This document shows positions 1 through 64,000 of a DNA stretch of 64,000 nucleotides, one piece after another. The notes beneath the pieces are model-generated. The model was not told the origin of the DNA and searched no databases. It saw only the letters and a list, made by a program, of their open reading frames with translations. The position numbers were made by a program, and so were the translations under genes. The first letter of the stretch is position 1. The number at the start of each line of letters is the position of its first letter. The stretch is from NCBI RefSeq assembly GCF_014696105.1, contig NZ_JACJPO010000010.1, positions 62,001 to 126,000 of the forward strand, in the 5' to 3' direction. Origin of the DNA: Microcoleus sp. FACHB-1515 (GTDB taxonomy: Bacteria; Cyanobacteriota; Cyanobacteriia; Elainellales; Elainellaceae).

Positions 1-676
1 GGAGTCCGGGTGTGCAGTTTGGTTCAGACGGATGCATTTCCTCGCGATAGAAATAAGCATCGCCTGCGTGCAGCAGCCATCCTTCTGAGGTTTGAATCGC
101 CACGCCTGCGTGACCTTTTGTATGTCCAGCAAGCGGAATGAGCAAAATTTCAGGAGGCAATCCGGCCAGATCGCGAACTGCTTCAAAGCCAAACCAGGGT
201 TCACCGCCTGCTGCATAGAACTTCCAGTTTTTCACTTCATCCCACTGCTTAGGCCGATAGCGTCGGTGAGCAATAAAACCTTGGCGATCGCGACTCGCTT
301 CTACTTCGCTTTGCATCACATGCACGGTTGCTTCGGGAAAATCTTCCAGTCCACCTGCATGATCAAAATCTAGATGTGTCAGCACAATATGACGCACATC
401 TTGAGCAGAAAACCCAAGCTTTTCAACTTGCTCGATCGCCGTATATTTCGATTCAAATTGAATGTTATTGAAGTGAACAAAGAAAGGACTGAGCCGCGAA
501 TAAGGCGATCGCACATCGCGCAGTCCAAACCCCGTATCAACTAACACTAATCCCTGATTGGTTTCAATGAGTAAACAGTGGCAAACTAGATGAGCCGTGA
601 AGCCGCGACTGAAGCCATCAAATAGCGCTCCGCCGATCGGACACATGCAGCCGCAATTGAGATGATGAATGTGCAT
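1..676 (-). CDS. MBL-fold metallo-hydrolase (3' end outside window)
   Basis: The protein begins MHIHHLNCGCMCPIGG and keeps a metallo-beta-lactamase metal motif, THLDFDHAGG (about residues 104-113), followed by a PLAGHTKGHAG segment carrying a later metal-binding His. These are the two hallmarks of the binuclear-zinc MBL superfamily, which includes lactonases and other hydrolases; the substrate cannot be told. No signal peptide is visible, so a cytoplasmic enzyme is likely. The ATG at 676 has a strong ribosome site (AGGGGA) a few bases upstream. About 225 codons are present and the frame is still open at base 1. It lies 132 bp downstream of the kinase fusion on the same strand and may be co-transcribed. 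Confidence 0.88.
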   Translation of the reverse strand, partial: MHIHHLNCGCMCPIGGALFDGFSRGFTAHLVCHCLLIETNQGLVLVDTGFGLRDVRSPYSRLSPFFVHFNNIQFESKYTAIEQVEKLGFSAQDVRHIVLTHLDFDHAGGLEDFPEATVHVMQSEVEASRDRQGFIAHRRYRPKQWDEVKNWKFYAAGGEPWFGFEAVRDLAGLPPEILLIPLAGHTKGHAGVAIQTSEGWLLHAGDAYFYREEMHPSEPNCTPGL

Positions 677-808
677 AAGTTCCCCTGACAGCTTGAGATT
701 GAGCCAGCGATCGATGTGGCGTTCATGGATTCAGTTAGCCGATTTTTTCGATCGTAAAAAGACCGTCAGAGGAATGCTTCTTCCTAATGAGATAGAGCGA
801 TCGTCATC

Positions 809-2341
809 TCAAAAAGATGTTTTTATCAAGCTGGCAAGCTGCGGATCGATCGCCTGCGTCGTGTCCAGCACTTGCACATAGGATTGCTCTGTCTCGGTAA
901 ACGGATCAAATTCCTGCTGCGGCAACAGATCAACCGTCGCATCAGCAATGTCGCCTGTGCGTTGGGCAACGCGATCGCGCCGCACCTCAGCCGGAGCATC
1001 GCAGAAGAGAATTTGCAGCGGCATGTCGTGAGATTTGGCTTGTTCGATCGCGGCTTGGCGGTAGTGTTGGCGATCGTATTTAGCATCGAGAATCACGGTG
1101 TAGCCGGATTCGGCCAGCAGTAGGCCAAGCTCCAGCAGGCGATCGTAGGTTTTCTCGTGCATTTCCGGCGTGTAGAGGCTGGCATCGCCGCGATCCTCGA
1201 CCGAAATGCCGCCCAAGTGTTTGCGAACCGCGTCCGATCGCAGGTGAATCGCGTTAAGCTGCTTTGCCAAAGTGCGAGCCGTCGTACTTTTGCCTGCGCC
1301 AGACAAGCCGGAAATCAGGATGATGCAGCCTTGCTGCTGCTGACAGTAGCGCCATGCCTGACGGTAGAATCGGGCGGCGAGCTTTTGAATTCCGGCTTTG
1401 TCGCTGGCGGGAATAGCCGGGTCGTCAAGCAAAAATGACAGAATTTTAGCGCGGACGTAGGCTTGCCGATTCACATAGAAGGGCAAAACCTGCAAGCCTT
1501 CCCAGTCTCCGGTTTGCTCTAGATAGGTGTTGAGAAATAGCGTTGTCAGGTCTTGGCGATCGCCCGAATCGAAGTCGCGCACAATGTATGCCACGTCGAA
1601 CATCGTATCGACAAAGCGGAACGGCTCGTTGAATTCGATGCAGTCAAACAAAAGAAGCTGGTCGTTCCAGTAGGCGATGTTGTTGAGGTGTATGTCGCCA
1701 TGACATTCGCGAATTTTGTCTTGAGCGATGCGGCGATCGAACCAGTGCTGACAGTCGGCAAATAAGCGATCGGTGTATTGGCGGCAGTCGTCAAATTGCT
1801 CCTGCGTTTGGGCAATGCCGATGTATTTTTCGGTTTGCTCGTAGTTTTGATCGATCGCTTCGCGCACCTGTTCGACTTTGCCGAAGCTGCGGATGTAATC
1901 GTTGGTAGCGGTTTTGCGATGGAAGCGGGCGATCGCTTTGGCAAGTTCAATCACCAGTTCTTCGCTAAGTTCGCCGCGCTCAAACATTGCCATTAGCAGC
2001 GTGTCTTGTGGGAACTGGCGCATTTTGACGAGATATTCGATCGGTTCTCCCTCGCCATCGATGCCGTTTTCGCTGACGGGCAACACTTCGAGATAAAGCT
2101 CTGCTGCGCCGAGACGGTTGAGCCGCAGTTCTTCTTCGCAATAGTGTCGTCGCTGTTCAAGGGTGGAATAGTCTAGAAAACCAAAGTTGACGGGTTTTTT
2201 GATTTTGTAGGCGTATTCTCCGGTCAAGATCACGTAGGAAACGTGGGTTTGAATCAGTTGCAGCGGCTCCTGAACGGGATGCGGATAAAAAGCAGGATCG
2301 AGCATTTGCAAGATCAGGGGCGGTAAGCTGCTGTCGGTCAT
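809..2341 (-). CDS. Aminoglycoside phosphotransferase-like / AAA kinase fusion protein
   Basis: This 510-residue protein joins two kinase-type modules. The first third to half resembles the aminoglycoside phosphotransferase fold: HGDIHLNN at 214-221 is a catalytic-loop motif and DCIEFN at 233-238 supplies the metal-binding Asp. The C-terminal part is a P-loop kinase with Walker A GLSGAGKST at 345-353, similar to small gluconate or nucleotide kinases. This two-domain arrangement is known from bacterial genomes as a predicted kinase of unknown substrate (COG2187/COG0645 type). The ATG at 2341 gives the full N terminus. It is probably cytoplasmic. Antibiotic resistance should not be inferred from the APH-like fold alone. 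Confidence 0.85.
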   Translation of the reverse strand: MTDSSLPPLILQMLDPAFYPHPVQEPLQLIQTHVSYVILTGEYAYKIKKPVNFGFLDYSTLEQRRHYCEEELRLNRLGAAELYLEVLPVSENGIDGEGEPIEYLVKMRQFPQDTLLMAMFERGELSEELVIELAKAIARFHRKTATNDYIRSFGKVEQVREAIDQNYEQTEKYIGIAQTQEQFDDCRQYTDRLFADCQHWFDRRIAQDKIRECHGDIHLNNIAYWNDQLLLFDCIEFNEPFRFVDTMFDVAYIVRDFDSGDRQDLTTLFLNTYLEQTGDWEGLQVLPFYVNRQAYVRAKILSFLLDDPAIPASDKAGIQKLAARFYRQAWRYCQQQQGCIILISGLSGAGKSTTARTLAKQLNAIHLRSDAVRKHLGGISVEDRGDASLYTPEMHEKTYDRLLELGLLLAESGYTVILDAKYDRQHYRQAAIEQAKSHDMPLQILFCDAPAEVRRDRVAQRTGDIADATVDLLPQQEFDPFTETEQSYVQVLDTTQAIDPQLASLIKTSF

Positions 2342-2464
2342 GGCAATGGGGTGGGCGTCAGAGGTGAGCGATTTTTGAGTTCACAGCAATCATAAAGCTT
2401 GAGTGGCGATCGCGTTTGAATCTGGACGTTTCGCTGCTTGTCTGCTTGCGCTAGGATGCTCGAC

Positions 2465-3340
2465 ATGAAGATTCAACCGCAAACGCTTTATGTCGTCGGC
2501 ACGCCGATCGGCAACTTGGAAGATATGACGTTTCGCGCCGTGCAGGTGTTGAAAGAAGTCGATCTGATTGCGGCAGAAGACACAAGGCACACGGGCGGAC
2601 TGCTTTCCCATTTCCAAATTGCGACGCCACAAATCAGCTATCACGACCACAATCGCCACAGTCGGCTGGCGGAACTGATCGCACGGCTGCAACAGGGACA
2701 GTCGATCGCCCTCGTCACCGATGCGGGAATGCCTGGAATTTCTGATCCGGGTTACGAACTGGTCGCCGCCTGCGTCGAAGCGGGATTTGCCGTTGTGCCG
2801 ATTCCCGGTGCAAGTGCGGTCGTTACGGCTCTGAGTGCGGGTGGATTGCCCAGCGATCGCTTTGTGTTTGAAGGCTTTTTGCCGCCCAAAGGCCAGGAAC
2901 GCCGCGATCGACTCGAAGCGTTGCAGTCCGAATCGCGCACGATCGTTCTCTATGAAGCGCCGCACCGACTAAAGCAGACATTGACCGATCTCGCTGCTAC
3001 ACTAGGCGACAATCGATCGATCGTTTTGGCTCGCGAACTCACCAAGCGGTTTGAAGAATTTTGGCGCGGCACCCTAGCCGAGGCGATCGTGGCTTATGGC
3101 GATCGGGAACCAATGGGCGAATTTACCGTCCTCGTTGCCGGGGCAGAAGCCGCAGTTCCGCTGCTGTCGGAAGCTGCGCTCAAAAGCGAACTTCAGCGCT
3201 TGTTGCAGCAGGGCTTGTCGCGATCGCAAGCGAGTCGTCAGCTTGCCCAGCAAGCCGCTTTGCCGCGCCGCCAAGTCTATCAGCTTGCGCTTTCGGTTCC
3301 CGATCCCAATGATGACGCCGACTCTGTAGGACAATCATGA
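2465..3340 (+). CDS. rsmI: 16S rRNA (cytidine(1402)-2'-O)-methyltransferase
   Basis: RsmI methylates the 2'-O of C1402 in the decoding centre of 16S rRNA using SAM. The protein starts with the family signature TLYVVGTPIGNLEDMTFRA, followed by AAEDTRHTGGLL, VTDAGMPGISDPGYELV and IPGASAVVTALSAGG, the SAM-binding tetrapyrrole-methylase-fold blocks in the usual order. With the ATG at 2465 the length is 291 residues, normal for the family. The frame is open from a TTG at 2438, but 2465 is preferred because AGGA lies about eight bases upstream and the homology begins there. The stop overlaps the start of the next gene (ATGA), suggesting translational coupling. Confidence 0.93.
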   Translation: MKIQPQTLYVVGTPIGNLEDMTFRAVQVLKEVDLIAAEDTRHTGGLLSHFQIATPQISYHDHNRHSRLAELIARLQQGQSIALVTDAGMPGISDPGYELVAACVEAGFAVVPIPGASAVVTALSAGGLPSDRFVFEGFLPPKGQERRDRLEALQSESRTIVLYEAPHRLKQTLTDLAATLGDNRSIVLARELTKRFEEFWRGTLAEAIVAYGDREPMGEFTVLVAGAEAAVPLLSEAALKSELQRLLQQGLSRSQASRQLAQQAALPRRQVYQLALSVPDPNDDADSVGQS

Positions 3341-4047
3341 ATTTTCGCACTGTGCAACTGGTGGCGATTGCGCTGCTGCTGGCGGGCTGCAATGCGCCTG
3401 CACCAACCGCCACACCCGAACCCGAATCTGCTGCGTCGCCTGCTCCCACAACCGCGAACTCTACGCCAACCGCAAGCGCAAGTTCGCCCGCCCCAAGCCC
3501 GACCGCAGCCGCCGAACAGCCCGCCGTCATTTCTGAAACGGGCATCGGCGCGGCACAGTTGGGCATGACGATCGCCCAGCTTCGGCAAACTCTTGGTACG
3601 TCGGCAGAATTTGTGGTGCAGGCTCCGTTTATGGTGGATTTTGATGCGATTGCCGTGCGCCAAAACGGACAAATACAGTACTACATTCTCTATTTGGCTG
3701 GACAGCAGCCGAACGAAAATTTGCCGATTCAAGGTTTGCTAACGACCAATCCGCGCTACAAAACGGCGGCAGGCGTAGGCGTGGGCGTGTCGATCGCGCA
3801 GGCAGAATCCGCTTATGGCAAAGCGATTTTGTCCTACAACACGCAAAACGAATCGCGAGAATATGCCCGCTTTGAGCATCAGCCTGCTGACAACATTTCG
3901 TTTGGAACCGGAAACGGCGCTCAGCAAACCGCCGGAGTTTACCCTGCTGGAAACGGCGAATTTCGCGAAACGCAAGAGTATCGATCGGACGCGGTGATTC
4001 AGTCGATTCTCGTAGTTTGCCTGGCTCAAGGCTGTGCGGCTCAGTAA
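3337..4047 (+). CDS. Putative lipoprotein, Pro/Ala/Thr-rich
   Basis: This 236-residue protein begins with a short hydrophobic signal and a clear lipobox, LLAGC (Cys18), so it should be lipidated and exported. Residues 19-65 are a Pro/Ala/Thr/Ser-rich linker. A globular part follows from about residue 65, with the recurring theme GIGAAQLGMTIAQLRQTLG and later GVGVGVSIAQAESAYG, which look like two related alpha/beta motifs. I do not recognise a catalytic family. It is translationally coupled to rsmI through an ATGA overlap, and the phosphohexomutase starts 38 bp downstream, so the three may form one transcript. Function unknown. Confidence 0.75.
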   Translation: MNFRTVQLVAIALLLAGCNAPAPTATPEPESAASPAPTTANSTPTASASSPAPSPTAAAEQPAVISETGIGAAQLGMTIAQLRQTLGTSAEFVVQAPFMVDFDAIAVRQNGQIQYYILYLAGQQPNENLPIQGLLTTNPRYKTAAGVGVGVSIAQAESAYGKAILSYNTQNESREYARFEHQPADNISFGTGNGAQQTAGVYPAGNGEFRETQEYRSDAVIQSILVVCLAQGCAAQ

Positions 4048-4085
4048 CCGGGGGTAGGATGGAGGCAGTGATTTCTCTGTGATTC

Positions 4086-5504
4086 ATGCCCGATTCTGAG
4101 GCGATCGAGTTTGGGACGGACGGCTGGCGCGGCATTATTGCCGAAAATTTCACCTTTGCGAATGTCTGCAAAGTGACAAGAGCGATCGCTCGCTACCTCG
4201 AAACCGCTTACGATCGCGATCGACCCGTTCTCGTTGGCTACGATACGCGCTTTCTGGCCGAATCTTTCGCCCAAACTGCCGCCGAAATTCTCGCCGCTCA
4301 AGGCTGGTCAGTGCGAATGGTCGATCGCGACTGCCCCACGCCCGTCTTGGCCTACTGCGCTCGCGAATTTCACACAGTGGGCGCACTGATGTTTACAGCC
4401 AGCCACAATCCCGCCATCTACTGCGGGATCAAATACATCCCCGACTACGCTGGCCCCGCCACAACCGAAATTACCGATGCGATCGCCGCTTTCCTCGACG
4501 CTGCCGAAATTGCGGTGAGTGAACCCGGAACGATTACCGCATTTAATCCGGCGATCGACTATCAAAACTACCTTCTGACCCTGCTGGATTGCGATCGCCT
4601 CCGTCAGGCTCATCTCTTGGTCAAATACGACGCTTTATATTCCACTTCTCGCGGCTATCTCGATGTACTGCTGCGGCAGTGCGGCTGTCGAGTGGAAACG
4701 CTGCACGATCGTCGCGATGTCCTGTTTGGCGGCGGCGTTCCGGAACCGAACGGCGAACAGCTACGCGAACTCGTCCAAGCCGTACAGTGCGATCGCGCCG
4801 ACTTGGGAGTGGCAACCGATGGCGACAGCGATCGCTTTGGCATTGTCGATGAGCAGGGCAATCGGCTCGAACCGATTCAGGTTTTGCTGGTTTTGGTGCG
4901 GCATTTGGTTGAGCAAAAAGGGCAGAGCGGGGCGATCGTCCGCACAGTCGCAACGACGCATCTGCTCGATTCATTGGCGCAGCACTATGGCCTCAAGTCG
5001 ATCGAAACCGCAGTTGGCTTCAAGCACATCGGGCAGGTGATGCGCCAGACGGAAGTGTTGATCGGCGGCGAAGAATCCGGCGGACTGAGCATCGGTTCCC
5101 ACATCCCCGAAAAAGACGGCATTCTCGCAGGGTTGCTAGTAGCAGAAGCGATCGCCTGTGCCCAAAAGCCGCTGAGCGTTTTGGTGGCTGAAGTGATTGC
5201 GATCGCAGGCGGAATGCGCTTCAACTACCGCATCGATTACTGCCTTAATGCCGCCGCAAAACAAATCGTCCTCGCAACTTTTCAAACCGATCCACCACTC
5301 ACAATTGCCGGAGTTTCTGTGCAGTCGATCGGCCACAAAGACGGCGTCAAACTTTATCTTGAAGATGATAGCTGGGTGCTGCTGCGAGCATCAGGAACCG
5401 AACCGCTTTTGCGCGTCTATGTCGAGGCGCGATCGCCCCTTCAACAGCAGCAAATGACCGCTCAACTCAAAGATTTCATCGATCAAATCCTCACTCATGG
5501 CTAA
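4086..5504 (+). CDS. Phosphoglucomutase/phosphomannomutase family protein
   Basis: The 472-residue enzyme has all landmarks of the alpha-D-phosphohexomutase superfamily: FGTDGWRGIIAE at the N terminus; TASHNP at 104-109 with the phospho-accepting Ser106; the metal loop DGDSDR at 245-250; the sugar-binding loop GEESGGLSIGSHIPEKDG; and the phosphate-binding RASGTEPLLRVY near the C terminus. These enzymes interconvert the 1- and 6-phosphates of glucose or mannose (or glucosamine) in the cytoplasm. Substrate preference cannot be read from these motifs. Start ATG at 4086 directly precedes the first homology block. Its stop overlaps the next gene by 8 bp. Confidence 0.9.
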   Translation: MPDSEAIEFGTDGWRGIIAENFTFANVCKVTRAIARYLETAYDRDRPVLVGYDTRFLAESFAQTAAEILAAQGWSVRMVDRDCPTPVLAYCAREFHTVGALMFTASHNPAIYCGIKYIPDYAGPATTEITDAIAAFLDAAEIAVSEPGTITAFNPAIDYQNYLLTLLDCDRLRQAHLLVKYDALYSTSRGYLDVLLRQCGCRVETLHDRRDVLFGGGVPEPNGEQLRELVQAVQCDRADLGVATDGDSDRFGIVDEQGNRLEPIQVLLVLVRHLVEQKGQSGAIVRTVATTHLLDSLAQHYGLKSIETAVGFKHIGQVMRQTEVLIGGEESGGLSIGSHIPEKDGILAGLLVAEAIACAQKPLSVLVAEVIAIAGGMRFNYRIDYCLNAAAKQIVLATFQTDPPLTIAGVSVQSIGHKDGVKLYLEDDSWVLLRASGTEPLLRVYVEARSPLQQQQMTAQLKDFIDQILTHG

Positions 5505-5724
5505 CTTCCTCACCGCTTTAATTCTTGGCGCTTGGGTCTGCGCGATCGCCTTGATCTCCGTCCAAAACGCCACCCCCGTCTCGCTGCGATTTCTCACCTT
5601 TCAATCGGTTGCCATCCCGGTCGGCGTCGTCCTTGCCTTTTGCGCGACGTTGGGAATGGTGAGTATGGCGATCGCGCTTCCTCGTCCCCGCCGCCGCAGA
5701 CGCAACGAACTCGACGAATTTTAG
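5497..5724 (+). CDS. LapA-like (DUF1049) small membrane protein
   Basis: This 75-residue protein has two hydrophobic helices (about 3-22 and 38-60), separated by the typical sequence VQNATPVSLRFLTFQSVAIP and ending in a basic tail, PRPRRRRR. This matches the LapA/DUF1049 family; in E. coli LapA helps coordinate lipopolysaccharide assembly, while the cyanobacterial role is not established. The ATG overlaps the last 8 bp of the phosphohexomutase gene, implying coupling. It is an inner-membrane protein by prediction. Confidence 0.8.
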   Translation: MANFLTALILGAWVCAIALISVQNATPVSLRFLTFQSVAIPVGVVLAFCATLGMVSMAIALPRPRRRRRNELDEF

Positions 5725-5959
5725 ATCGATCCGCTGTTTGCCCACTCCCTACTCCCAAGTTGCGATCGATTAACTTTCTTGCTCTAAATGTCACAAAATA
5801 AACTTTCCTAACCGACTGATCCCCAAAGGTTAGCCTCAGGTTAATGTTAGGAACATGCAGTTGGGATCGCTTCGATTGAAGTTAGGTTGCCTCGATACAA
5901 ACACCTAATTTCAAGCCAACTTTTGATGTGAACTTTTTGCAACATTGGAGTGAGTTTTT

Positions 5960-7969
5960 ATGAACGAAAATGTCTTGTGCAACTCACGAAACGTGGCGAT
6001 CGTCGGGCCTTACCTCAGTGGCAAAACCACTCTGCTTGAGAGTCTGCTTTCCGTGACGGGAGCCATTTCTCGCAAAGGCAGAGTGGCCGATCGCAACACT
6101 GTGGGGGACGCTTCAGCCGAAGCCCGCGATCGCCAAATGAGCGTGGAAGTCAATGCCGCCAGTACTCAGTACGGCGGCATTCATTTTACGTTTCTCGACT
6201 GTCCTGGATCGGTGGAATTTTGCCAGGAAACCTACAATGCTTTGATTGGCGTCGATGCGGCGATCGTCGTCTGCGAACCTGACCCCGCCCGCGCCATGAC
6301 GCTTGCTCCGCTGTTTCAATTTTTGGACGATTGGGAAATTCCGCACCTGATTTTCCTGAACAAGATGGATCGCGCCAACGGCAATTTCAGCGAAACGCTA
6401 CAAGCGCTGAAGGAAGTCTCAAGCCGTCCGCTCGTTCTGCACCAATACCCAATTCGTCAAGGCGAAACCACAACCGGATTTATTGATTTGGTGAGCGAAG
6501 AAGCGTTCCAATATCATCCCGGCGCACCTGCCGATCGAATTCCCCTCCCGGAAGAATTGCGAGACCAAGAACACAACGCCCGCGTCGAAATGTTAGAAAC
6601 GCTGGCCGATTTTGACGATCATTTGTTGGAAGAACTGCTCGAAGAAATCGAGCCGCCCCAAGACGAAATTATTCAAGATTTGAAGATGGAATTGGGCGCA
6701 GATTTGATCGTCCCCGTCTTCATTGGCATGGCCGATCAAGACTTTGGCGTCCGGCCTTTGCTAAATGCCCTTCTGCGCGAAGCCCCTGAACCGGAAGTCA
6801 CTGCCGATCGGCGCAAACTCAGCGGCAACAAACCTGTTGCCCAAGTCCTGAAAACCTACAGCACCGCTCAAGGTAGCCGCCTCTCGCTCGTCCGCGTTTG
6901 GCAAGGCAGCATCAGCGACGGCATGACCTTGAACGGCATTCGCATCGGTGGCCTGTATCGCCTGATGGGTCAGCAGCAGCAAAGTTTGCAAGCGGCAGAA
7001 GCCGGATCGATCGTCGCTTTAGGACGGATGGAAGGCATCAAAACCGGAACCACGCTGAGCGCGGACGGTTCGATCGATCTGCCCCGCGCCGAGAGCCTCG
7101 CGCCCGTGTATGCGCTGGCGATCACTCCTGAAAAGCGCAACGATGAAGTCAAGCTCAGCAGCGCCCTCAACAAGCTGCTGGAGGAAGACCCCGCGCTTTT
7201 CTGGGAGCAGCACGGCGACACGCACGAAATTATTCTGTGGGGACAGGGTGACATTCACTTGCAGGTCGCACTCGATCGACTGCGCCGCAAATACAATTTG
7301 CCGATGGTGACGCACCTGCCGCAAGTGCCCTACAAAGAAACGATCCGGCGCACCGCTCCCTCCGTGCATGGCCGCTACAAACACCAGTCGGGCGGACATG
7401 GCGCATTTGGCGATGTCTATCTGGAAATCAAGCCGCTCGGCAGGGGTGAAGGCTTCCAGTTTGGCGATCGCATCGTCGGCGGCGTTGTGCCCAAGCAGTA
7501 CATTCCCGGTGTGGAAACGGGAGTGCGCGAATATCTCGTCAACGGGCCGCTGGGCTTCCCGGTCGTGGATGTCGCCGTTACGCTCACCAACGGTTCCTAT
7601 CACACGGTCGATAGCTCGGAGCAAGCCTTCAGGCAGGCGGCACGACTGGCAATGCAGGAAGGAATGCGCCAGTGCGAACCGACGCTGCTCGAACCGATCG
7701 CTTCGATCGCCATCTCCGTCCCCAACGAATTCACCTCCAAAGTTCTCCGCCTAATCAACGGACGGCGCGGCCAAGTCCTCGGCTACGATGCCAAACCCAA
7801 CTGGCGCGGCTGGGATGAAGTCTCGGCACATCTACCCCAAGCGGAAATGCACGATCTCATTGTCGAGTTGCGATCGCTCACGATGGGCGTTGGCTCGTTC
7901 CGCTGGCAGTTTGATCACCTCCAAGAAGTCCCCGATAAGGTGATGGAGCGATTGCTCAAGACCAGCTAA
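5960..7969 (+). CDS. Elongation factor G-like translational GTPase
   Basis: This 669-residue protein has the domain order of EF-G. The GTPase domain carries a P-loop GPYLSGKTT at 16-24, a DCPG switch II motif and NKMD; domains II-V follow, including the HGAFGDVYLEIKPL region of domain IV. The P-loop reads GxxxSGKT rather than the AHIDAGKT of canonical EF-G, and the protein is somewhat shorter, so it belongs to the EF-G paralogues of uncertain role found in cyanobacteria rather than the main fusA product. It stands alone, not in a str operon with rpsL/rpsG/tuf. The start has GGAG about nine bases upstream of ATG 5960. A good terminator follows. Confidence 0.88.
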   Translation: MNENVLCNSRNVAIVGPYLSGKTTLLESLLSVTGAISRKGRVADRNTVGDASAEARDRQMSVEVNAASTQYGGIHFTFLDCPGSVEFCQETYNALIGVDAAIVVCEPDPARAMTLAPLFQFLDDWEIPHLIFLNKMDRANGNFSETLQALKEVSSRPLVLHQYPIRQGETTTGFIDLVSEEAFQYHPGAPADRIPLPEELRDQEHNARVEMLETLADFDDHLLEELLEEIEPPQDEIIQDLKMELGADLIVPVFIGMADQDFGVRPLLNALLREAPEPEVTADRRKLSGNKPVAQVLKTYSTAQGSRLSLVRVWQGSISDGMTLNGIRIGGLYRLMGQQQQSLQAAEAGSIVALGRMEGIKTGTTLSADGSIDLPRAESLAPVYALAITPEKRNDEVKLSSALNKLLEEDPALFWEQHGDTHEIILWGQGDIHLQVALDRLRRKYNLPMVTHLPQVPYKETIRRTAPSVHGRYKHQSGGHGAFGDVYLEIKPLGRGEGFQFGDRIVGGVVPKQYIPGVETGVREYLVNGPLGFPVVDVAVTLTNGSYHTVDSSEQAFRQAARLAMQEGMRQCEPTLLEPIASIAISVPNEFTSKVLRLINGRRGQVLGYDAKPNWRGWDEVSAHLPQAEMHDLIVELRSLTMGVGSFRWQFDHLQEVPDKVMERLLKTS

Positions 7970-7976
7970 ATTTCAC

Positions 7977-8005
7977 AAAGGGCAGTTGAAAAGCTGCCCT
8001 TTTTT
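7977..8005 (+). terminator. Rho-independent terminator of the EF-G-like gene
   Basis: A stem of AAAGGGCAG paired with CTGCCCTTT (extendable by TT/AG around a GAAA tetraloop) is followed by a run of T to 8005. It lies 8 bp after the stop codon at 7969. Confidence 0.9.
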
Positions 8006-8172
8006 GTGGGTATAGAATGATGGAAGCACGTTGCAAAAAGGTTGAAGCTCTACGCATGATCACTTTAATGGCAAAGAATTCTAGGCAAAACTACTTAATG
8101 GTGGTTTAGTAAGATTCAACGCCTTGAAAAATCCAAATTGCTTGTGTATTGAAAGCTCACTAGATCAATATC

Positions 8173-8976
8173 ATGTTTGCAAAGTTACTAGGCATTTCTG
8201 CTCGTACTAATTGGCAAATTTTTATTGCTACCTGTCTAACCATTGGAGCATTAATCTATCGCATTTTATTTCAAAAATCTTATTCTAATCTTGACGTTAG
8301 AACAACTACTTTAGCTTTGGGTTCTATTGGCTCAATAATAGCCCTTGCAACATCCATGTCTTTTGCATTTGTTGTATTTTTTGTTAATCAAACTAATAGC
8401 AGAAAACATGATTTGTTTTATAAGTTTAAGTCGAGCCTGTTTGATTTTGATCGCTTTCTCAAGGACTATCCTAGATCCCAGAGTATAGTAGGTCAGGCGC
8501 AGGCAGTCTCATGGGAATTGAAGTTCATAAAATTCAGCGATTTTCCTCTACTGGATTGGGAGAGCAGAATCGAAAGTTTAACGTTATTCTTTGATAAAGA
8601 CTGTGATTATAAGGATGACCCCAATCTTGATAACAAGATCCTTGGTTATCTTGGTTATCTTGAAGAGATAGTGTGTGAAATCGGACTTATGTGTGTTCGA
8701 CAGATTATTGCTGGAGTTTTTGTAAGAACTGTTATTAAGGCATTTGTACTAATCGGATTATTGCTCCTTGTCCTTATAATTAGCTACCTTAATATTGGGG
8801 CAGTACCAAACTTAATTTGTAGTATTATGCCTGTATTTTTTGCTACGTTTGCTTGTTTAATTTTTTCAGAGCTTGGCTGGTACTTACATAGAGAAAGCGA
8901 TGAAATGATTAGCTTTGTCAATGCCGATCAGTCAGAGGCAGAGATTGAGCAAACTGAGAACACTACAAATTACTAG
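8173..8976 (+). CDS. Hypothetical multi-pass membrane protein, AT-rich
   Basis: This 267-residue protein is not recognised. Four hydrophobic segments are visible: about 16-36, 45-72, 186-206 and 212-235. Between the second and third lies a soluble region with DFDRFLKDYPRSQ and SLTLFFDKDCDYKDDP, and the C-terminal tail is acidic (SEAEIEQTE). The topology fits an inner-membrane protein with a cytoplasmic loop of about 110 residues. Base composition is clearly more AT-rich than the flanking genes and HIP1 sites are nearly absent, which suggests recent acquisition. It is followed by a toxin-antitoxin remnant. ATG 8173 lacks a good ribosome site. Confidence 0.65.
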   Translation: MFAKLLGISARTNWQIFIATCLTIGALIYRILFQKSYSNLDVRTTTLALGSIGSIIALATSMSFAFVVFFVNQTNSRKHDLFYKFKSSLFDFDRFLKDYPRSQSIVGQAQAVSWELKFIKFSDFPLLDWESRIESLTLFFDKDCDYKDDPNLDNKILGYLGYLEEIVCEIGLMCVRQIIAGVFVRTVIKAFVLIGLLLLVLIISYLNIGAVPNLICSIMPVFFATFACLIFSELGWYLHRESDEMISFVNADQSEAEIEQTENTTNY

Positions 8977-9028
8977 CGCTATTTTAGAACGATCGCCCCA
9001 TCCAAAACTCTCATTCAGGCTAGTGACG

Positions 9029-9256
9029 ATGACATTACAAGAACTGCAAGAGCAAGCTTTGAAGCTTTCGCTCGAGGAGCGTTGGCAGTTGGTTTATGTG
9101 TTGATGCGATCGCTCCAGCCCAATCCTCAATCAACAGCCAAACCAACAGGCTTAGCTGCAAGCTTAATTGGCATCGCCAAGACGAATGCACCACCACCAA
9201 CAGATGAAGAGGTGAAAGCGATCCTAGACGATCGGTTGACGCAGAAGTATTTGTAA
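9029..9256 (+). CDS. Antitoxin of a PIN-type toxin-antitoxin pair
   Basis: The 75-residue protein starts MTLQELQEQALKLSLEERWQLV and ends DEEVKAILDDRLTQKYL, the layout of small cyanobacterial antitoxins that pair with PIN-domain ribonucleases: an N-terminal helical DNA-binding or dimer part and a C-terminal toxin-neutralising tail. The ATG at 9029 is chosen because CAGG lies upstream and the homology begins there; the open frame reaches back to 8915. Its TAA overlaps the ATG of the toxin gene. The toxin is truncated, so the antitoxin is probably an orphan. Confidence 0.75.
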   Translation: MTLQELQEQALKLSLEERWQLVYVLMRSLQPNPQSTAKPTGLAASLIGIAKTNAPPPTDEEVKAILDDRLTQKYL

Positions 9257-9405
9257 TGCGAGTTTTATTTGACACGAATATCTTGCTGGATGCTTTGCTG
9301 GCGCGTGAACTTTTTGTCGCAAATGCTGCTTTTCTGTTCAATGCAGTTGAATCAGGACAAATTGAAGGGTTCATGTCAGCAACAACGATTACAGATGTAC
9401 ATTAG
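9256..9405 (+). pseudogene. Truncated PIN-domain toxin (VapC-like)
   Basis: Translation starts MRVLFDTNILLDALLARE, with the first catalytic Asp of the PIN fold in DTNILLD, and continues to SATTITDVH, where a TAG stops it after 49 residues. Intact PIN toxins of this type are about 140 residues and continue after TDxx with the remaining acidic residues. No clear continuation in another frame is seen for more than a few codons. The start overlaps the antitoxin stop (TAATG), the normal arrangement of such pairs. It should be inactive as a ribonuclease. Confidence 0.75.
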
Positions 9406-9535
9406 CCTGCAAAACGAATGCGATCGCGTAGCATTGTCGGTGTATTCATTGCGATAATTGGTGGAAGCGATATGCTTCGCTGCCTTCGGGCGCACTGCAC
9501 AGACAATCATTTTGAGTGAGAGCAGATACTTCTCG

Positions 9536-9586
9536 ATGGCAGACGAAGAGCATTTGAAGATTTTGATGGAGGGGGTCGATCGCTAA
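9536..9586 (+). pseudogene. Possible N-terminal stub of a pentapeptide-repeat protein
   Basis: The 16 codons read MADEEHLKILMEGVDR then stop. This resembles the conserved start of many cyanobacterial pentapeptide-repeat proteins (M-A-x-x-E-H-L-x-I-L-x-x-G-V). No pentapeptide repeats follow; the frame stops at the point where the leftward toxin gene ends. It may be a relic cut by insertion or deletion. The match is short and from memory, so this is tentative. Confidence 0.35.
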
Positions 9587-9848
9587 GGAAAGTAGCGATA
9601 AACGTCGCTGCGATGGTGAACGCGAGCAAAAGTAATCGTGTCGTTGGCAAAAGTGAAGCCGATTCGATAATCTCCGACTCGCAGACGATAAGCGTTGTCT
9701 GATCCTTTGAGCTTCTTCACGTTGCTGATGTTTTGCAAGCTTGTCGCGTTGGGAATTTGCTCGAAAACGATCGATCGAATCGCTCCATAAGCAGACGTAC
9801 TCTTGAGCGCTTTCAAGTCTTTGAAGATGGCAGATACTCGACCTTCAT
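9583..9848 (-). pseudogene. RelE/ParE-type toxin with an early frameshift
   Basis: The natural start is the ATG at 9848, overlapping the antitoxin stop (ATGA). It reads MKVEYLPSSKT and then stops. The rest of a RelE-type toxin, from FKDLKALKSTSAYG through RLRVGDYRIGF to HHRSDVYRYFP, is intact in another frame. Adding one T near 9824-9825 would give a continuous protein starting MKVEYLPSFKDLKAL, typical of the family, so a single-base deletion (or a sequencing error) is the simplest explanation. A TTG at 9816 could still start a version lacking the first strand. The intact family cleaves mRNA on the ribosome. Confidence 0.75.
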
Positions 9849-10048
9849 GGCCGATCGATCGCGTCCAACGCTTCCTCCAAGCTCAAAGGCTGCTCTTGCG
9901 CGACTTCCTGCATGGCACGATAAAGCCCTTCGTCTTCAAGCGCCTCTAAAAGCCGCTGGTAGTCCTCAAACCGCAAAATCACTTTGCGAACTTGACCATC
10001 CATATCGGTGACAAGCTCTTGAACAAACGGATAGTCTTGAATTTGCAT
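9845..10048 (-). CDS. RelB-like antitoxin
   Basis: The 67-residue acidic protein starts MQIQDYPFVQELVTDMDGQ, then VRKVILRFEDYQRLLEALEDEG, and ends PLSLEEALDAIDRP. This is the usual shape of the antitoxins linked to RelE-type toxins in cyanobacteria, with an N-terminal dimerisation and operator-binding part and a C-terminal neutralising helix. Its stop codon overlaps the start of the toxin gene. Autoregulation at its own promoter is expected from the family. Because the toxin is frameshifted, its present role is unclear. Confidence 0.8.
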   Translation of the reverse strand: MQIQDYPFVQELVTDMDGQVRKVILRFEDYQRLLEALEDEGLYRAMQEVAQEQPLSLEEALDAIDRP

Positions 10049-10108
10049 CTCGATCGCCTATATCACTGTAGCTATTGTAAGATTGGCTACTGCTATCTCG
10101 ACCAAAGC

Positions 10109-10933
10109 TTATGCAAGCTCAAGCAGCAAGTCAAGTAGATATTGAGAGGATGTTTCTAGCTTTTTTCGAGCCAGAAATGTAGCTTGACCATTTCGATTTT
10201 CTACAGTTTGAAATGTCCAAAAACTCCAAATCAGCGATTCGCCTTGTCCTTGATCTCGACAAATCCATCCGCCTTGCTCAAGCTGGATTGCAAAGTGAGC
10301 GGCGATCGCGGCAAGATCTAAATCAGCAAGAAGTGAAACGCTTTGATAATAATCCTCACGATCGCCACCTGAACGAATACTAGAAAACGTTGCCTCATCA
10401 GGCGGCAGCAATCGAGGAATGAAGACAGAAAAATCCTCATAGCCTCTAAATCGAGGTGGCTCTATTAGGCAAGAACCGTTATCAGGATCGTCATTTAAGC
10501 TGAGTTTAACTTCGGTGACTTCAGCAACAATGCTAGGCGTTACCGCTAGCGACGGCCCCTGTTCGCTATGGCAAAACAGTTTTGTTAAAGAGGTTTCGTA
10601 TCGATTTTGAAAACCGCCTGAACGATGGAAGTTATGATCATCTTCTCGTTCAAACCAGCCTTGATTGAGCAAACGCGATCGATAAAACTCATAGACGCGA
10701 TCGGGTGATAAGTTTGTATCAAACTCGATTATGATGCTGTGCCATTGTCGATTCACATAGCTGCCCAGAACCTGACAGTCATCAGGTAAAGGAATATCGA
10801 CTGGCAAGCGATCGGGCAGTTGTCCAACGAAAAGCCTGCTTGAAGATGTTGAAGCCTCGCCTGGATACTGTCCTGCAAGTAAACGAATCGCTAGTTTGTG
10901 AAGCTGCTGATTAACTGTGTCAGAGGAATTCAT
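10109..10933 (-). CDS. Hypothetical protein, two repeats of a GW-ending helical motif
   Basis: This 274-residue protein is not assigned to a family. No signal peptide or membrane segment is seen. Two segments look related: VYEFYRSRLLNQGWFE (about residues 84-99) and AAIAAHFAIQLEQGGWICRD nearer the C terminus; each is a helix ending in G-W that precedes beta-rich sequence. A similar theme occurs in other cyanobacterial hypothetical proteins. The ATG at 10933 (MNSSDTVNQQLHKLAIRLL) is preferred over the longer open frame to 11077, whose extra N terminus is Arg/Trp-rich and not protein-like and overlaps the mutS start on the opposite strand. It is divergent from mutS, 128 bp apart. Confidence 0.65.
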   Translation of the reverse strand: MNSSDTVNQQLHKLAIRLLAGQYPGEASTSSSRLFVGQLPDRLPVDIPLPDDCQVLGSYVNRQWHSIIIEFDTNLSPDRVYEFYRSRLLNQGWFEREDDHNFHRSGGFQNRYETSLTKLFCHSEQGPSLAVTPSIVAEVTEVKLSLNDDPDNGSCLIEPPRFRGYEDFSVFIPRLLPPDEATFSSIRSGGDREDYYQSVSLLADLDLAAIAAHFAIQLEQGGWICRDQGQGESLIWSFWTFQTVENRNGQATFLARKKLETSSQYLLDLLLELA

Positions 10934-11061
10934 TGTTGCTACGGTGAATTTAACCCAGTGACGAGCTTCACAAGCGCTTGTTCCAAATCGATCGCCCCCT
11001 CGCCAACCCGATCGCCAACCGCCTACGCTAAAGTCAGTACAGGCGATCCGCAACCACTGTA

Positions 11062-13719
11062 ATGAATCCTTCCGCATCTGCTGAGTTCAACCCCGTCAGC
11101 GATCTCCCCGAACGACTCGTCAAACACACCGTTCGCTATGCCGACCATCGCGCCGTCAACCGCGACGACTTGACCCCGATGTTGCGGCACTACGTCGAAA
11201 TCAAAGACCAATACACCCACGCGCTGTTGCTGTATCGGGTTGGCGACTTTTACGAAACCTTTTTTCAAGATGCGATCGTCGTTGCCCGCGAGCTTGAACT
11301 CGTCCTCACCAGCAAAGACGGCGGCAAAGAAGTCGGGCGCGTCCCCCTTGCCGGAGTGCCGCATCATGCGCTCGATCGCTACTGCGCCCTGTTAGTCGAT
11401 CGCGGATACGCCGTTGCCATTTGTGACCAGACCGAGGATGCTGCCGATGTGCAGGGGCGACTCGTCCAGCGCGAAATTACCCGCGTAATCACACCGGGAA
11501 CCGTGCTGGAAGAAGGCATGTTGAACGCCCGCCGCAACAATTTTTTGGTCTCTGTGGCGATCGCCGGAAATCACTGGGGCTTAGCCTATGCCGACATCTC
11601 GACAGGCGAATTTCTCACCACGCAATCGCAAAACCTGGAGCAGCTAACCCAAGAACTGATGCGGCTCCAGCCATCAGAGGTGCTGTTTCCCACCAATGCG
11701 CCGGACTTGGGAAGCCTACTGCGACCGGGGCAAAAGTCAAACCAGCTACCGGACTGCTTGCCGACGCAGTTTTGCTACACGTTGCGATCGCAAACCCCCT
11801 TCAGCCACCCAGAAGCGCGGCAGCGGATTCTGCAAGAATTCAAGGTGCGATCGCTCGAAGGTTTGGGGTGCGAACATCTGCCCTTGGCCGTTCGTGCCGC
11901 AGGTGGCCTGCTGGAATATTTGGACGACACGCAAAAAGGCAATCCCGTTTTGCTGCAACCGCTCAGCACCTACACGCTGACCGAATATCTCGTCTTGGAT
12001 CACCAAACCCGCCGCAACCTCGAAATCACGCAAACCGTCCGCGACGGCACACTGCACGGCTCGCTGTTGTGGGCGATCGATCAAACCGTCACGGCAATGG
12101 GCGGACGAATGCTGCGCCGCTGGCTCTTACAGCCGCTTTTGAAGATTGAGGCGATCGAAGCTCGCCAAGACACGATCCAAGAACTCGTCGAGAACGGCAC
12201 GCTCCGGCAAGAACTCCAGCAGCTTCTCAAACAAATCTACGACCTCGAACGACTCACCGGACGGGCGGGTTCGGGCACGGCAAACGCCCGCGATCTCGTC
12301 GCCTTGGCCGATTCGCTCGAAAAACTGCCGCAATTAGCAAAGCTGGTTGCGAATACTCGATCGCCCTATCTCACCAAGCTGCAAACGGTTTCCCCGACAT
12401 TGGCGAGTTTGGGTGAACGATTGCGGACAAATCTGGTCGATCGACCCCCGATCTATCTGACCGAGGGCAACCTGATTCGCGATGGCGTGAACGAGCAATT
12501 AGATAAGTTGCGGCAGGCGATCGAAGCCGACACCGCTTGGATTGCCGAACTCGAAACAACCGAACGCCAGCGGACGGGAATTTCCAACCTCAAAGTCGGC
12601 TTCAACAAAACCTTCGGCTACTACATCAGCGTTTCGCGCAACAAAGGCGATAAAACGCCAGACGGCTACATCCGCAAGCAAACACTGACGAACGAAGAGC
12701 GCTTTATCACGCTGGAACTGAAAGACCGCGAAAGCACGATTCTCAACGCTCGTCACGATCTCGGTAAGCTGGAGTACGAAATTTTCGGCAGCTTGCGCGA
12801 TCAGGTCAGCCAGCACGCCGACGAAATTCGGATTTTGGCACAGGCGATCGCTTCTGTTGATGTCCTTTGCGCTTTTGCTGAAATTGCCGTCTACCGAGGC
12901 TACTGCCGCCCGCAAATGGTTTCGACGCGAGAATTGGCGATCGAGTCCGGTCGTCACCCCGTTGTCGAGCAGTCCTTACCATCTGGCTTTTTTGTCCCCA
13001 ATTCAGTCGAACTTGGCAGCAGCGATCGACCTGATCTCATCATCCTTACAGGTCCCAACGCCAGCGGCAAAAGCTGCTATCTGCGGCAGGTTGGACTGAT
13101 TCAGCTTCTCGCTCAAGTTGGCAGCTTCGTTCCCGCCACGATCGCACGACTGGGAATTTGCGATCGCATCTTCACCCGTGTCGGAGCCGTTGACGACCTC
13201 GCAACGGGACAATCAACCTTCATGGTCGAGATGAACGAAACCGCAAATATTCTCAACCACGCAACCGATCGATCGCTCGTTTTGCTGGACGAAATCGGAC
13301 GCGGAACCGCGACATTTGACGGACTTTCGATCGCCTGGGCAGTCGCAGAACATCTCGCATCCGAACTTCGCGCCCACACGATTTTCGCCACCCACTATCA
13401 CGAACTGAACGAACTCGCCTCACTCTTGCCGAACGTGGCAAACTTCCAGGTGACAGTCAAAGAAATGCCCGATCGCATCATTTTCCTACATCAGGTGCGC
13501 CCCGGTGGAGCCGATCGCTCCTACGGCATCGAAGCCGGACGGCTGGCCGGATTGCCTGCAAGTGTGATCGATCGCGCCCGTCAAGTGATGGGACAGATTG
13601 AAAAGCATTCGCGCATTGCGATCGGACTGCGGAAAGGCTCAAACGGCAACGGCGCAGGTGAAAAAACCGGGAAATATCGCGTCGATCCGAATGAGGCACA
13701 ACTGGATATCTTTGGGTAA
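11062..13719 (+). CDS. mutS: DNA mismatch repair protein MutS
   Basis: MutS recognises mismatches and starts methyl-independent or MutL-dependent repair. The 885-residue protein contains the mismatch-binding domain with [14 protein letters not shown] (the F-x-E type motif), the core lever domains, and the C-terminal ABC-type ATPase. Walker A is GPNASGKS starting at residue 664; [13 protein letters not shown] and the Walker B/D-loop [14 protein letters not shown] follow, then [10 protein letters not shown]. Length is normal. ATG 11062 follows a short divergent promoter region shared with the hypothetical gene at 10109-10933. The gene is followed by a MITE-like element starting 7 bp after the stop. 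Confidence 0.96.
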
Positions 13720-13725
13720 AAGTGA

Positions 13726-13954
13726 ACAGCCTGCCCTCATCCCCCGACCCCTTCTCCCTCAGAGAGAAGAGAAACCGGATTTCAAAGTCCCTCTGCCCTA
13801 GGCCGTGCTTTAAAACCGCTTGATCCTCCCCAACCCTCCTTGTTAAGGAGGGAGTCATCCTCAAAGTCCGGGTTCTCAAGGGGACAGGGGGATCTCAGTC
13901 GAGAAATCTAACCACCAGGAGGGTTTGACACACCCTAGGGTGAGGGCAGGCTGT
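13726..13954. repeat. MITE-like element with 14-bp terminal inverted repeats
   Basis: The ends ACAGCCTGCCCTCA (13726-13739) and TGAGGGCAGGCTGT (13941-13954) are perfect inverted repeats. Inside are a segment starting CCCCGACCCCTTCTCCCT and, at 13822-13894, a second palindromic unit running GATCCTCCCC to GGGGGATC. The inner unit recurs at 29242-29320. No open reading frame of interest is inside. Together with the short flanks it fills the 406-bp gap between mutS and the next gene. Such elements are thought to be moved by transposases acting in trans; none is in the window. Confidence 0.75.
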
Positions 13955-14125
13955 CGCCTAGGCGTCAACACTCTGCAACGTCGTCAGACCAAAACACCAA
14001 ATCCAACTGAGCGACCAAGACAACTCATCGAGACCACACCCTTTTGATCGCTACTACAAGTTTCGGAAAGTTCGATCGAGCGGCGATCGCTTGATTCACG
14101 CACCACTCCTGGTAAAATAGCTGGG

Positions 14126-14653
14126 TTGTTCCAGCCCGCAACGATTCCTTTGAGCCAGTCAGTCGATCTACCCAAAGTTGATGAATTTCTGCAAGAGCTA
14201 GCCACGATCCAGCAGTCTGGATCAAAACGCATCGCTCTTCTCGGTTCCCGTCACGTTCCGATCACCCATCAGAATTTAATCGAACTGATGACCTACGCAC
14301 TGGTGCTAAACGGCAATCGCGTCATCACATCGGGCGCAACCGGAACCAACTCCGCCGTGATCAAAGGCGCAATGCGGGCGGACGCCAACTTGCTGACCGT
14401 CATCCTGCCGCAAAGCCTCGCTCGCCAGCCTCGCGAATCTCGCGAACAGCTAGAGCAAGTCATGCACCTGGTCGAAAATCCCGCCAACGACACGCTTTCT
14501 CTGGCCGAAGCCAGCGCCATCTGCAACCAGGAAATCGTTTCACGCTGCCAGCAACTCGTTTGCTTTGCCTTTCACGACAGCGCCACGCTGCTCAAAACCT
14601 GCCAAGATGCCGAAGACCAGCGCAAAGTCGTCACGCTGTTTTACTTCGATTAA
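14126..14653 (+). CDS. SLOG-fold / DprA-like nucleotide-binding protein
   Basis: This 175-residue protein matches a conserved cyanobacterial family often labelled DNA recombination-mediator protein A. It contains KRIALLGSRHVPITHQ, then NRVITSGATGTNSAVIKGA, a Rossmann-like SLOG nucleotide-binding loop, and ILPQSLARQPRESREQLE. The role is not settled; the SLOG fold binds nucleotides or nucleic acids. No ATG exists at the front: TTG at 14126 or TTG at 14150 (before SQSVDLPKVDEF) are the likely starts. The next gene begins immediately after its stop (TAAATG). Confidence 0.8.
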   Translation: MFQPATIPLSQSVDLPKVDEFLQELATIQQSGSKRIALLGSRHVPITHQNLIELMTYALVLNGNRVITSGATGTNSAVIKGAMRADANLLTVILPQSLARQPRESREQLEQVMHLVENPANDTLSLAEASAICNQEIVSRCQQLVCFAFHDSATLLKTCQDAEDQRKVVTLFYFD

Positions 14654-15064
14654 ATGATCTTCTCCCTCCCTATTCCTACTCTGCTGCTCTACAGCATCGC
14701 GATCGCCGCCGTGCTCGTCTACCTGCCATTTCTCCCGGTCGCTTGGGCACGATTGCAGGTTGGCTACGACATCGCTTCGCCTCGCCTCATGTTCGACAAA
14801 CTGCCACCCTACGCGCAGCGAGCAACCTGGGCACACCAAAATTCCTTCGAGTCGATCGCCCTGTTTGCCCCCGCTGCCATTCTCGCCTACGTGACCGAAC
14901 AAAACTCACAGCTTGCGGGCAGTGCCGCGATCGCCTATCTGATTGCTCGTTTGCTATTTTCTGCCTTCTACATTTTCAACGTGCCTTTGCTACGATCGCT
15001 GATGTTTGCTGTTGCTTCAGCCAGCACTGCCACGCTTTTCTGGCTGAGCTTGACCAACCGCTAG
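14654..15064 (+). CDS. MAPEG family membrane protein
   Basis: The 136-residue protein has four hydrophobic segments and the family motif [19 protein letters not shown], matching the R-A-x-x-A-H-x-N-x-x-E pattern of membrane-associated proteins in eicosanoid and glutathione metabolism. Eukaryotic members are glutathione-dependent transferases or synthases; bacterial substrates are mostly unknown. It sits in the inner membrane by prediction. The ATG directly abuts the stop of the SLOG gene, so they are probably co-translated. Confidence 0.85.
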
Positions 15065-15086
15065 CAATTCATTTTTGATTAACATC

Positions 15087-15578
15087 ATGGCTTCTAATTC
15101 TTCTTTTGATGTCGTCAGCGAATTCGATCGCCAAGAACTCGTGAACGCGATCGATCAAGCCAATCGCGACATTACCAGCCGCTACGATCTAAAAGACACC
15201 AAAACGACTTTGGAACTTGGTGAAGACACGATCACGATCAACACCGACAGCGAAATGACGCTGCAAGCAGTGCAAACGATTTTGAGAGAAAAAGCCGCAA
15301 AACGAAAGCTGTCGCAAAAGATTTTTGACTTCGGCAAAATGGAGTCAGCAGGCGGCAATCGTGTCCGGCAAGAAGTCAAGCTGCGTAAAGGTTTAACGTC
15401 CGAAGTGGCAAAGCAAATTTCTAAGCTGATCCGCGACGAATTCAAGAAAGTTCAAGCGTCAATTCAAGGCGATGCCGTGCGCGTTTCGGCCAAATCGATC
15501 GATGATTTGCAAGCCGTGATCGCTCGTCTCAAGCAAGAAGACTATCCGATGGAATTGCAGTTCACCAACTATCGCTAA
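15087..15578 (+). CDS. YajQ family nucleotide-binding protein
   Basis: The 163-residue protein reads [20 protein letters not shown] near the start and has [22 protein letters not shown] and [20 protein letters not shown], the standard YajQ (UPF0234) blocks. In Xanthomonas a member binds cyclic-di-GMP and acts on a transcription factor; in cyanobacteria the role is unproven. The ATG at 15087 (MASNSSF) is chosen over an upstream TTG at 15075 because homology starts there. Confidence 0.9.
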
Positions 15579-15603
15579 TGCCGCCTACCTGAAGTCGATC
15601 TGA

Positions 15604-17190
15604 GTGAAGCCTACAAGACTTGCGCTGCTGATTTGGTTTGCGATCGCCCTCGTCCTTCGCTTCCTCAATCTGTCTGCAAAATCACCCTGGAACGATGAAC
15701 TAGCAACGCTAATTTTTAGCTTGGGCAACAGCTTAAAACCCGTTCCGATCGATCAAATCATCAGCCTGGATACGCTGCTAGAACCGCTCAAGCCGCGATC
15801 GAATGCCAATTTTGCAGACGTAGTTCGGCACTTGATGAGCGAAAGCACCCATCCGCCGATTTACTTTTTGCTTACTCACGCTTGGCTAAAGCTATTTCCC
15901 GCTCAAGACGGACTCGTTTCAGTTTGGGCAGCGCGATCGCTCTCTGCCCTGCTTGGTGCGATCGCCGTTCCCGCAGTTTACGCCTTGGGGCTGCTGTGGA
16001 ATCGCCGCACTGCGATCGCTGCCGCCGCACTCATGGCCGTTTCTCCTTATGGCGTCTACCTTGCCCAAGAAGCGCGACACTACACGCTGGCAATTTTGCT
16101 GATGATCGCGTCGATAGGCTGCTTGCTGATCGCGTTGCAATCGCCCAATCGATCGCGCCGCTTTTCCTTGATCTGGATTGCAGTAAACGCCTTGGGCGTT
16201 GCGGTTCACTATTTTTTCACGCTCGTTTTGGCCGCAGAAGGAATCGCAGTTCTCATTTCCGCTTGGCGTTGCCGTCAGCAGGCGAGTTGGCAAGCCATCA
16301 GGATCAGTGCGATCGGAACGGCGATCGGCGTTTTGGTGTGGCTTCCCGTTTGGCTGCAAGTGTCCGAAAACGAACTGACGACGTGGATTTATGATCCAAA
16401 TTTCCTTGAAGCGCGATTCGCTCCGCTAGGCCGACTGGTCATTTGGGTGATGACGATGCTGACGATTTTGCCCGTGCAGGATGTGCCGTCCTCGATCGCA
16501 ATTTTGTCTGGAGCGATCATGCTGCTGTTTTTGATTTGGGCGATCAAAATAGTGTGGGACGGATTGGCGCAACCGCAGCAGAACACAAACATCCTGCTAG
16601 TTTTGCTCGGCTCGATCGCGACCCTCCTCCTCTTCATCACCTACGGCCTGCAAGCCGACCTCACGATCGCCGCCCGCTATCAGTTCATCTATTTCCCAAC
16701 TTTGCTGCTGCTCGTGGCAGTGGCAATTGCCCAACCACCTCACTTCGCTCGAACGCTGATCGTCTTTGCGATCGTCGGCAGCTTAGGCAGCCTAACCGTC
16801 GCTTACAACTACGGCTACCAAAAGCCCGATCGCCCCGATCAGCTTGTTCCCATTCTCGAAGCGTCCACCCAAGCCCCGACGATCGTAATCGCGATGGCGC
16901 ATCAAACGCACGAACAGACCCGCGAACTGATGGGCTTGGCGCTGGAACTGCATCGATCGCACAGTCCACTTCAGCCGAATTTTTTGCTCGCGCATTTCGA
17001 TCCAGCCAGTCCGGGTGCGGCGTTAGCCAGCTTGGAAAAAGCGATCGCACCCCTACCGCGTCCGCTCGATCTGTGGCTCATGAATTTTCGACCTGCCGCC
17101 GCACCTGCGATCAAAGGCTGCAACTGGGATCTCAACCATCGATCGCCCGTCAACGGCTATAAGCATCGGCTGTATCGCTGTCCAGCCTGA
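15604..17190 (+). CDS. GT39/ArnT-like membrane glycosyltransferase
   Basis: This 528-residue protein has about ten to twelve hydrophobic segments and, in its first extracytoplasmic loop, SPWNDELATLIF, the Asp-Glu pair typical of the PMT/ArnT (GT-C) glycosyltransferases that use polyprenyl-phosphate sugars. A later loop contains YLAQEARHYTLAIL, another conserved element of the family. It likely transfers a sugar to a lipid, protein or polysaccharide on the outer face of the inner membrane; the acceptor is unknown. The start is GTG 15604. Its stop codon (17188-17190) directly abuts the stop of the convergent hydrolase gene, with no gap. Confidence 0.8.
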   Translation: MKPTRLALLIWFAIALVLRFLNLSAKSPWNDELATLIFSLGNSLKPVPIDQIISLDTLLEPLKPRSNANFADVVRHLMSESTHPPIYFLLTHAWLKLFPAQDGLVSVWAARSLSALLGAIAVPAVYALGLLWNRRTAIAAAALMAVSPYGVYLAQEARHYTLAILLMIASIGCLLIALQSPNRSRRFSLIWIAVNALGVAVHYFFTLVLAAEGIAVLISAWRCRQQASWQAIRISAIGTAIGVLVWLPVWLQVSENELTTWIYDPNFLEARFAPLGRLVIWVMTMLTILPVQDVPSSIAILSGAIMLLFLIWAIKIVWDGLAQPQQNTNILLVLLGSIATLLLFITYGLQADLTIAARYQFIYFPTLLLLVAVAIAQPPHFARTLIVFAIVGSLGSLTVAYNYGYQKPDRPDQLVPILEASTQAPTIVIAMAHQTHEQTRELMGLALELHRSHSPLQPNFLLAHFDPASPGAALASLEKAIAPLPRPLDLWLMNFRPAAAPAIKGCNWDLNHRSPVNGYKHRLYRCPA

Positions 17191-17997
17191 TTAAGCCGCC
17201 TGCGCTGGAATCAAGCGATCGCCCTGCAACGTTGCAAACGCGCGATCGCTTAGAATTCGGTGCGCTGCTGTTGTCGGGTGAATGCCGTCCCAAAACAGCG
17301 ATTGATCCGGATTGCCGCCAATTGACTGCGCGGCCTGCATCACGTTTGTAAAGCCAAACTTGGCTGGAGTTTCGATCGCTTCGTGATACAGCGCATTCGC
17401 ATCAAACAAGGCAATCTGTAAATTTGGATGCTGCTGCATCAACTGCTTAATCGATCGCCGCAACTGCGAATTGTGCGATCGCGAAAGTTCACTCAATCGA
17501 GCAGAATTTGCCGTATTTCTTGTAGCAGGAAGCTGACCCAAATCCGGCTGATTGGCAATCAGAATTTTGCTCGCTCCTGCGTTTGCCAAAAGTTCGATCG
17601 CCCTCACCAAATTTCCGACCGGAACTGCCGCATTCGTCGCTCCTTGCAAATAATCGTTTCCACCCGCCCACAGCACAAATAGCGACCCTGAATCGAGTTG
17701 CGAATGCGTCTGCAAATAGGATTGCACCTGAGCCAGCAATCCTGGGATCATGTTGGTAAAACCGCCGCTGCTAGTGGCGCCACCGCAGGCGAAATTTTCA
17801 ATTTGGCTCGCAGGAATTGCAAGACGATCGCCCAGATATTCCACCCACACCCGACCATTCGAGTAGCGACCATTGAAGTAGGTCGATCGCGGCGGATACA
17901 AACCACCCGTTGCCCGAAAAACCGTGCCCGTATCCGACAGGCTATCGCCAAACACAACCAGGCTGCGAATTAATTCTAAATGTTGAGTGAATGTCAT
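17191..17997 (-). CDS. SGNH/GDSL family hydrolase
   Basis: The 268-residue enzyme shows the family blocks in order: VVFGDSLSDTGTVF (block I with nucleophile Ser), ENFACGGATS with the block II Gly, FVLWAGGNDYLQ (block III Asn), and DGIHPTTAAHRI (block V catalytic Asp and His). Enzymes of this type are esterases, lipases or thioesterases; FGDSLSDTG is typical of the plant and cyanobacterial GDSL lipase type. No convincing signal peptide is seen, so it may be cytoplasmic. It converges on the glycosyltransferase with adjoining stop codons. Confidence 0.88.
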   Translation of the reverse strand: MTFTQHLELIRSLVVFGDSLSDTGTVFRATGGLYPPRSTYFNGRYSNGRVWVEYLGDRLAIPASQIENFACGGATSSGGFTNMIPGLLAQVQSYLQTHSQLDSGSLFVLWAGGNDYLQGATNAAVPVGNLVRAIELLANAGASKILIANQPDLGQLPATRNTANSARLSELSRSHNSQLRRSIKQLMQQHPNLQIALFDANALYHEAIETPAKFGFTNVMQAAQSIGGNPDQSLFWDGIHPTTAAHRILSDRAFATLQGDRLIPAQAA

Positions 17998-18104
17998 CTT
18001 AAAAGCGCGATCGCCAAATCAGTTCCGGCACGATCGCTATTTCCAACTGTAACGAACTTGGCGATCGATTTCAGTCCGGTAAACCCCACGCCACAGGTGA
18101 GATT

Positions 18105-18935
18105 TTACTGCCGCTTCACCAGTCGATCGCGCATTCCAAACACCCGCCGCACGATCGGAATCATAATCGCAGGTGTCAGATGAAATGCCGCTGACCAAAA
18201 GTTTGCCGTGCCGACTAAAACATCGCCGCGCTTCTGCTCGATCGCCTTGCGAATAGCCTTCGCCACGACTTCCGGCTTCTCTAGAATCGGGCTGTGAAAC
18301 ATTCCATAAACGAAATCGTAGCGATCGCGCTCCGTCTGTTTCTCTTTTCCGCGAAACAAAGCACGCTCATACAGTTCCGTCCGAATAAAACTTGGATAAA
18401 TGCCGCAGACGTGAATGCCTTTCGGCTTCAGTTCATGATGCAGAGATTTCGTCAATCCGGTTAGCGCGTGTTTGCTTGTTGTGTAGGGAACCTGATAGGG
18501 AATTGGGTCAAGTCCACCGATCGAAACGACATTGACGATCGTTCCACTTTCGCGCTCTAAAAAGTGCGGCAGCAGCGCATGAATCGTGTGAATATATCCC
18601 CAAACGTTGGTTTGAATAATCTGCTGCCAATCTTCGATCGACGCTGCTTCCACTGGTCCCATATAGTAAACGCCAGCATTATTCACCAAAACATCGATCG
18701 AACCCAAAAAACCGATCGCTTTCTGCACCAAATCATCAACCTGATTGCGATCGCGCACGTCCGTTTGAATCACGAACGCTTGCCGCCCAATCGCTCGAAT
18801 TTCTTCAGCAACGGCTTCTAACCGATCGATCGTTCTGGCCGCCAAAACCACATCGTAACCATTGCAAGCAAGTTCCAGCGCAGTCGCTCGACCAATGCCA
18901 TGTGATGCCCCGGTAATTAAAGCAGTTTGCGTCAT
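18105..18935 (-). CDS. SDR family oxidoreductase
   Basis: The short-chain dehydrogenase carries the NAD(P)-binding GASHGIG motif at 9-15, the NNAGVYYMG block, and the catalytic Ser followed by YTTSK (the YxxxK pair). Length is 276 residues. The C-terminal part has hydrophobic residues (FHLTPAIMIPIVRRVFG) and may associate with membrane. Substrate is unknown. The ATG at 18935 is preferred to the TTG at 18953. It lies last in a leftward string after cobK, 100 bp apart, with a small hairpin (CTGTCT...AGACAG) in the gap. Confidence 0.9.
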   Translation of the reverse strand: MTQTALITGASHGIGRATALELACNGYDVVLAARTIDRLEAVAEEIRAIGRQAFVIQTDVRDRNQVDDLVQKAIGFLGSIDVLVNNAGVYYMGPVEAASIEDWQQIIQTNVWGYIHTIHALLPHFLERESGTIVNVVSIGGLDPIPYQVPYTTSKHALTGLTKSLHHELKPKGIHVCGIYPSFIRTELYERALFRGKEKQTERDRYDFVYGMFHSPILEKPEVVAKAIRKAIEQKRGDVLVGTANFWSAAFHLTPAIMIPIVRRVFGMRDRLVKRQ

Positions 18936-19035
18936 CGATCGCTCAGTTTTCAACTCGCTACTTGCGTAGAATGTAGCGAATCAAACGGCGATCGCTCCTG
19001 TCTCAAAAGACAGAATCATCCTTCTTGAAGGCCGC

Positions 19036-19794
19036 TCATTGACGCAGCTTTGCCTGACAAAACCGCATCACTTCCATCAAATTGCTTGTCTGCTGCGGAT
19101 AGGAAAGGCTGGGTCGATCGATCGTCACCAATCTCACGCCCAGTTCCGCCGCCACCTGCCGCTTCACCGCCTCGCCGCCTGCCGTTCCCGATGCCTTTGT
19201 CACCACGATCGAAATTTGCCACTGTCGCCACAGCGCCGCTTCCAGTTCAGCCGAAATAGGCGGACGCAAAGCAATCAGGCGATCGCTCGTAAATCCTGCT
19301 GCCTGCGCTGCACTCAACGCCTCGATCGACGGCAAAATTCGGGCAAACAAAACGGCGCGATCGTGCCACTGGGCGAACTGCGGCAGCGATCGATATCCCA
19401 CTGTCAACAGCACTCGCTCACCAATGAGCAAATCTGTTTCCAGCAGTGCGGCGAAGCTGAAAAAGTTCAACGATGGCTCACCGACGACGTTCGATCGCTC
19501 AAACCGCAGATAGGGCAACTTCAGCTCGGCAGCGATCGCGATCGCCAACTGCGAAATTTCGATCGCAAACGGATGGGAAGCATCCACGATCGCAAAAATA
19601 AAATGTTCTCGTAAGAACATTTTGAGGTCGGCGGGCGTGAGTTTGCCCACGCGAATCGGCATCGGCGGATAGAGCGATCGCGCACTCTCAGTCGTCACCG
19701 TTACAATGCAGGGAATTGACTGATCGACACACGCACGGGCAATCTGAGCGCTTTCCTGCGTCCCGCCAATCAGCCAAATGCGTCGATCGCACAC
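19036..19794 (-). CDS. cobK: Precorrin-6A/cobalt-precorrin-6A reductase
   Basis: The 252-residue protein starts with RRIWLIGGTQESAQIA and contains TVTTESARSLYP, VDASHPFAIEISQLA and, near the C terminus, IVVTKASGTAGGEAVK, the conserved blocks of CobK/CbiJ. The enzyme reduces the macrocycle of precorrin-6A with NAD(P)H during cobalamin (or pseudocobalamin) synthesis. No other cobalamin gene is next to it in this window. Only 2 bp separate it from the upstream methyltransferase, so they are co-transcribed and perhaps coupled. Confidence 0.9.
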   Translation of the reverse strand: MCDRRIWLIGGTQESAQIARACVDQSIPCIVTVTTESARSLYPPMPIRVGKLTPADLKMFLREHFIFAIVDASHPFAIEISQLAIAIAAELKLPYLRFERSNVVGEPSLNFFSFAALLETDLLIGERVLLTVGYRSLPQFAQWHDRAVLFARILPSIEALSAAQAAGFTSDRLIALRPPISAELEAALWRQWQISIVVTKASGTAGGEAVKRQVAAELGVRLVTIDRPSLSYPQQTSNLMEVMRFCQAKLRQ

Positions 19795-19796
19795 GG

Positions 19797-20552
19797 CTAA
19801 AACTTGACTTTATAAAGCTGAAACAGTTCTCCCGGCAGCGTTTTAACGATTTGACCACCCGCCGATTTGATCAATTTCTGCCAGTCCGCGATCGAATCTA
19901 GATGCACTTCTGCACCTTGATAGGTTTCCAAAATTGCCCAGTTTTCTGCCAAATCCGCTTCTGGGTTCAGCACGTCGAAGACAAAAAATCCATCCGGCTT
20001 CAAAACGCGCTTCGCCTCACTCAAAACCAGCGACCAATAGTCCAGCGGATAGTAGCAGCTAAAGCCTGTGGCGATCGCCAAATCAAACTGCTGTGGCTCA
20101 TACTGAAGCTGATGCGCCGCGCCCAACTTCACACCCTTAAACAGCTTCGAGTTAAGCTGCGGCCCTCGCGCATTCAGCAAGTCACGTGCCACCAGGCTCA
20201 CGTCCTGCCCGTAGAATTGCGCTTCCCAATCGCGCCAAGGATAAATCAGAAAGCTCACGCCGCAGCCAATGTCCAAACAGCGCTGTTGCTTTTTCGGCTG
20301 AGCAATCTGCCAAAACGGAGAAGTCAACTTTGCCGCCAGCAGGCCGGCTTTGCGCTCCTGCACGATCGGCATTTCCTCGACTTCCGGCGGCAGCGGAATC
20401 GGCTCACCTCGATATTCCCGATTAAAACGCAAAGCGATCGCATCAATCTGACTTTGCCAGTCCGTGCGATCGCTTGCCGCTGCGCGACTGCGCGTAGCGC
20501 GGTTGCGGTCGCTCAAAAAATTTGACAGATTGTGTTGCGGATTAGTTGCCAT
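19797..20552 (-). CDS. Class I SAM-dependent methyltransferase
   Basis: The 251-residue protein has SAM-binding motif I as CLDIGCGVSFL, a later acidic strand FYGQDVS, FDLAIATGFSCYYP and the post-motif LKPDGFFVFDVLNP. The N-terminal 60 residues are a family-specific extension. Substrate is unknown. The ATG at 20552 (MATNPQHN) is preferred; the longer frame to 20627 overlaps an intergenic repeat rich in TCATCCCTC. Codons 10-20 (RNRATRSRAAAS) lie on a GC-rich palindromic stretch with repeated GCGCG that looks like an in-frame insertion of a small repeat. It precedes cobK by 2 bp. Confidence 0.8.
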   Translation of the reverse strand: MATNPQHNLSNFLSDRNRATRSRAAASDRTDWQSQIDAIALRFNREYRGEPIPLPPEVEEMPIVQERKAGLLAAKLTSPFWQIAQPKKQQRCLDIGCGVSFLIYPWRDWEAQFYGQDVSLVARDLLNARGPQLNSKLFKGVKLGAAHQLQYEPQQFDLAIATGFSCYYPLDYWSLVLSEAKRVLKPDGFFVFDVLNPEADLAENWAILETYQGAEVHLDSIADWQKLIKSAGGQIVKTLPGELFQLYKVKF

Positions 20553-20650
20553 TCGTTTTCCGAATCTCAAACAGTATCCAACAAGATTGAGGGACGAGAA
20601 CTCAAAACTGAGGCGTACCCGACTCATCCCTCATCCTTCATCCCTCCAAC

Positions 20651-20833
20651 CTACCCTTTCAACGCCCGCTGAAAGTTTTGCCGATACGATCGATTCGCCA
20701 GCACCAAAACAGGCCACAGCAAGGCAAGATAAACCCGCCCTTGGCTGAAATTCGTGCGGTGAAATCCCCGCCAAAACTTGACAACGCCGCCAATATAAAT
20801 CGCAATCAACCCCAATAAAAGCAACTTTGCCAT
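20651..20833 (-). CDS. Small conserved-looking membrane protein
   Basis: Sixty residues starting MAKLLLLGLIAIYIGGVVKF, with one N-terminal hydrophobic helix, a short amphipathic segment (WRGFHRTNFSQGRVY) and a second hydrophobic stretch (LALLWPVLVLAN), ending in basic residues. ATG 20833 is preferred to the longer open frame. It lies within the leftward group between the DUF411 gene and the methyltransferase. Function is unknown. Confidence 0.6.
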   Translation of the reverse strand: MAKLLLLGLIAIYIGGVVKFWRGFHRTNFSQGRVYLALLWPVLVLANRSYRQNFQRALKG

Positions 20834-21004
20834 GTCGTTCACCTTATCACTCAGCTTTACTCGATCGATCCACTGGCGATCGCTCCATTTGCGGAAGCAC
20901 TCCAGCAGTTGAAGCAGTCGGTCATTGTGGAGAAAACCGATCGCTTTGCCTAACCAAATCACTACAAGTTTAGAGTAGTCGCTGGAATTGTGACCAGCAC
21001 CGCA

Positions 21005-21499
21005 TTACCCTTCAGGCGAATACGCGCTAAAAACGGCAGAATTCCCCTGCTCGTCAAACGAAACCACCTCAAACGCATCCTGCACCCCGTCATCTGATTC
21101 CATTCCCGGCGTTCCGATCGGCATTCCCGGCACGGCAATTCCAGCAATCTGCGGGCGATCGGCCAGCAACCGCTGAATGTCCGCCACAGGCACATGTCCC
21201 TCAATCAAATAGCCGTCCAAAACTGCCGTATGACAAGAGGACAGTTCTTCTGAAATGCCATGATTCCGCTTGAACGCTTCCATATCCTCCGTTGGCACAT
21301 TCTTCGGTTCAAACCCTTCTGCCCGCAGATGTTCCATCCAGCCACCGCAGCAGCGACAACCCGGATCGCGATAAACCGTCATTTCGATCGCATCTGCTGA
21401 AGCGATCGCAGGCAGCGCCAACGAAAACGCGATCGCCACCAAACCAATCATCAATCCGCTCAAAATTCGCCGCGCCAAACCCCAAATATCAAGCTGCAT
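21005..21499 (-). CDS. DUF411 family exported metal-binding-like protein
   Basis: The 164-residue protein has an N-terminal hydrophobic signal ending near ALPAIASADA, then the family motif VYRDPGCRCCGGWMEHLR, with a CxCC cluster, followed by SCHTAVLDGYLIEGHVP and GIAVPGMPIGTPGME. DUF411 proteins are small exported proteins often found with metal (copper, mercury) tolerance genes; Cys, His and Met residues suggest metal binding. No efflux or copper oxidase gene is adjacent. Starts are possible at ATG 21499 and at TTG 21529; ATG is preferred because it places the signal peptide at the end. Confidence 0.82.
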   Translation of the reverse strand: MQLDIWGLARRILSGLMIGLVAIAFSLALPAIASADAIEMTVYRDPGCRCCGGWMEHLRAEGFEPKNVPTEDMEAFKRNHGISEELSSCHTAVLDGYLIEGHVPVADIQRLLADRPQIAGIAVPGMPIGTPGMESDDGVQDAFEVVSFDEQGNSAVFSAYSPEG

Positions 21500-21669
21500 C
21501 ACAAACCGCCGCAAAATGAACTCCCTCAATCCATTGTGACATTCTTAAATTATTCATACCTGCAAACAGGTTTGCACAGCTTGATTCCAGCTTGCGGCGA
21601 TTTGCCGCGCTCAACAAGCGAATGCCGCACATTCGAGTAAACTAAATGTTCAGCTTTTTTGTGCTGCCT

Positions 21670-22179
21670 ATGTCGCTTGCCAGCAAAATTGAAGCCATCC
21701 TCTATCTCAAAGCGCAGCCTGTGTCGATCGCCGAGATCGCCGAATGCGCCAACTGTCCCCGCCACGAAGCCGAAGAAGGACTCCTCGCCCTAATCAACGA
21801 CTACGCCCACCGCGAGACCGCCCTCGAAATCGCTGAAACTCCCGAAGGCTACTGCCTCCAGCTTCGCGAAGCCTATCAAGACCTTGTCCAAACTTTGATC
21901 CCGCTTGATTTGGGCGTTGGCGCATTGCGAACCTTGGCGGCGATCGCCCTCAAAGGCCCGATCGCCCAAACCGATCTGGTCGAACTGCGTGGCTCAGGCG
22001 TCTATCAGCACATTCCCGAACTGGTCGATCTCGGCTTTGTCCGCAAGCGCAGACAGTCCGAGGGGCGATCGTACTGGCTGCAAGTCACCAGCAAGTTTTA
22101 TCAGTATTTTCAGGTGGAGAAATTGCCGCAGCCGTTTGGCGAAGGAATAGCGAGCGTTGGAGATCAAGGATCGGCCTAA
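21670..22179 (+). CDS. scpB: SMC-ScpAB complex subunit ScpB
   Basis: The 169-residue protein matches ScpB, the winged-helix kleisin-associated subunit of the bacterial condensin that compacts and segregates chromosomes. Visible blocks are SLASKIEAILYLKAQPVSIAE at the front, LRTLAAIALKGPIAQTDLVELRG, the second winged helix with VYQHIPELVDLGFVRKRRQSEGRSYWLQVT, and FYQYFQVEKL. The ATG at 21670 is chosen because the homology begins there; ATG 21646 would add eight hydrophobic residues. scpA is not in the neighbourhood. Confidence 0.88.
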   Translation: MSLASKIEAILYLKAQPVSIAEIAECANCPRHEAEEGLLALINDYAHRETALEIAETPEGYCLQLREAYQDLVQTLIPLDLGVGALRTLAAIALKGPIAQTDLVELRGSGVYQHIPELVDLGFVRKRRQSEGRSYWLQVTSKFYQYFQVEKLPQPFGEGIASVGDQGSA

Positions 22180-22284
22180 AGCTGGATAGGTTCGATCGAT
22201 TCAGGCGGGTTGCCCTCCATCTAGGACACGCTCGTCAGTTCTGCGATCGCTCTGTTAATTGCCTCGGTCGGCCTTGCAGCTTGT

Positions 22285-22430
22285 GCCCCCGATGCAGGAT
22301 TCGCCTCTGCTGCGTTGGGCGCGAGTCGGCTGCAAACGGCTTGGCGTATGGCGATCGTGACTGCCTGTCGGGAATCACAACCGGGCCATTGCTGGCGATC
22401 GCACGAGCAGCGGGCGAAACTGCTCCACCG
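22285..22430 (+). pseudogene. Remnant of a phosphate ABC-transporter permease (PstA-like)
   Basis: In one frame the stretch reads APDAGFASAALGASRLQTAW then RMAIVTACR; from about 22371 another frame reads GITTGPLLAIARAAGETAPP. Together these match the conserved cytoplasmic EAA-loop region of PstA (..REASLALGASR..QT...V..A.GI.TG.LLAIARAAGETAPL..). The frame change inside the block, and the absence of the rest of the gene, show a decayed fragment. The identification is from motif memory. It occupies most of the 334-bp gap between scpB and the convergent RTX gene. Confidence 0.65.
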
Positions 22431-22443
22431 TTCAAGCGGCGCA

Positions 22444-22486
22444 AAACCACTCCAAACCGGATGAAGCTGCTGGTTTGGAGTGGTTT
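22444..22486. terminator. Long hairpin, likely bidirectional terminator
   Basis: AAACCACTCCAAACC (22444-22458) and GGTTTGGAGTGGTTT (22472-22486) form a perfect 15-bp stem with a 13-nt loop. It lies between scpB/pstA remnant (rightward) and the RTX gene (leftward), starting 27 bp beyond the stop of the latter. The T-rich arm on each strand fits termination in both directions. Confidence 0.75.
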
Positions 22487-22513
22487 CGCAGTGAATAACG
22501 TTAGCCGAAAACG

Positions 22514-23428
22514 TTAGCCAAAATTGAAGCTGGAAGCATCAACCACGCCGATCGAGTTGCGGCTAAGCTGATTTGCCCTGACGCCGTTCAAAATGGCAAC
22601 CGTGCCATCATCAAATTTGACGAGGGTGCTGCTGCCCTGCTGCGAGAACGTCACATCTTGCAGATCGCGCCCGCTCAAAACGCCCAAGCGGTCTTGACCT
22701 ACATTGAAGTCGTCAATCACACTCACGCCGTCATCGCTGAGCACAAAGGTATCGCGACCTTTGCCACCCGTAACGGTGTTGCGACCTTTGCCACCGCTGA
22801 TTAGATCGTCACCCGCTCCACCTTCGATCGTGTCGTTGCCGTTTTCTCCACCGAGAATGTCGTCGCCAAACAAGCCTTTGATCAAATCGCTGCCCGTCCC
22901 GCCTGCGATCAAATCGTTGCCGCGCAAACCAGAAATGGTGTCATTGCCGCCATTGCCAAGCAGAATATCGCGCTTGCTTGAGCCGATCAGATTGTCGCTG
23001 CTTCGGCCACCTCGAACGATCGAACTGCCTACGAGATCATCGACGAGATCGTCAAACTCACCGCTGCTGAGGAAGTCGCTGACATCTGCAAAAATCGAAT
23101 CAAAAATATCGCCCAGACCGTTCAACAAATCAAGGTCGCGAATATCATCAAACAAATTGCCCAGATTGATATCGTCAAACAGTTCGTCGGCAACCGCGGC
23201 CAAATCATCTGCAACGTCATCCAGGTCAAAGCCACCAATGTTTGGCAGATCAACACCGCCAAACAAATCCGTGACATCGCTCAAGTCAATGCCGTCGAGT
23301 ACATCCACAACATCTGAAAAATCAAGTCCACCAAACGTCTCGGCAATGTTGCCAAGATCAACATCATCCAGCGCATCGACAACAGTATCGATGACTTCAC
23401 CGAGGTCAATATCTGATAACAGTCCCAT
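22514..23428 (-). CDS. RTX-type calcium-binding repeat protein with DIDL-repeat N terminus
   Basis: The 304-residue acidic protein has two parts. Residues 1 to about 110 contain eight or so copies of a motif like DIDLGEV, DVDLGNI, GLDFSDV, GIDLSDV, GVDLPNI and GFDLDDV, spaced 10-20 residues apart. Residues about 150-250 carry RTX nonapeptides (GNGGNDTIS, GLRGNDLIA, GGTGSDLIK, GENGNDTIE, GGAGDDLIS), which bind calcium in a parallel beta roll, followed by the common C-terminal block DTFVLSDDGVSVIDDFNVGQ. RTX proteins are usually exported by type I secretion without a signal peptide; none is seen here. ATG 23428 has AAGGA eight bases upstream. Confidence 0.85.
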   Translation of the reverse strand: MGLLSDIDLGEVIDTVVDALDDVDLGNIAETFGGLDFSDVVDVLDGIDLSDVTDLFGGVDLPNIGGFDLDDVADDLAAVADELFDDINLGNLFDDIRDLDLLNGLGDIFDSIFADVSDFLSSGEFDDLVDDLVGSSIVRGGRSSDNLIGSSKRDILLGNGGNDTISGLRGNDLIAGGTGSDLIKGLFGDDILGGENGNDTIEGGAGDDLISGGKGRNTVTGGKGRDTFVLSDDGVSVIDDFNVGQDRLGVLSGRDLQDVTFSQQGSSTLVKFDDGTVAILNGVRANQLSRNSIGVVDASSFNFG

Positions 23429-23567
23429 GCCAACCATCCTTAAGCGTGCGATCTTTGAGAACACCAAGAGTTAGACTGTCGGGAACAAGACTGCGTTCCC
23501 GAACATAACTTGGGCAACAAAATTGTTCGATCGATCACCTCTGCGTAAAGTTTTATCTTTGCTTTTC

Positions 23568-25178
23568 ATGTTTGATCCTAGCTCACTGGCCTTGACGAGT
23601 TATCCGTACCCTTCCGGGCGGCGCGTCGTGATGGGCAACCAGGCAGCAGTCGCAACCAGTCAGCCCTTGGCAAGCTTGGCCGGAATGGAAATGATCGCAG
23701 CAGGCGGCAATGCGATCGATGCCGCTGTCGCAATGGCAATCGCCCTCACCGTCGTCGAACCCACCTCCAACGGCATCGGCTCAGATGCCTTTGCGATCGT
23801 GTGGGACGGCAGCCAGCTACACGGGCTAAACGGCTCCGGCCACAGTCCCCAAGCGCTTGACCTGAAAGCCTACGCCGAACATCCACAAGTTCCTTTGTAT
23901 GGCTGGCTTCCTGTCACGGTTCCAGGCGCAGTGTCGGCATGGCGGGCACTCAGCGATCGCTGGGGAAAACTACCGTTCGAGCAACTGTGTGAACCCGCAA
24001 TTCGCTACGCCTCGCAGGGCTTTCCGGTTTCACCCGAAACGGCTCGCGCTTGGCAACGAGCCGAATCGCGATTTCTGTCGCTGCAAGGTGAAAAATTTCA
24101 GCCGTTTCAGGCAACTTTTTTCCCGTTCGATCGCGCCCCGCGTGCCGGAGAAACTTGGCGCAGCGACAATCACGCTCGGACACTGGAGGCGATCGCTTCA
24201 TCCAAAGGCGAAAGCTTTTATCGCGGCGATCTCGCATGGCAAATTGCCCGCTTTGCTGCTAACACCGGAGGCGCACTGTCACTTCCCGATCTCGAAGCGC
24301 ATCAGCCCGATTGGGTCGATCCGATTTGCACCACGTATCGCGATCTCACCGTTTGGGAAATGCCGCCGAACACGCAGGGCATGGCCGCGCTGATGGCGCT
24401 CAACATTTTGGAAGGGTTTGACTTGGCGAAATTTCCGCGAGACTCGATCGACAGCTTCCATCTGCAAATCGAAGCCATGAAGCTCGCCTTTGCGGATACT
24501 TACCGCTACGTGGCCGATCGCCGCTTCATGCAGCATTCACTAGAAGCGCTTTTAAATAAGGAATATGCGGCAGAAAGGCGATCGCAAATTGGCGATCGTG
24601 CCCTCACGCTGGCAGAACCGGGAATTCCCAAAGGCGGCACGGTTTATCTGGTTGCAGCCGATCGCGATTTCATGGTGTCGATGATTCAATCCAACTACGA
24701 AGGCTTTGGCAGCGGCATTCTAATTCCTGATACGGGGATTGCGCTGCACAATCGCGGCGCAGGCTTTTCGCTTGATCTGAAGCATCCGAACGCGATCGCT
24801 CCGGCAAAACGTCCCTTCCACACGATCATTCCCGGATTTTTGACGCGAGGCGATACGGCGATCGGGCCGTTTGGCGTCATGGGCGCACCGATGCAGCCAC
24901 AAGGCCATGTCCAAGTCGTCGTGAATCTGGCAGACTATGGAATGAATCCGCAATCTGCGCTTGACGCTCCGCGCTGGCGATTTTTGCAGGGAAACACGGT
25001 TTTACTTGAATCGACCGCGAATCGATCGATCGCAATGGGCTTGAGCGATCGCGCCCACCACATCCTGGTGAGCGGCGAAGTCGGACAGTTCGGCAAAGGG
25101 CAAATGATTTTGAGAAGCGGTGAAACTTTGATTGCTGCTTCGGAACCGAGGGCAGATGGATTGGCGATCGCCCGCTAA
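23568..25178 (+). CDS. Gamma-glutamyltransferase family protein
   Basis: The 536-residue protein belongs to the Ntn-hydrolase gamma-glutamyltranspeptidase family. It contains the large-subunit blocks ASLAGMEMIAAGGNAIDAAV and VVEPTSNGIGSDAFAI, and KGGTVYLVAADRD, whose Thr358 is the expected autoprocessing site and nucleophile. NTQGMAALMALNILEGFD and GFGSGILIPDTGIALHNRG are also family blocks. No signal peptide is obvious after ATG 23568; an upstream TTG at 23523 would add 15 residues. It may act on glutathione or gamma-glutamyl amides; cephalosporin acylase-like members share the same motifs, so substrate is uncertain. Confidence 0.85.
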   Translation: MFDPSSLALTSYPYPSGRRVVMGNQAAVATSQPLASLAGMEMIAAGGNAIDAAVAMAIALTVVEPTSNGIGSDAFAIVWDGSQLHGLNGSGHSPQALDLKAYAEHPQVPLYGWLPVTVPGAVSAWRALSDRWGKLPFEQLCEPAIRYASQGFPVSPETARAWQRAESRFLSLQGEKFQPFQATFFPFDRAPRAGETWRSDNHARTLEAIASSKGESFYRGDLAWQIARFAANTGGALSLPDLEAHQPDWVDPICTTYRDLTVWEMPPNTQGMAALMALNILEGFDLAKFPRDSIDSFHLQIEAMKLAFADTYRYVADRRFMQHSLEALLNKEYAAERRSQIGDRALTLAEPGIPKGGTVYLVAADRDFMVSMIQSNYEGFGSGILIPDTGIALHNRGAGFSLDLKHPNAIAPAKRPFHTIIPGFLTRGDTAIGPFGVMGAPMQPQGHVQVVVNLADYGMNPQSALDAPRWRFLQGNTVLLESTANRSIAMGLSDRAHHILVSGEVGQFGKGQMILRSGETLIAASEPRADGLAIAR

Positions 25179-25300
25179 CCCGTCAATCACTGCGGCTCTA
25201 ACGTCCGAATTCCTTCAAGCCGATCCCCGGATGCTGATAAACTTTTGAGTTGAGGTTGCGATCGGTAACGCCTCAGCACATCAGCAGTTGGAGGGATAAG

Positions 25301-26344
25301 GTGGAGAGTACACTCGGTCTGGAAATTATTGAAGTTGTCGAACAAGCGGCGATCGCATCTGCCCGCTGGATGGGCAAAGGTGACAAAAACACCGCCGACG
25401 AAGTGGCCGTCGAAGCGATGCGCGAACGCATGAACAAAATTTACATGCGCGGTCGGATCGTGATTGGTGAAGGCGAACGCGACGATGCCCCGATGCTCTA
25501 CATCGGAGAAGAAGTTGGCATCTGTACCCAGCCCGACGCCAAAAACTTCTGCAACCCGGACGAACTGATCGAGATTGACATCGCCGTTGACCCTTGCGAA
25601 GGCACGAATCTTTGCGCCTACGGTCAACCCGGATCGATGGCCGTGCTTGCCATTTCTGAGAAGGGCGGACTGTTTGCCGCACCCGATTTTTACATGAATA
25701 AGCTGGCCGCGCCGCCTGCTGCCAAGGGAAAAGTTGATATTCGCAAAACCCCGACCGAAAACCTGAAAATTCTGGCCGAATGCCTCGATCGCGCCATTGA
25801 CGAACTCGTGATCGTCGTTATGGATCGCAAGCGCCACAAGGAATTGATCCAAGAAATTCGCGAAGCCGGAGCCAGAGTGCGCCTGATCAGCGACGGGGAC
25901 GTGTCGGCAGCGATCTCCTGCGCCTTTGCCGGAACCAACATTCACGCCTTGATGGGCATCGGCGCGGCTCCCGAAGGCGTGATTTCTGCTGCGGCGATGC
26001 GCTGCATGGGCGGCCACTTCCAGGGACAACTGGTTTATGATCCCGCTGTCGCGAAGACCGACGAGTGGGCAAACATGACCAAAGAAGGCAACCTCGAACG
26101 GCTGACCTCAATGGGGATCACCGACCCCGATCGCGTGTACGACGCGAATGAACTCGCTTCGGGTCAAACCGTCCTGTTCGCCGCCTGCGGCATCACGTCT
26201 GGCACGTTGATGGAAGGCGTTCGCTTCTTTGGTGGCGGCATGAGAACCCAAAGCCTGGTCATCTCGAATCAGTCGAAGACGGCTCGCTTTGTCGATACGA
26301 TTCACCTGATGAGCGACAATCCCAAATACGTGCAGTTGCGGTAG
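25301..26344 (+). CDS. glpX: Class II fructose-1,6-bisphosphatase / sedoheptulose-1,7-bisphosphatase
   Basis: This is the dual-function Calvin-cycle enzyme of cyanobacteria, which removes the C1 phosphate of fructose-1,6- and sedoheptulose-1,7-bisphosphate. The protein starts [20 protein letters not shown] and has [37 protein letters not shown] and the metal-binding [17 protein letters not shown]. Length 347 residues is standard. The start is GTG 25301 with GAGG about six bases upstream; the longer open frame to 25250 lacks a ribosome site. A repeat-rich spacer follows. Confidence 0.95.
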
Positions 26345-26542
26345 GGAAGGGAAGGCAGGAGGCAGGAGGCAGAGGGCAGAAGGGAAGTGAGGGGTTAGGG
26401 GTTAGGGGTTAGGGGTTAGGGGTTAGGGGTTAGGGGTTAGAGAGGGAATGAGGGGTTGAGCCTTCTGCTTCTGCTTCTGGCCTCTTCCCGCTGCCTCTGT
26501 TCACTGCCTTTCCCTTCTGCCTCCTGCCCTCTGCCCTCTGCC
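26345..26542. repeat. Inverted G/A-rich and C/T-rich arms around a heptamer array
   Basis: The left arm (26345-26387) is built of GGCAGGA/GGCAGAG units. The right arm (about 26461-26542) is made of CTGCCTCC/CTGCCCTCTGCC units that are the reverse complement of the left. Transcribed, the two would form a long imperfect hairpin enclosing the GGGGTTA array. Such AGGCAGAAG-type repeats are common between cyanobacterial genes. Nothing coding is visible in this part of the glpX-hemA gap. Confidence 0.7.
26391..26439 (+). repeat. (GGGGTTA)x7 tandem repeat
   Basis: Seven perfect copies of the heptamer GGGGTTA run without interruption over 49 bp. Four or more G-runs on the plus strand could form a G-quadruplex. 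The array lies in the loop of the larger inverted repeat between glpX and hemA. Confidence 0.95.
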
Positions 26543-26655
26543 TTTTTTTACAAAAAGTTAGAATAATCACAGCAACAACTCCGCGATCGCCGCTCCTTTG
26601 ACGAGCGTGAAATTGATAGACTTTTTCTTGAACTGCACCACAAACACTATTTGAC

Positions 26656-26684
26656 GGCAAATTTTTCTTCACCAAAAATTTGCC
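26656..26684 (+). promoter_or_regulatory. Hairpin in the hemA leader
   Basis: GGCAAATTTTT (26656-26666) and AAAAATTTGCC (26674-26684) form a perfect 11-bp stem with a 7-nt loop (CTTCACC), ending 20 bp before the hemA ATG. It could be a leader hairpin affecting translation or an operator-like dyad. It does not match a riboswitch I know. Confidence 0.6.
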
Positions 26685-26704
26685 GACCTTTGGGAGAGAA
26701 CGAG

Positions 26705-27994
26705 ATGAATATCGCCGTTGTGGGTCTTAGCCACAAGACCGCCCCGGTTGAAGTCCGCGAGAAGCTGAGCATTCCGACGCCGCAGGTTGAAGGTGCGATC
26801 GCCCAGCTTTGCAGCTATCCGCACATCCAGGAAGCCACAATTCTCAGCACGTGCAACCGCCTGGAGATCTACATCGTCACGACGGACACCGACAGCGGAA
26901 TGCGCGAAGTCGGCCAGTTTCTATCGGATCACAGCAAACTGCCGCTGCATCAACTGCGCCGCTATCTGTTCCTGCTGCTGCATCAAGACGCGGTGATGCA
27001 TCTGATGCGCGTTTCTGCCGGACTCGACAGCTTGGTTTTGGGCGAAGGCCAAATTCTCGCGCAGGTGAAGCACACGCACAAAATCGGACGGCAGCACAAC
27101 GGCATCGGACGCATTCTCAACAAGCTGTTCACCGAAGCCCTCGCAGCGGGAAAGCGCGTCCGCAGCGAAACCAGCATCGGGACGGGAGCCGTCTCGATCA
27201 GTTCTGCCGCTGTGGAACTCGCTCAGGTGAAAGCCCAAAACCTTGCGGCCTGTCGCGTTGCGATCATCGGCGCAGGCAAAATGGCAAAACTGCTGGTTCA
27301 GCATTTGCTCTCGAAAGGCGCAACCCGAATCGCGATCGTGAATCGATCGATCGAAGGCGCAAAAGAACTCGCCGCCCAATTCCCCAATGCCAATCTTGAA
27401 CTACACACGCTGAACGATATGATCAGCGTGATTGCCCACTCAGACATTGTGTTCACCAGCACGGCAGCAACCGAACCGCTGCTCGATCGCGCCAAGCTCG
27501 AATCGACGCTTGATCCCAGCCAGCATTTGATGTTGTTCGACATTTCTGTGCCGCGCAACGTGGATAGTGACGTAAACGAACTGCCGCAGGTGCAGGCGTT
27601 TAACGTGGATGATCTCAAAGCAGTCGTGGCGCAAAACCAGGAAAGCCGCAGGCAAATGGCCTTGGAAGCGGAAGCGCTGCTGGATAAATGCGTGGATGAC
27701 TTTGATATTTGGTGGCGATCGCAAGAAACAACCTCAACGATCGTCAGCCTCCGCAACAAAATGGAATCGATTCGATCGCAAGAACTCGAAAAAGCCCTGT
27801 CGCGACTGGGAACCGATTTCACCGAGAAGCATCAGGCGATCGTCGAAGCGCTCACGATCGGCATCATCAACAAAATTCTTCATCATCCAATGGAGCAACT
27901 GAAGATGCAGCGCGACCTCGAATCGCGACAGCAGGCAATGGAAGCCCTCCAACTCCTGTTCAATCTAGAAACAGTGGGTGACAGCGTTTCGTAG
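26705..27994 (+). CDS. hemA: Glutamyl-tRNA reductase
   Basis: HemA reduces glutamyl-tRNA(Glu) to glutamate-1-semialdehyde, the first committed step of tetrapyrrole (chlorophyll, haem, bilin) synthesis. The 429-residue protein has [17 protein letters not shown], the catalytic STCNRLEIY with Cys50, [16 protein letters not shown], the NADPH-binding [11 protein letters not shown], and the C-terminal dimerisation helices. The ATG at 26705 is chosen since the homology starts there; upstream in-frame codons overlap the leader hairpin. Followed by a clear terminator. Note that the substrate tRNA(Glu) genes occur in the tRNA array at about 50.9 kb. Confidence 0.96.
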
Positions 27995-28022
27995 GCGATC
28001 GCGCAAACTCCACGTTCCAACG

Positions 28023-28056
28023 AAACCGGAAGTGCAGCGGATGCTTCCGGTTTTTT
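28023..28056 (+). terminator. Rho-independent terminator of hemA
   Basis: AAACCGGAAG (28023-28032) pairs with CTTCCGGTTT (28044-28053), with an 11-nt loop and a T run to 28056. Confidence 0.9.
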
Positions 28057-28169
28057 GCTGTCGTCAATTGCATCCACTACAGCAAGATCTCGACAGAATC
28101 GCGCAAGAATTGAGTCTCCAAGCGCCAGCGACATTTCTAAACTGAAAGCAATGGATTGAGGAAGAAAAA

Positions 28170-29222
28170 ATGCGATACAAACTATTGGGAAAAAGCGGCC
28201 TGCGCGTCTCGGAACTGTGTCTGGGCACGATGACCTTTGGTGAAGATTGGGGCTGGGGTGCATCGTTTGACGAGTGCAAAAACATCTACGAAACATTTCG
28301 ATCGCAAGGCGGCAACTTCCTCGATACGGCCAACATCTACACCAACGGCACCAGTGAAAAATACGTCGGCGAACTGATCGCCAGTGAACGAGAAGCGATC
28401 GTTGTTGCCACCAAATACTCGAACGGAATGCCCACTGGCGATCCCAACGGTGCAGGCAACCACCGCAAGCGGATGATCCAGTCGGTTGAAGCGAGCTTAA
28501 AGCGGCTCAAGACGGACTACATCGATGTCCTGTGGGTGCATTCTTGGGATTTCACCACGCCACCCGAAGAAGTGATGCGATCGTTTGACGATCTCGTCCG
28601 GCAAGGCAAGATTCTCTACATCGGCATTTCAGACGCGCCCGCTTGGGTCGTGGCGCAGTGCAATACGATCGCCGATTTGCGCGGCTGGACGCCGTTTGTC
28701 GGGCTGCAAATCGAATACAGTCTGATTCAGCGCACGGTCGAGCGCGAACTGCTGCCAATGGCGCGATCGCTCGATATCGGTGTCACCGCATGGTCGCCGC
28801 TGGCAAACGGCTGGCTGACCGGAAAATACACCAAAAATAGCGGCAGTGACGAATCGAAACGGCTGGATAACGAAGGGATGTCGGCGTTTGTGCAGCAAAC
28901 GGATCGCAATCACCAAATTGCCCACGCCGTTGATGAAGTCGCACAGGCGATCGGCTGTAGCTCGGCTCAGGTTGCTCTCGCTTGGCTGCTGCATCAAAAC
29001 ACGATCCCGATCGTCGGAGCCAGAAAAGCCGCTCAGGTGAAAGACAACCTCGACTGTGTGAATGTGAAGCTATCCGCTGAGCAGCTTGATCAGCTCGATC
29101 GCGTCAGTGCGATCGAACTCGGCTTCCCGCACGATTTCTTCAATCAGGAGATGCCGCAGCAGTTCATCTTTGGCGGACAGTTCCAGCAAATTGACAACCA
29201 TCGCTACACGCAGATTCGCTAG
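28170..29222 (+). CDS. Aldo/keto reductase
   Basis: The 350-residue enzyme has the AKR catalytic tetrad at Asp52, Tyr57 (FLDTANIYTNG), Lys82 (VVATKYSNG) and His124 (LWVHSWD) and the usual TIM-barrel length. It should reduce aldehydes or ketones with NADPH; the substrate is unknown. The sequence is close to the YajO/potassium-channel-beta type subgroup by its start MRYKLLGKSGLRVSELCLGT. GAGGAAG lies five bases before ATG 28170. A GATCCTCCCC-type repeat follows it. Confidence 0.92.
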   Translation: MRYKLLGKSGLRVSELCLGTMTFGEDWGWGASFDECKNIYETFRSQGGNFLDTANIYTNGTSEKYVGELIASEREAIVVATKYSNGMPTGDPNGAGNHRKRMIQSVEASLKRLKTDYIDVLWVHSWDFTTPPEEVMRSFDDLVRQGKILYIGISDAPAWVVAQCNTIADLRGWTPFVGLQIEYSLIQRTVERELLPMARSLDIGVTAWSPLANGWLTGKYTKNSGSDESKRLDNEGMSAFVQQTDRNHQIAHAVDEVAQAIGCSSAQVALAWLLHQNTIPIVGARKAAQVKDNLDCVNVKLSAEQLDQLDRVSAIELGFPHDFFNQEMPQQFIFGGQFQQIDNHRYTQIR

Positions 29223-29241
29223 GTGTGTATCAACAGGCTGT

Positions 29242-29354
29242 GATCCTCCCCAACCCTCCTTGCCAAGGAGGGAGCCGAACCACCCCTCAAAGTCCCCCTT
29301 ACCAAGGGGACAGGGGGATCGACTCCTGCTAGCGCTTCTGAAAACACGCCCTAG
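29242..29354. repeat. Dispersed GATCCTCCCC...GGGGGATC repeat plus CTAG-ended segment
   Basis: The first 79 bp match the inner unit of the element at 13822-13894: both begin GATCCTCCCCAACCCTCCTT and end AAGGGGACAGGGGGATC. The last 30 bp (TGCTAGCGCTTCTGAAAACA then CGCCCTAG) match, in reverse complement, the segment at 45590-45632. This appears to be the longest copy of a composite repeat family, and it lies between the reductase and the Omp85 gene. Confidence 0.8.
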
Positions 29355-29468
29355 TGATCGAGTGACTCCCCGACAGTCGATTGCCCGACCCTCCATTCCA
29401 CACCCAACACCGATCGCCCCTTCCTGTGCTACGGTGAAGCGCAAATTCATTGCGTGGAGAAATTCCGC

Positions 29469-30929
29469 ATGTCTGCTGCACCTGTGTCACTTTTGGGAAT
29501 CGCTGGACTGTTTGTGTTGGGCTGGAGCGTTCCGGTTTGGAGTCAAACTGCTGTGCCTGCGGGAAATAATGAGCGCATTTCAGACATTCAAGTGCGCTAT
29601 GTCGATTCAGACGGAGAACCTGTTGAAGGGCTAACTCGTCCGTTCATCATCACGCGCGAATTTGAGTTGCAGCCCGGAACGGTTTACACCCCAGAAGCGG
29701 CACAGGCCGGACTCGATCGCCTGATCGCCCTCGATGCGATTCGCAACGCCAGCTTGAGCTTGCAGCCATCGATCGATCCCACGCAGGCGGTTCTCGTCGT
29801 TACAGTGGAAGAAGCCAATCCGGTTTCCGTCAGCTTTCGCACGGCAGCACCCCAACCTTCTGCGCTGCAAGGACCATTTCAGCGGCGGGTCGGGGGCGAT
29901 GAAGCGACGGGATTTGCGGTTTCGGGAAGCGTTCAGTTTCGCAATGTCGGCGGCAATGATCAAACTTTGGCGCTCAATTTGCGCGGCGGCGAAAGCGTTC
30001 TTGATGGCGAAATTATCTTTCGCGATCCTTGGATTGGCAGCGATCGCCAGCGCACCGGATACGCCGTCAACTTCTTCAACCAGCGATCGCAACAAAGCGT
30101 CTTCACCGGAGGCGATCGCGAAGTCGATTTGCCCGGAGGCAACGACCCGATCGTGCATCGCTTGGGCGGCGGTGTGCAGGTGACACGCGCGATCGAGCCG
30201 GACTTATCGGCGGCTTTGGGCTTGTCCTATCAGCGGATTTCCGTGCGGGACGGCATTTTCTCCGGCGACATTGAACCCGTCGATGAACAGGGGAACGCGC
30301 TCACCGTCAGCAATTCCGGGCAAGATGATTTGCTGACGCTGAATTTTTCAGCTCAGTACGATCGCCGCAACAATCCGCTCAATCCCACTTCTGGCTATCG
30401 GCTGCGATTCGGCGCAGATCAGGCAATTCCGATCGGAGATGCGAACATTGCCTTTACCCGCTTGTCCGGCAGCTACCTCCAATATTTTCCCGTCCCGCTG
30501 TTTGGCTTCGCTGAAGGCGATCGCACCCTTGTTCTCAGCAGCCGCGCCGGAACGATCTTGGGCGATGTGCCGCCGTATGAAGCGTTCAACATCGAAGCGG
30601 GTTCGGTGCGCGGCTATGGGGGCAATGGCTTAGGTGCAGGCAGCAGCTTTTTTGAAATCGCAACCGAATATCGCTTTCCGATCGCCAACTTCCGCGCCTT
30701 CGATCGACCGATCAATCTGGGCGGTGCTTTGTTCGTCGGCTATGCGACCGATTTGGGCACGGCAGACGACGTAATCGGCATTCCTGCGATCGCTCGCGAC
30801 CAGCCGGGATCAGGACTCGGCTACGGAATCGGCCTGCGGGCGACCACACCAATCGGTCTGGTGCGCTTGGAGTTGGGCTTTAGCGAAGAAGGCAGCGAAG
30901 TCATCTTATCGACAGGCGATCGCTTCTAG
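29469..30929 (+). CDS. Omp85/BamA-family outer-membrane protein, single POTRA-like domain
   Basis: The protein starts with a signal peptide ending near VPVWSQT. Residues about 35-120 form one POTRA-like beta-alpha-alpha-beta module (REFELQPGTVYTPEAAQAGL to AVLVVTVEEANP). The remainder is rich in alternating beta strands with family elements such as NPLNPTSGYRLRFG and VRGYGGNGLGAGSSFFEIAT, and it ends in STGDRF with a terminal Phe, as in outer-membrane barrels. Length is about 486 residues. Members insert proteins into, or export them across, the outer membrane; the partner is unknown. ATG 29469 has GGAG nine bases upstream; GTG 29454 would add five residues. Confidence 0.85.
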   Translation: MSAAPVSLLGIAGLFVLGWSVPVWSQTAVPAGNNERISDIQVRYVDSDGEPVEGLTRPFIITREFELQPGTVYTPEAAQAGLDRLIALDAIRNASLSLQPSIDPTQAVLVVTVEEANPVSVSFRTAAPQPSALQGPFQRRVGGDEATGFAVSGSVQFRNVGGNDQTLALNLRGGESVLDGEIIFRDPWIGSDRQRTGYAVNFFNQRSQQSVFTGGDREVDLPGGNDPIVHRLGGGVQVTRAIEPDLSAALGLSYQRISVRDGIFSGDIEPVDEQGNALTVSNSGQDDLLTLNFSAQYDRRNNPLNPTSGYRLRFGADQAIPIGDANIAFTRLSGSYLQYFPVPLFGFAEGDRTLVLSSRAGTILGDVPPYEAFNIEAGSVRGYGGNGLGAGSSFFEIATEYRFPIANFRAFDRPINLGGALFVGYATDLGTADDVIGIPAIARDQPGSGLGYGIGLRATTPIGLVRLELGFSEEGSEVILSTGDRF

Positions 30930-31025
30930 CAGCAATCACCACAATCCCAAAATCATCCCGCAGTTATCGCGTTGTGGGAAACCGCTGGCTACACTGTGAA
31001 CAGATTTAGCGCACAAGGAAACTCT

Positions 31026-32615
31026 ATGGATGCCACCGCACTTTGGCAACGCTACCAGGACTGGCTTTACTACCACGCAGGATTGGGGTTCTACCTGGAT
31101 GTCAGCCGAATGCGCTTTGATGACGCTTTCGTGCAAAAGATGCAGCCCGCCTTTGAGAAAGCGTTCGCGGCGATGAAAGAGCTTGAGCAAGGCGCGATCG
31201 CCAATCCTGACGAAGGCCGCATGGTCGGCCACTACTGGCTCCGCGATCCTGACCTGGCTCCCAGCGACGATTTGAAGCGCGATGTCGTTGAAACAAACCA
31301 AAAAATTCGCGACTTTGCCAGCAAAATTCACAGCGGCGCGATCGCGCCTCCGCAAGGCGGCAAATTTACGGACATCATTTCGATCGGCATTGGCGGCTCT
31401 GCCCTTGGCCCCGAATTTGTTGCAGAAGCCCTCGCCCCGATCGATGCGCCGATGCAAATTCACTTCATCGACAACACCGATCCGGCAGGAATCGATCGCA
31501 TCTTGGCAAAACTGGGCGATCGCTTGTCCACCACTCTAGTCATCAACATCTCCAAATCCGGCGGCACACCCGAACCGCGCAACGGCATGTTGGAAGTGAA
31601 ACACGCCTATCAACAGCGCGGCTTGGATTTTGCTCGTCATGCGGTCGCCGTCACCAGTGCAGACAGCAATCTGGATAAAACGGCGAAATCCGAAGGGTGG
31701 CTCGATCGCTTCCCGATGTTCGACTGGATCGGCGGACGCACCTCGGAACTCTCTGCTGTCGGTTTGCTCCCTGCTGCCCTGCAAGGCATCGACATCGACG
31801 CAATGCTGGCCGGAGCCAAAGAAATGGATGCCGCCACTCGCGTTCCTGAAATCAAAAATAATCCCGCCGCCCTGCTCGCCCTATCTTGGTACTTCAGCGG
31901 TAACGGCAAGGGCGAAAAAGATATGGTCGTCTTGCCCTACAAAGACAGCCTGCTGCTGTTTTCGCGCTATCTTCAGCAGCTTGTGATGGAATCGCTGGGC
32001 AAGGAAAAAGACCTGGACGGCAACGTGGTTCATCAGGGCATCGCGGTTTACGGCAACAAAGGCTCGACCGACCAGCACGCCTATGTGCAGCAGTTGCGCG
32101 ATGGCGTTCCCAACTTTTTCGCCACGCTGATCGAGGTGCTGGAAGATCGGCAGGGAGAATCGATCGATCTGGAACCCGGCATCACATCTGGCGATTACCT
32201 TTCCGGCTTCCTGCAAGGCACACGTCAAGCGCTCTACGAAAACGGACGCGACTCGATTACCGTCACGATTCCCCATGTCGATGAACGCTATGTCGGCGCA
32301 TTGATCGCTCTGTACGAACGCGCGGTCGGCTTCTATGGCACACTCGTCAACATCAACGCCTACCACCAGCCCGGAGTCGAAGCAGGCAAAAAAGCCGCCG
32401 CCTCGATTCTGGAACTGCAAATGCAGATCGTCAAAGCTTTGCAGGAATCTGGTTCGGCCATGTCGCTAGAAGAACTCGCCTCAAAGATTGGCGCATCCGA
32501 TCGCATCGAATCGATCTACAAAATTGTGCGTCACCTCAGCGCCAACGATCGCGGCATCACCATTCAGGGCGACCTCGGAAAACCGGGAAGTTTGTCGATC
32601 GCCCGACAGAAGTAG
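31026..32615 (+). CDS. pgi: Glucose-6-phosphate isomerase
   Basis: The 529-residue enzyme interconverts glucose-6-phosphate and fructose-6-phosphate. Visible blocks are [76 protein letters not shown] and [14 protein letters not shown], then [15 protein letters not shown] near the end, all typical of PGI. The ATG at 31026 has AAGGA just upstream and starts the homology ([17 protein letters not shown]); the longer open frame to 30972 is not supported. It ends against a terminator hairpin shared with the convergent ferritin-like gene. Confidence 0.95.
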
Positions 32616-32621
32616 CAAAAA

Positions 32622-32649
32622 GGGTTAGAAGTGTCTGCTTCTAACCCTG
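32622..32649. terminator. Bidirectional terminator hairpin
   Basis: AGGGTTAGAAG (32622-32632) pairs perfectly with CTTCTAACCCT (32639-32649) with a 6-nt loop. It lies between the convergent ends of pgi and the first ferritin-like gene. Confidence 0.8.
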
Positions 32650-32680
32650 GTTACTGGCTTTGCTGCGATCGCCCACGAAC

Positions 32681-33571
32681 TTACTGAGGTCTACAAATAA
32701 ATCCTGCGGACAACACTTCTGGTGTTGTTCCAGGCGGGCAGTCGTCTTGCGTGACGCTGGTTGGGTTTGGGGCGGCAGGCGAGGACGAAGCACCGCCCGT
32801 ATTGGTTCGCTGGGTTGGCGCTAATCCCAAAACTGGACCGACCAGTGCCAGCACTTCATCCGCAGTCGCGAACCCGTCAAAGGCTTGATTGCCAAAATCG
32901 ATCGGAGAACGCGATCGATTCTCGTTATAGATCACTTCGTTGGGGCGACGAATCCAAGGCCGAACATCGGCATTTTGCAACACCTGCCGCAGATAACGCA
33001 CGCCCGCCGCATGACGCGCTTCAACCGTATGGATTTCGAGCGCTCCCGCCAAAATCACATCCGCATTTGCTGCCTGCAAGTTTTGCACCTGTCCTTTGTA
33101 AGCGGCGACCCCTAAATCTTCGACATACTGAAGCGCTAGCAGAAAATCTCGGATGTTGGCAAACGGATTGCGCCCCAAAATGGCGTTGTAGTTCGGGTTA
33201 GCCGGAATCGTGACCGCATCGGGATTGCCACCGATCGATCGCAACACTGCTGACAGATCGACGACGTGCTGCGCTTCATCATCGCCATAAGCGGCGATGG
33301 CATTTTTGGCAATCTGAGGCGCGTTTCTCAAGCCGCCGCGCCGTGTCGCCTGCACTGCCCGTTGATAAAAATCAGCTTCCAGCTTCTCCAACGTCAGCGC
33401 ATACTCAACCACCTGCCGAGGCGACAGAACCGCTTGCGCCTGGGCTGGAGGGGCAACGAACAGCGTGGTGACAAACAGCAGCAGCGACAGAACCGCACCT
33501 GCGAGCCAGCGACGAACCTGCGGGATCAGCCAGAAGCGATCGATCGGGTGCTGAACTTCAAAATTTCTCAT
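32681..33571 (-). CDS. Exported ferritin-like domain protein
   Basis: The 296-residue protein has an N-terminal hydrophobic signal (AGAVLSLLLFVTTLFVAPPA) ending AQA, then a ferritin-like four-helix region with YALTLEKLEADFYQRAV, DEAQHVVDLSAVLRSIGG, LQYVEDLGVAAYKGQV and LEIHTVEARHAAGVRYLR; the Glu and His residues are spaced as in the di-iron ferritin-like superfamily (E...D-E-x-x-H). The C-terminal 50 residues are a Pro/Thr/Ser linker and a small Cys-containing tail. Members of this group are related to desiccation-associated proteins; activity is unknown. The gene lies 17 bp after the second ferritin-like gene and is co-transcribed. AAGGAA precedes ATG 33571. Confidence 0.85.
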   Translation of the reverse strand: MRNFEVQHPIDRFWLIPQVRRWLAGAVLSLLLFVTTLFVAPPAQAQAVLSPRQVVEYALTLEKLEADFYQRAVQATRRGGLRNAPQIAKNAIAAYGDDEAQHVVDLSAVLRSIGGNPDAVTIPANPNYNAILGRNPFANIRDFLLALQYVEDLGVAAYKGQVQNLQAANADVILAGALEIHTVEARHAAGVRYLRQVLQNADVRPWIRRPNEVIYNENRSRSPIDFGNQAFDGFATADEVLALVGPVLGLAPTQRTNTGGASSSPAAPNPTSVTQDDCPPGTTPEVLSAGFICRPQ

Positions 33572-33588
33572 GGTTAAATTCCTTCTGC

Positions 33589-34296
33589 TTAAGCGACCAA
33601 AGCGCCATTGATCGGGTTGTTAATCAGGTTGAGCGAACCGACGATCTGGATAATTTGTTTGGGCGTGTAGAGTTCGTCGTAGGCGCGTCCCCGAAACGGA
33701 TTGAGATCCGGATTCAAGTTTGCGGAGCTAATTGCCTGATCGTTCATGGTTTCAGTGACCGATCGCCGCAGCAATGCGCGAACGCCTGCCGCATGACGCG
33801 CTTCGACCGAAACGATCGAACCCGCCGCCAAAATGTAGGTCGGATTGGTCAGGCTTGGCCCCGCGCCGTTGTAGGCGTGAACACCCGTATCTTCAAGCGC
33901 AACCGCCGCCGCGAGAATGCTGTCTCGACTTCTTAGCAGCCTTGCCAAGCCCGCCCGATTAAATCTGAGATCTTGAGTACGGAAAGTGACGTTGTTGCCC
34001 AGCACATTCCGCAAAAACGTTACGTGCGTCGCTTCGTGGTTGCCGAGAACTTGCAGATACTCGCGCTCTCTGGGGTTGCGGATTGCGCTCGATCGAGCAG
34101 CGGCAGCATAAAAGGCAGATTCAAGCTCTTCCAGCAGCAGGGCAAAATTGAGAATGCCTACATCGTCCGCATTGAAGGTTAAGGCTCTGGCTCGTTCTGG
34201 CGATTGGGCAAGTAGGGCGGTGGGCACGGTTGTTAAGGCGGCTGCGCCCAAACCACACAGCCCCCATTTGAGCAGTTTGCGTCGTGATGTTGTCAT
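33589..34296 (-). CDS. Tat-exported ferritin-like domain protein
   Basis: The 235-residue protein starts with a twin-arginine signal, TTSRRKLLKWGLCGLGAAAL, so it is likely folded (with metal) before export. The mature part has ferritin-like helices: NFALLLEELESAFYAAAA, NHEATHVTFLRNVLG, AVALEDTGVHAYNGAG and SVEARHAAGVRALLRRS, similar in order to the downstream paralogue. It lacks that paralogue's C-terminal extension. It precedes the other gene by 17 bp. The pair lies downstream of the STAND-type ATPase on the same strand, after a 199-bp gap. Confidence 0.87.
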   Translation of the reverse strand: MTTSRRKLLKWGLCGLGAAALTTVPTALLAQSPERARALTFNADDVGILNFALLLEELESAFYAAAARSSAIRNPREREYLQVLGNHEATHVTFLRNVLGNNVTFRTQDLRFNRAGLARLLRSRDSILAAAVALEDTGVHAYNGAGPSLTNPTYILAAGSIVSVEARHAAGVRALLRRSVTETMNDQAISSANLNPDLNPFRGRAYDELYTPKQIIQIVGSLNLINNPINGALVA

Positions 34297-34495
34297 GATT
34301 CGTGACTAAGATGGATTTTGAAGCGTGTGAAACCGCAAAAATTTGGGCAAAAGCGATCGCCACAGCAACGATGCGCGGGGTTCGCTCAACTGCCAATTCT
34401 TGGGGTGATCAAAACGGCCTTGAAACTTGTCTGAATCATGGTTCAGCCAATTCCCGTTTTCCAGACCAAAAACTGCTCACTTTCTGCTCACTTTT

Positions 34496-36574
34496 TTATT
34501 CCAACCGACCCGTTTCCTGAAACCACAAAATTTCAGTCACTCGCGTAATTCCGGCTTTAAGATGGCGACGAAACGTGCTGAAGGGCAAATCGAGCCGTTC
34601 CGCCGCTTTTTCCTGGGTCGGCGCAGGCTGCAAATAGCTGTGATCAAGTGCCCGATAGAGTTTTGCCTCGCGGGGTGACGACTGCAACGACTCGATCGCC
34701 GATCGCAGCAAGTTCTGTAAAGCCACGACCCGCTCAGATTTATCCGCTTTTACAGACTGCTCAACAACGAGGCGCGATCGCAACAGCGGACTTTGAGCCA
34801 GCATATCCGGCTGAGCAAGCTGGCCTAAAGCGGTTTTGACGGCGATCGCAAAGTCAGACTGGCTCAGGACGACGAGCGGCTCCGTCACCTGAGCAGGCAA
34901 AGCAGCCTGAGAAGCGGCGATCTCGCGCTGCGCCAGCAGTTCTTGCCACACATCCGGCGGCGTGACGCGCCAATCATGTCCGTACACGCCATAGCGCTGA
35001 CTGCCGACGATAAAATCCGCTTCAGGCAGGCGAGTCAAATCGGCGTAGGCAAACATTGCCGCCCACTCTTCCGGCTCGGCGCAAGCAAAAAAGGTGTAGG
35101 CCAGTCCCGCTGTGTTGCGGTGATATTGAACAAACGTAATGAAAATTAAACTTTGAATCGGCGATACGGCCTGATAGCTGTCGTGCGCCATCCAAAAGCG
35201 AAAGAAAGTCGCGCCTTCCCCCGATCGCAGCGGCGCGTGATTCGTCAAATAGCGCCAAGCGGCAGCAGTGGCAGGATCAACCTGCAAATCTTCCGCGCTG
35301 GCTTGATGCAGGGCGATTGTCAAAATAAACCCAACAGGTTGATGTTGAGCATCTCGGCAAATCAGCACCCCTTCAGGCTGCTTTGTCATCCAATGAGCGG
35401 CGAGATTGGCTGAAGTTTCACCTTCATGTTTTGTCACCATTTCTAATAGGTGAGATCGATCGCGCTCTTGTAGTCGATCGATCTTCAAACTGCTGGTTTC
35501 CTGCCAGGTAAATCGCGGTCGCACCGCAGGATTATCTCGATGCAAAAAAATGTAATCGAACAAGACGCGATGCTGTTCATGACCTTGAGTTTGGCCGAGT
35601 CGAGTCGTGTAATAGCGACGGGCGCGAGAATGCAGTTCGATATACCAGTCAGGATTGCGCCAGCGGACATCGGCAATGAGAACTTCGCGCACCAAATCAT
35701 GTGGAAAGATTCCGGCTGACCCTAGCTCAATAAACGATAGTCCTCGCAGCCATTCAAACAGCGAATGTACATCGGGCAAATCGAGCATTTTTGCTAGCAA
35801 AGTTTCAGTCGTCAGTCGCACCAGAGCGCAAGCTTCTAAAGCCATACGATGAGCAGGACTAGGCACTTCTTCTACAAATCTTTCGAGCAGCGTTTTCACC
35901 ACATCGGGTGCAGCTTCAGGTTGAAAGAACAGGTCTTGCTTTTGAGCAAACACATCTGCAATTAGCGATAACGCTAAAGGATGCCCGTAGGTGAAATCAA
36001 GAACAGCCTGATGCTGAGTGAAGGGAATCGATCGCCTGCTCAGATAGGTTCGACTCTCTTCGGAATTCAAATTACGCAGCGGCAGCGATCGAATTAATGC
36101 TTGCCAGCCTGGATCAATTCGCCATCCGATTGCTGGAGGTTGACGACTTGCTAAAACCACCAGTGTATTTGCCGACAACTGCGGTAGAAAGGTTTCGTGA
36201 AGCCATCGATCGAGCGCGAATAGCGTTTCATAAGTATCAATAAAAATAACTTGTCGATCGAACTGATTTAGATAGGCGACTGGATTTTCAGTCGTATCTA
36301 ATACTCGACCCAGCGCTGCAAGAAATGAATCTGAAGTTGGTTCGATCGATCGGCTATCGAGATAGGTTGACCTAATCTGTAGCTGATTGCAAATATCAAT
36401 AAATTCTTTGAGAAGCGTTGTTTTTCCCACGCCACCCGGTCCAAAAATATGCAGAAGCGCGACTGGCATTTCGGTCGCTTTGAGAATCGATCGAAATAAG
36501 TTTAACTCTTCAATTCGTCCCACAAATTGACGACGACGCTCTGCATATAATCGGCTTGCCAAATTCACGACCAT
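34496..36574 (-). CDS. STAND/AAA-like ATPase with C-terminal helix-turn-helix-like segment
   Basis: The 692-residue protein starts with FVGRIEELNLFRSIL and Walker A GPGGVGKTT at 45-53, then a Walker B-like RQVIFIDTYE around 107-116 and ASRQPPAIG, matching the NB-ARC/STAND-type ATPases in order. A middle part with GHPLALSLIADVF is typical of their winged-helix linker. The C terminus reads QEKAAERLDLPFSTFRRHLK, which looks like a DNA-binding helix-turn-helix. It is probably a signal-responsive regulator. The two ferritin-like genes follow downstream; a regulatory link is only an inference. The start ATG 36574 has no strong ribosome site. Confidence 0.75.
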   Translation of the reverse strand: MVVNLASRLYAERRRQFVGRIEELNLFRSILKATEMPVALLHIFGPGGVGKTTLLKEFIDICNQLQIRSTYLDSRSIEPTSDSFLAALGRVLDTTENPVAYLNQFDRQVIFIDTYETLFALDRWLHETFLPQLSANTLVVLASRQPPAIGWRIDPGWQALIRSLPLRNLNSEESRTYLSRRSIPFTQHQAVLDFTYGHPLALSLIADVFAQKQDLFFQPEAAPDVVKTLLERFVEEVPSPAHRMALEACALVRLTTETLLAKMLDLPDVHSLFEWLRGLSFIELGSAGIFPHDLVREVLIADVRWRNPDWYIELHSRARRYYTTRLGQTQGHEQHRVLFDYIFLHRDNPAVRPRFTWQETSSLKIDRLQERDRSHLLEMVTKHEGETSANLAAHWMTKQPEGVLICRDAQHQPVGFILTIALHQASAEDLQVDPATAAAWRYLTNHAPLRSGEGATFFRFWMAHDSYQAVSPIQSLIFITFVQYHRNTAGLAYTFFACAEPEEWAAMFAYADLTRLPEADFIVGSQRYGVYGHDWRVTPPDVWQELLAQREIAASQAALPAQVTEPLVVLSQSDFAIAVKTALGQLAQPDMLAQSPLLRSRLVVEQSVKADKSERVVALQNLLRSAIESLQSSPREAKLYRALDHSYLQPAPTQEKAAERLDLPFSTFRRHLKAGITRVTEILWFQETGRLE

Positions 36575-36725
36575 ACGACCCTGTCAGAACTTACATTCGA
36601 TCGTCGCGATTATAAAGTGCTAATGTATCGTTTTTCATCTTCTGTATGATGGAATTTACGCGATCGATCGCTTTCTAGTTTCTCAGGCTTCCCTTAAAAC
36701 AGCTAGCGGTAGTGCATCAAGTAAC

Positions 36726-36763
36726 TGAGGGACGATCGATTGCTTGCAGGCGATCGTCCCTCA
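36726..36763. terminator. Perfect 13-bp stem downstream of the 92-residue gene
   Basis: TGAGGGACGATCG (36726-36738) pairs with CGATCGTCCCTCA (36751-36763), loop 12 nt, 6 bp past the end of the leftward gene. There is no T run, so it could also be a repeat or transcript-stabilising hairpin. Confidence 0.55.
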
Positions 36764-36769
36764 AACAAA

Positions 36770-37048
36770 CTACTCGAAACGCATATAGCGCACCAGCAAA
36801 CTAATCACATCGCCGGGATCAGGCACAAGGTTCAGCGGTTCGTTGAGGTCGAGCGGTTGTGCCCATTCGATTGCCTGTGCGTAACCTGCCTGCTCTAAAC
36901 GGCGCGTCGTGAATTCAACGATCTGAGGCGTCCCAATCAAGATGTGCTTGATCGGGGTGCGATTGTCGCCTGGGATTTTCGCAGTTGAGCGAATTTGCGG
37001 CGTCACAGAATCGTTCCGCTCTGAGGCTGAATAATCAGAAGTGTTCAT
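36770..37048 (-). CDS. Hypothetical 92-residue protein
   Basis: The protein reads IKHILIGTPQIVEFTTRRLEQ in its middle and WAQPLDLNEPLNLVPDPGDVISLLVRY towards the end; the first 30 residues are polar and probably disordered. I do not recognise the family. It has no signal peptide. AAGGAA six bases before ATG 37048 supports translation. It stands alone, facing away from the CHAT gene of locus A, and its upstream region shares the 474-bp gap. Confidence 0.6.
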   Translation of the reverse strand: MNTSDYSASERNDSVTPQIRSTAKIPGDNRTPIKHILIGTPQIVEFTTRRLEQAGYAQAIEWAQPLDLNEPLNLVPDPGDVISLLVRYMRFE

Positions 37049-37522
37049 GAGTTTTCCTTGTTTTGATGGGTAGGAAAACCCAAAAGTCTAGCCGCCCCGA
37101 CGCAAGACGCAGCAATCGAGACGGCTAGGAGGGTATGATCCCAGTTAGCCTATCAACTGCCAGTATCAGTTTGGTGGGTCAGCGGCTCGAAGTCTGTTGC
37201 TACCAGCTTCGGGTCGCGTGGCTAGACCTTGGGTCTAAGCGATCGAGACACCTGCCACCGGAAAGCGGCATTAGGAAGAAACGTTAGCGGATTTGTTTGG
37301 GGATGTCAAGCAATTTTCTCATCTCGAAAGAGTGCCGTTGGGTTTGCCTATCCACAATTTAATGAGGGTGGGGTAAACCCGCGATTCTACCCTATTCCTG
37401 ATAGCTATCAGGACAAGTGGCGCGATCGTCCATCTTGCAGAACGTTACAAAAGTCCGAATCGGCCAGCATCTTCTGCTACACCAGAGGCAGTAGAAACCC
37501 GAATCGAAGCGGCGATCGATCC
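37049..37522. other. 474-bp gap upstream of locus A
   Basis: An open frame runs through the right part but its translation is not protein-like. Visible structure is an inverted repeat CTAGCCG (37088-37094) with CGGCTAG (37132-37138) and a short hairpin, TAGACC TTG GGTCTA, near 37222. The gap presumably carries divergent promoters for the 92-residue gene and the CHAT gene. No known riboswitch or RNA is recognised. Confidence 0.5.
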
Positions 37523-40120
37523 ATGAGAAGCAAACGAAGCTGGATGCGGTGGATAGTGCTGTTTTGGCTGACGATTGCATTGTGTTTTGTGCCGTCTTTC
37601 GTTGCGCCCGGAGCGGCAACCGAACCGCCAATCTTAGAGCGGCCAACCCTAGAGCAGCAAAGTCGATCGCACTACGAAGCCGGACAATATCCAGCCGCGA
37701 TCGATTTGCTTGAGCAGGCGATTCAACAATATCAATCGCAAGGAGACTGGCTGCGGCAGGCGATCGCGCTGGGCAATTTGGCGCTGGTCTATCGACAAAC
37801 AGGCAACTGGACAGAAGCCAATGCCGCGATCGATCGCAGCCTCGATTTGCTGCAACCGGAATCGCCCGCATTGGCACTGGCGCAAATTCTTGATATCCAG
37901 GCGCAACTGCAACTCGCGCAGGGACAGGCACAGCAGGCACTCGGCACTTGGGAACGCGCTGCCCGTTTGTATGAACAAGGTGGCGATCGATCGGGCAGGA
38001 TTCGCACTCAAATCAATCAGGCGCAAGCGCTTCAAGAATTAGGATTGATTCGCCGATCGATCGCGCTGCTGACCGACTTGCGGCAAACGCTTCCGCCCGA
38101 CTCACAGTGGCTAGCAAGCGTGCAGCATCGGTTGGGCGATGCGCTAATTGTCACAGGCAACTTGCAGCAGGCGCGAATGAATTTGGAGCCGCTGGGCGAT
38201 GCGACGACAGATTTGCAGTTGAGTCTGGGAAATTTAATTAGGGCAGAAGCGATCGCTCATCTTGGGTTTCGGAATCTGCTGCCGTCTGAAGCGGTCGCCC
38301 TGCTTGCCCAGTCCGACCCGTCCGCGAATCGTCGTCAGGCCGAAGCTGCACAGCAGTTTATGCAGGAAACGCAAACCGCGATCGATCGCTACCAGCAGGC
38401 CGCCCGCTCCACCAATCTGCCGGAAATTCGCTTTCAGGCTCAACTGAACGGACTCAGCTTGCTGATTGAAACGGAACGGCGATCGACTGCTGAAACACTG
38501 GCGGCTGAGCTGGTTGCCCAAGTTGAGCAGTTGCCGATCGGTCATGACAGCCTGTTCGATCGCATTGGACTGGCACAAAATTTGATTAAGCTCAACCACA
38601 GTTCCACGCAAATCGCTCAACTGCTGCAAACCGCGCAGCAGCAAGCAATTCAGCTTCAAGACCGCCGCGCCCAATCGTTTGCCTTGGGAACGCTGGGCGA
38701 ACTGTATGAGCCGCAACAGCCTGCCGAAGCGCGATCGCTCACGCAGCAAGCCTTGATCCTTGCCCAATCCGAAAATGCGGCTGATATTGCGTATCGCTGG
38801 CAGTGGCAAATCGGACGGTTGCTGAAGGCACAAGGCGATCGATCCGGGGCGATCGCGGCCTACACCGAAGCCGTCAACTCGCTGCAAATTCTGCGGCAAG
38901 ATTTGGTTGCCATGAATCGCGATGTGCAGTTTTCGTTTCGCGAAGGCGTTGAACCTGTCTATCGTCAACTGGTCGATCTGCTGCTGCAACCGGGATCAGA
39001 TGCGACAGAACTGCAACAGGCTCGCAGCGTGATCGAAGGCTTGCAGATAGCTGAACTCGATAACTTTTTCCGCGAAGCCTGCCTTGATACGGCTTTCCAA
39101 CTCGATCGCGTCGTTGACCAAGCCGATCGCCCCAGCGCTATTTTCTACACGATCGGACTGGGCGATCGGCTTGAAGTGATTCTCAAACTGCCGCAGCAAA
39201 ATTTGATTCACTACACCGCTGAGGTTTCGCAAATCGAACTGGAAGCTGCTGCCGATGCGCTTTTGGCCGAACTGAAGCGTCCGTTTGCCGCCCGTCCCGC
39301 CCAAGATTTGGCGCAGCAACTTTATCGCTGGCTGATTGCGCCTGCCGAATCTGCGCTGGCGCAAGCATCGATCGAAACGTTGGTCTTTGTCCTCGACGGC
39401 ACATTGCGAAATCTCCCAATGGCCGCGCTCTATGACGGTCAGCACTACCTGATCGAGCGCTACAGCATCGCCCTCGCCCCCGGACTGCAACTGCTTGATC
39501 CCCGCCCGCTGAACGCTCAGCAGTTGCGGGCACTCGTCGCCGGACTCAGCGAAGCTCGCGAAAATTTTCCGCCGCTGAGCTTTGTGCAAACCGAAGTCGA
39601 TCGCATTCAGGCCGACGTTTCCAGCAGCGTTTTGTTCAACGAAAGCTTCACCAAAGCGAATCTGCGCGATCGTCTGCGCCGTGATCCGGTGGCGATCGTT
39701 CACATTGCCACGCACGGCCAGTTCAGCTCGAACGCTGAGGAAACTTTTATCCTCGCTTGGGATTCTCCCATTCGCGTCAATGAACTGAGCCAAATCCTCG
39801 AAACGCGCAGTCTCGACCGCGACCCGATCGAACTGCTGGTCTTGAGTGCCTGCCGAACTGCTGTCGGGGATAGACGCGCCGCACTGGGACTGGCAGGTGT
39901 CGCAGTGCGAGCCGGGGCGAGAAGTACGATCGCCTCTCTGTGGAGTTTGGACGACGATTCGGGCGCAGTTTTGATGAGCGAATTTTACAAGGAACTCGCG
40001 CAAAATCCCGCTTCAAAAGCCGAAGCTTTACGCCGCGCTCAGCAAACCCTGATTGCCAATCCCCGCTATGCCGCTCCGCGCTTTTGGGCACCGTATGTGC
40101 TGCTGGGAAATTGGCTTTAG
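37523..40120 (+). CDS. TPR-CHAT protein of locus A
   Basis: The 865-residue protein has an N-terminal hydrophobic segment (WIVLFWLTIALCFVPSFVA) acting as a signal or anchor, a long TPR-like helical region (about 40-450) with repeats such as HYEAGQYPAAIDLLEQAI and ALGNLALVYRQTGNWTEA, and a C-terminal CHAT domain. CHAT proteins are caspase-fold peptidases; the expected dyad is present: His731 in HIATHGQF and Cys777 in LSACRTAVG. The domain ends ASLWSLDDDSGAVLMSEFY and FWAPYVLLGNWL, as in the family. Start ATG 37523 places the signal at the N terminus. It is the first gene of the rightward arm of locus A and is paralogous to the gene at 55330-58017. Confidence 0.87.
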   Translation: MRSKRSWMRWIVLFWLTIALCFVPSFVAPGAATEPPILERPTLEQQSRSHYEAGQYPAAIDLLEQAIQQYQSQGDWLRQAIALGNLALVYRQTGNWTEANAAIDRSLDLLQPESPALALAQILDIQAQLQLAQGQAQQALGTWERAARLYEQGGDRSGRIRTQINQAQALQELGLIRRSIALLTDLRQTLPPDSQWLASVQHRLGDALIVTGNLQQARMNLEPLGDATTDLQLSLGNLIRAEAIAHLGFRNLLPSEAVALLAQSDPSANRRQAEAAQQFMQETQTAIDRYQQAARSTNLPEIRFQAQLNGLSLLIETERRSTAETLAAELVAQVEQLPIGHDSLFDRIGLAQNLIKLNHSSTQIAQLLQTAQQQAIQLQDRRAQSFALGTLGELYEPQQPAEARSLTQQALILAQSENAADIAYRWQWQIGRLLKAQGDRSGAIAAYTEAVNSLQILRQDLVAMNRDVQFSFREGVEPVYRQLVDLLLQPGSDATELQQARSVIEGLQIAELDNFFREACLDTAFQLDRVVDQADRPSAIFYTIGLGDRLEVILKLPQQNLIHYTAEVSQIELEAAADALLAELKRPFAARPAQDLAQQLYRWLIAPAESALAQASIETLVFVLDGTLRNLPMAALYDGQHYLIERYSIALAPGLQLLDPRPLNAQQLRALVAGLSEARENFPPLSFVQTEVDRIQADVSSSVLFNESFTKANLRDRLRRDPVAIVHIATHGQFSSNAEETFILAWDSPIRVNELSQILETRSLDRDPIELLVLSACRTAVGDRRAALGLAGVAVRAGARSTIASLWSLDDDSGAVLMSEFYKELAQNPASKAEALRRAQQTLIANPRYAAPRFWAPYVLLGNWL

Positions 40121-40284
40121 GAACACGATCGACATGCTTCGCAACACAATTCTGAAGAAGAACTTTAATCTCTAAAGTCTATCGGGAATTCAGCTTACGA
40201 TCGCCGTATTTCCATCTAGGTTGCTGTGTTTGGCGATGCAGCGATCGCTTTAGGCAACTTTACAAACAAATAAGAATAAAGCTC

Positions 40285-43077
40285 ATGGCAAAAATCAAAA
40301 GTAAGCCCAATAAAGGTACAGCCAATCGACTGGATGGCCGATTTGACTACGATCTTCCTGCTCCTTGGAATACAGACGACGGACAATCACCCCAAGGAGA
40401 AGTTTCGGCGGATACAGCTTCACTGCCAACGCTGCCGGATGGCACTCCATTTCTGCCACTGGAAATCTGGAACTATGGCAGTCCGGGAGAAGGCAGAAAT
40501 GACGATGATGATGGCTTTTTCTATGATGTTTTGAATTGGGAAATTGACCCTGGCTCGAATCTTGGCTTTGAACAAGATGTTTATATTTTCCAAGAAGCTG
40601 CTGATAGTTCTGAATTTTTAGATCGAACAACGGTGCAGGTGAGATTAAAGCCGGGTGGCTCAATTAAAACAGCAACGATTTTGATTGCAGATTCCAACAG
40701 TCCTCCGGTGTCGCTTGGCGGCGATGCAGCAGAACAACTGTTTGATACCGAAGGCAGCGGCGCGATCGCGGCAGGCGGCGGCAACGATATTTTGATGGGG
40801 CTGGAAGGATTTGATGCGCTGGTAGGTGGAGCCGGAAATGATTTGGTATTCGGTGGTTCCGGCTTCGATGTCTTGGTCGGCGGTGAGGGCAGTGACGAAC
40901 TGTATGGTGAAGGGGAAGGAGACACGCTCAACGGCGACGTGGGCAGCGATCGCCTCTATGGTGGCTCTGGCGATGATGCACTCTATGGCGGCACTGAAGA
41001 CGATATTCTCGATGGCGGCACGGGCAACGACACGCTAAATGGCGAAGCCGGAAGCGATACGTTATCTGGTGATTCTGGCAACGATCGCTATGTCGTTGAT
41101 AGCCTGGACGATCGCATTGTTGAACTTGCAAATGAAGGTCAAGACAAAGTTTCATCTTCGGTTAGCTATACGCTCGGTGCAAATTTAGAAGACCTGAATC
41201 TATCAGGTGAAAATGCGATCGTTGGCGTTGGCAACGAGCTAGACAACACCATTACTGATGAGTACGAATCTTCTTCGTATTCCAGCTTCAACGTTCCATC
41301 CGTCAACAATGTGATTGATGCAAAAGGCGGAAACGATCGCGTTTTCTTGAGAGACGGCAATGATTTCATCAACGGCGGCGATGGCGATGACACGCTTAAT
41401 GGTGGCAGTGGTGATGACACCTTAGAAGGCGGTAATGGTAATGATTCGCTCAATGGTGGCAGCGGCTTCAATAGTGGTAACGACACTCTCAACGGCGGCA
41501 GTGGTAACGACCAGCTTCAAGGTGGAGAAGGCAACGACACACTGAACGGCGGCAGTGGTAACGATATCCTCAACGGCGACAACGAAAACGATGTCCTCAA
41601 TGGCGGTGATGGCGATGATGTATTAGAAGCAGGTTGGGAAGAAGATCAATTAACCGGGGGAACAGGTGCAGATGTTTTTATTCCCTTTGACTCTTCAAAT
41701 CCCTTCTTTTCTGATGGAATCGATACAATTACCGACTTTCGATATTTTGAAGGCGATCGCCTGCGCGTCTATGCTGATGAGTTAGATATTGCCGTTGGCG
41801 ATTCCAGTCAGTTCTTCTACAACAGCACAACGGGCGTACTATCCTACAGCGGCAGTTCTGGCTTTGAGCAACTCATCAATTTTCAGCCCTTCACCGATTT
41901 TGTAGTGACGAGAGATCTGCAAATTCTAGCTTCTCGTCCCGATGAACCTTCTGTGCCCTTTGAGCCAACTCCGGATAACTACGTTGCGCCAGCCAGTCAA
42001 TCGCTGGTCGGCACGGCAAACGGCGATCGCCTCATCGGAGACGAAAACGACGATGCGCTTTCAGGATTGGCGGGTGCAGATCTGCTGAACGGGCAAGAAG
42101 GCAATGACAGCCTCAACGGTGGCGACGATGCCGATGCGCTCAATGGCGGCACAGGAAACGATCGCTTGCAGGGCGAACAAGGCCACGACAATTTGTTTGG
42201 CGAAGCGGGCGACGATGCGATCGAAGGTGGACAAGGCAGCGACACGCTCACGGGCGGCACGGGCAGCGACACGCTCACGGGCGGCACGGGAACCGATCGC
42301 TTCAACTTCTACACCACAGCGGGAGGAAGCGATCGGATCACCGACTTCAACTTAGCTGAAGACAAAATCGGCTTCTACGTCGGCAACAAGAATGTCGAAG
42401 TTGAAACTGAAAGCAACGAATTTGTCGCCAACGTTCCCAATACCTCCTTTAGAGCAGCGGGATTCACGGCGAATGTAGCGATCGCCGCCAGCCAGTTTCG
42501 CGTGGGCACGGCAGCAGCCACAAGCAGCGATCGCATCATCTATGACAGCAGCACGGGCGCACTGTTTTTCGATGCAGATGGCACGGGCGCAACGGCTCAG
42601 GTGCAAATCGCTACCTTAGCTGCCGGATTGAACCTGAACAGCACTCACATTCTGGCCTTTGATGATGCCAATCTCACCGCTTCCCCAACCCGCACAACCG
42701 GAACCAATCGCAAAGACACCCTGATTGGAACCAGTGACGATGAGCGGCTTTTGGGCTTGAAGGGCAACGATGTCCTCAATGGTGGAGAAGGCAGCGATCG
42801 CTTGTGGGGCGGCAAAGGCAGCGATCGCCTGACTGGGGGTGCAAGTCGCGATTGGTTTGTGCTGGAGAAAAAAGGCGGCAAAGATACCGTTCGCGATTTT
42901 CAAGACCGTCAAGACCGAATTGGACTGGCGACTGGTCTAAAGTTCAATCAGCTTGACATCACCCAAACAGGCCGCAACACGCTGATCAGCTTTGGAAATG
43001 AGCGACTGGCCGTGCTGCTCAACGTCCGCAAAAATCAAATCACCAAAGCTGATTTTGTTTCAGCCCGATCGCTATGA
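40285..43077 (+). CDS. Large RTX calcium-binding repeat protein of locus A
   Basis: The 930-residue, very acidic protein begins with about 140 residues of unique sequence (RFDYDLPAPWNTDDGQSPQG; LPLEIWNYGSPGEGRNDDDD). Three blocks of RTX nonapeptides follow (GGSGDDALY, GGTGNDTLN, GGSGNDQLQ and many others), separated by C-terminal-type RTX domains such as GTDRFNFYTTAGGSDRITDF. No signal peptide is seen; RTX proteins usually use type I secretion. The TGA at 43075-43077 overlaps the ATG of the next gene (ATGA), so it is translationally coupled to the haemagglutinin-like exoprotein. This gene has no counterpart in locus B. Confidence 0.9.
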   Translation: MAKIKSKPNKGTANRLDGRFDYDLPAPWNTDDGQSPQGEVSADTASLPTLPDGTPFLPLEIWNYGSPGEGRNDDDDGFFYDVLNWEIDPGSNLGFEQDVYIFQEAADSSEFLDRTTVQVRLKPGGSIKTATILIADSNSPPVSLGGDAAEQLFDTEGSGAIAAGGGNDILMGLEGFDALVGGAGNDLVFGGSGFDVLVGGEGSDELYGEGEGDTLNGDVGSDRLYGGSGDDALYGGTEDDILDGGTGNDTLNGEAGSDTLSGDSGNDRYVVDSLDDRIVELANEGQDKVSSSVSYTLGANLEDLNLSGENAIVGVGNELDNTITDEYESSSYSSFNVPSVNNVIDAKGGNDRVFLRDGNDFINGGDGDDTLNGGSGDDTLEGGNGNDSLNGGSGFNSGNDTLNGGSGNDQLQGGEGNDTLNGGSGNDILNGDNENDVLNGGDGDDVLEAGWEEDQLTGGTGADVFIPFDSSNPFFSDGIDTITDFRYFEGDRLRVYADELDIAVGDSSQFFYNSTTGVLSYSGSSGFEQLINFQPFTDFVVTRDLQILASRPDEPSVPFEPTPDNYVAPASQSLVGTANGDRLIGDENDDALSGLAGADLLNGQEGNDSLNGGDDADALNGGTGNDRLQGEQGHDNLFGEAGDDAIEGGQGSDTLTGGTGSDTLTGGTGTDRFNFYTTAGGSDRITDFNLAEDKIGFYVGNKNVEVETESNEFVANVPNTSFRAAGFTANVAIAASQFRVGTAAATSSDRIIYDSSTGALFFDADGTGATAQVQIATLAAGLNLNSTHILAFDDANLTASPTRTTGTNRKDTLIGTSDDERLLGLKGNDVLNGGEGSDRLWGGKGSDRLTGGASRDWFVLEKKGGKDTVRDFQDRQDRIGLATGLKFNQLDITQTGRNTLISFGNERLAVLLNVRKNQITKADFVSARSL

Positions 43078-45593
43078 AACGTCGTGCTAATCTCGATCGA
43101 ATGTTGCTTTGCTTGATCAGTTTCAGCGGCGCGATTCCGGCTCAGGCGCAGATCGCACCCGATCGATCGCTTCCCAATGCCTCGGTCGTTACCCGTGATG
43201 GCAACACGCTCAACATCACAGGCGGCACAACAGCGGAAAGCAACTTGTTTCACAGCTTCGAGCGATTTTCGGTTCCGCAGGGCGACGTGGCTCACTTCCA
43301 AAACGGCAGCGAGATTCGCAACATTTTTGGTCGCGTCACGGGCACAGCTCGATCGCAAATTGACGGCACAATTCGCACAAACGGCACGGCCAATTTATTT
43401 TTGCTCAATCCCAACGGAATTGTCTTCGGAGCCGATGCCGCGCTGAATGTGGCGGGTTCGTTTGTGGCAACCACTGCCGATCGCATCACGTTTGCCGATG
43501 GCAGTTCGTTTCGCGCTGTTGAGTCGCCCTCGCCCTTGCTGACGATCAGTGCGCCGATCGGTTTGCAGTTTGGGCGATCGCCTGCGGAAATCCTCAGTCG
43601 TGCAGGCGCAAATTTGGAAATCGAGTCGATCGATGATCCGGTTACAAGCGGCTTGGAAACAAATCAAACGCTGGCGCTGATTGGCGGCGATGTTACGGTG
43701 CGCGGCGGATTTTTGCGATCGAATCAAATTGAACTGGGCAGCGTTGGCAGTGGCGGCTCGGTCAGCTTCGACACAGCGGCGAGGAATTGGAATTTTCGCT
43801 ATGACACCCCGCAATTTCAAACGCTTCACCTTTCGGAAGCGCTGCTGATCGGAAATGGGATTAACAGCAATCTGCGGCTCAGCGGTGAGGAAATCATTTT
43901 GACGAATGAATCCAATCTGATTGCGGATGGGGCGGCGGGCGGCGGCATCCGCATTCGGGGCAGCGAAATTCTGCTCACCAATGCGTCTAACGTTTATGCG
44001 ACGACGCTGGGCGATCGCAACGGCCAACCCGTGCAAATCCAAGCCGATCGCTTTACGATCGACAACTTTTCGCTGTTGAATACGGATACGGTCGGCGCGG
44101 GCGATGGCGGCGACATCCGCGTCCGCAGCGATCGCTTGATTCTCGCCAGTGGCGGACAAATTTCAGCCCTTGCCAACGGAGCGGGCAATGGCGGCGACCT
44201 GACAATTCAGGCAAATGCGATCGAGCTATCGGGTCGCGGCAGCGTCGTTGGCAATCAGCTAAACACCCCGACTGGCCTGTTTACCCAGGCACAAGCAGAT
44301 AGCGGTGATGGCGGCAATTTGTCGATCGCCACTCAAACCTTAAGGTTGGTGGAAGGCGCGCAAATTGGCGCAGATACGTCGAGCGAGGGAAATGCCGGAA
44401 CAATTCGCGTTGCGGCAGAGGCGATCGAACTGAATGGAATTGCTTTGCGAACCAACGGGACACCGCTCGTCGATGCGGACAGATTGCCGTTTCCCAGCGG
44501 TTTGTTTGTCGATTCTAATCCGGGTGCAACAGGCAGCAGTGGCGCGATCGTGATTGAGACCGATCGCCTCAGTCTGCAAGCAGGCGCGGTTTTGCAGGTG
44601 AACACGGAAAGCAGCATCGACGCGGGCAACCTGACGATTCGGGCTGCTGACTTTGTGGAGGTGACAGGGCGCGGCTCTACGGGACTGCCAACGCTGCTGT
44701 TTGGGGCATCCGGCGGCCTTTTGATTGAAGAAATCACGATCGGTGTCCCGGATGCCACTGGACGCGGCGGCACGATTCGCATCAATACGCCGGATTTGCG
44801 CGTTGAAGACGGTGGCGCGATTGCGGTGAGCAGCCTCAATCGCGATCGCAACATTGCAGCAGGCAATTTGTTGGTTCAGGCCGAAACGATTCAGCTTCAA
44901 AATCAAGGCAGACTCTTGGCTGAAACCGCGTCCGGGCAAGGCGGCGATCTGCGCTTGCAGGCGCAACAAATTGTCCTGCGAGGCAACAGCAGCATTTCCA
45001 CGACTGCGGGAGTTGAAAATAGAGGCGGCAACGGCGGCGACATCCGCATCAACACGGACTTTATTCTCTCGACGCTGCCGGAGGACAACGACATTACGGC
45101 GAACGCCTATACCGGAAACGGTGGCAATGTGAGAATCGCCGCCCAAGGCATCTTGGGCATCGTCCCGCAAGACCGACCCACAACCGCTAGCGACATCACG
45201 GCCAGTTCTGAGTTTGGCAACAGCGGCGCGATCGTGATCACCAGTCCCACCGACGATCCGAGTCGGGGCTTGGTAGAACTGCCCGCCAATTTGATTGATG
45301 CTTCCTCGCAAATTGCTCAAGGCTGCGGCAGTGGCGCAACGGCTCGCCAGTCAAGCGAGTTTGTCGTCACAGGTCGCGGCGGACTGCCGCCCAGCCCGAT
45401 CGATTCGCGCAGCAGTGCGGCCATCCTCAGCCAGTGGGCAACGTCCGAAGCAGGGGAAACGGTGGCAATCGCCGCTCCTGCTGCCCCGTCGATCGTGGAA
45501 GCACAAAGCTGGGTGACGAGCGCAAACGGCGAGGTGATGCTGGTTGCTGCCGCTCCGATCGCGCCTGCCCCCATGACGATCGCCTGCCGCTAG
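43074..45593 (+). CDS. TPS-type filamentous haemagglutinin-like exoprotein, locus A
   Basis: The 839-residue protein has a signal peptide (LLCLISFSGAIPAQA) and an N-terminal two-partner-secretion domain: SNLFHSFERFSVPQG, SQIDGTIRTNGTANLFLLN and the diagnostic NPNGI at 112-116. The rest consists of beta-helix repeats with DIRVRSDRLILASGG and GGDLRLQAQQIVLRG units. The end resembles its paralogue: IAQGCGSGATARQSSEFVVT and a Pro/Ala tail. TPS proteins cross the outer membrane through a TpsB transporter; none is adjacent. The ATG overlaps the RTX stop. It converges on the DUF928 gene with 35 bp between stops. Confidence 0.9.
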   Translation: MKRRANLDRMLLCLISFSGAIPAQAQIAPDRSLPNASVVTRDGNTLNITGGTTAESNLFHSFERFSVPQGDVAHFQNGSEIRNIFGRVTGTARSQIDGTIRTNGTANLFLLNPNGIVFGADAALNVAGSFVATTADRITFADGSSFRAVESPSPLLTISAPIGLQFGRSPAEILSRAGANLEIESIDDPVTSGLETNQTLALIGGDVTVRGGFLRSNQIELGSVGSGGSVSFDTAARNWNFRYDTPQFQTLHLSEALLIGNGINSNLRLSGEEIILTNESNLIADGAAGGGIRIRGSEILLTNASNVYATTLGDRNGQPVQIQADRFTIDNFSLLNTDTVGAGDGGDIRVRSDRLILASGGQISALANGAGNGGDLTIQANAIELSGRGSVVGNQLNTPTGLFTQAQADSGDGGNLSIATQTLRLVEGAQIGADTSSEGNAGTIRVAAEAIELNGIALRTNGTPLVDADRLPFPSGLFVDSNPGATGSSGAIVIETDRLSLQAGAVLQVNTESSIDAGNLTIRAADFVEVTGRGSTGLPTLLFGASGGLLIEEITIGVPDATGRGGTIRINTPDLRVEDGGAIAVSSLNRDRNIAAGNLLVQAETIQLQNQGRLLAETASGQGGDLRLQAQQIVLRGNSSISTTAGVENRGGNGGDIRINTDFILSTLPEDNDITANAYTGNGGNVRIAAQGILGIVPQDRPTTASDITASSEFGNSGAIVITSPTDDPSRGLVELPANLIDASSQIAQGCGSGATARQSSEFVVTGRGGLPPSPIDSRSSAAILSQWATSEAGETVAIAAPAAPSIVEAQSWVTSANGEVMLVAAAPIAPAPMTIACR

Positions 45594-45632
45594 GGTGTGT
45601 CTTCAGAAGCGCTAGCAGGAACCTCGCCCTAG
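45590..45632. repeat. Repeat fragment supplying both stop codons
   Basis: CTAGGGTGTGTCTTCAGAAG and CGCTAGCAGGA, then CGCCCTAG, match the reverse complement of the end of the repeat at 29321-29354. The TAG of the haemagglutinin gene (45591-45593) and the CTA (stop) of the DUF928 gene (45629-45631) lie at its two CTAG ends. Confidence 0.7.
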
Positions 45633-46324
45633 TCAATCAAGGGCTGATCGGCAAGGTCGGAGAGTCCGACCGACTGCAAAAAGCTGTGCCAGTTGGAGGT
45701 CGTCGTTCGATCGGTGGGATTGGCGCTGTGCAGTTCTGCCAACGTGGTCAGAGCGTCGTACCAGATGCCTGCATCGGCAAAGAGCGCGCCTTGTTCGGCA
45801 GGAGAAGATTGTGCCAGTCGATCGCGCAGGTCGGCAGGAAGAGCAATGCGATCGATGCTGCCCTGCGTGAAGACCGGATTATCCACTTCGCACTGAATCA
45901 TCAGCGTCCACTGATAGCGGCCAACTGCGAGCGGCGGCAGGTCGGGCGGCAGCGTAATTTTGATGATGCCTGCCTGAGTCGATCGAATGCTCGACGTTTG
46001 ATAAACATAGTTGCGATCGCTATCGAGCAGGACGAAGGTTGCAGGGCGATCGTCAGTCAGGCTGTAGGGCACATAGAACCAGAACGTCGGGCGATCGCGA
46101 GTCGTCAACCCCCACACCGATTCGGCAGGAGCCAGCGCAGTCAAGGGCGTTGCAGTGGGAGGACAATCGCCACGACTCGCGCCACCTCGGAGGCTTCCGG
46201 GCGGATAGCCCTGATCGGGCGGCGGCGGCGGAATGAACTGCACGGAGGCGATCGCGGGCGATCCGGCCAGCAAAACGGCGGCAGTCAGGACGGGGGCAAT
46301 CGATCGAGCCAGGTGAATTTTCAT
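45629..46324 (-). CDS. DUF928 domain protein, locus A
   Basis: The 231-residue exported protein has a signal peptide ending near SPAIASVQF and the DUF928 layout: a Pro-rich stretch (PPPPPDQGYPPGS), then PTFWFYVPYSLTDDRPATFV, VYQTSSIRSTQAGIIKITLP, GRYQWTLMIQCEVDNPVFTQ and a C-terminal helical part with ALFADAGIWYDALTTLAEL. The function of DUF928 is unknown; the fold looks like a beta-sandwich followed by helices. ATG 46324 is chosen. The upstream TTG 46336 is inside a 20-bp tandem repeat. It is the last gene of the leftward operon of locus A. Confidence 0.85.
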   Translation of the reverse strand: MKIHLARSIAPVLTAAVLLAGSPAIASVQFIPPPPPDQGYPPGSLRGGASRGDCPPTATPLTALAPAESVWGLTTRDRPTFWFYVPYSLTDDRPATFVLLDSDRNYVYQTSSIRSTQAGIIKITLPPDLPPLAVGRYQWTLMIQCEVDNPVFTQGSIDRIALPADLRDRLAQSSPAEQGALFADAGIWYDALTTLAELHSANPTDRTTTSNWHSFLQSVGLSDLADQPLID

Positions 46325-46381
46325 AGTGGCTGTCAAGTTTTCATGGTAGCTGTCAAGTTTTTATTGTGGCTGTCGAGAGGG
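46322..46381 (-). repeat. Three 20-bp direct repeats with TTGACA-like boxes
   Basis: Read on the minus strand, two copies run AAAACTTGACAGCYACYATG and a third, more diverged copy lies further upstream overlapping the end of the CHASE2 gene. Two of the copies contain TTGACA and the last ends at the DUF928 ATG. They could supply -35 boxes or simply be a recent tandem duplication. Confidence 0.75.
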
Positions 46382-48688
46382 AGCGTTCAAGTAGCAGGTG
46401 ACTACACCGTTTGCAACTCCGATCGCGACCAGTCCGGGCACAAACGGCAACCATCCGGCCTGGAGGCAAAAGACGGCAAAGCAAATGATGCCCAGCCCGA
46501 TCGCCCCCAGCCCGATCGCGATCAGTCCCGATTTGCCGCGCCAGCCGATACCGTTCCGCAAGCTCGCGATCGCGATCAGTCCGCCCACGACTGCCCAAAC
46601 GCCAATCCACAACACATCGCCTGTCCAGTGCCACACCCAAATCAGAGGACGACGATCGATCGCCGCGCTCAAAATTTGGCTAATCATTTGCGCCTGCACC
46701 GTCACTCCGGGCATTCGCTGCGTGGGATGTGTGCCGTAGGGCGTTGCCCAGATGTCCGCAGAATTTTCAGAGACCACGCCGATCAGGACGATGCGATCGC
46801 GAATCGCGCTGGGCTGCACCTGACCGTTCAGCACTTGTGTCAGCGTCACCTGAGCCGCTTTGGGGCGATAGTTGATCAGAATTTGGTTGCCCTGCGCGTT
46901 GATGCCCTGATAGCCTCCGGCATGAGCGGCGAGGCGCGGCAGCACCCGATCGCCAAGCTGGAGATTGCCCTCCGGCGTGAAGCGGGGTGTGATGCCTTCG
47001 GCGTGAAGATAGCGAAAGGCGAGTTGCGTACTAAAGGCGTAAGGCGTGGCGCAGGGCGAAGCGGGATCGGGCGTCATGAATAAAACCTGTCGCCTGAGAA
47101 CGCCGTCGGCATCTTCCCAAAAATCGCTGAAGCCGACGCGATCGATCGGCACTTCTGGCGGCGGCGCAACTCCGGTAATGTCGTTTTCGGGATCGCTGGC
47201 TTTGCAGACGGCAATCAGATTGGGTGTGTTCTGGAGGCGATCGCGCAGCGCTCCCGGAACGGTATCGGCTAGGCGCGGCTGATTCGGCTCAACCGGAAAA
47301 TCGCGGTACAAATCTAGGCCGATCGCTCGCGGTTTGGCTGGTTCCAACCGCGTCAGCACTCGATCGAGCGTCGCATCGGAAAGCGACCCACCCTGCTGCG
47401 CTTGAATTTCGGCTTCGGTGATGCCGACGATCAGCAGGCGCGAATCGATCGGTTCAGCCGGACGCGATCGCAGCATTCGATCGAACGCCCAAAGCTCGAT
47501 CGGCTGAAGCATTCCGGCATAGCGCACGGCACTGGTCACGGCGGCGACGGCGAGGCTAATCAGCAAAACGGCAGCGATCGGGCGTCGAGCAGGACGAACG
47601 GATTGACCGCGTAAGCTGTGCCAAGTGGGAGGCACGATCGCTGGATGCTGACAAAGCATCGGCAGCCAGGTTGCACAGGGAAATTGGCTTTCCAGTCCTT
47701 GCAGGTGTTCTCGCGCCTCGCGCACAGCAGCATAGAGCGGCATTCCTTGGGAAAAAGCCGTCAGAAACGACTTGAGAAACGTTTGCGCGACGCGATCGGG
47801 CACGGGTTCGCGCATCACGATCATCTGGGGAATCTGGAGATCGGCGAGATTGCGAGCGAGTCCGAGGCCGTCGCAGGAATTGAAGATCGCAAGCTGCAAT
47901 CCGCGATCGATCGCTTTTCGCAACCCGTAGCGCAACTCCGCGATCGACAAGCTTTCCAGCGGGTTGATCGCCAGCTTGCCCTCGGCGCTATCTTCTGTAC
48001 TGAAACTATGTCCGGCGAAAAACAAAATGTCCCAGGCTTGCGACCACAGGCGATCGCTCAATTCTGCTCGCGCAGGCTCGACCAAAAAACAAACTTCTGC
48101 ATCCGGCAGTTGTGCTAAAAGCTGGCGATCGGCTTCGATGTTAATCCCGTCACTGCTGCCCAGGATTGCCAGAATTTTGATGCCAGGGGACGAAGGCGAT
48201 CGCCCTCGTCGTTCGTAGTTGGGCAGGCTGAGGGCGAGTTCGGCGTTGCGGTAGCGATCGATCACGTCCCACTCATGCCAAGGTAAGCGTTGCAGAATCG
48301 GATCTTCGGTTTGCAGCAGAATTCGCAGCGGGTCAGTGGGCTGAAGCTGCTCCAGCCATTTTTCGCGAATTGGGCGGAAGGATTCATGACTCAGCCACGC
48401 ATTCAGGCGATCGCTCAAGGTTTGCGCGGTCGATCGACAATCGGCCACCAGGGAAATATTCATCTTCTGCGCTTTGGGCGCGTTCAGCCGAAACGAGCCG
48501 AACTGCCGATAGCTCGATCGCCAATTCTGATACGCCTGCGGCAAATCGGCATTTGCGGGCAAGCTGGCCGTGATTTCGATCGCAGGCAAGCTGCCGTCTT
48601 CGCCAATCTGCATCGTGACGGTGAAGCCCGACTCAAAGCTGCCGCTGAATTTCAAGACGACGCATTGATTCAAGCAGTCTTGATTCAC
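46361..48688 (-). CDS. CHAT-CHASE2 transmembrane protein, locus A
   Basis: This 775-residue protein fuses a cytoplasmic CHAT caspase-like domain (about 170-345) to a CHASE2 sensor. The dyad is His227 (ILFFAGHS) and Cys272 (AIFNSCDGLGLA). A membrane helix lies at about 370-390, then the CHASE2 domain (about 395-680) with AFDRMLRSRPAEPIDSRLLI, RAIGLDLYRDFP, IVLIGVVSENSADIWATPYG and PGVTVQAQMISQIL, then three C-terminal helices (690-766). CHASE2 domains in histidine kinases and cyclases sense extracytoplasmic signals. No kinase or cyclase is attached here; the only enzymatic module is CHAT. It lies 11 bp downstream of the DUF1822 gene. Paralogue at 58751-61084. Confidence 0.9.
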   Translation of the reverse strand: MNQDCLNQCVVLKFSGSFESGFTVTMQIGEDGSLPAIEITASLPANADLPQAYQNWRSSYRQFGSFRLNAPKAQKMNISLVADCRSTAQTLSDRLNAWLSHESFRPIREKWLEQLQPTDPLRILLQTEDPILQRLPWHEWDVIDRYRNAELALSLPNYERRGRSPSSPGIKILAILGSSDGINIEADRQLLAQLPDAEVCFLVEPARAELSDRLWSQAWDILFFAGHSFSTEDSAEGKLAINPLESLSIAELRYGLRKAIDRGLQLAIFNSCDGLGLARNLADLQIPQMIVMREPVPDRVAQTFLKSFLTAFSQGMPLYAAVREAREHLQGLESQFPCATWLPMLCQHPAIVPPTWHSLRGQSVRPARRPIAAVLLISLAVAAVTSAVRYAGMLQPIELWAFDRMLRSRPAEPIDSRLLIVGITEAEIQAQQGGSLSDATLDRVLTRLEPAKPRAIGLDLYRDFPVEPNQPRLADTVPGALRDRLQNTPNLIAVCKASDPENDITGVAPPPEVPIDRVGFSDFWEDADGVLRRQVLFMTPDPASPCATPYAFSTQLAFRYLHAEGITPRFTPEGNLQLGDRVLPRLAAHAGGYQGINAQGNQILINYRPKAAQVTLTQVLNGQVQPSAIRDRIVLIGVVSENSADIWATPYGTHPTQRMPGVTVQAQMISQILSAAIDRRPLIWVWHWTGDVLWIGVWAVVGGLIAIASLRNGIGWRGKSGLIAIGLGAIGLGIICFAVFCLQAGWLPFVPGLVAIGVANGVVTCYLNAPSRQPQ

Positions 48689-48699
48689 AAGGTCGCCTC

Positions 48700-49593
48700 C
48701 TAAATGATGAATTCCTCGGTGACGCTGGACTGCGCGATCGCCAGTTGCACATTGAAGCGTTCGCCTGCGCTGCCGCTGAAACGCAACTGTAGAAAATCGT
48801 CTGCCTGTCGCGATCGCGCTTCCAAAAACACCGTTCCCTCATCATCCAAAATCGTTAGCTGTAGCTGCGGTGGCAAAGTTGGCGCGTCGAGCGGATGCAC
48901 CCGAAGCAAAATTTCAATTTCGTCCACTACCTCAGTCAGTTCGATCGTCAAGGCGATCGCGTGATTGCCCAAGGCGATCGATTTGCCGCGCCGCGTCGTG
49001 GAAGACGGCTGACCGCGAAAAGCCAACTGCGGCGGATTCAGCAGCGATTCGATCGATTGCCATCCAGTTTCGATCGCGCCTTGCAGCCATTGACTCAAAA
49101 CGGTGAGATTGGTTGCGATCGGATGCAGGAGGCGATCGAGATGATCGAGCAGAGCTTCGATCGGCTGAAGCTGATCGATCGGGAATTCCTCGGCGTCCAC
49201 CGTTTGGACAAAGCCAAGCAAACTCGCTTGCTGCTGTGCCTCGTCAATCCGCACGACCACGTAGCCGATTCGGTCTTCCCAAACTTCCGGCGGCACGAAG
49301 CAGGTTTGGGCATTGGGCAGAAGCGGGCGACATTCAAGCCGTCCGGCGTTGGGAATCATCAGATCGGCAATGTCGGCGCTCAGTTGCATGACGGGATTTG
49401 AGCTATCGCTGGCGGCGCGATCGACCACAATTCCCATCAGTTGCAGATAGTTTTCCACGACCGACACGGCGATCGTATTTTGGCGCACCTGAGCCGTTTT
49501 GGAACTTGGCAGGCGGGCAGCGAGGCGATCGGCCATTTGGAAAGTGGCTTGTGGAATCGGTAGAGCAAATTCAAGGTCGTCTGTGTGGGTCAT
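48700..49593 (-). CDS. DUF1822 family protein, locus A
   Basis: The 297-residue soluble protein has the DUF1822 pattern: LPSSKTAQVRQNTIAVSVV, LECRPLLPNAQTCFVPPEVW then EDRIGYVVVRIDEAQ and LLGFVQTVD. The C-terminal third is beta-rich (LQLTILDDEGTVFLEARSRQ). DUF1822 is a cyanobacterial family of unknown function, often next to sigma-like genes. The ATG at 49593 has an excellent ribosome site, AAAGGAGGTG, six bases upstream, and follows the sigma-like gene by 13 bp; a longer frame to 49698 overlaps that gene and is not supported. In this context a role as partner or regulator of the sigma-like protein is possible. Confidence 0.88.
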   Translation of the reverse strand: MTHTDDLEFALPIPQATFQMADRLAARLPSSKTAQVRQNTIAVSVVENYLQLMGIVVDRAASDSSNPVMQLSADIADLMIPNAGRLECRPLLPNAQTCFVPPEVWEDRIGYVVVRIDEAQQQASLLGFVQTVDAEEFPIDQLQPIEALLDHLDRLLHPIATNLTVLSQWLQGAIETGWQSIESLLNPPQLAFRGQPSSTTRRGKSIALGNHAIALTIELTEVVDEIEILLRVHPLDAPTLPPQLQLTILDDEGTVFLEARSRQADDFLQLRFSGSAGERFNVQLAIAQSSVTEEFII

Positions 49594-49606
49594 CGGAACA
49601 CCTCCT

Positions 49607-50239
49607 TTACAGATATCCTTCCGATTCGCCAAATTTACGCAAGCGGGGCAAACATTGCCGCTGATAAAAGCTGCTGAGTGTGGAAACCGACAGGCCAAAT
49701 TCTGCCGCCAACGCTTTCCAACTGGTTTCTGGCGGCAACCGTCGCAGAATTAACTGTTGAACTGTCACAGTCGGATGTCCTTCGATGTGAACTCGCCGCA
49801 GTTCGCCGCTGAAATCCGCTTCTACCCAAGCTTTCACGTCTTCCAGAATCGGCGGGGCGTCTGGTTCTGCTGCGAGATTGTCTACCGGATCGAGTTCTTC
49901 CTCGCTGTGCGATCGCTTCACCTGCGCCGTCTGCGTCGCCCGCTTTTGCTGTTCAATAAATCCGTCTTGCAGCCGCCGCTTCAGGTAGGCATTCAGCCAG
50001 GTGGCAACGCTGCCAAAGTTGGGGTCGTATTGCGCTCCGGTTTTGGCTTCGCAGATGTTTTGGCAAAAGTACATCCAGGTTTGTTGCAGCGCATCGGCAT
50101 AGTAGGGCGAATAGTCGCGCCACAATTTCGGCGTGGTCGATCGAATAATTTGCGTCAGACCGCGCTGTCGCTTGACGCTGCCCGCAGGATGCCGACAGGT
50201 TTCTTCCACCAAGTTGCGTAGCCGTTCAGCTTCACTCAT
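49607..50239 (-). CDS. Sigma-70-like protein, locus A
   Basis: The 210-residue protein has a region-2-like helical part (DYSPYYADALQQTWMYFCQN) and a region-4-like helix-turn-helix (TSWKALAAEFGLSVSTLSSF YQR) near the C terminus, separated by a linker with Glu/Asp residues. Size and order fit an ECF-like group of cyanobacterial sigma-70 family proteins. It is the first gene of the leftward operon, 13 bp ahead of DUF1822, and a 15-bp triple repeat lies just upstream. Whether it binds core polymerase is untested. Its paralogue at 62068-62745 shares TLSSFYQR and a similar C terminus. Confidence 0.7.
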   Translation of the reverse strand: MSEAERLRNLVEETCRHPAGSVKRQRGLTQIIRSTTPKLWRDYSPYYADALQQTWMYFCQNICEAKTGAQYDPNFGSVATWLNAYLKRRLQDGFIEQQKRATQTAQVKRSHSEEELDPVDNLAAEPDAPPILEDVKAWVEADFSGELRRVHIEGHPTVTVQQLILRRLPPETSWKALAAEFGLSVSTLSSFYQRQCLPRLRKFGESEGYL

Positions 50240-50266
50240 AGGACGACGGGCATGGGCGATCGCTCT

Positions 50267-50311
50267 GACTCAGGGCAGGAAGACTTAGGGCAAGAAGACT
50301 TAAGGCAAGAA
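50267..50311 (-). promoter_or_regulatory. Three tandem 15-bp iterons upstream of the sigma-like gene
   Basis: On the plus strand the copies are GACTCAGGGCAGGAA, GACTTAGGGCAAGAA and GACTTAAGGCAAGAA, with no gap. They lie 28-72 bp upstream of the sigma-like ATG at 50239, where a promoter or operator would be expected. No equivalent array is seen upstream of the locus B gene. Confidence 0.7.
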
Positions 50312-50413
50312 CGAGTCTATCAACCCTTGAGGCTTTCGGCTAGCGGTGAATATCAGCGGCACAAGTGATCGAGTTGCAACCGTGTTTTGGTCATCACGAC
50401 TATGATATTTCAG

Positions 50414-50486
50414 CGGGAAGTGACGGGATCGAACCGCCGTCTCGCCGTCTTCAGCGGCACGTGAGCACCAGCTTCACCAACTTCCC
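50414..50486 (-). tRNA. tRNA-Phe (GAA)
   Basis: Acceptor GGGAAGT pairs with ACTTCCC. The D arm is GTGA/TCAC with GG in the loop; the anticodon arm GCCG CTGAAGA CGGC gives GAA; the T arm is GGCGG TTCGATC CCGTC. All arms are well formed. CCA is not encoded. It is the last gene of the leftward tRNA array. Confidence 0.85.
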
Positions 50487-50487
50487 T

Positions 50488-50573
50488 TGGCGGAGGACAG
50501 AGGAATCGAACCCCTAGTCCAAGAACTACCCTGGTTTTCAAGACCAGTTGCCGACCATTCAGCGGTGTCCTCC
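50488..50573 (-). tRNA. tRNA-Ser (UGA)
   Basis: Acceptor GGAGGAC/GTCCTCC; anticodon arm CTGGT CTTGAAA ACCAG gives TGA; a long variable arm and a normal T loop (GGGGTTCGATTCCTC) are present. CCA is encoded (TGG at 50488-50490 on the plus strand). Confidence 0.88.
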
Positions 50574-50576
50574 TAA

Positions 50577-50653
50577 TGGCGAGAACGGAGAGATTCAAAC
50601 TCTCAATCTTCGGTTTCGTAGACCGATATGTTATTCCGTTACACCACGTTCTC
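50577..50653 (-). tRNA. tRNA-Arg (ACG)
   Basis: Acceptor GAGAACG/CGTTCTC; anticodon arm TCGGT CTACGAA ACCGA gives ACG (read as inosine in bacteria); T arm GAGAG TTTGAAT CTCTC. CCA is encoded at 50577-50579. Confidence 0.88.
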
Positions 50654-50659
50654 ATTAGG

Positions 50660-50740
50660 CGGAGAGCAGTGGAATCGAACCACAATTGTTCATCCATCTG
50701 TTTAGCAAACAGCGTCGATCGCCCGATCGATTTACTCTCC
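50660..50740 (-). tRNA. tRNA-Ser (GCU)
   Basis: Acceptor GGAGAGT/GCTCTCC with one G-U pair; anticodon loop TTGCTAA in a CTGT/ACAG stem gives GCT; a longer variable region and T arm GTGG TTCGATT CCAC follow. CCA is not encoded (CCT instead). The D arm contains the CGATCG palindrome. Confidence 0.78.
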
Positions 50741-50753
50741 ATAATTGAACCGT

Positions 50754-50839
50754 TGGTAGGTCGGGCAGGAGTTGCACCTGCAACGCAAAGTGCGGCGGTT
50801 TTACAGACCGTTGCCCACGCTGACTAGGCGAGCCGACCT
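50754..50839 (-). tRNA. tRNA-Tyr (GUA), abnormal D and T loops
   Basis: Acceptor AGGTCGG/CCGACCT; anticodon arm ACGGT CTGTAAA ACCGC gives GTA; a long variable arm (CCGCACTTTGCG region) fits Tyr. The T loop is TGCAACT instead of TTCRANY and the D loop lacks the GG pair that normally contacts it. Discriminator A and CCA are encoded (50754-50757). Confidence 0.75.
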
Positions 50840-50869
50840 ATAGTTTTTTCTGCTTAAAAATGAGCCAGT

Positions 50870-50946
50870 TGGCAGTGCCGACGGGAATCGAACCCGCAAA
50901 CACAAGTTTGAAAGACTTGCGGCTTTACCAGTTTGCCTACGGCACC
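50870..50946 (-). tRNA. tRNA-Glu (UUC)
   Basis: Acceptor GGTGCCG/CGGCACT; D loop AAACTGGTAAA with GG; anticodon arm CAAGT CTTTCAA ACTTG gives TTC; T arm GCGGG TTCGATT CCCGT. CCA is encoded at 50870-50872. Gene order is in an otherwise unusual array, so it may be an extra copy. Confidence 0.85.
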
Positions 50947-51008
50947 AAACTTTGAAATTTCTGCTTTCAAGTTTCTACAGTGTGCAAGTTTGAAAAGCTG
51001 TTTTAGTC

Positions 51009-51085
51009 TGCGAACAGACAATAGGATTTGAACCTATAGAACCGATCGAAATCAGTTTTTACCAGTTTGTAAGCTTTCCGAATTG
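51009..51085 (-). tRNA. Degenerate tRNA-like gene (Glu- or Arg-like)
   Basis: A perfect T arm, ATAGG TTCAAAT CCTAT (51021-51037), and a D-loop segment CAAACTGGTAAAA shared with the tRNA-Glu copy are present. The anticodon arm ACTGA...TCGGT encloses only six bases, TTTCGA, so the anticodon is TTC or TCG depending on alignment. No 7-bp acceptor stem can be formed. It is probably a decaying tRNA gene; end points are approximate. Confidence 0.45.
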
Positions 51086-51100
51086 GGGCACACCATAGAA

Positions 51101-51171
51101 CGCACAGACCAGGATTTGAACCCGAACCAAAGGTTTTGGAGACCCTTGTGCTGCCGTTACACCATCTGTGC
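51101..51171 (-). tRNA. tRNA-Trp (CCA)
   Basis: Acceptor GCACAGA/TCTGTGC; D loop with CGGC; anticodon arm AGGGT CTCCAAA ACCTT gives CCA; T arm CGGG TTCAAAT CCTG. A 3' CCA is not encoded. Confidence 0.82.
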
Positions 51172-51215
51172 AGGAGTTGCGGAGTTTAGCTAACACAAAT
51201 GCAACCCGAAGTTGT

Positions 51216-51294
51216 TGGAGACGTGGGGAATTGAACCCCATCCTGCAACCGTCCGTTTGTTGGTTTCAGAAGCAGGTGATGCCATCGCGTCCCC
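51216..51294 (-). tRNA. tRNA-like gene with an enlarged anticodon loop (possible Gln CUG)
   Basis: The acceptor (GGGGACG/CGTCTCC) and T arm (TGGGG TTCAATT CCCCA) are good. Between them CCTGC pairs with GCAGG around 25 bases starting TTCTGAA, which by itself would be a normal anticodon loop with CTG. The remaining 18 bases (ACCAACAAACGGACGGTT) sit at its 3' side. The D arm is only about 11 nt and the variable region is nearly absent, so it may be nonfunctional. An alternative fold uses the extra bases as a long variable arm. Confidence 0.5.
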
Positions 51295-51299
51295 ACGAG

Positions 51300-51373
51300 C
51301 GAGGATGACAGGAATTGAACCTGTGACCATTTGTTTCGGAAACAAATGCTCTGTCCGTCTGAGCTACATCCTC
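51300..51373 (-). tRNA. tRNA-Arg (CCG)
   Basis: Acceptor GAGGATG/CATCCTC; D arm TAGCTCAGACGGACAGAGC; anticodon arm TTTGT TTCCGAA ACAAA gives CCG; T arm ACAGG TTCAATT CCTGT. CCA is not encoded. All arms are well formed. Confidence 0.9.
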
Positions 51374-51376
51374 AAT

Positions 51377-51453
51377 TGGAAGCCGCGACGAGAATTGCAC
51401 TCGCTTCTCTCTGGCTGAGAACCAGAGCGACTTTTCTAGTCGTCCACACGGCT
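51377..51453 (-). tRNA. tRNA-Glu-like (CUC), abnormal D and T loops
   Basis: Acceptor AGCCGTG/CGCGGCT; anticodon arm TCTGG TTCTCAG CCAGA gives CTC; T arm GCGAG TGCAATT CTCGT. The D arm CGACT AGAAA AGTCG has a 5-nt loop without GG, and the T loop has G at position 55. CCA is encoded (51377-51379). It is the first gene of the array. Confidence 0.65.
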
Positions 51454-51718
51454 TTGTCAGGTTGATGATTCAAAAGGTGAACAATTAACGCATTGAACGC
51501 ATCAACATCAAATGGCAATTTAGTTGTCAAGGTTCAGTCATTGCTGTGGAGTGAGCAGAAATTAAGGAAATCGCTCTTCCAGAAAATAGTTTTAAGATTG
51601 CGTAGCGATCGAACCTACTGCGATTCAGATAGCTTTTTGGAACTCAATGGCTTTTCTTGCCAAGGCATAGAAGCACCAAGAAGATCAGCCGTTAAGAATG
51701 AAGTCTTTAGTTGAAGAT

Positions 51719-51754
51719 TCAAGCATGGCAGCGATCGTTCAGTGAGTCGTTCAT
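51719..51754 (-). CDS. Possible 11-residue leader peptide before the tRNA array
   Basis: ATG 51754 is preceded by AAAGGAG with seven bases between, an excellent ribosome site, and encodes MNDSLNDRCHA before TGA. It lies on the same strand as the tRNA array, between a possible promoter and the first tRNA gene. It could be a leader that affects transcription into the array, or a chance small frame. Confidence 0.4.
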   Translation of the reverse strand: MNDSLNDRCHA

Positions 51755-51787
51755 TGGATTGCTCCTTTCTCATCTCATGCTACAAGC

Positions 51788-51814
51788 GTAATACAATATG
51801 CTACATAGCGTCAA
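51788..51814 (-). promoter_or_regulatory. Possible promoter of the tRNA array
   Basis: On the minus strand TTGACG (51814-51809) and TATTAC (51793-51788) are separated by 15 bp, shorter than the usual 17. It lies 34 bp upstream of the leader ATG. Confidence 0.35.
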
Positions 51815-52207
51815 GGGGGTACTACAACTTTTTTGGATTTTTTTCGAGAAGGGGAAGGACGAGCGCAACAAAATCGCAATAAAAATGTCTGTAATGCCCT
51901 CTCTGTCTCGATCGCACTTCCTACAAAACAAACCCTGCCCCTAGTGATTCAGGAGCAGGGAAAAAAAATTCGATGGATTCCCTGCAATTGCTCAGATTGG
52001 CAAACTTGATGCAGCGTGTTCTTCATAAAAATACACGGTTAGAATTTGCCAAACAGGTTGAGAATGAGCGCTAGAGTTATCCGCTCGATCGCACCATCAA
52101 TGCTACACAAACTACATTTCGATCTCAGCGAGATGCGATATGCTGGCAGCTATTCGAGTTTGTCATGAAAGGTGTAGTCGCTCAAAATTTCGATCAGGGG
52201 AATGCAG

Positions 52208-55200
52208 ATGAGTGGAAGTTGGAAGCTGTGGTCTGCCTGCTTGCTTGCTAGTGGAGCGATCGCCTTCTCTACTGATGCTGCGCTTGCCCAAAACCGCCCC
52301 GATGCTGACATAAGCCTGGGCAGTGCAAGCTCGATCGTCATACCAGAAGGAGAGTTGCGCGATCGAATTGAGGGCGGAGCAAGACATGGTGCAAACCTAC
52401 TGCATAGCTTTGAGCAATTCAATATCGGTGAAGGGCGATCGGCTTACTTTGTTGATCCCGGTGGTGGCATTGAAAACATTCTGGCTCGTGTCACAGGAGA
52501 GCGATCGCAAATTGACGGCACGTTAGGCGTATTAGGCGACGCCAACCTATTTTTGTTGAACCCTAGGGGCATCGTTTTTGGCCCCAATGCTCGCCTCGAT
52601 CTGCGAGGTTCTTTTGTTGCCAGCAGTGCCGATCGAATCCAATTCGATCAGGGAGATTTCAGCGCTGATCCACAAGCACCATTGCCTCCAATCACAATTA
52701 GTGTGCCAATTGGTTTGCAGTATGGAGCACAACAACCAGCAAACATTCGGGTTGAAGGATCATTAGAAGTTGATCCAGGAGAAAATTTAATTTTAGCAGG
52801 CGGCAGCATTCGGCTTGATAGTGGTAATTTGCTTGCACCAGGCGGACAAGTTGATTTAGCTGGAGTCGGTGGAGCCGGAACGCTAAGTTTTTTTGAAAAT
52901 CAAGTGCGGTTACGATCGATCGCGGCCAACATCGATCGCGCAGATATCACGCTCGCGAATGGCGCTTTCGTCAGTGTTCGGGCTGAAAACAGCGGAGGGA
53001 TTTCGATCGACGCCCAAAATTTCACCCTCACAGAAACGAGCGGATTGATTGCTGGAATTTTAGATTCAGCACCGACTGGTTTTCGTGCTGGAAACATTGA
53101 GGTAAATGCATTGGGAGAAGTTCGCCTGAGCGACAATAGTTTCATCAGCAATCGAATTTTTTCTGAAGCATTTGGTGAAGGTGGTGATATCAATATTAAT
53201 GCTGGTTTGCTGTTGCTTGAAAGCGGTTCTCAACTGAATACGGTTGCTTCAGGAGGTACTGCCGGGGATATTACTATTAATGCCGCTCGTCGCATTGAAG
53301 TGTCTGGCGGTAGTTTGCCGACTGGCAATACAAGAGAAGCCGAATTAATTCCGGTCAGCCAACTTCAAAGGCTCCTTCCTGATGGCTCTCCTGAAAGATT
53401 TGCTAGTGCAATCAATACTTCACTGTTTCCGGGCGGTGAAGGTCAAGGCGGCAACATTGAAATTACAGCACCCCAAATTGTAGTTGATGGAGGAGCCGCT
53501 TTGGTTGCCAGCACTTTTGGTGAAGGTGGGGCAGGCAACCTCACAATTACTGCTCCCGATCAAGTGCTTTTGGAGGGCGAAGACAGCTTTGGATTTGCGA
53601 GTACGGCTTCAAGTCGTGTTGAATCCGGGGCTAGAGGCGACGGTGGCAATATTTTCGTCAATACCGATCGTTTGCGAATGATTGAAGGTGCTGAAATGAC
53701 GGTGACAACAACTAGCAATGGCAACGCGGGCAGTATCTTCTTGAATGTGCAAGATAGCATTCGACTTAGCGGCATCGGTAGTAATGGATTTCCGACTAGC
53801 CTGAATAGTCAGGTTCTCAATAATGGTGTGGGTCGTGGTGGCAGAATTGTAGTTCTCGATCGATCAAACACAAGGCTGGTTGAACTCACAGACGGTGCTG
53901 CAATTCAAACAAGGACGCTGGAAAGAGGAGGAGGAAGAGGAGGAGACATTGAAATTAATACTGACCGATTGATTGTGCAGAGTGGTTCAAGAATTACGAC
54001 TGCAACAAGCGGTCGTTTTCGAGCAGGTAATCTAGTTGTCAATGCGAGCGATCGAGTTGAAGTGAGCGGTCAAAACGGCAGTGAACCAAGCCAGCTCAAT
54101 TTTAGTACTTCTAATGCAGGCAATGCTGGTGTTTTAAGAGTCAATACACCGCGATTATTGATCAATAGTGGCGGGCAGATTATTGGGAATACAAGTGGAG
54201 GTGGAAGAGGTGGATTTATCTTTGTGGATGCCCCGCTTTTTGTGTCCGTGCAAGGAGCTGGAAGTCAGTTAGATTTCAACTCTGACAGTGAAGGGAATGC
54301 AAGAGGAGTTGAAATTCAAACTGGGCGATTAATCGTTCAAGATGGAGCCTCTGTTTCTGCAAGTGCTTCTGCAACTGGAGATGGCGGAATTCTACGAGTA
54401 GATGCTGATGAATCAGTTACAGTTGCAGGACAAGATAGTCGCTTGGCGTTCGACACCAGCGGCGAAGGCAATGCGAGAGGCATCAACATTGAAACTGGAC
54501 AGTTGATCGCTCAAGACGGAGGATTGATCACCGTCAGCAGTGGTGACACCGGAAACGGCAATCCCGGAAACTTAGTCGTTACAGCAGACTCAATTTTTCT
54601 GCAAAACGCAGGAAGTCTCACTGCTGAAACGCGATCGAATCAGGGCGGCAACATTCGTCTGAATGTTGAAGAATCAGTGCTGATGCGTGATAGCAGCTTG
54701 ATCTCAGCTTCGGCACGGCAAGACGCAAACGGCGGCAACGTTACGATTGTGACTCCTGATGGCTTCGTGCTAGCGGTGCTGTCGGAGAACAGCGATATTT
54801 TGGCGGTGGCGGAGGACGGCGATGGCGGCAGAGCAACTGCCAGAGCAGCAGGGGTATTTGGCTTTCGAGAACTCTTGCGCGGCGATCCGACGCCAGAGAG
54901 CGATTTTACGGCTGATTCAGAGTCGGGTAGACCCGGAGTTGTCGTTATCGAGACGCAAGAACAAGACTTGCAGGATGTGCCTGTTGATTTTTTGCGGACT
55001 GAAATTGCCCAAGGCTGCGAGGCAAGGGGCGACGAGTCGCAAAGTGAATTTGTCGTGACGGGCAGTGCCGGATTGCCCGCCTCAGATCCATCGGAGAGCG
55101 GCGATCTATGGGAAGATTTGCGTCCGCCAGATGCCAATGCCAGCTCGATCGATTCCGCCTCCAATTCCGCGCCTGTGCCTGCCCCTGTGGAGTCGATCGT

Positions 55201-55315
55201 GGAGTCGCAAGGCTGGGTGATCGGTGAGAATGGCGAAGTGCTGCTCGTGGCTCAAGCGCCCGCACCCACACCACAGTCGCCCGCACCCGTGCCGATCGCC
55301 TGCCCAACGCCATAA
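52208..55315 (+). CDS. TPS-type filamentous haemagglutinin-like exoprotein, locus B
   Basis: This 1035-residue protein is the counterpart of the one at 43074-45593. It has a signal peptide (LLASGAIAFSTDAALAQ), a TPS domain with NLLHSFEQFNIGEG, RSQIDGTLGVLGDANLFLLN and NPRGI at 118-122, then beta-helix repeats (GGDIEINTDRLIVQSGSRI and others) and the same C-terminal theme, EIAQGCEARGDESQSEFVVT followed by a Pro/Ala tail. The NPNGI motif has Arg in place of Asn at its third position. ATG 52208 is preferred over ATG 52202 since GGGG lies eight bases upstream. The CHAT gene follows 14 bp later. Confidence 0.9.
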   Translation: MSGSWKLWSACLLASGAIAFSTDAALAQNRPDADISLGSASSIVIPEGELRDRIEGGARHGANLLHSFEQFNIGEGRSAYFVDPGGGIENILARVTGERSQIDGTLGVLGDANLFLLNPRGIVFGPNARLDLRGSFVASSADRIQFDQGDFSADPQAPLPPITISVPIGLQYGAQQPANIRVEGSLEVDPGENLILAGGSIRLDSGNLLAPGGQVDLAGVGGAGTLSFFENQVRLRSIAANIDRADITLANGAFVSVRAENSGGISIDAQNFTLTETSGLIAGILDSAPTGFRAGNIEVNALGEVRLSDNSFISNRIFSEAFGEGGDININAGLLLLESGSQLNTVASGGTAGDITINAARRIEVSGGSLPTGNTREAELIPVSQLQRLLPDGSPERFASAINTSLFPGGEGQGGNIEITAPQIVVDGGAALVASTFGEGGAGNLTITAPDQVLLEGEDSFGFASTASSRVESGARGDGGNIFVNTDRLRMIEGAEMTVTTTSNGNAGSIFLNVQDSIRLSGIGSNGFPTSLNSQVLNNGVGRGGRIVVLDRSNTRLVELTDGAAIQTRTLERGGGRGGDIEINTDRLIVQSGSRITTATSGRFRAGNLVVNASDRVEVSGQNGSEPSQLNFSTSNAGNAGVLRVNTPRLLINSGGQIIGNTSGGGRGGFIFVDAPLFVSVQGAGSQLDFNSDSEGNARGVEIQTGRLIVQDGASVSASASATGDGGILRVDADESVTVAGQDSRLAFDTSGEGNARGINIETGQLIAQDGGLITVSSGDTGNGNPGNLVVTADSIFLQNAGSLTAETRSNQGGNIRLNVEESVLMRDSSLISASARQDANGGNVTIVTPDGFVLAVLSENSDILAVAEDGDGGRATARAAGVFGFRELLRGDPTPESDFTADSESGRPGVVVIETQEQDLQDVPVDFLRTEIAQGCEARGDESQSEFVVTGSAGLPASDPSESGDLWEDLRPPDANASSIDSASNSAPVPAPVESIVESQGWVIGENGEVLLVAQAPAPTPQSPAPVPIACPTP

Positions 55316-55329
55316 GTTAGGAGAAAGCG

Positions 55330-58017
55330 GTGATTCGATTGATGCGCTGGCGATGCGATTTTCGTTGGGTTGTGCTGTTTTTGCTGGGCTTGATCTGGGC
55401 GATCGGCCTCAGTTCGATTTCGATTGCTGCATTTGCCTCGACACCAGCCGATCGGCTGACTGAGCAGGGCAGAACTTTTTACAGCGATCGACAGTTTGAT
55501 CAGGCGGTGAATCGCTGGCAGCAGGCCGAACAAACCTATGAGCAGCAAGGCGATCGCCTCGCCCAAGCGCAGACGTTGGCGTATCTCTCACTCGCCTATC
55601 AGCAGCTTGGACAGTGGCCGCAAGCACAAGCGGCGATCGATCACTGTTTTGATCTTCTAGAAAACACTGACAGTCAAGATGAGCGATCGCAAATTCTGGC
55701 GCAGGCGCTCAACATTCGCGGACGCTTGGAGTTTTCGTTAGGACAATCAGAGACGGCGCTGGCAACTTGGCAGCAGGCCACCGCAGTTTATCAGCAGCGC
55801 AGCGATCGCGTTGGCGTAACGGGCAGCTTGATCAATCAGGCGCAAGCACTAGAGGCAATCGGTTTGTCGCGTCGTGCCTGTGTCACTTTGCTGGAGGCTT
55901 TGGAGATTTCCAGCAGTTGCGATCGCGCTGACTTTGCAAACCTCGAATTCATCTTAAATCGGTTGCAAGCTCAGCCTGACTTGCAAGTGCAAGCGTTGGG
56001 CTTTCGCAATTTGGGAAATGTGCTGCGACTGGTCGGATATTTCGAGCAGTCCAAGCAGGTTTTAGAGCGCAGTTTGAGCCTGCAAGTAAACGCTGCAACG
56101 CTGCTGAGCTTAGGAGAAACCGATCGATCGCTGTACGAGCAGGCCAAAAATGAAGCCGATCGATTTCGATCGAATGAAAATCGCAATGCGGTTAAAGCGC
56201 GTGCAGAACAAGCGTTGAGCTACTATCAGCAGGCGATCGATGCTGCTCAAACTGAGCTACAGCAAATTCAGGTGCAACTGCGGCAGCTTAGTTTGCTGCT
56301 GGACTTGCAGCAGTGGTATCGATCGATCGATGCGGCCTCGGATGCAGAAACGCTACAGCTTCAAATTCAACCGCTGCTGAATGCTTTGTACGGCGGCGAT
56401 GCGCTCAATCAGCTTCCCGTCAGTCAAGCGGCGATCGCGGCGCGACTTCAGATAGCTCAACTGCTGCAAGTCCAGCAGCCAACGACTGCGACAGAACAAC
56501 TGCAACTGCTGAGGACTGCGGTTCAACAAGCGCAAGAACTGGGTGATCCGCGATCGATTTCTGCCGCCTTGGGCAGTTTAGGCCGCTTTTATGAACAGAC
56601 TGGCGAGGCCGCAAATGTGCAGCAGGCGCAGCAGCAGACCGAGCAGGCCTTGAACATCGCGCAGGCGCAGCAAGCTTGGGATCTAGCCTATCGCTGGCAG
56701 TGGCAGCTAGGACGGCTGTATGCCGCGCAGGGAGAACCCGATCGCGCGATCGCCTACTACCAAGCGGCGATCGAAACGCTGGAAGTTGTGCGGAGTAATC
56801 TGCTGGCGCTTGATGCCGAGGTGCAGTTGTCGTTTCGATCGGATGTGGAGCCAGTCTATCGTGAGCTAGCGGCACTGCTGTTAGCCAATCCGACTCAGGC
56901 GAATCTGAAGCTGACCGTCGAGACGATCGAAGGCTTGCAAGTGAGCGAACTGGAGAATTTCTTGCGCTGCAATCTCAGCCGCACGGTGGCGATCGATCGA
57001 GATCAAATCGATTCTGAGACGGCGATCGTCTACACGATTTTGCTGCCCGATCGCTTGAGCGTCATTCTCAATCCGCTGCACTCCGATCAGCTTTACCTTT
57101 ACACGCAAGCGATCGCAACTCGCGAACTAAATGCAACGGTGCGATCGTTGCGCGAAGCGTTGCAGAATGAAGACGCGATTTTGCCAGAAAGGTTAGCTTT
57201 GGCACAGCAGGCGTATGACTGGCTGATTCGCCCGTTTCACGCAGTTTTGCACGATTCTTCGGTGCAGACCTTGGTTTTTGTGTTGGATGGAGCGCTCCGC
57301 AACATTCCAATGGCCGCTCTGCATGACGGTCAGCACTATTTGATTGAAGATTATGCGATCGCGCTGACGCCCGGACTGCAACTGCTGCAAGCGCAGCCGC
57401 TACAGGCTCGGCTGGATGCGATCGGCTTTGGTTTGTCTGAAGCGCGACTTGGTTTTACGCCACTCGCTTACGTTCCTGCTGAACTTGAAGAAATCAAAGC
57501 GGAAATTCCCGCTCAAATTCGGCTCAATCAGCAGTTCACCAGTGCGGCCTTTCGCGATGTGATGCTCACTTCACCCGCTTCGATCGTGCATCTGGCGACG
57601 CACGGCAGCTTCAGCTCTGTCTTGCGCGACACGTTCATCTTGACTTGGGATCAGCGGCTCAACATTGACAATCTCAGCAATATTCTTCGCAGCCGCGACG
57701 AAGGCACAACAGACCCGATCGAACTTTTAGTTTTAAGCGCCTGCCAAACGGCAACGGGCGACGATCGCGCGGCTTTGGGGCTGGCAGGTGTGGCCGTGCG
57801 ATCGGGCGCACGCAGCACGATCGCTTCACTCTGGTCGATTAACGACGAGGCGACTGCCGAACTGATGCAGCAGTTTTACCAGTTTTTGGCTGAAGAGCGA
57901 TCGACCCTCAGTCGTGCCGAAGCGTTGCGTCGATCGCAGCTAGCGCTGCTGTCTGATCCCGATCGCCAATCTCCTTACTATTGGGCGGCTTTTGTGTTAG
58001 TCGGCAACTGGTTGTGA
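55330..58017 (+). CDS. TPR-CHAT protein of locus B
   Basis: The 895-residue protein is paralogous to the locus A TPR-CHAT protein. It has an N-terminal hydrophobic anchor (WVVLFLLGLIWAIGLSSISI), TPR repeats (LTEQGRTFYSDRQFDQAVN, LAYLSLAYQQLGQWPQAQ), and a CHAT domain with His758 (HLATHGSF) and Cys805 (LSACQTATG) and the ending YYWAAFVLVGNWL. The start is GTG 55330, with AGGAG six bases upstream. It ends 21 bp inside the convergent DUF928 gene, so the two 3' ends overlap. In locus B it follows the exoprotein; in locus A it precedes it. Confidence 0.88.
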   Translation: MIRLMRWRCDFRWVVLFLLGLIWAIGLSSISIAAFASTPADRLTEQGRTFYSDRQFDQAVNRWQQAEQTYEQQGDRLAQAQTLAYLSLAYQQLGQWPQAQAAIDHCFDLLENTDSQDERSQILAQALNIRGRLEFSLGQSETALATWQQATAVYQQRSDRVGVTGSLINQAQALEAIGLSRRACVTLLEALEISSSCDRADFANLEFILNRLQAQPDLQVQALGFRNLGNVLRLVGYFEQSKQVLERSLSLQVNAATLLSLGETDRSLYEQAKNEADRFRSNENRNAVKARAEQALSYYQQAIDAAQTELQQIQVQLRQLSLLLDLQQWYRSIDAASDAETLQLQIQPLLNALYGGDALNQLPVSQAAIAARLQIAQLLQVQQPTTATEQLQLLRTAVQQAQELGDPRSISAALGSLGRFYEQTGEAANVQQAQQQTEQALNIAQAQQAWDLAYRWQWQLGRLYAAQGEPDRAIAYYQAAIETLEVVRSNLLALDAEVQLSFRSDVEPVYRELAALLLANPTQANLKLTVETIEGLQVSELENFLRCNLSRTVAIDRDQIDSETAIVYTILLPDRLSVILNPLHSDQLYLYTQAIATRELNATVRSLREALQNEDAILPERLALAQQAYDWLIRPFHAVLHDSSVQTLVFVLDGALRNIPMAALHDGQHYLIEDYAIALTPGLQLLQAQPLQARLDAIGFGLSEARLGFTPLAYVPAELEEIKAEIPAQIRLNQQFTSAAFRDVMLTSPASIVHLATHGSFSSVLRDTFILTWDQRLNIDNLSNILRSRDEGTTDPIELLVLSACQTATGDDRAALGLAGVAVRSGARSTIASLWSINDEATAELMQQFYQFLAEERSTLSRAEALRRSQLALLSDPDRQSPYYWAAFVLVGNWL

Positions 58018-58770
58018 GGTGCAGCAGTCGAGAATGGGCGCGTTGGCGATCGATCCGAGATTGACAGAATCGAGCAAGCTTGACCAGTCCGTTTGCAGTT
58101 GAGCATGATTCGGCTGAGTTTGCCGCAGTTGAATGAGTGCCGTCAGCGTTTCTTGCCAAATGCCGTTGGCTGCATAAAGGGCAATTTGCTCTTGGGCAGA
58201 GGCGGCTTCTAGCTGCGCGGCCAAGGCTGGATCAAGCGAAATTCGGCGCACCGTTCCTCGCACAAACGGATTCATGCTGGCTTCACCGGGAGTTTCGTTG
58301 ATGCGAAATCGCCAAGTGTAATCTCGATCGACCTCGATCGGCTGCGCTAGGCGAATTCCAACAATTCCCGCCTCGCCGCTCAAAACAATTTGCTGCCGCA
58401 GCGGTTGACCTTGCGGATCAAATAAGGTCAGTTCTGCGGAAACCTGTCCTCCTTGATCGGGCACATAAAACCAGAAGGTCGGAAATTCGCTGACGGTTCG
58501 CGTTGGAGTCTCTTCACCCGGTAGCGCACAGGCTTCGGGCTGTGCGGCAATTTCAGTTGGCTTGGGAGACACCGCCAGCAACTCCTGCAAGCATCCGCGT
58601 GTTGCCAGAGAAGAAGGTGGAGTCGTTGGACTCGTCGGCTGCCCTGTATCGCTAAACGTCAGGCTTTTGGTGTAGCCAGATGAATCCAACGCCAAGCTCG
58701 ATCGCCCTCCAAGCAGCGCGATCGCCAACACCAACCCCAAGTAGCTGAAACTAACGAACCGTCGATTCAT
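57997..58770 (-). CDS. DUF928 domain protein, locus B
   Basis: The 257-residue exported protein has a signal peptide (YLGLVLAIALLGGRSSLA) and the DUF928 blocks FPTFWFYVPDQGGQVSAELT, LSGEAGIVGIRLAQPIEVDR, DYTWRFRINETPGEASMNPF and LYAANGIWQETLTALIQLR. It is about 26 residues longer than the locus A protein. GGAG five bases before ATG 58770 supports the start. The gene overlaps the CHASE2 gene by 20 bp upstream and the TPR-CHAT gene by 21 bp downstream. Confidence 0.86.
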   Translation of the reverse strand: MNRRFVSFSYLGLVLAIALLGGRSSLALDSSGYTKSLTFSDTGQPTSPTTPPSSLATRGCLQELLAVSPKPTEIAAQPEACALPGEETPTRTVSEFPTFWFYVPDQGGQVSAELTLFDPQGQPLRQQIVLSGEAGIVGIRLAQPIEVDRDYTWRFRINETPGEASMNPFVRGTVRRISLDPALAAQLEAASAQEQIALYAANGIWQETLTALIQLRQTQPNHAQLQTDWSSLLDSVNLGSIANAPILDCCTSQPVAD

Positions 58771-61084
58771 GATGACTCCTATTTGTAGATGACCCAATTG
58801 CCAAGCCTGCCGCCGTCACGAGAAAAGCGATCGCAGCCGGAACGATGGGTATCCAGCCGCCGCGCAGCAGCACCAGAGCGCAGCACCCATACAGCGCACC
58901 AAGACCCACCACTACGGCCAGCCACAGCCGCCACGATCGAGCCGGAGCCAGCCACTGCCAGCCGAGCGCAACCATGCCACCCGCGATCGCCCAGATGCCA
59001 ATCCACAGACATTCCGCCCACTCCGGCCACCACCACAAGAGCGGACGGCGATCGAGAACCGCGCTGATGATTTGGCTAATCATTTGCGCGTGGATGATCA
59101 CGCCCGCTGTCCGTCGAGCGGCAGAAGATCGATAGGGCGTGGCGTGTACATCGTTGTTGTCGGCAGTCACACCGATGAGAATGAGGCGATCGCGCACTCG
59201 ATCGGCAAGCTGACTGTCTGACGCATCGCCCAGCAAATCGCGCAGGGAGATTTGAGGCGGCGCAGCCGAACGGTAGTTGAGCAAAATCTGGTAGCCGTTG
59301 GCTTCAGTAGGCGCAAGCTGGTAGCCGCCAGAATGATGCGCCAGCCGAGGAAATCGCACATCTCCAATCACCACTTCACCTGCCGGATTGCGCTGAGGCG
59401 GAGCAATATTCTCTGACGCTAAAAAGCTCAAGGCCATCTGCAAACTGAGCGATAAGCTGGTCGGACAAGCTTCACTCGCCGTCATGCCCAAAAGCTGCCG
59501 CCGCATCACGCCGTCAAAGTCGGTTACGGCATCGCTAAACCCGATCGCTGGCGCAATTCCGGGCGGCGGGGCAATGCTGGGATTGTCTTCGCTGGCACTC
59601 ACTTTGCAAATGGCAACGAATCCGGGCGTTTCCTTGAGTGCCTGTGCCAATTCTGGCTCGAAGGGAAAATCGTGATAAATATCCAGTCCGATCGCCCTTG
59701 GTTGATACGGCTGTAATCGCTGAATGACTTGCAGCAAGGCGCGATCGCTCAGTGATCCCCGTCGCGCCATTCCCATCTGGTCTTGATATTGAATATCGGC
59801 TTCGCTGACGCTGACAATCAAAATGCGATCGTCTGGCGGTTCAGCCAAACGCCGCTGCACCAGTTGGTCGAACGCCCGTAGCTCAAAGCGTTGCAGCCAG
59901 CCGATCGATCGCACTCCCACAATCAAGCTTGTCACCAAGGCGGCGATCAGCAGCAGCACTTTCACCCGCTTCCAGATGTCGCGATCGGACTGACGCCGGA
60001 GTGTCGCGCCGCGCAAGCTTTGCCAGGTAGACGGCGACTCAGAAGCGTTCTGACAAATCACGGGAAGCCAACTGGCGCAGGGAAAATTGCCTTCCCAGCC
60101 CTGCAAGCGTTCTCGCGATCGCCGCACTGCCAGATACAGCGAATCGCCAGCCGCAAACGCAATCAAAAACTGCTTGAGAAATTCCTGGGCAATTCGATCG
60201 GGCACAGGTTCGCGCATTGCGATCGCGCACGGCAAATGGACTTGCTCTAGCTGACTGACCAGCCCCAAGCCATCACAGGAATTGAAAATTGCCAGCCGCA
60301 ACCCCTGCGCGATCGCCTGCCTCAGCCCATAGCGCAATTCATCGAGCGTCAGGCTTTCGCGATCGTTGATGAAGATGCGCCCCTGTTGCGCGTTCGTTTC
60401 GCTGTGTCCGGCAAAGAAAAGAATGTCCCAAGGCTGATTCCACAGGCGATCGTTGATCTCGTGCCGTTGCGGTTCCACCAAAAACTGCACAGCGGCATCT
60501 GGCAGGCTGGCGAGTAGCTGGCGATCGGCCTGAATGTCGATGCCTCTGCTGTTGCCCAAAATCGCCAAAATTCGCACTTTTCCTTTTCGTCGATCGTGAA
60601 CTTCGATCCGCTGAGCGATCGACGCGCAAAATCCGACTTCTGCCTGCGTGTAGCGATCGAGCAGATCCCAAAGATGCCAAGGCAGATGCCGCAGGTTGCG
60701 ATCTTCGGTGCGAATCAAAATGCGAATTGGTTCATTCAAACTCAACGCTTCGCGCAGGCGTTTGTCGATCGCCGCAAACGCATCGGAAGCGAGCCAGCGC
60801 GTCAAACTCTGCCCCAACTCTTGCGCCCAGCGACGACATTCCATCTGCTGAATCGAGCCGCCATAGAAAATTTCTTTCGGCTTAATGCGGCTGGCGACAT
60901 CCAGCGATCGATAAGACTGCTGCCAATGATGTAGCCGTGTAACCAGTTCAGGATTGGCGGGCAGTGCACCGCTCGCTTCGAGAAAAGGGCGATCGCCTTC
61001 CTGACTCACTTCCAGGCTGACGCGAAATCCCTGCTCAAAATCACCCTCAAATTTCAGAATAATTAATTTCCCAAGCATCAGCAT
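58751..61084 (-). CDS. CHAT-CHASE2 transmembrane protein, locus B
   Basis: The 777-residue protein matches its locus A paralogue along its full length. The CHAT dyad is His227 (ILFFAGHS) and Cys270 (AIFNSCDGLGLV), followed by a membrane helix (VKVLLLIAALVTSLIVGV), the CHASE2 domain with AFDQLVQRRLAEPPDDRILI, RAIGLDIYHDFP and LILIGVTADNNDVHATPYR, and three C-terminal helices. It carries the same N-terminal ILKFEGDFEQGF beta-rich module as the paralogue. It lies 39 bp after the DUF1822 gene and overlaps the DUF928 start by 20 bp. Confidence 0.9.
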   Translation of the reverse strand: MLMLGKLIILKFEGDFEQGFRVSLEVSQEGDRPFLEASGALPANPELVTRLHHWQQSYRSLDVASRIKPKEIFYGGSIQQMECRRWAQELGQSLTRWLASDAFAAIDKRLREALSLNEPIRILIRTEDRNLRHLPWHLWDLLDRYTQAEVGFCASIAQRIEVHDRRKGKVRILAILGNSRGIDIQADRQLLASLPDAAVQFLVEPQRHEINDRLWNQPWDILFFAGHSETNAQQGRIFINDRESLTLDELRYGLRQAIAQGLRLAIFNSCDGLGLVSQLEQVHLPCAIAMREPVPDRIAQEFLKQFLIAFAAGDSLYLAVRRSRERLQGWEGNFPCASWLPVICQNASESPSTWQSLRGATLRRQSDRDIWKRVKVLLLIAALVTSLIVGVRSIGWLQRFELRAFDQLVQRRLAEPPDDRILIVSVSEADIQYQDQMGMARRGSLSDRALLQVIQRLQPYQPRAIGLDIYHDFPFEPELAQALKETPGFVAICKVSASEDNPSIAPPPGIAPAIGFSDAVTDFDGVMRRQLLGMTASEACPTSLSLSLQMALSFLASENIAPPQRNPAGEVVIGDVRFPRLAHHSGGYQLAPTEANGYQILLNYRSAAPPQISLRDLLGDASDSQLADRVRDRLILIGVTADNNDVHATPYRSSAARRTAGVIIHAQMISQIISAVLDRRPLLWWWPEWAECLWIGIWAIAGGMVALGWQWLAPARSWRLWLAVVVGLGALYGCCALVLLRGGWIPIVPAAIAFLVTAAGLAIGSSTNRSHHESTVR

Positions 61085-61123
61085 TGCAACAGCCTCGGAT
61101 GCAAAGAGGATTGAGCGATCGCG

Positions 61124-62038
61124 TCAGACCACAAACGCCTCAGTCACGCTGGCATCATTAAGGGCAATCTTAATGCTAAATTGCTCTCCCCAAACGGCAC
61201 TAAATTTAAGCTGAATCATTTCGGTGCTGCGAGCTTGTGCCTGCATTACTGAAGCTCCTGCCGCATCTAAAATCGCCAACTCTAGCTCGCTTGGAAGCTG
61301 AGCGGTGCTGTCTTCCGAGCAAATCCGCACCCAGACATCAACCTCTGCTTCTGCGATCGCCAAAACGCCAATTACTAGGACAATTTGCGCTCCATTCAAT
61401 CCGATCGACTTGGCGCGTAACGTCGGGGTAGCCGACTCGACCGAACTTCTAAAGCTCAAAAGCGGCTCTCTCAACAGTTGATCGATCGTAGACCAGCCTG
61501 CTTCCACCGCCCCCTGAAGCCACTGCCCAAGCTGAGCGATCGCCGCAGGCTTTGCAGGTTCGATCGTGCCCAGATAATCAACGAGATCATCGAGCGATCG
61601 AAGCTGATCGAAAGATAGTTCTTCAGTCGTAACGGTCGAGGCAAATCCTAATAAGATTGCTTCTTGCAAATCAGCATCTAACTGTACCGCAATAAAGCCA
61701 ATTCGCTCTTTCCAAACTTCTCTTGGAACATAGCAAATCGTTTGATGAGGTAAAACGGGACGACACTCTAACTTACCTTTGTGAGCAATTTGCAAATCAG
61801 CAACATCTGCTAGCGTGTGGGCGATCGCATTCCAGCTATCGCTCGCCTCTAGTTCAATTTCAATTCCCAACCATTTCAGATACTGACTAACTGCATAAAC
61901 AGCTAAGGTATTGAGATAAACCTGCTTGGCTTTCTTCGTATCAGACTGTTGCTGTCGAAACTGCTGCGCCATCTGATGCGCTTTGAGAGGAATCGGCATA
62001 GTGAAAGTTGAATGCTCTGTAAAGTAATCTTTGTTCAT
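61124..62038 (-). CDS. DUF1822 family protein, locus B
   Basis: The 304-residue protein shares with the locus A paralogue the motif LECRPVLPHQTICYVPREVW then KERIGFIAVQLDADLQEAIL, and a C-terminal beta-rich half with LAILDAAGASVMQAQARSTE. It is cytoplasmic by prediction. ATG 62038 is the natural start (MNKDYFTEHSTFTMPIPL), although an internal Met at residue 14 is possible. It is 29 bp downstream of the sigma-like gene. Confidence 0.87.
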   Translation of the reverse strand: MNKDYFTEHSTFTMPIPLKAHQMAQQFRQQQSDTKKAKQVYLNTLAVYAVSQYLKWLGIEIELEASDSWNAIAHTLADVADLQIAHKGKLECRPVLPHQTICYVPREVWKERIGFIAVQLDADLQEAILLGFASTVTTEELSFDQLRSLDDLVDYLGTIEPAKPAAIAQLGQWLQGAVEAGWSTIDQLLREPLLSFRSSVESATPTLRAKSIGLNGAQIVLVIGVLAIAEAEVDVWVRICSEDSTAQLPSELELAILDAAGASVMQAQARSTEMIQLKFSAVWGEQFSIKIALNDASVTEAFVV

Positions 62039-62067
62039 ATCGCTTATATCTCTTCAAATCGCATTGG

Positions 62068-62745
62068 CTACAGCAGGTATTCCTTAAATTTAGGCGTAAA
62101 TTTGGTCAAGCTGCGCTGGTAGAAGCTACTCAAAGTTTGAGCGTTCATGTTTAGCTCTGAAGCAATTTCCTGCCAAGAGTAGCCCGCCATGCGTCTAAGT
62201 GCTAACACCTGAAAGTTGGCGTTCGGAGAATTTGCAACGCAAGCAGCTTGAAACAGTCCTTCTGGATCGTCTTCTAAACAGGCTGCAACTTCTTGAGACA
62301 AAGAAGGAATCAGTTGTGGATTCACTTCACTTGGATTGTTGCGATCGAGGTCATCGATCGTTACTCGTTGAATTCGCCTCGGATCAACTCCTTGATGCAC
62401 TACAGGTAAAATCTCGCGGCTTGCCTCAATAAAAAACCGCTGATTTAATAGAAAATTCATCCACTGCAATACCTCACCGCGATCGGGTGAATAGGAATCG
62501 ATCTTCTCGCAAACATAAGCAAATAATCGCTGCACCGCTTCGGCATAAATCTCTTCATAAAACTCCTGAAACTGATTGCGACGGGGACGACTCAGGCGCT
62601 TCGATCGCGAAACTGCATTGAGTAGTCGGCTCAGTGCCCGCTGTCGCGCTTGACTTTTGGGGGGATGCTGCTGGGCTTCCATTGCAAGGTGTTTGAGTCG
62701 ATCGTCGAGTGAGTGCTGGTCAAAACCGTTATCTTGTTGATTCAT
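62068..62745 (-). CDS. Sigma-70-like protein, locus B
   Basis: The 225-residue protein has a region-2-like part (FYEEIYAEAVQRLFAYVCEK), the linker EVLQWMNFLLNQRFFIEAS, and a C-terminal helix-turn-helix (YSWQEIASELNMNAQTLSSF YQRSL) shared with the locus A protein. It starts the leftward operon of locus B. A TTATTCT-C-AGAATAA palindrome lies 58-72 bp upstream of ATG 62745. Direct binding to core polymerase is an inference from the family. Confidence 0.7.
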   Translation of the reverse strand: MNQQDNGFDQHSLDDRLKHLAMEAQQHPPKSQARQRALSRLLNAVSRSKRLSRPRRNQFQEFYEEIYAEAVQRLFAYVCEKIDSYSPDRGEVLQWMNFLLNQRFFIEASREILPVVHQGVDPRRIQRVTIDDLDRNNPSEVNPQLIPSLSQEVAACLEDDPEGLFQAACVANSPNANFQVLALRRMAGYSWQEIASELNMNAQTLSSFYQRSLTKFTPKFKEYLL

Positions 62746-62802
62746 CGTGCTTAGCAGAACTTGTCTTCTGGTCGCATCGCTGTGGAGATTACCCTCTACA
62801 CA

Positions 62803-62817
62803 TTATTCTCAGAATAA
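62803..62817. promoter_or_regulatory. 7-1-7 palindrome upstream of the locus B operon
   Basis: TTATTCT C AGAATAA is a perfect dyad, AT-rich, 58 bp upstream of the sigma-like start. The shape fits a dimeric regulator site, but short dyads also occur by chance. Confidence 0.4.
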
Positions 62818-62927
62818 GGTTGCCGTTTTTACGCATGAGCCGTTATTTTTTATCAAAAAGCTGCGATGTACTACTGTTATGAGTATGAAGCGCTGACGGG
62901 GCGATCGAAAGTACTCTCTGCATATTA

Positions 62928-64000
62928 TTATTTTCCTAGCATCCGCTGAACTCGTTCTCGAATGGTGTAAAGGCTTTTCAGCTTGGCTTCTAATTTTTTT
63001 GATTGCTCTTTGTACTCCTTATAGCGTTCAGGGTTACAGCGATCGACAGGCGATTGTTTAACCTGACTTTCTGCTGCTTCAAGGTAGAGTCTCAGCTCTC
63101 GTTCAAAGCGGTTCATTTCCTCTTTGAAAGTAGCTTTTAAGATTCTTGCTAGCTTCTCAGCAAAACGAGATTTAACTGTTTTTTGATAGTAGGACTTTAG
63201 GTCGAGCCTAATTTTATCTGACGTTTTATGTATCTCAGCTTTTTTGTCATTTTGATAGCTTTTATAAAGTTTGCAAAGCAGCCAGAAAATCACCCCTAGC
63301 GCTAGAAAAATCAAAAGATTAGAGCTAGTAATCTGCTTGTTCACGCTTCTGATAAAGCTGCCTCTACTTAATCCCAAAAAGCTTAACAAAAATAAAATGC
63401 TCATAACTTGGAACACAGAACTGCGAATTTTCTTGATTGAAAAACTCAAAATAGATGTAGGATGATACTCGACTCGATCGAGCACTTTTCTTAGAGACAC
63501 GCGAAACACCGACTGCATGTCGATCTTTTGACAAATCGATGGAGCAAAATACTGACCGCTAGTTTTAGATGTTGACTCTAGTAAAGTTTGCGATCGAGCA
63601 ATCAAGCCTTCAACTCCACCGTTGCCATACTGCCAGCAGATCCTTTCCCATTCGGCTTCAGCCCAATCGAGCAATTCTTCCTCACAAAACTGCATCAAAT
63701 AATCGTTGACATTGCATTCACAGTTTTTTACCGCTAGCTTCAAAAACTTCTTATTCTCATGCTTAATAACTTGTGCTTCCATGTTGTCAATCACATCAGA
63801 AAGTCTATGTAGAATACTGCTGACTAAAGAATCGTCCAGCAAATCTTGTTTGGACTGTTCAAGGGCAGCATCTACTATTTCACTTAAGCTCGATCGCTGC
63901 TCAAAAATTTGTTTTAGCAAAGCTGATTTATCTTCCGACTTCTCTCTCACTCTGCTTTGCGATCGCTGCTTTTCAGTTTCTTCGATCTGCTGGGCGATCG
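62928..64000 (-). CDS. C-terminal part of a membrane protein with coiled-coil segments (5' end outside window)
   Basis: The frame is open from base 64000; a GTG at 63950 exists but upstream codons (QQIEETEKQRSQSR) look like genuine protein, so the gene is taken as cut by the window. About 357 residues are visible. Two hydrophobic segments (VFQVMSILFLLSFLGL and LLIFLALGVIFWLLCKLY) lie in the middle, flanked by helical, charged stretches (EEMNRFERELRLYLEAAESQ). This organisation resembles the helical and membrane part of dynamin-like proteins, but no GTPase domain is visible here, so the family is not claimed. It is AT-rich relative to its neighbours. Confidence 0.6.
   Translation of the reverse strand, partial: IAQQIEETEKQRSQSRVREKSEDKSALLKQIFEQRSSLSEIVDAALEQSKQDLLDDSLVSSILHRLSDVIDNMEAQVIKHENKKFLKLAVKNCECNVNDYLMQFCEEELLDWAEAEWERICWQYGNGGVEGLIARSQTLLESTSKTSGQYFAPSICQKIDMQSVFRVSLRKVLDRVEYHPTSILSFSIKKIRSSVFQVMSILFLLSFLGLSRGSFIRSVNKQITSSNLLIFLALGVIFWLLCKLYKSYQNDKKAEIHKTSDKIRLDLKSYYQKTVKSRFAEKLARILKATFKEEMNRFERELRLYLEAAESQVKQSPVDRCNPERYKEYKEQSKKLEAKLKSLYTIRERVQRMLGK

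Follow-up and report, generated by a model that had tools for sequence, protein, structure and literature searches.

The G18:Psi55 contact between D loop and T loop is, to our knowledge, treated as nearly universal in tRNA, and an array of tRNA genes in the cyanobacterium Microcoleus sp. FACHB-1515 raises the question of what to make of genes that have given it up. Two members of this array carry G instead of U at position 55 and lack the GG of the D loop, so are they broken genes, or do they encode tRNAs whose elbow is built in another way? The window analyzed here, a stretch of 64,000 nucleotides (contig NZ_JACJPO010000010.1, positions 62,001 to 126,000 of the forward strand), contains the following features of the array and of the two genes.

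50413..51453, minus strand: long-array fragment, nine tRNAs found by ARAGORN and two degenerate tRNA-like stretches
51377..51453, minus strand: tRNA-Glu(CUC), first gene of the array fragment, with encoded CCA; supported by ARAGORN, by the family model and by compensatory stem changes in relatives
51393..51399, minus strand: Glu(CUC) T loop TGCAATT, with G55 at 51398 and C56 at 51397; UGC conserved in relatives
51436..51437, minus strand: A18-G19 of Glu(CUC), the AG column pair being invariant in alignment A1
50754..50839, minus strand: tRNA-Tyr(GUA), with encoded CCA; supported by ARAGORN and by the Rfam tRNA model
50770..50776, minus strand: Tyr T loop TGCAACT, with G55 at 50775 and C56 at 50774
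50820..50821, minus strand: A18-G19 of Tyr, in the register taken from GG-bearing relatives

Both genes were found where the original prediction had placed them, each on the minus strand with the T loop and the G55 ascribed to it, and the absence of GG from their D loops was confirmed as well. Both have the 7-base anticodon loop, the U33 and the selected stems of a tRNA cloverleaf. The accompanying claim that both sides of the elbow had been lost, however, proved to be wrong. When the Glu(CUC) copies are aligned, the D-loop columns matching 18-19 hold an invariant A-G, and the Tyr D loop (TAGTCAGCGTG) aligns to TACTGGTGTG of relative L064 in such a way that G18 is replaced by A and G19 stays, just as a Met D loop, AACAGCG, aligns to AACGGCG in relatives with G18 replaced by A and G19 in place. 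Because the aligned relatives give A18-G19 in this alignment-based register, G19-C56 appears to be kept and only the 18:55 pair to be changed, from G18:U55 to A18:G55. Instead of G18-G19 with U55-C56, the combination A18-G19 with G55-C56 is found in Glu(CUC), in Tyr and in 114 other unique genes. A complete loss of the contact between the D and T loops was ruled out by the register, in which G19 is retained. Covariance-model scoring, which had been proposed as a check, gave a divided answer: Tyr(GUA) reaches 31.2 bits with the Rfam tRNA model, barely above the cut-off of 29, and Glu(CUC) is not reported by this model even at E<=10; the latter gene is clearly found by ARAGORN and scores 100 bits with the family covariance model R1, among whose training sequences it was included. 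The silence of the Rfam tRNA model on Glu(CUC) is a warning that genuine array tRNAs can escape searches built around GG/TTC.

The array fragment reads Glu(CUC), Arg(CCG), Trp, Glu(UUC), Tyr, Ser(GCU), Arg(ACG), Ser(UGA), Phe, a gene order that is also that of Kovacikia and Nostoc plasmid arrays, and it shares with such long arrays the accumulation of many tRNA genes on one strand, in conserved order and on top of the housekeeping set. Three more array fragments are present in the genome (C4:79851-80762, C40:4709-6276 and C78:106198-106596), and the four together resemble a single ancestral long array that was broken up. A third G55 tRNA of this genome, an initiator-like Met(CAU) with the D loop AACAGCG and the T loop TGCAATT (C40:6130-6201), lies outside the window, and G55 occurs in none of the 43 tRNAs outside the genome's own arrays. 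Some decay does occur in the window array, since two of its stretches are degenerate: the ends of one (51213-51294) fit the Rfam tmRNA model at 40.2 bits, below the cut-off of 47, the other (51010-51097, between Trp and Glu(UUC)) has a normal T arm, and no isoacceptor could be matched to either.

Plasmids of Kovacikia, Nostoc, Tolypothrix and Calothrix carry relatives of the array, and further ones were collected via the promoter pattern within the same order, via a Glu(CUC) covariance model in 386 genomes of the phylum and, in about 85,000 species genomes, via a Glu(CUC) D-arm pattern. About 100 array loci contributed the 1,689 unique tRNAs of the covariation sample. Non-cyanobacterial loci matching the D-arm pattern in the species genomes were non-tRNA chance matches with one exception, a contig titled Gracilibacteria that bears a cyanobacterial-type array, and about 126 tRNAs taken from sampled loci of phage, Paenibacillus, Bifidobacterium and Pasteurella all lacked G55. 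Within the sampled material, the matched 18:55 exchange is evidently limited to cyanobacterial array tRNAs. A phage origin of the variant was considered as well and rejected, the Glu(CUC) D-arm pattern giving chance matches only in viral contigs.

The relation between the two positions is close. G55 is carried by 120 of the 1,689 unique array tRNAs and is accompanied by A18-G19 in 116 of them, by G18-G19 in one (L232) and by something other than AG or GG in three, whereas the 1,543 tRNAs with U55 (UUC T loops) have G18-G19 in 1,526 cases, A18-G19 in seven and other combinations in 10. When the anticodon CUC is left out of the G55 set, 37 tRNAs with A18-G19 stand against a single one with G18-G19. 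The change at position 55 is also directional: in array tRNAs with U54 and A58 this nucleotide is U in 1559, G in 117, C in 1 and A in 1, G making up 117 of 119 cases other than U. In general, the commoner mutation is from U to C. The original prediction had named random change in homologues as the finding that would speak against it, and had proposed looking for the same pair in other cyanobacterial arrays; the pair was found there, and the array relatives show matched changes. That the G55 genes are superfluous tRNA genes in random decay is therefore highly improbable: the window array does have its two degenerate stretches, and interrupted or truncated genes occur in some relatives, but the changes are matched, directional and recurrent, and the stems of Glu(CUC) covary. 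Decay has been refuted for the G55 tRNAs taken together, while single members may still be decaying.

On a tree from which position 55 and the D loop had been left out, the G55 state undergoes at least 21 changes, a number that is only approximate because the tree rests on 48 columns, and about 11 of 12 independent contrasts are concordant, with none opposite (p about 0.001). The families concerned are Glu(CUC), initiator-like Met, elongator Met, Tyr, Cys, Gly(UCC) and Phe, to which two Gln(CUG) copies and one copy with a Glu(UUC) anticodon, all resembling Glu(CUC), can be added. Some variants are very close to a normal counterpart: the Phe genes of L210 and L119 differ at four positions, 18 and 55 among them, and near-minimal pairs are also formed by Met of L155 and L234 (five differences) and by Gly of L170 and L063 (seven differences). 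Taken together, the gene comparisons firmly indicate that the 18:55 exchange arose repeatedly, as a matched pair, in supernumerary tRNAs of cyanobacterial long arrays of the TrcR type. Since at least seven tRNA families have changed in a matched way, the comparison supports and strengthens the prediction that the elbow is a consistent alternative and not a result of random decay, and because the matched substitute evolved repeatedly, the two odd genes of the window are best regarded as maintained variants and not as broken tRNAs. The variant arms might instead have spread among array genes by gene conversion, through recombination and not repeated mutation, as the array genes are adjacent and alike and the Glu(CUC) D arm is common to some of the Gln(CUG) and Glu(UUC)-anticodon copies; we consider this unlikely, in view of T stems that differ among families and of near-minimal pairs that represent in-place single-base changes. 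Gene conversion would in any case alter the number of events and not the structural conclusion, because both sides must still match.

It is in Glu(CUC), usually the second gene of the array among relatives, that the exchange is nearly fixed. All true tRNA matches of a pattern covering only the D arm, truncated copies included, have the UGC T loop. An exception found by another route (L135) combines U55 with an AT-rich D loop that lacks AG; L134 and L175 also have Glu(CUC) genes with U55, which seem to be tRNAs of another kind. The stems of Glu(CUC) are 100% paired across all cells of the alignment, with six pairs altered on both sides (11 sequences), and a divergent subgroup has the D stem GGC/GCC instead of GAC/GTC. 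The window gene could form an alternative, longer D stem. The discriminator base varies (U in 43, C in 28 and G in 1), and since it is variable and the D stem is short, the charging identity of Glu(CUC) is uncertain.

The 18:55 pair is not the only elbow contact that has been exchanged. Contrary to the assumption that all other members of the window array have the normal pair, one of them departs from it at 19:56.

50577..50653, minus strand: tRNA-Arg(ACG), G18-A19 with the T loop TTTGAAT; A19 at 50635 and U56 at 50597

The replacement of G19:C56 by A19:U56 is also seen elsewhere in Arg and Cys array tRNAs (L116, L117, L181, L247 and L251), and a housekeeping tRNA of the same genome, Arg(UCU) at C32:155236-155311, has A19:U56 as well. 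Both inter-loop contacts thus change in a matched way, as predicted by selection on a docked elbow.

How could an elbow with A18 and G55 be held together? In normal tRNA, residue 18 is intercalated between nucleotides 57 and 58 and touches Psi55 (PMC4810234; PMC7912444), and G19-C56 forms the surface read by the ribosome, RNase P and T-boxes (PMC4810234). In T-loops of other RNAs, an incoming adenosine forms a trans sugar-edge/Hoogsteen pair with the G in position 2 of the loop (PMC11363276); A90 and A38 enter the gap of the UGAAA loops of the FMN riboswitch (PMC3764141), and a GNR triloop closed by U-A is often found in riboswitch T-loops (PMC2258182). By sequence, the variant tRNAs match such UGNRA-type T-loops, with UGCRA in 117 and A18 in 116 of the 120, and the fit of A18 with UGCAA to the class of UGNRA loops with an intercalated A suggests the geometry of the tRNA elbow. 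The likeness to the L2/L6 and L3/L5 T-loops of the FMN riboswitch consists in the U-G-N-R-A loop and in an adenosine that could enter the gap separating positions 4 and 5, although the riboswitch T-loops are not tRNA elbows and the geometry of the array tRNAs is deduced from sequence alone. Compared with the canonical elbow (G18:Psi55, G19:C56), the variant keeps G19-C56, U54-A58, R57 and the cloverleaf, and differs from it in having A18:G55 for G18:Psi55 and no substrate base for TruB or TrmH. The sequences show that G18 has changed to A and U55 to G as a matched pair, with G19-C56 and U54-A58 retained; according to the mechanism proposed here, A18 would be intercalated between R57 and A58 and paired with G55 in place of the G18:Psi55 contact, and the L shape would consequently be held without Psi55 (TruB) or Gm18 (TrmH). 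The constraint on 18:55 may have been relaxed enough to admit one-sided intermediates, the elbow itself presumably remaining under selection. TruB is encoded in the genome, and as G55 and A18 cannot become Psi55 and Gm18, the A18/G55 tRNAs lie outside its reach.

Clues to the role of these tRNAs come from the promoter of the array, the elements of which precede the first gene.

51788..51805, minus strand: TrcR-type operator TGTAGCATATTGTATTAC, the genome's single match to the pattern
51809..51814, minus strand: -35 element TTGACG of the array promoter, assigned by sequence resemblance, with the layout seen at C4, C40 and C78
51719..51754, minus strand: possible leader ORF MNDSLNDRCHA after AAGGAG, as read from the sequence

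Because the pattern was partly drawn from the window, independent support for the promoter comes from its matches in relatives and in other arrays. The C4, C40 and C78 arrays (L031-L033) have TTGACA followed by tandem TGTAGTAT boxes, a Shine-Dalgarno sequence and a short ORF, and all four arrays of the genome share the layout of -35 element, tandem TrcR-type boxes, Shine-Dalgarno sequence and leader ORF, the leader peptides being different. The leader ORF could sense translation. In the C2, C40 and C78 arrays, a TGAACCTTGA element lies between the leader ORF and the tRNAs. Promoters closely like that of the window occur in L142 (G016:C99), where a decayed tRNA-like sequence follows, and in L140 (G015:C59), which runs to the end of its contig. 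Besides the operator-type sites at all four arrays, an exact TrcR auto-operator precedes a 109-aa ORF at C20:73495, the candidate trcR, whose identity rests on the operator and on resemblance because its ribbon-helix-helix (RHH) match in Pfam is weak. The operator sequences used here come from the account of the Anabaena trn operon (PMC10272220), according to which this operon of 26 tRNA genes on the delta plasmid of Anabaena sp. PCC 7120 is repressed by TrcR and induced by translation-targeting antibiotics. Like the Microcoleus array, it lines up many supernumerary tRNAs behind a promoter with TGTAGTAT-type TrcR boxes, and its Nostoc plasmid relatives have the gene order of the window array; the Microcoleus array, in contrast, is in four fragments, and the accessible part of the Anabaena paper makes no mention of an elbow variant.

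We think it likely, from the genes and their promoters, that the A18/G55 genes are maintained alternative-elbow tRNA genes, putatively independent of Psi55 and Gm18, within a stress-inducible translational reserve, i.e., reserve tRNAs for translation that would be produced once translational stress lifts repression by TrcR. As to what the exchange is good for, if it is an adaptation and not neutral compensation, a modification-independent A18:G55 elbow might keep the reserve set functional while Psi55/Gm18 modification or the housekeeping tRNAs are impaired, or let it evade an elbow-reading tRNase, which can be offered as a tentative suggestion and on the whole a doubtful one. It is rather unlikely that the exchange is an adaptation for hiding, by which the reserve tRNAs would escape a tRNase, a toxin or a modification-dependent step that reads the normal elbow and would survive an attack on the housekeeping tRNAs. 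Hiding would agree with a directional and recurrent change, with a TruB that is present yet cannot convert G55, and with operons of this type staying silent until translational stress (PMC10272220), but most array members keep G18:U55 and the elbow-reading agent would be a hypothetical one.

A role outside normal translation, raised in the original prediction, would mean that the G55/A18 tRNAs are diverted to serve as amino-acid donors to a non-ribosomal reaction or as regulatory RNAs, their altered elbow keeping them off the ribosome and EF-Tu. In the cell-wall tRNA-Gly of Staphylococcus, the T loop has UGC for UUC and the D loop lacks GG. The array variants share these features, but they retain G19, belong to several amino acids and have no cell-wall link; against a reference whose features are partly taken from general knowledge, namely the loss of both D-loop Gs and Gly identity, the window genes show a kept G19 and Glu and Tyr anticodons. 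The existence of a non-proteinogenic tRNA-Gly dedicated to such use in S. aureus (PMC9976931) and a Glu(CUC) that is almost fixed as a variant, with a non-constant discriminator, would favor diversion, against which stand the retention of G19-C56 and the spread of the exchange over at least seven isoacceptor families of otherwise ordinary sequence. Diversion is therefore very unlikely, and the suggested role outside translation found no support: ordinary isoacceptors are involved, some of them 4-5 bases away from a normal sibling, and the operon is of the translational-stress type (PMC10272220).

Understood as a maintained elbow variant, the recurrent matched swap from G18:U55 to A18:G55 amounts to a natural, ready-made double-mutant experiment, which tells the protected part of the elbow (G19-C56 and a purine at 18) from the exchangeable part. 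The A18/G55 tRNAs should fold without TruB and TrmH, making the purpose of Psi55 directly testable. No paper naming both A18 and G55 for tRNA loops was found in a search whose scope lay outside the subscription literature (e.g., suppressor-tRNA selections on D and T loops).

Some further peculiarities of the arrays deserve mention. Many of them have an HNH endonuclease gene immediately upstream (L064-L076, L113, L137, L143 and L145), and in several relatives the HNH gene and a short ORF are preceded by TrcR-type boxes; the HNH gene is absent from the window. A short insert, GTACC..TTCG..GGAAGCAAGCTAC, is found in the T loop at L071:5185, L112:4310, L115:4867, L123:4913 and L124:3954, and these inserts, similar across different isoacceptors, resemble a small dispersed mobile repeat. 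Several Nostoc arrays, finally, contain a gene with the anticodon CUA (L064:4414, L074:4098, L076:4099, L183, L184 and L191), a possible amber suppressor, which sits between Trp or Met and Glu(UUC) or Tyr, at a place occupied by CUU in other arrays.
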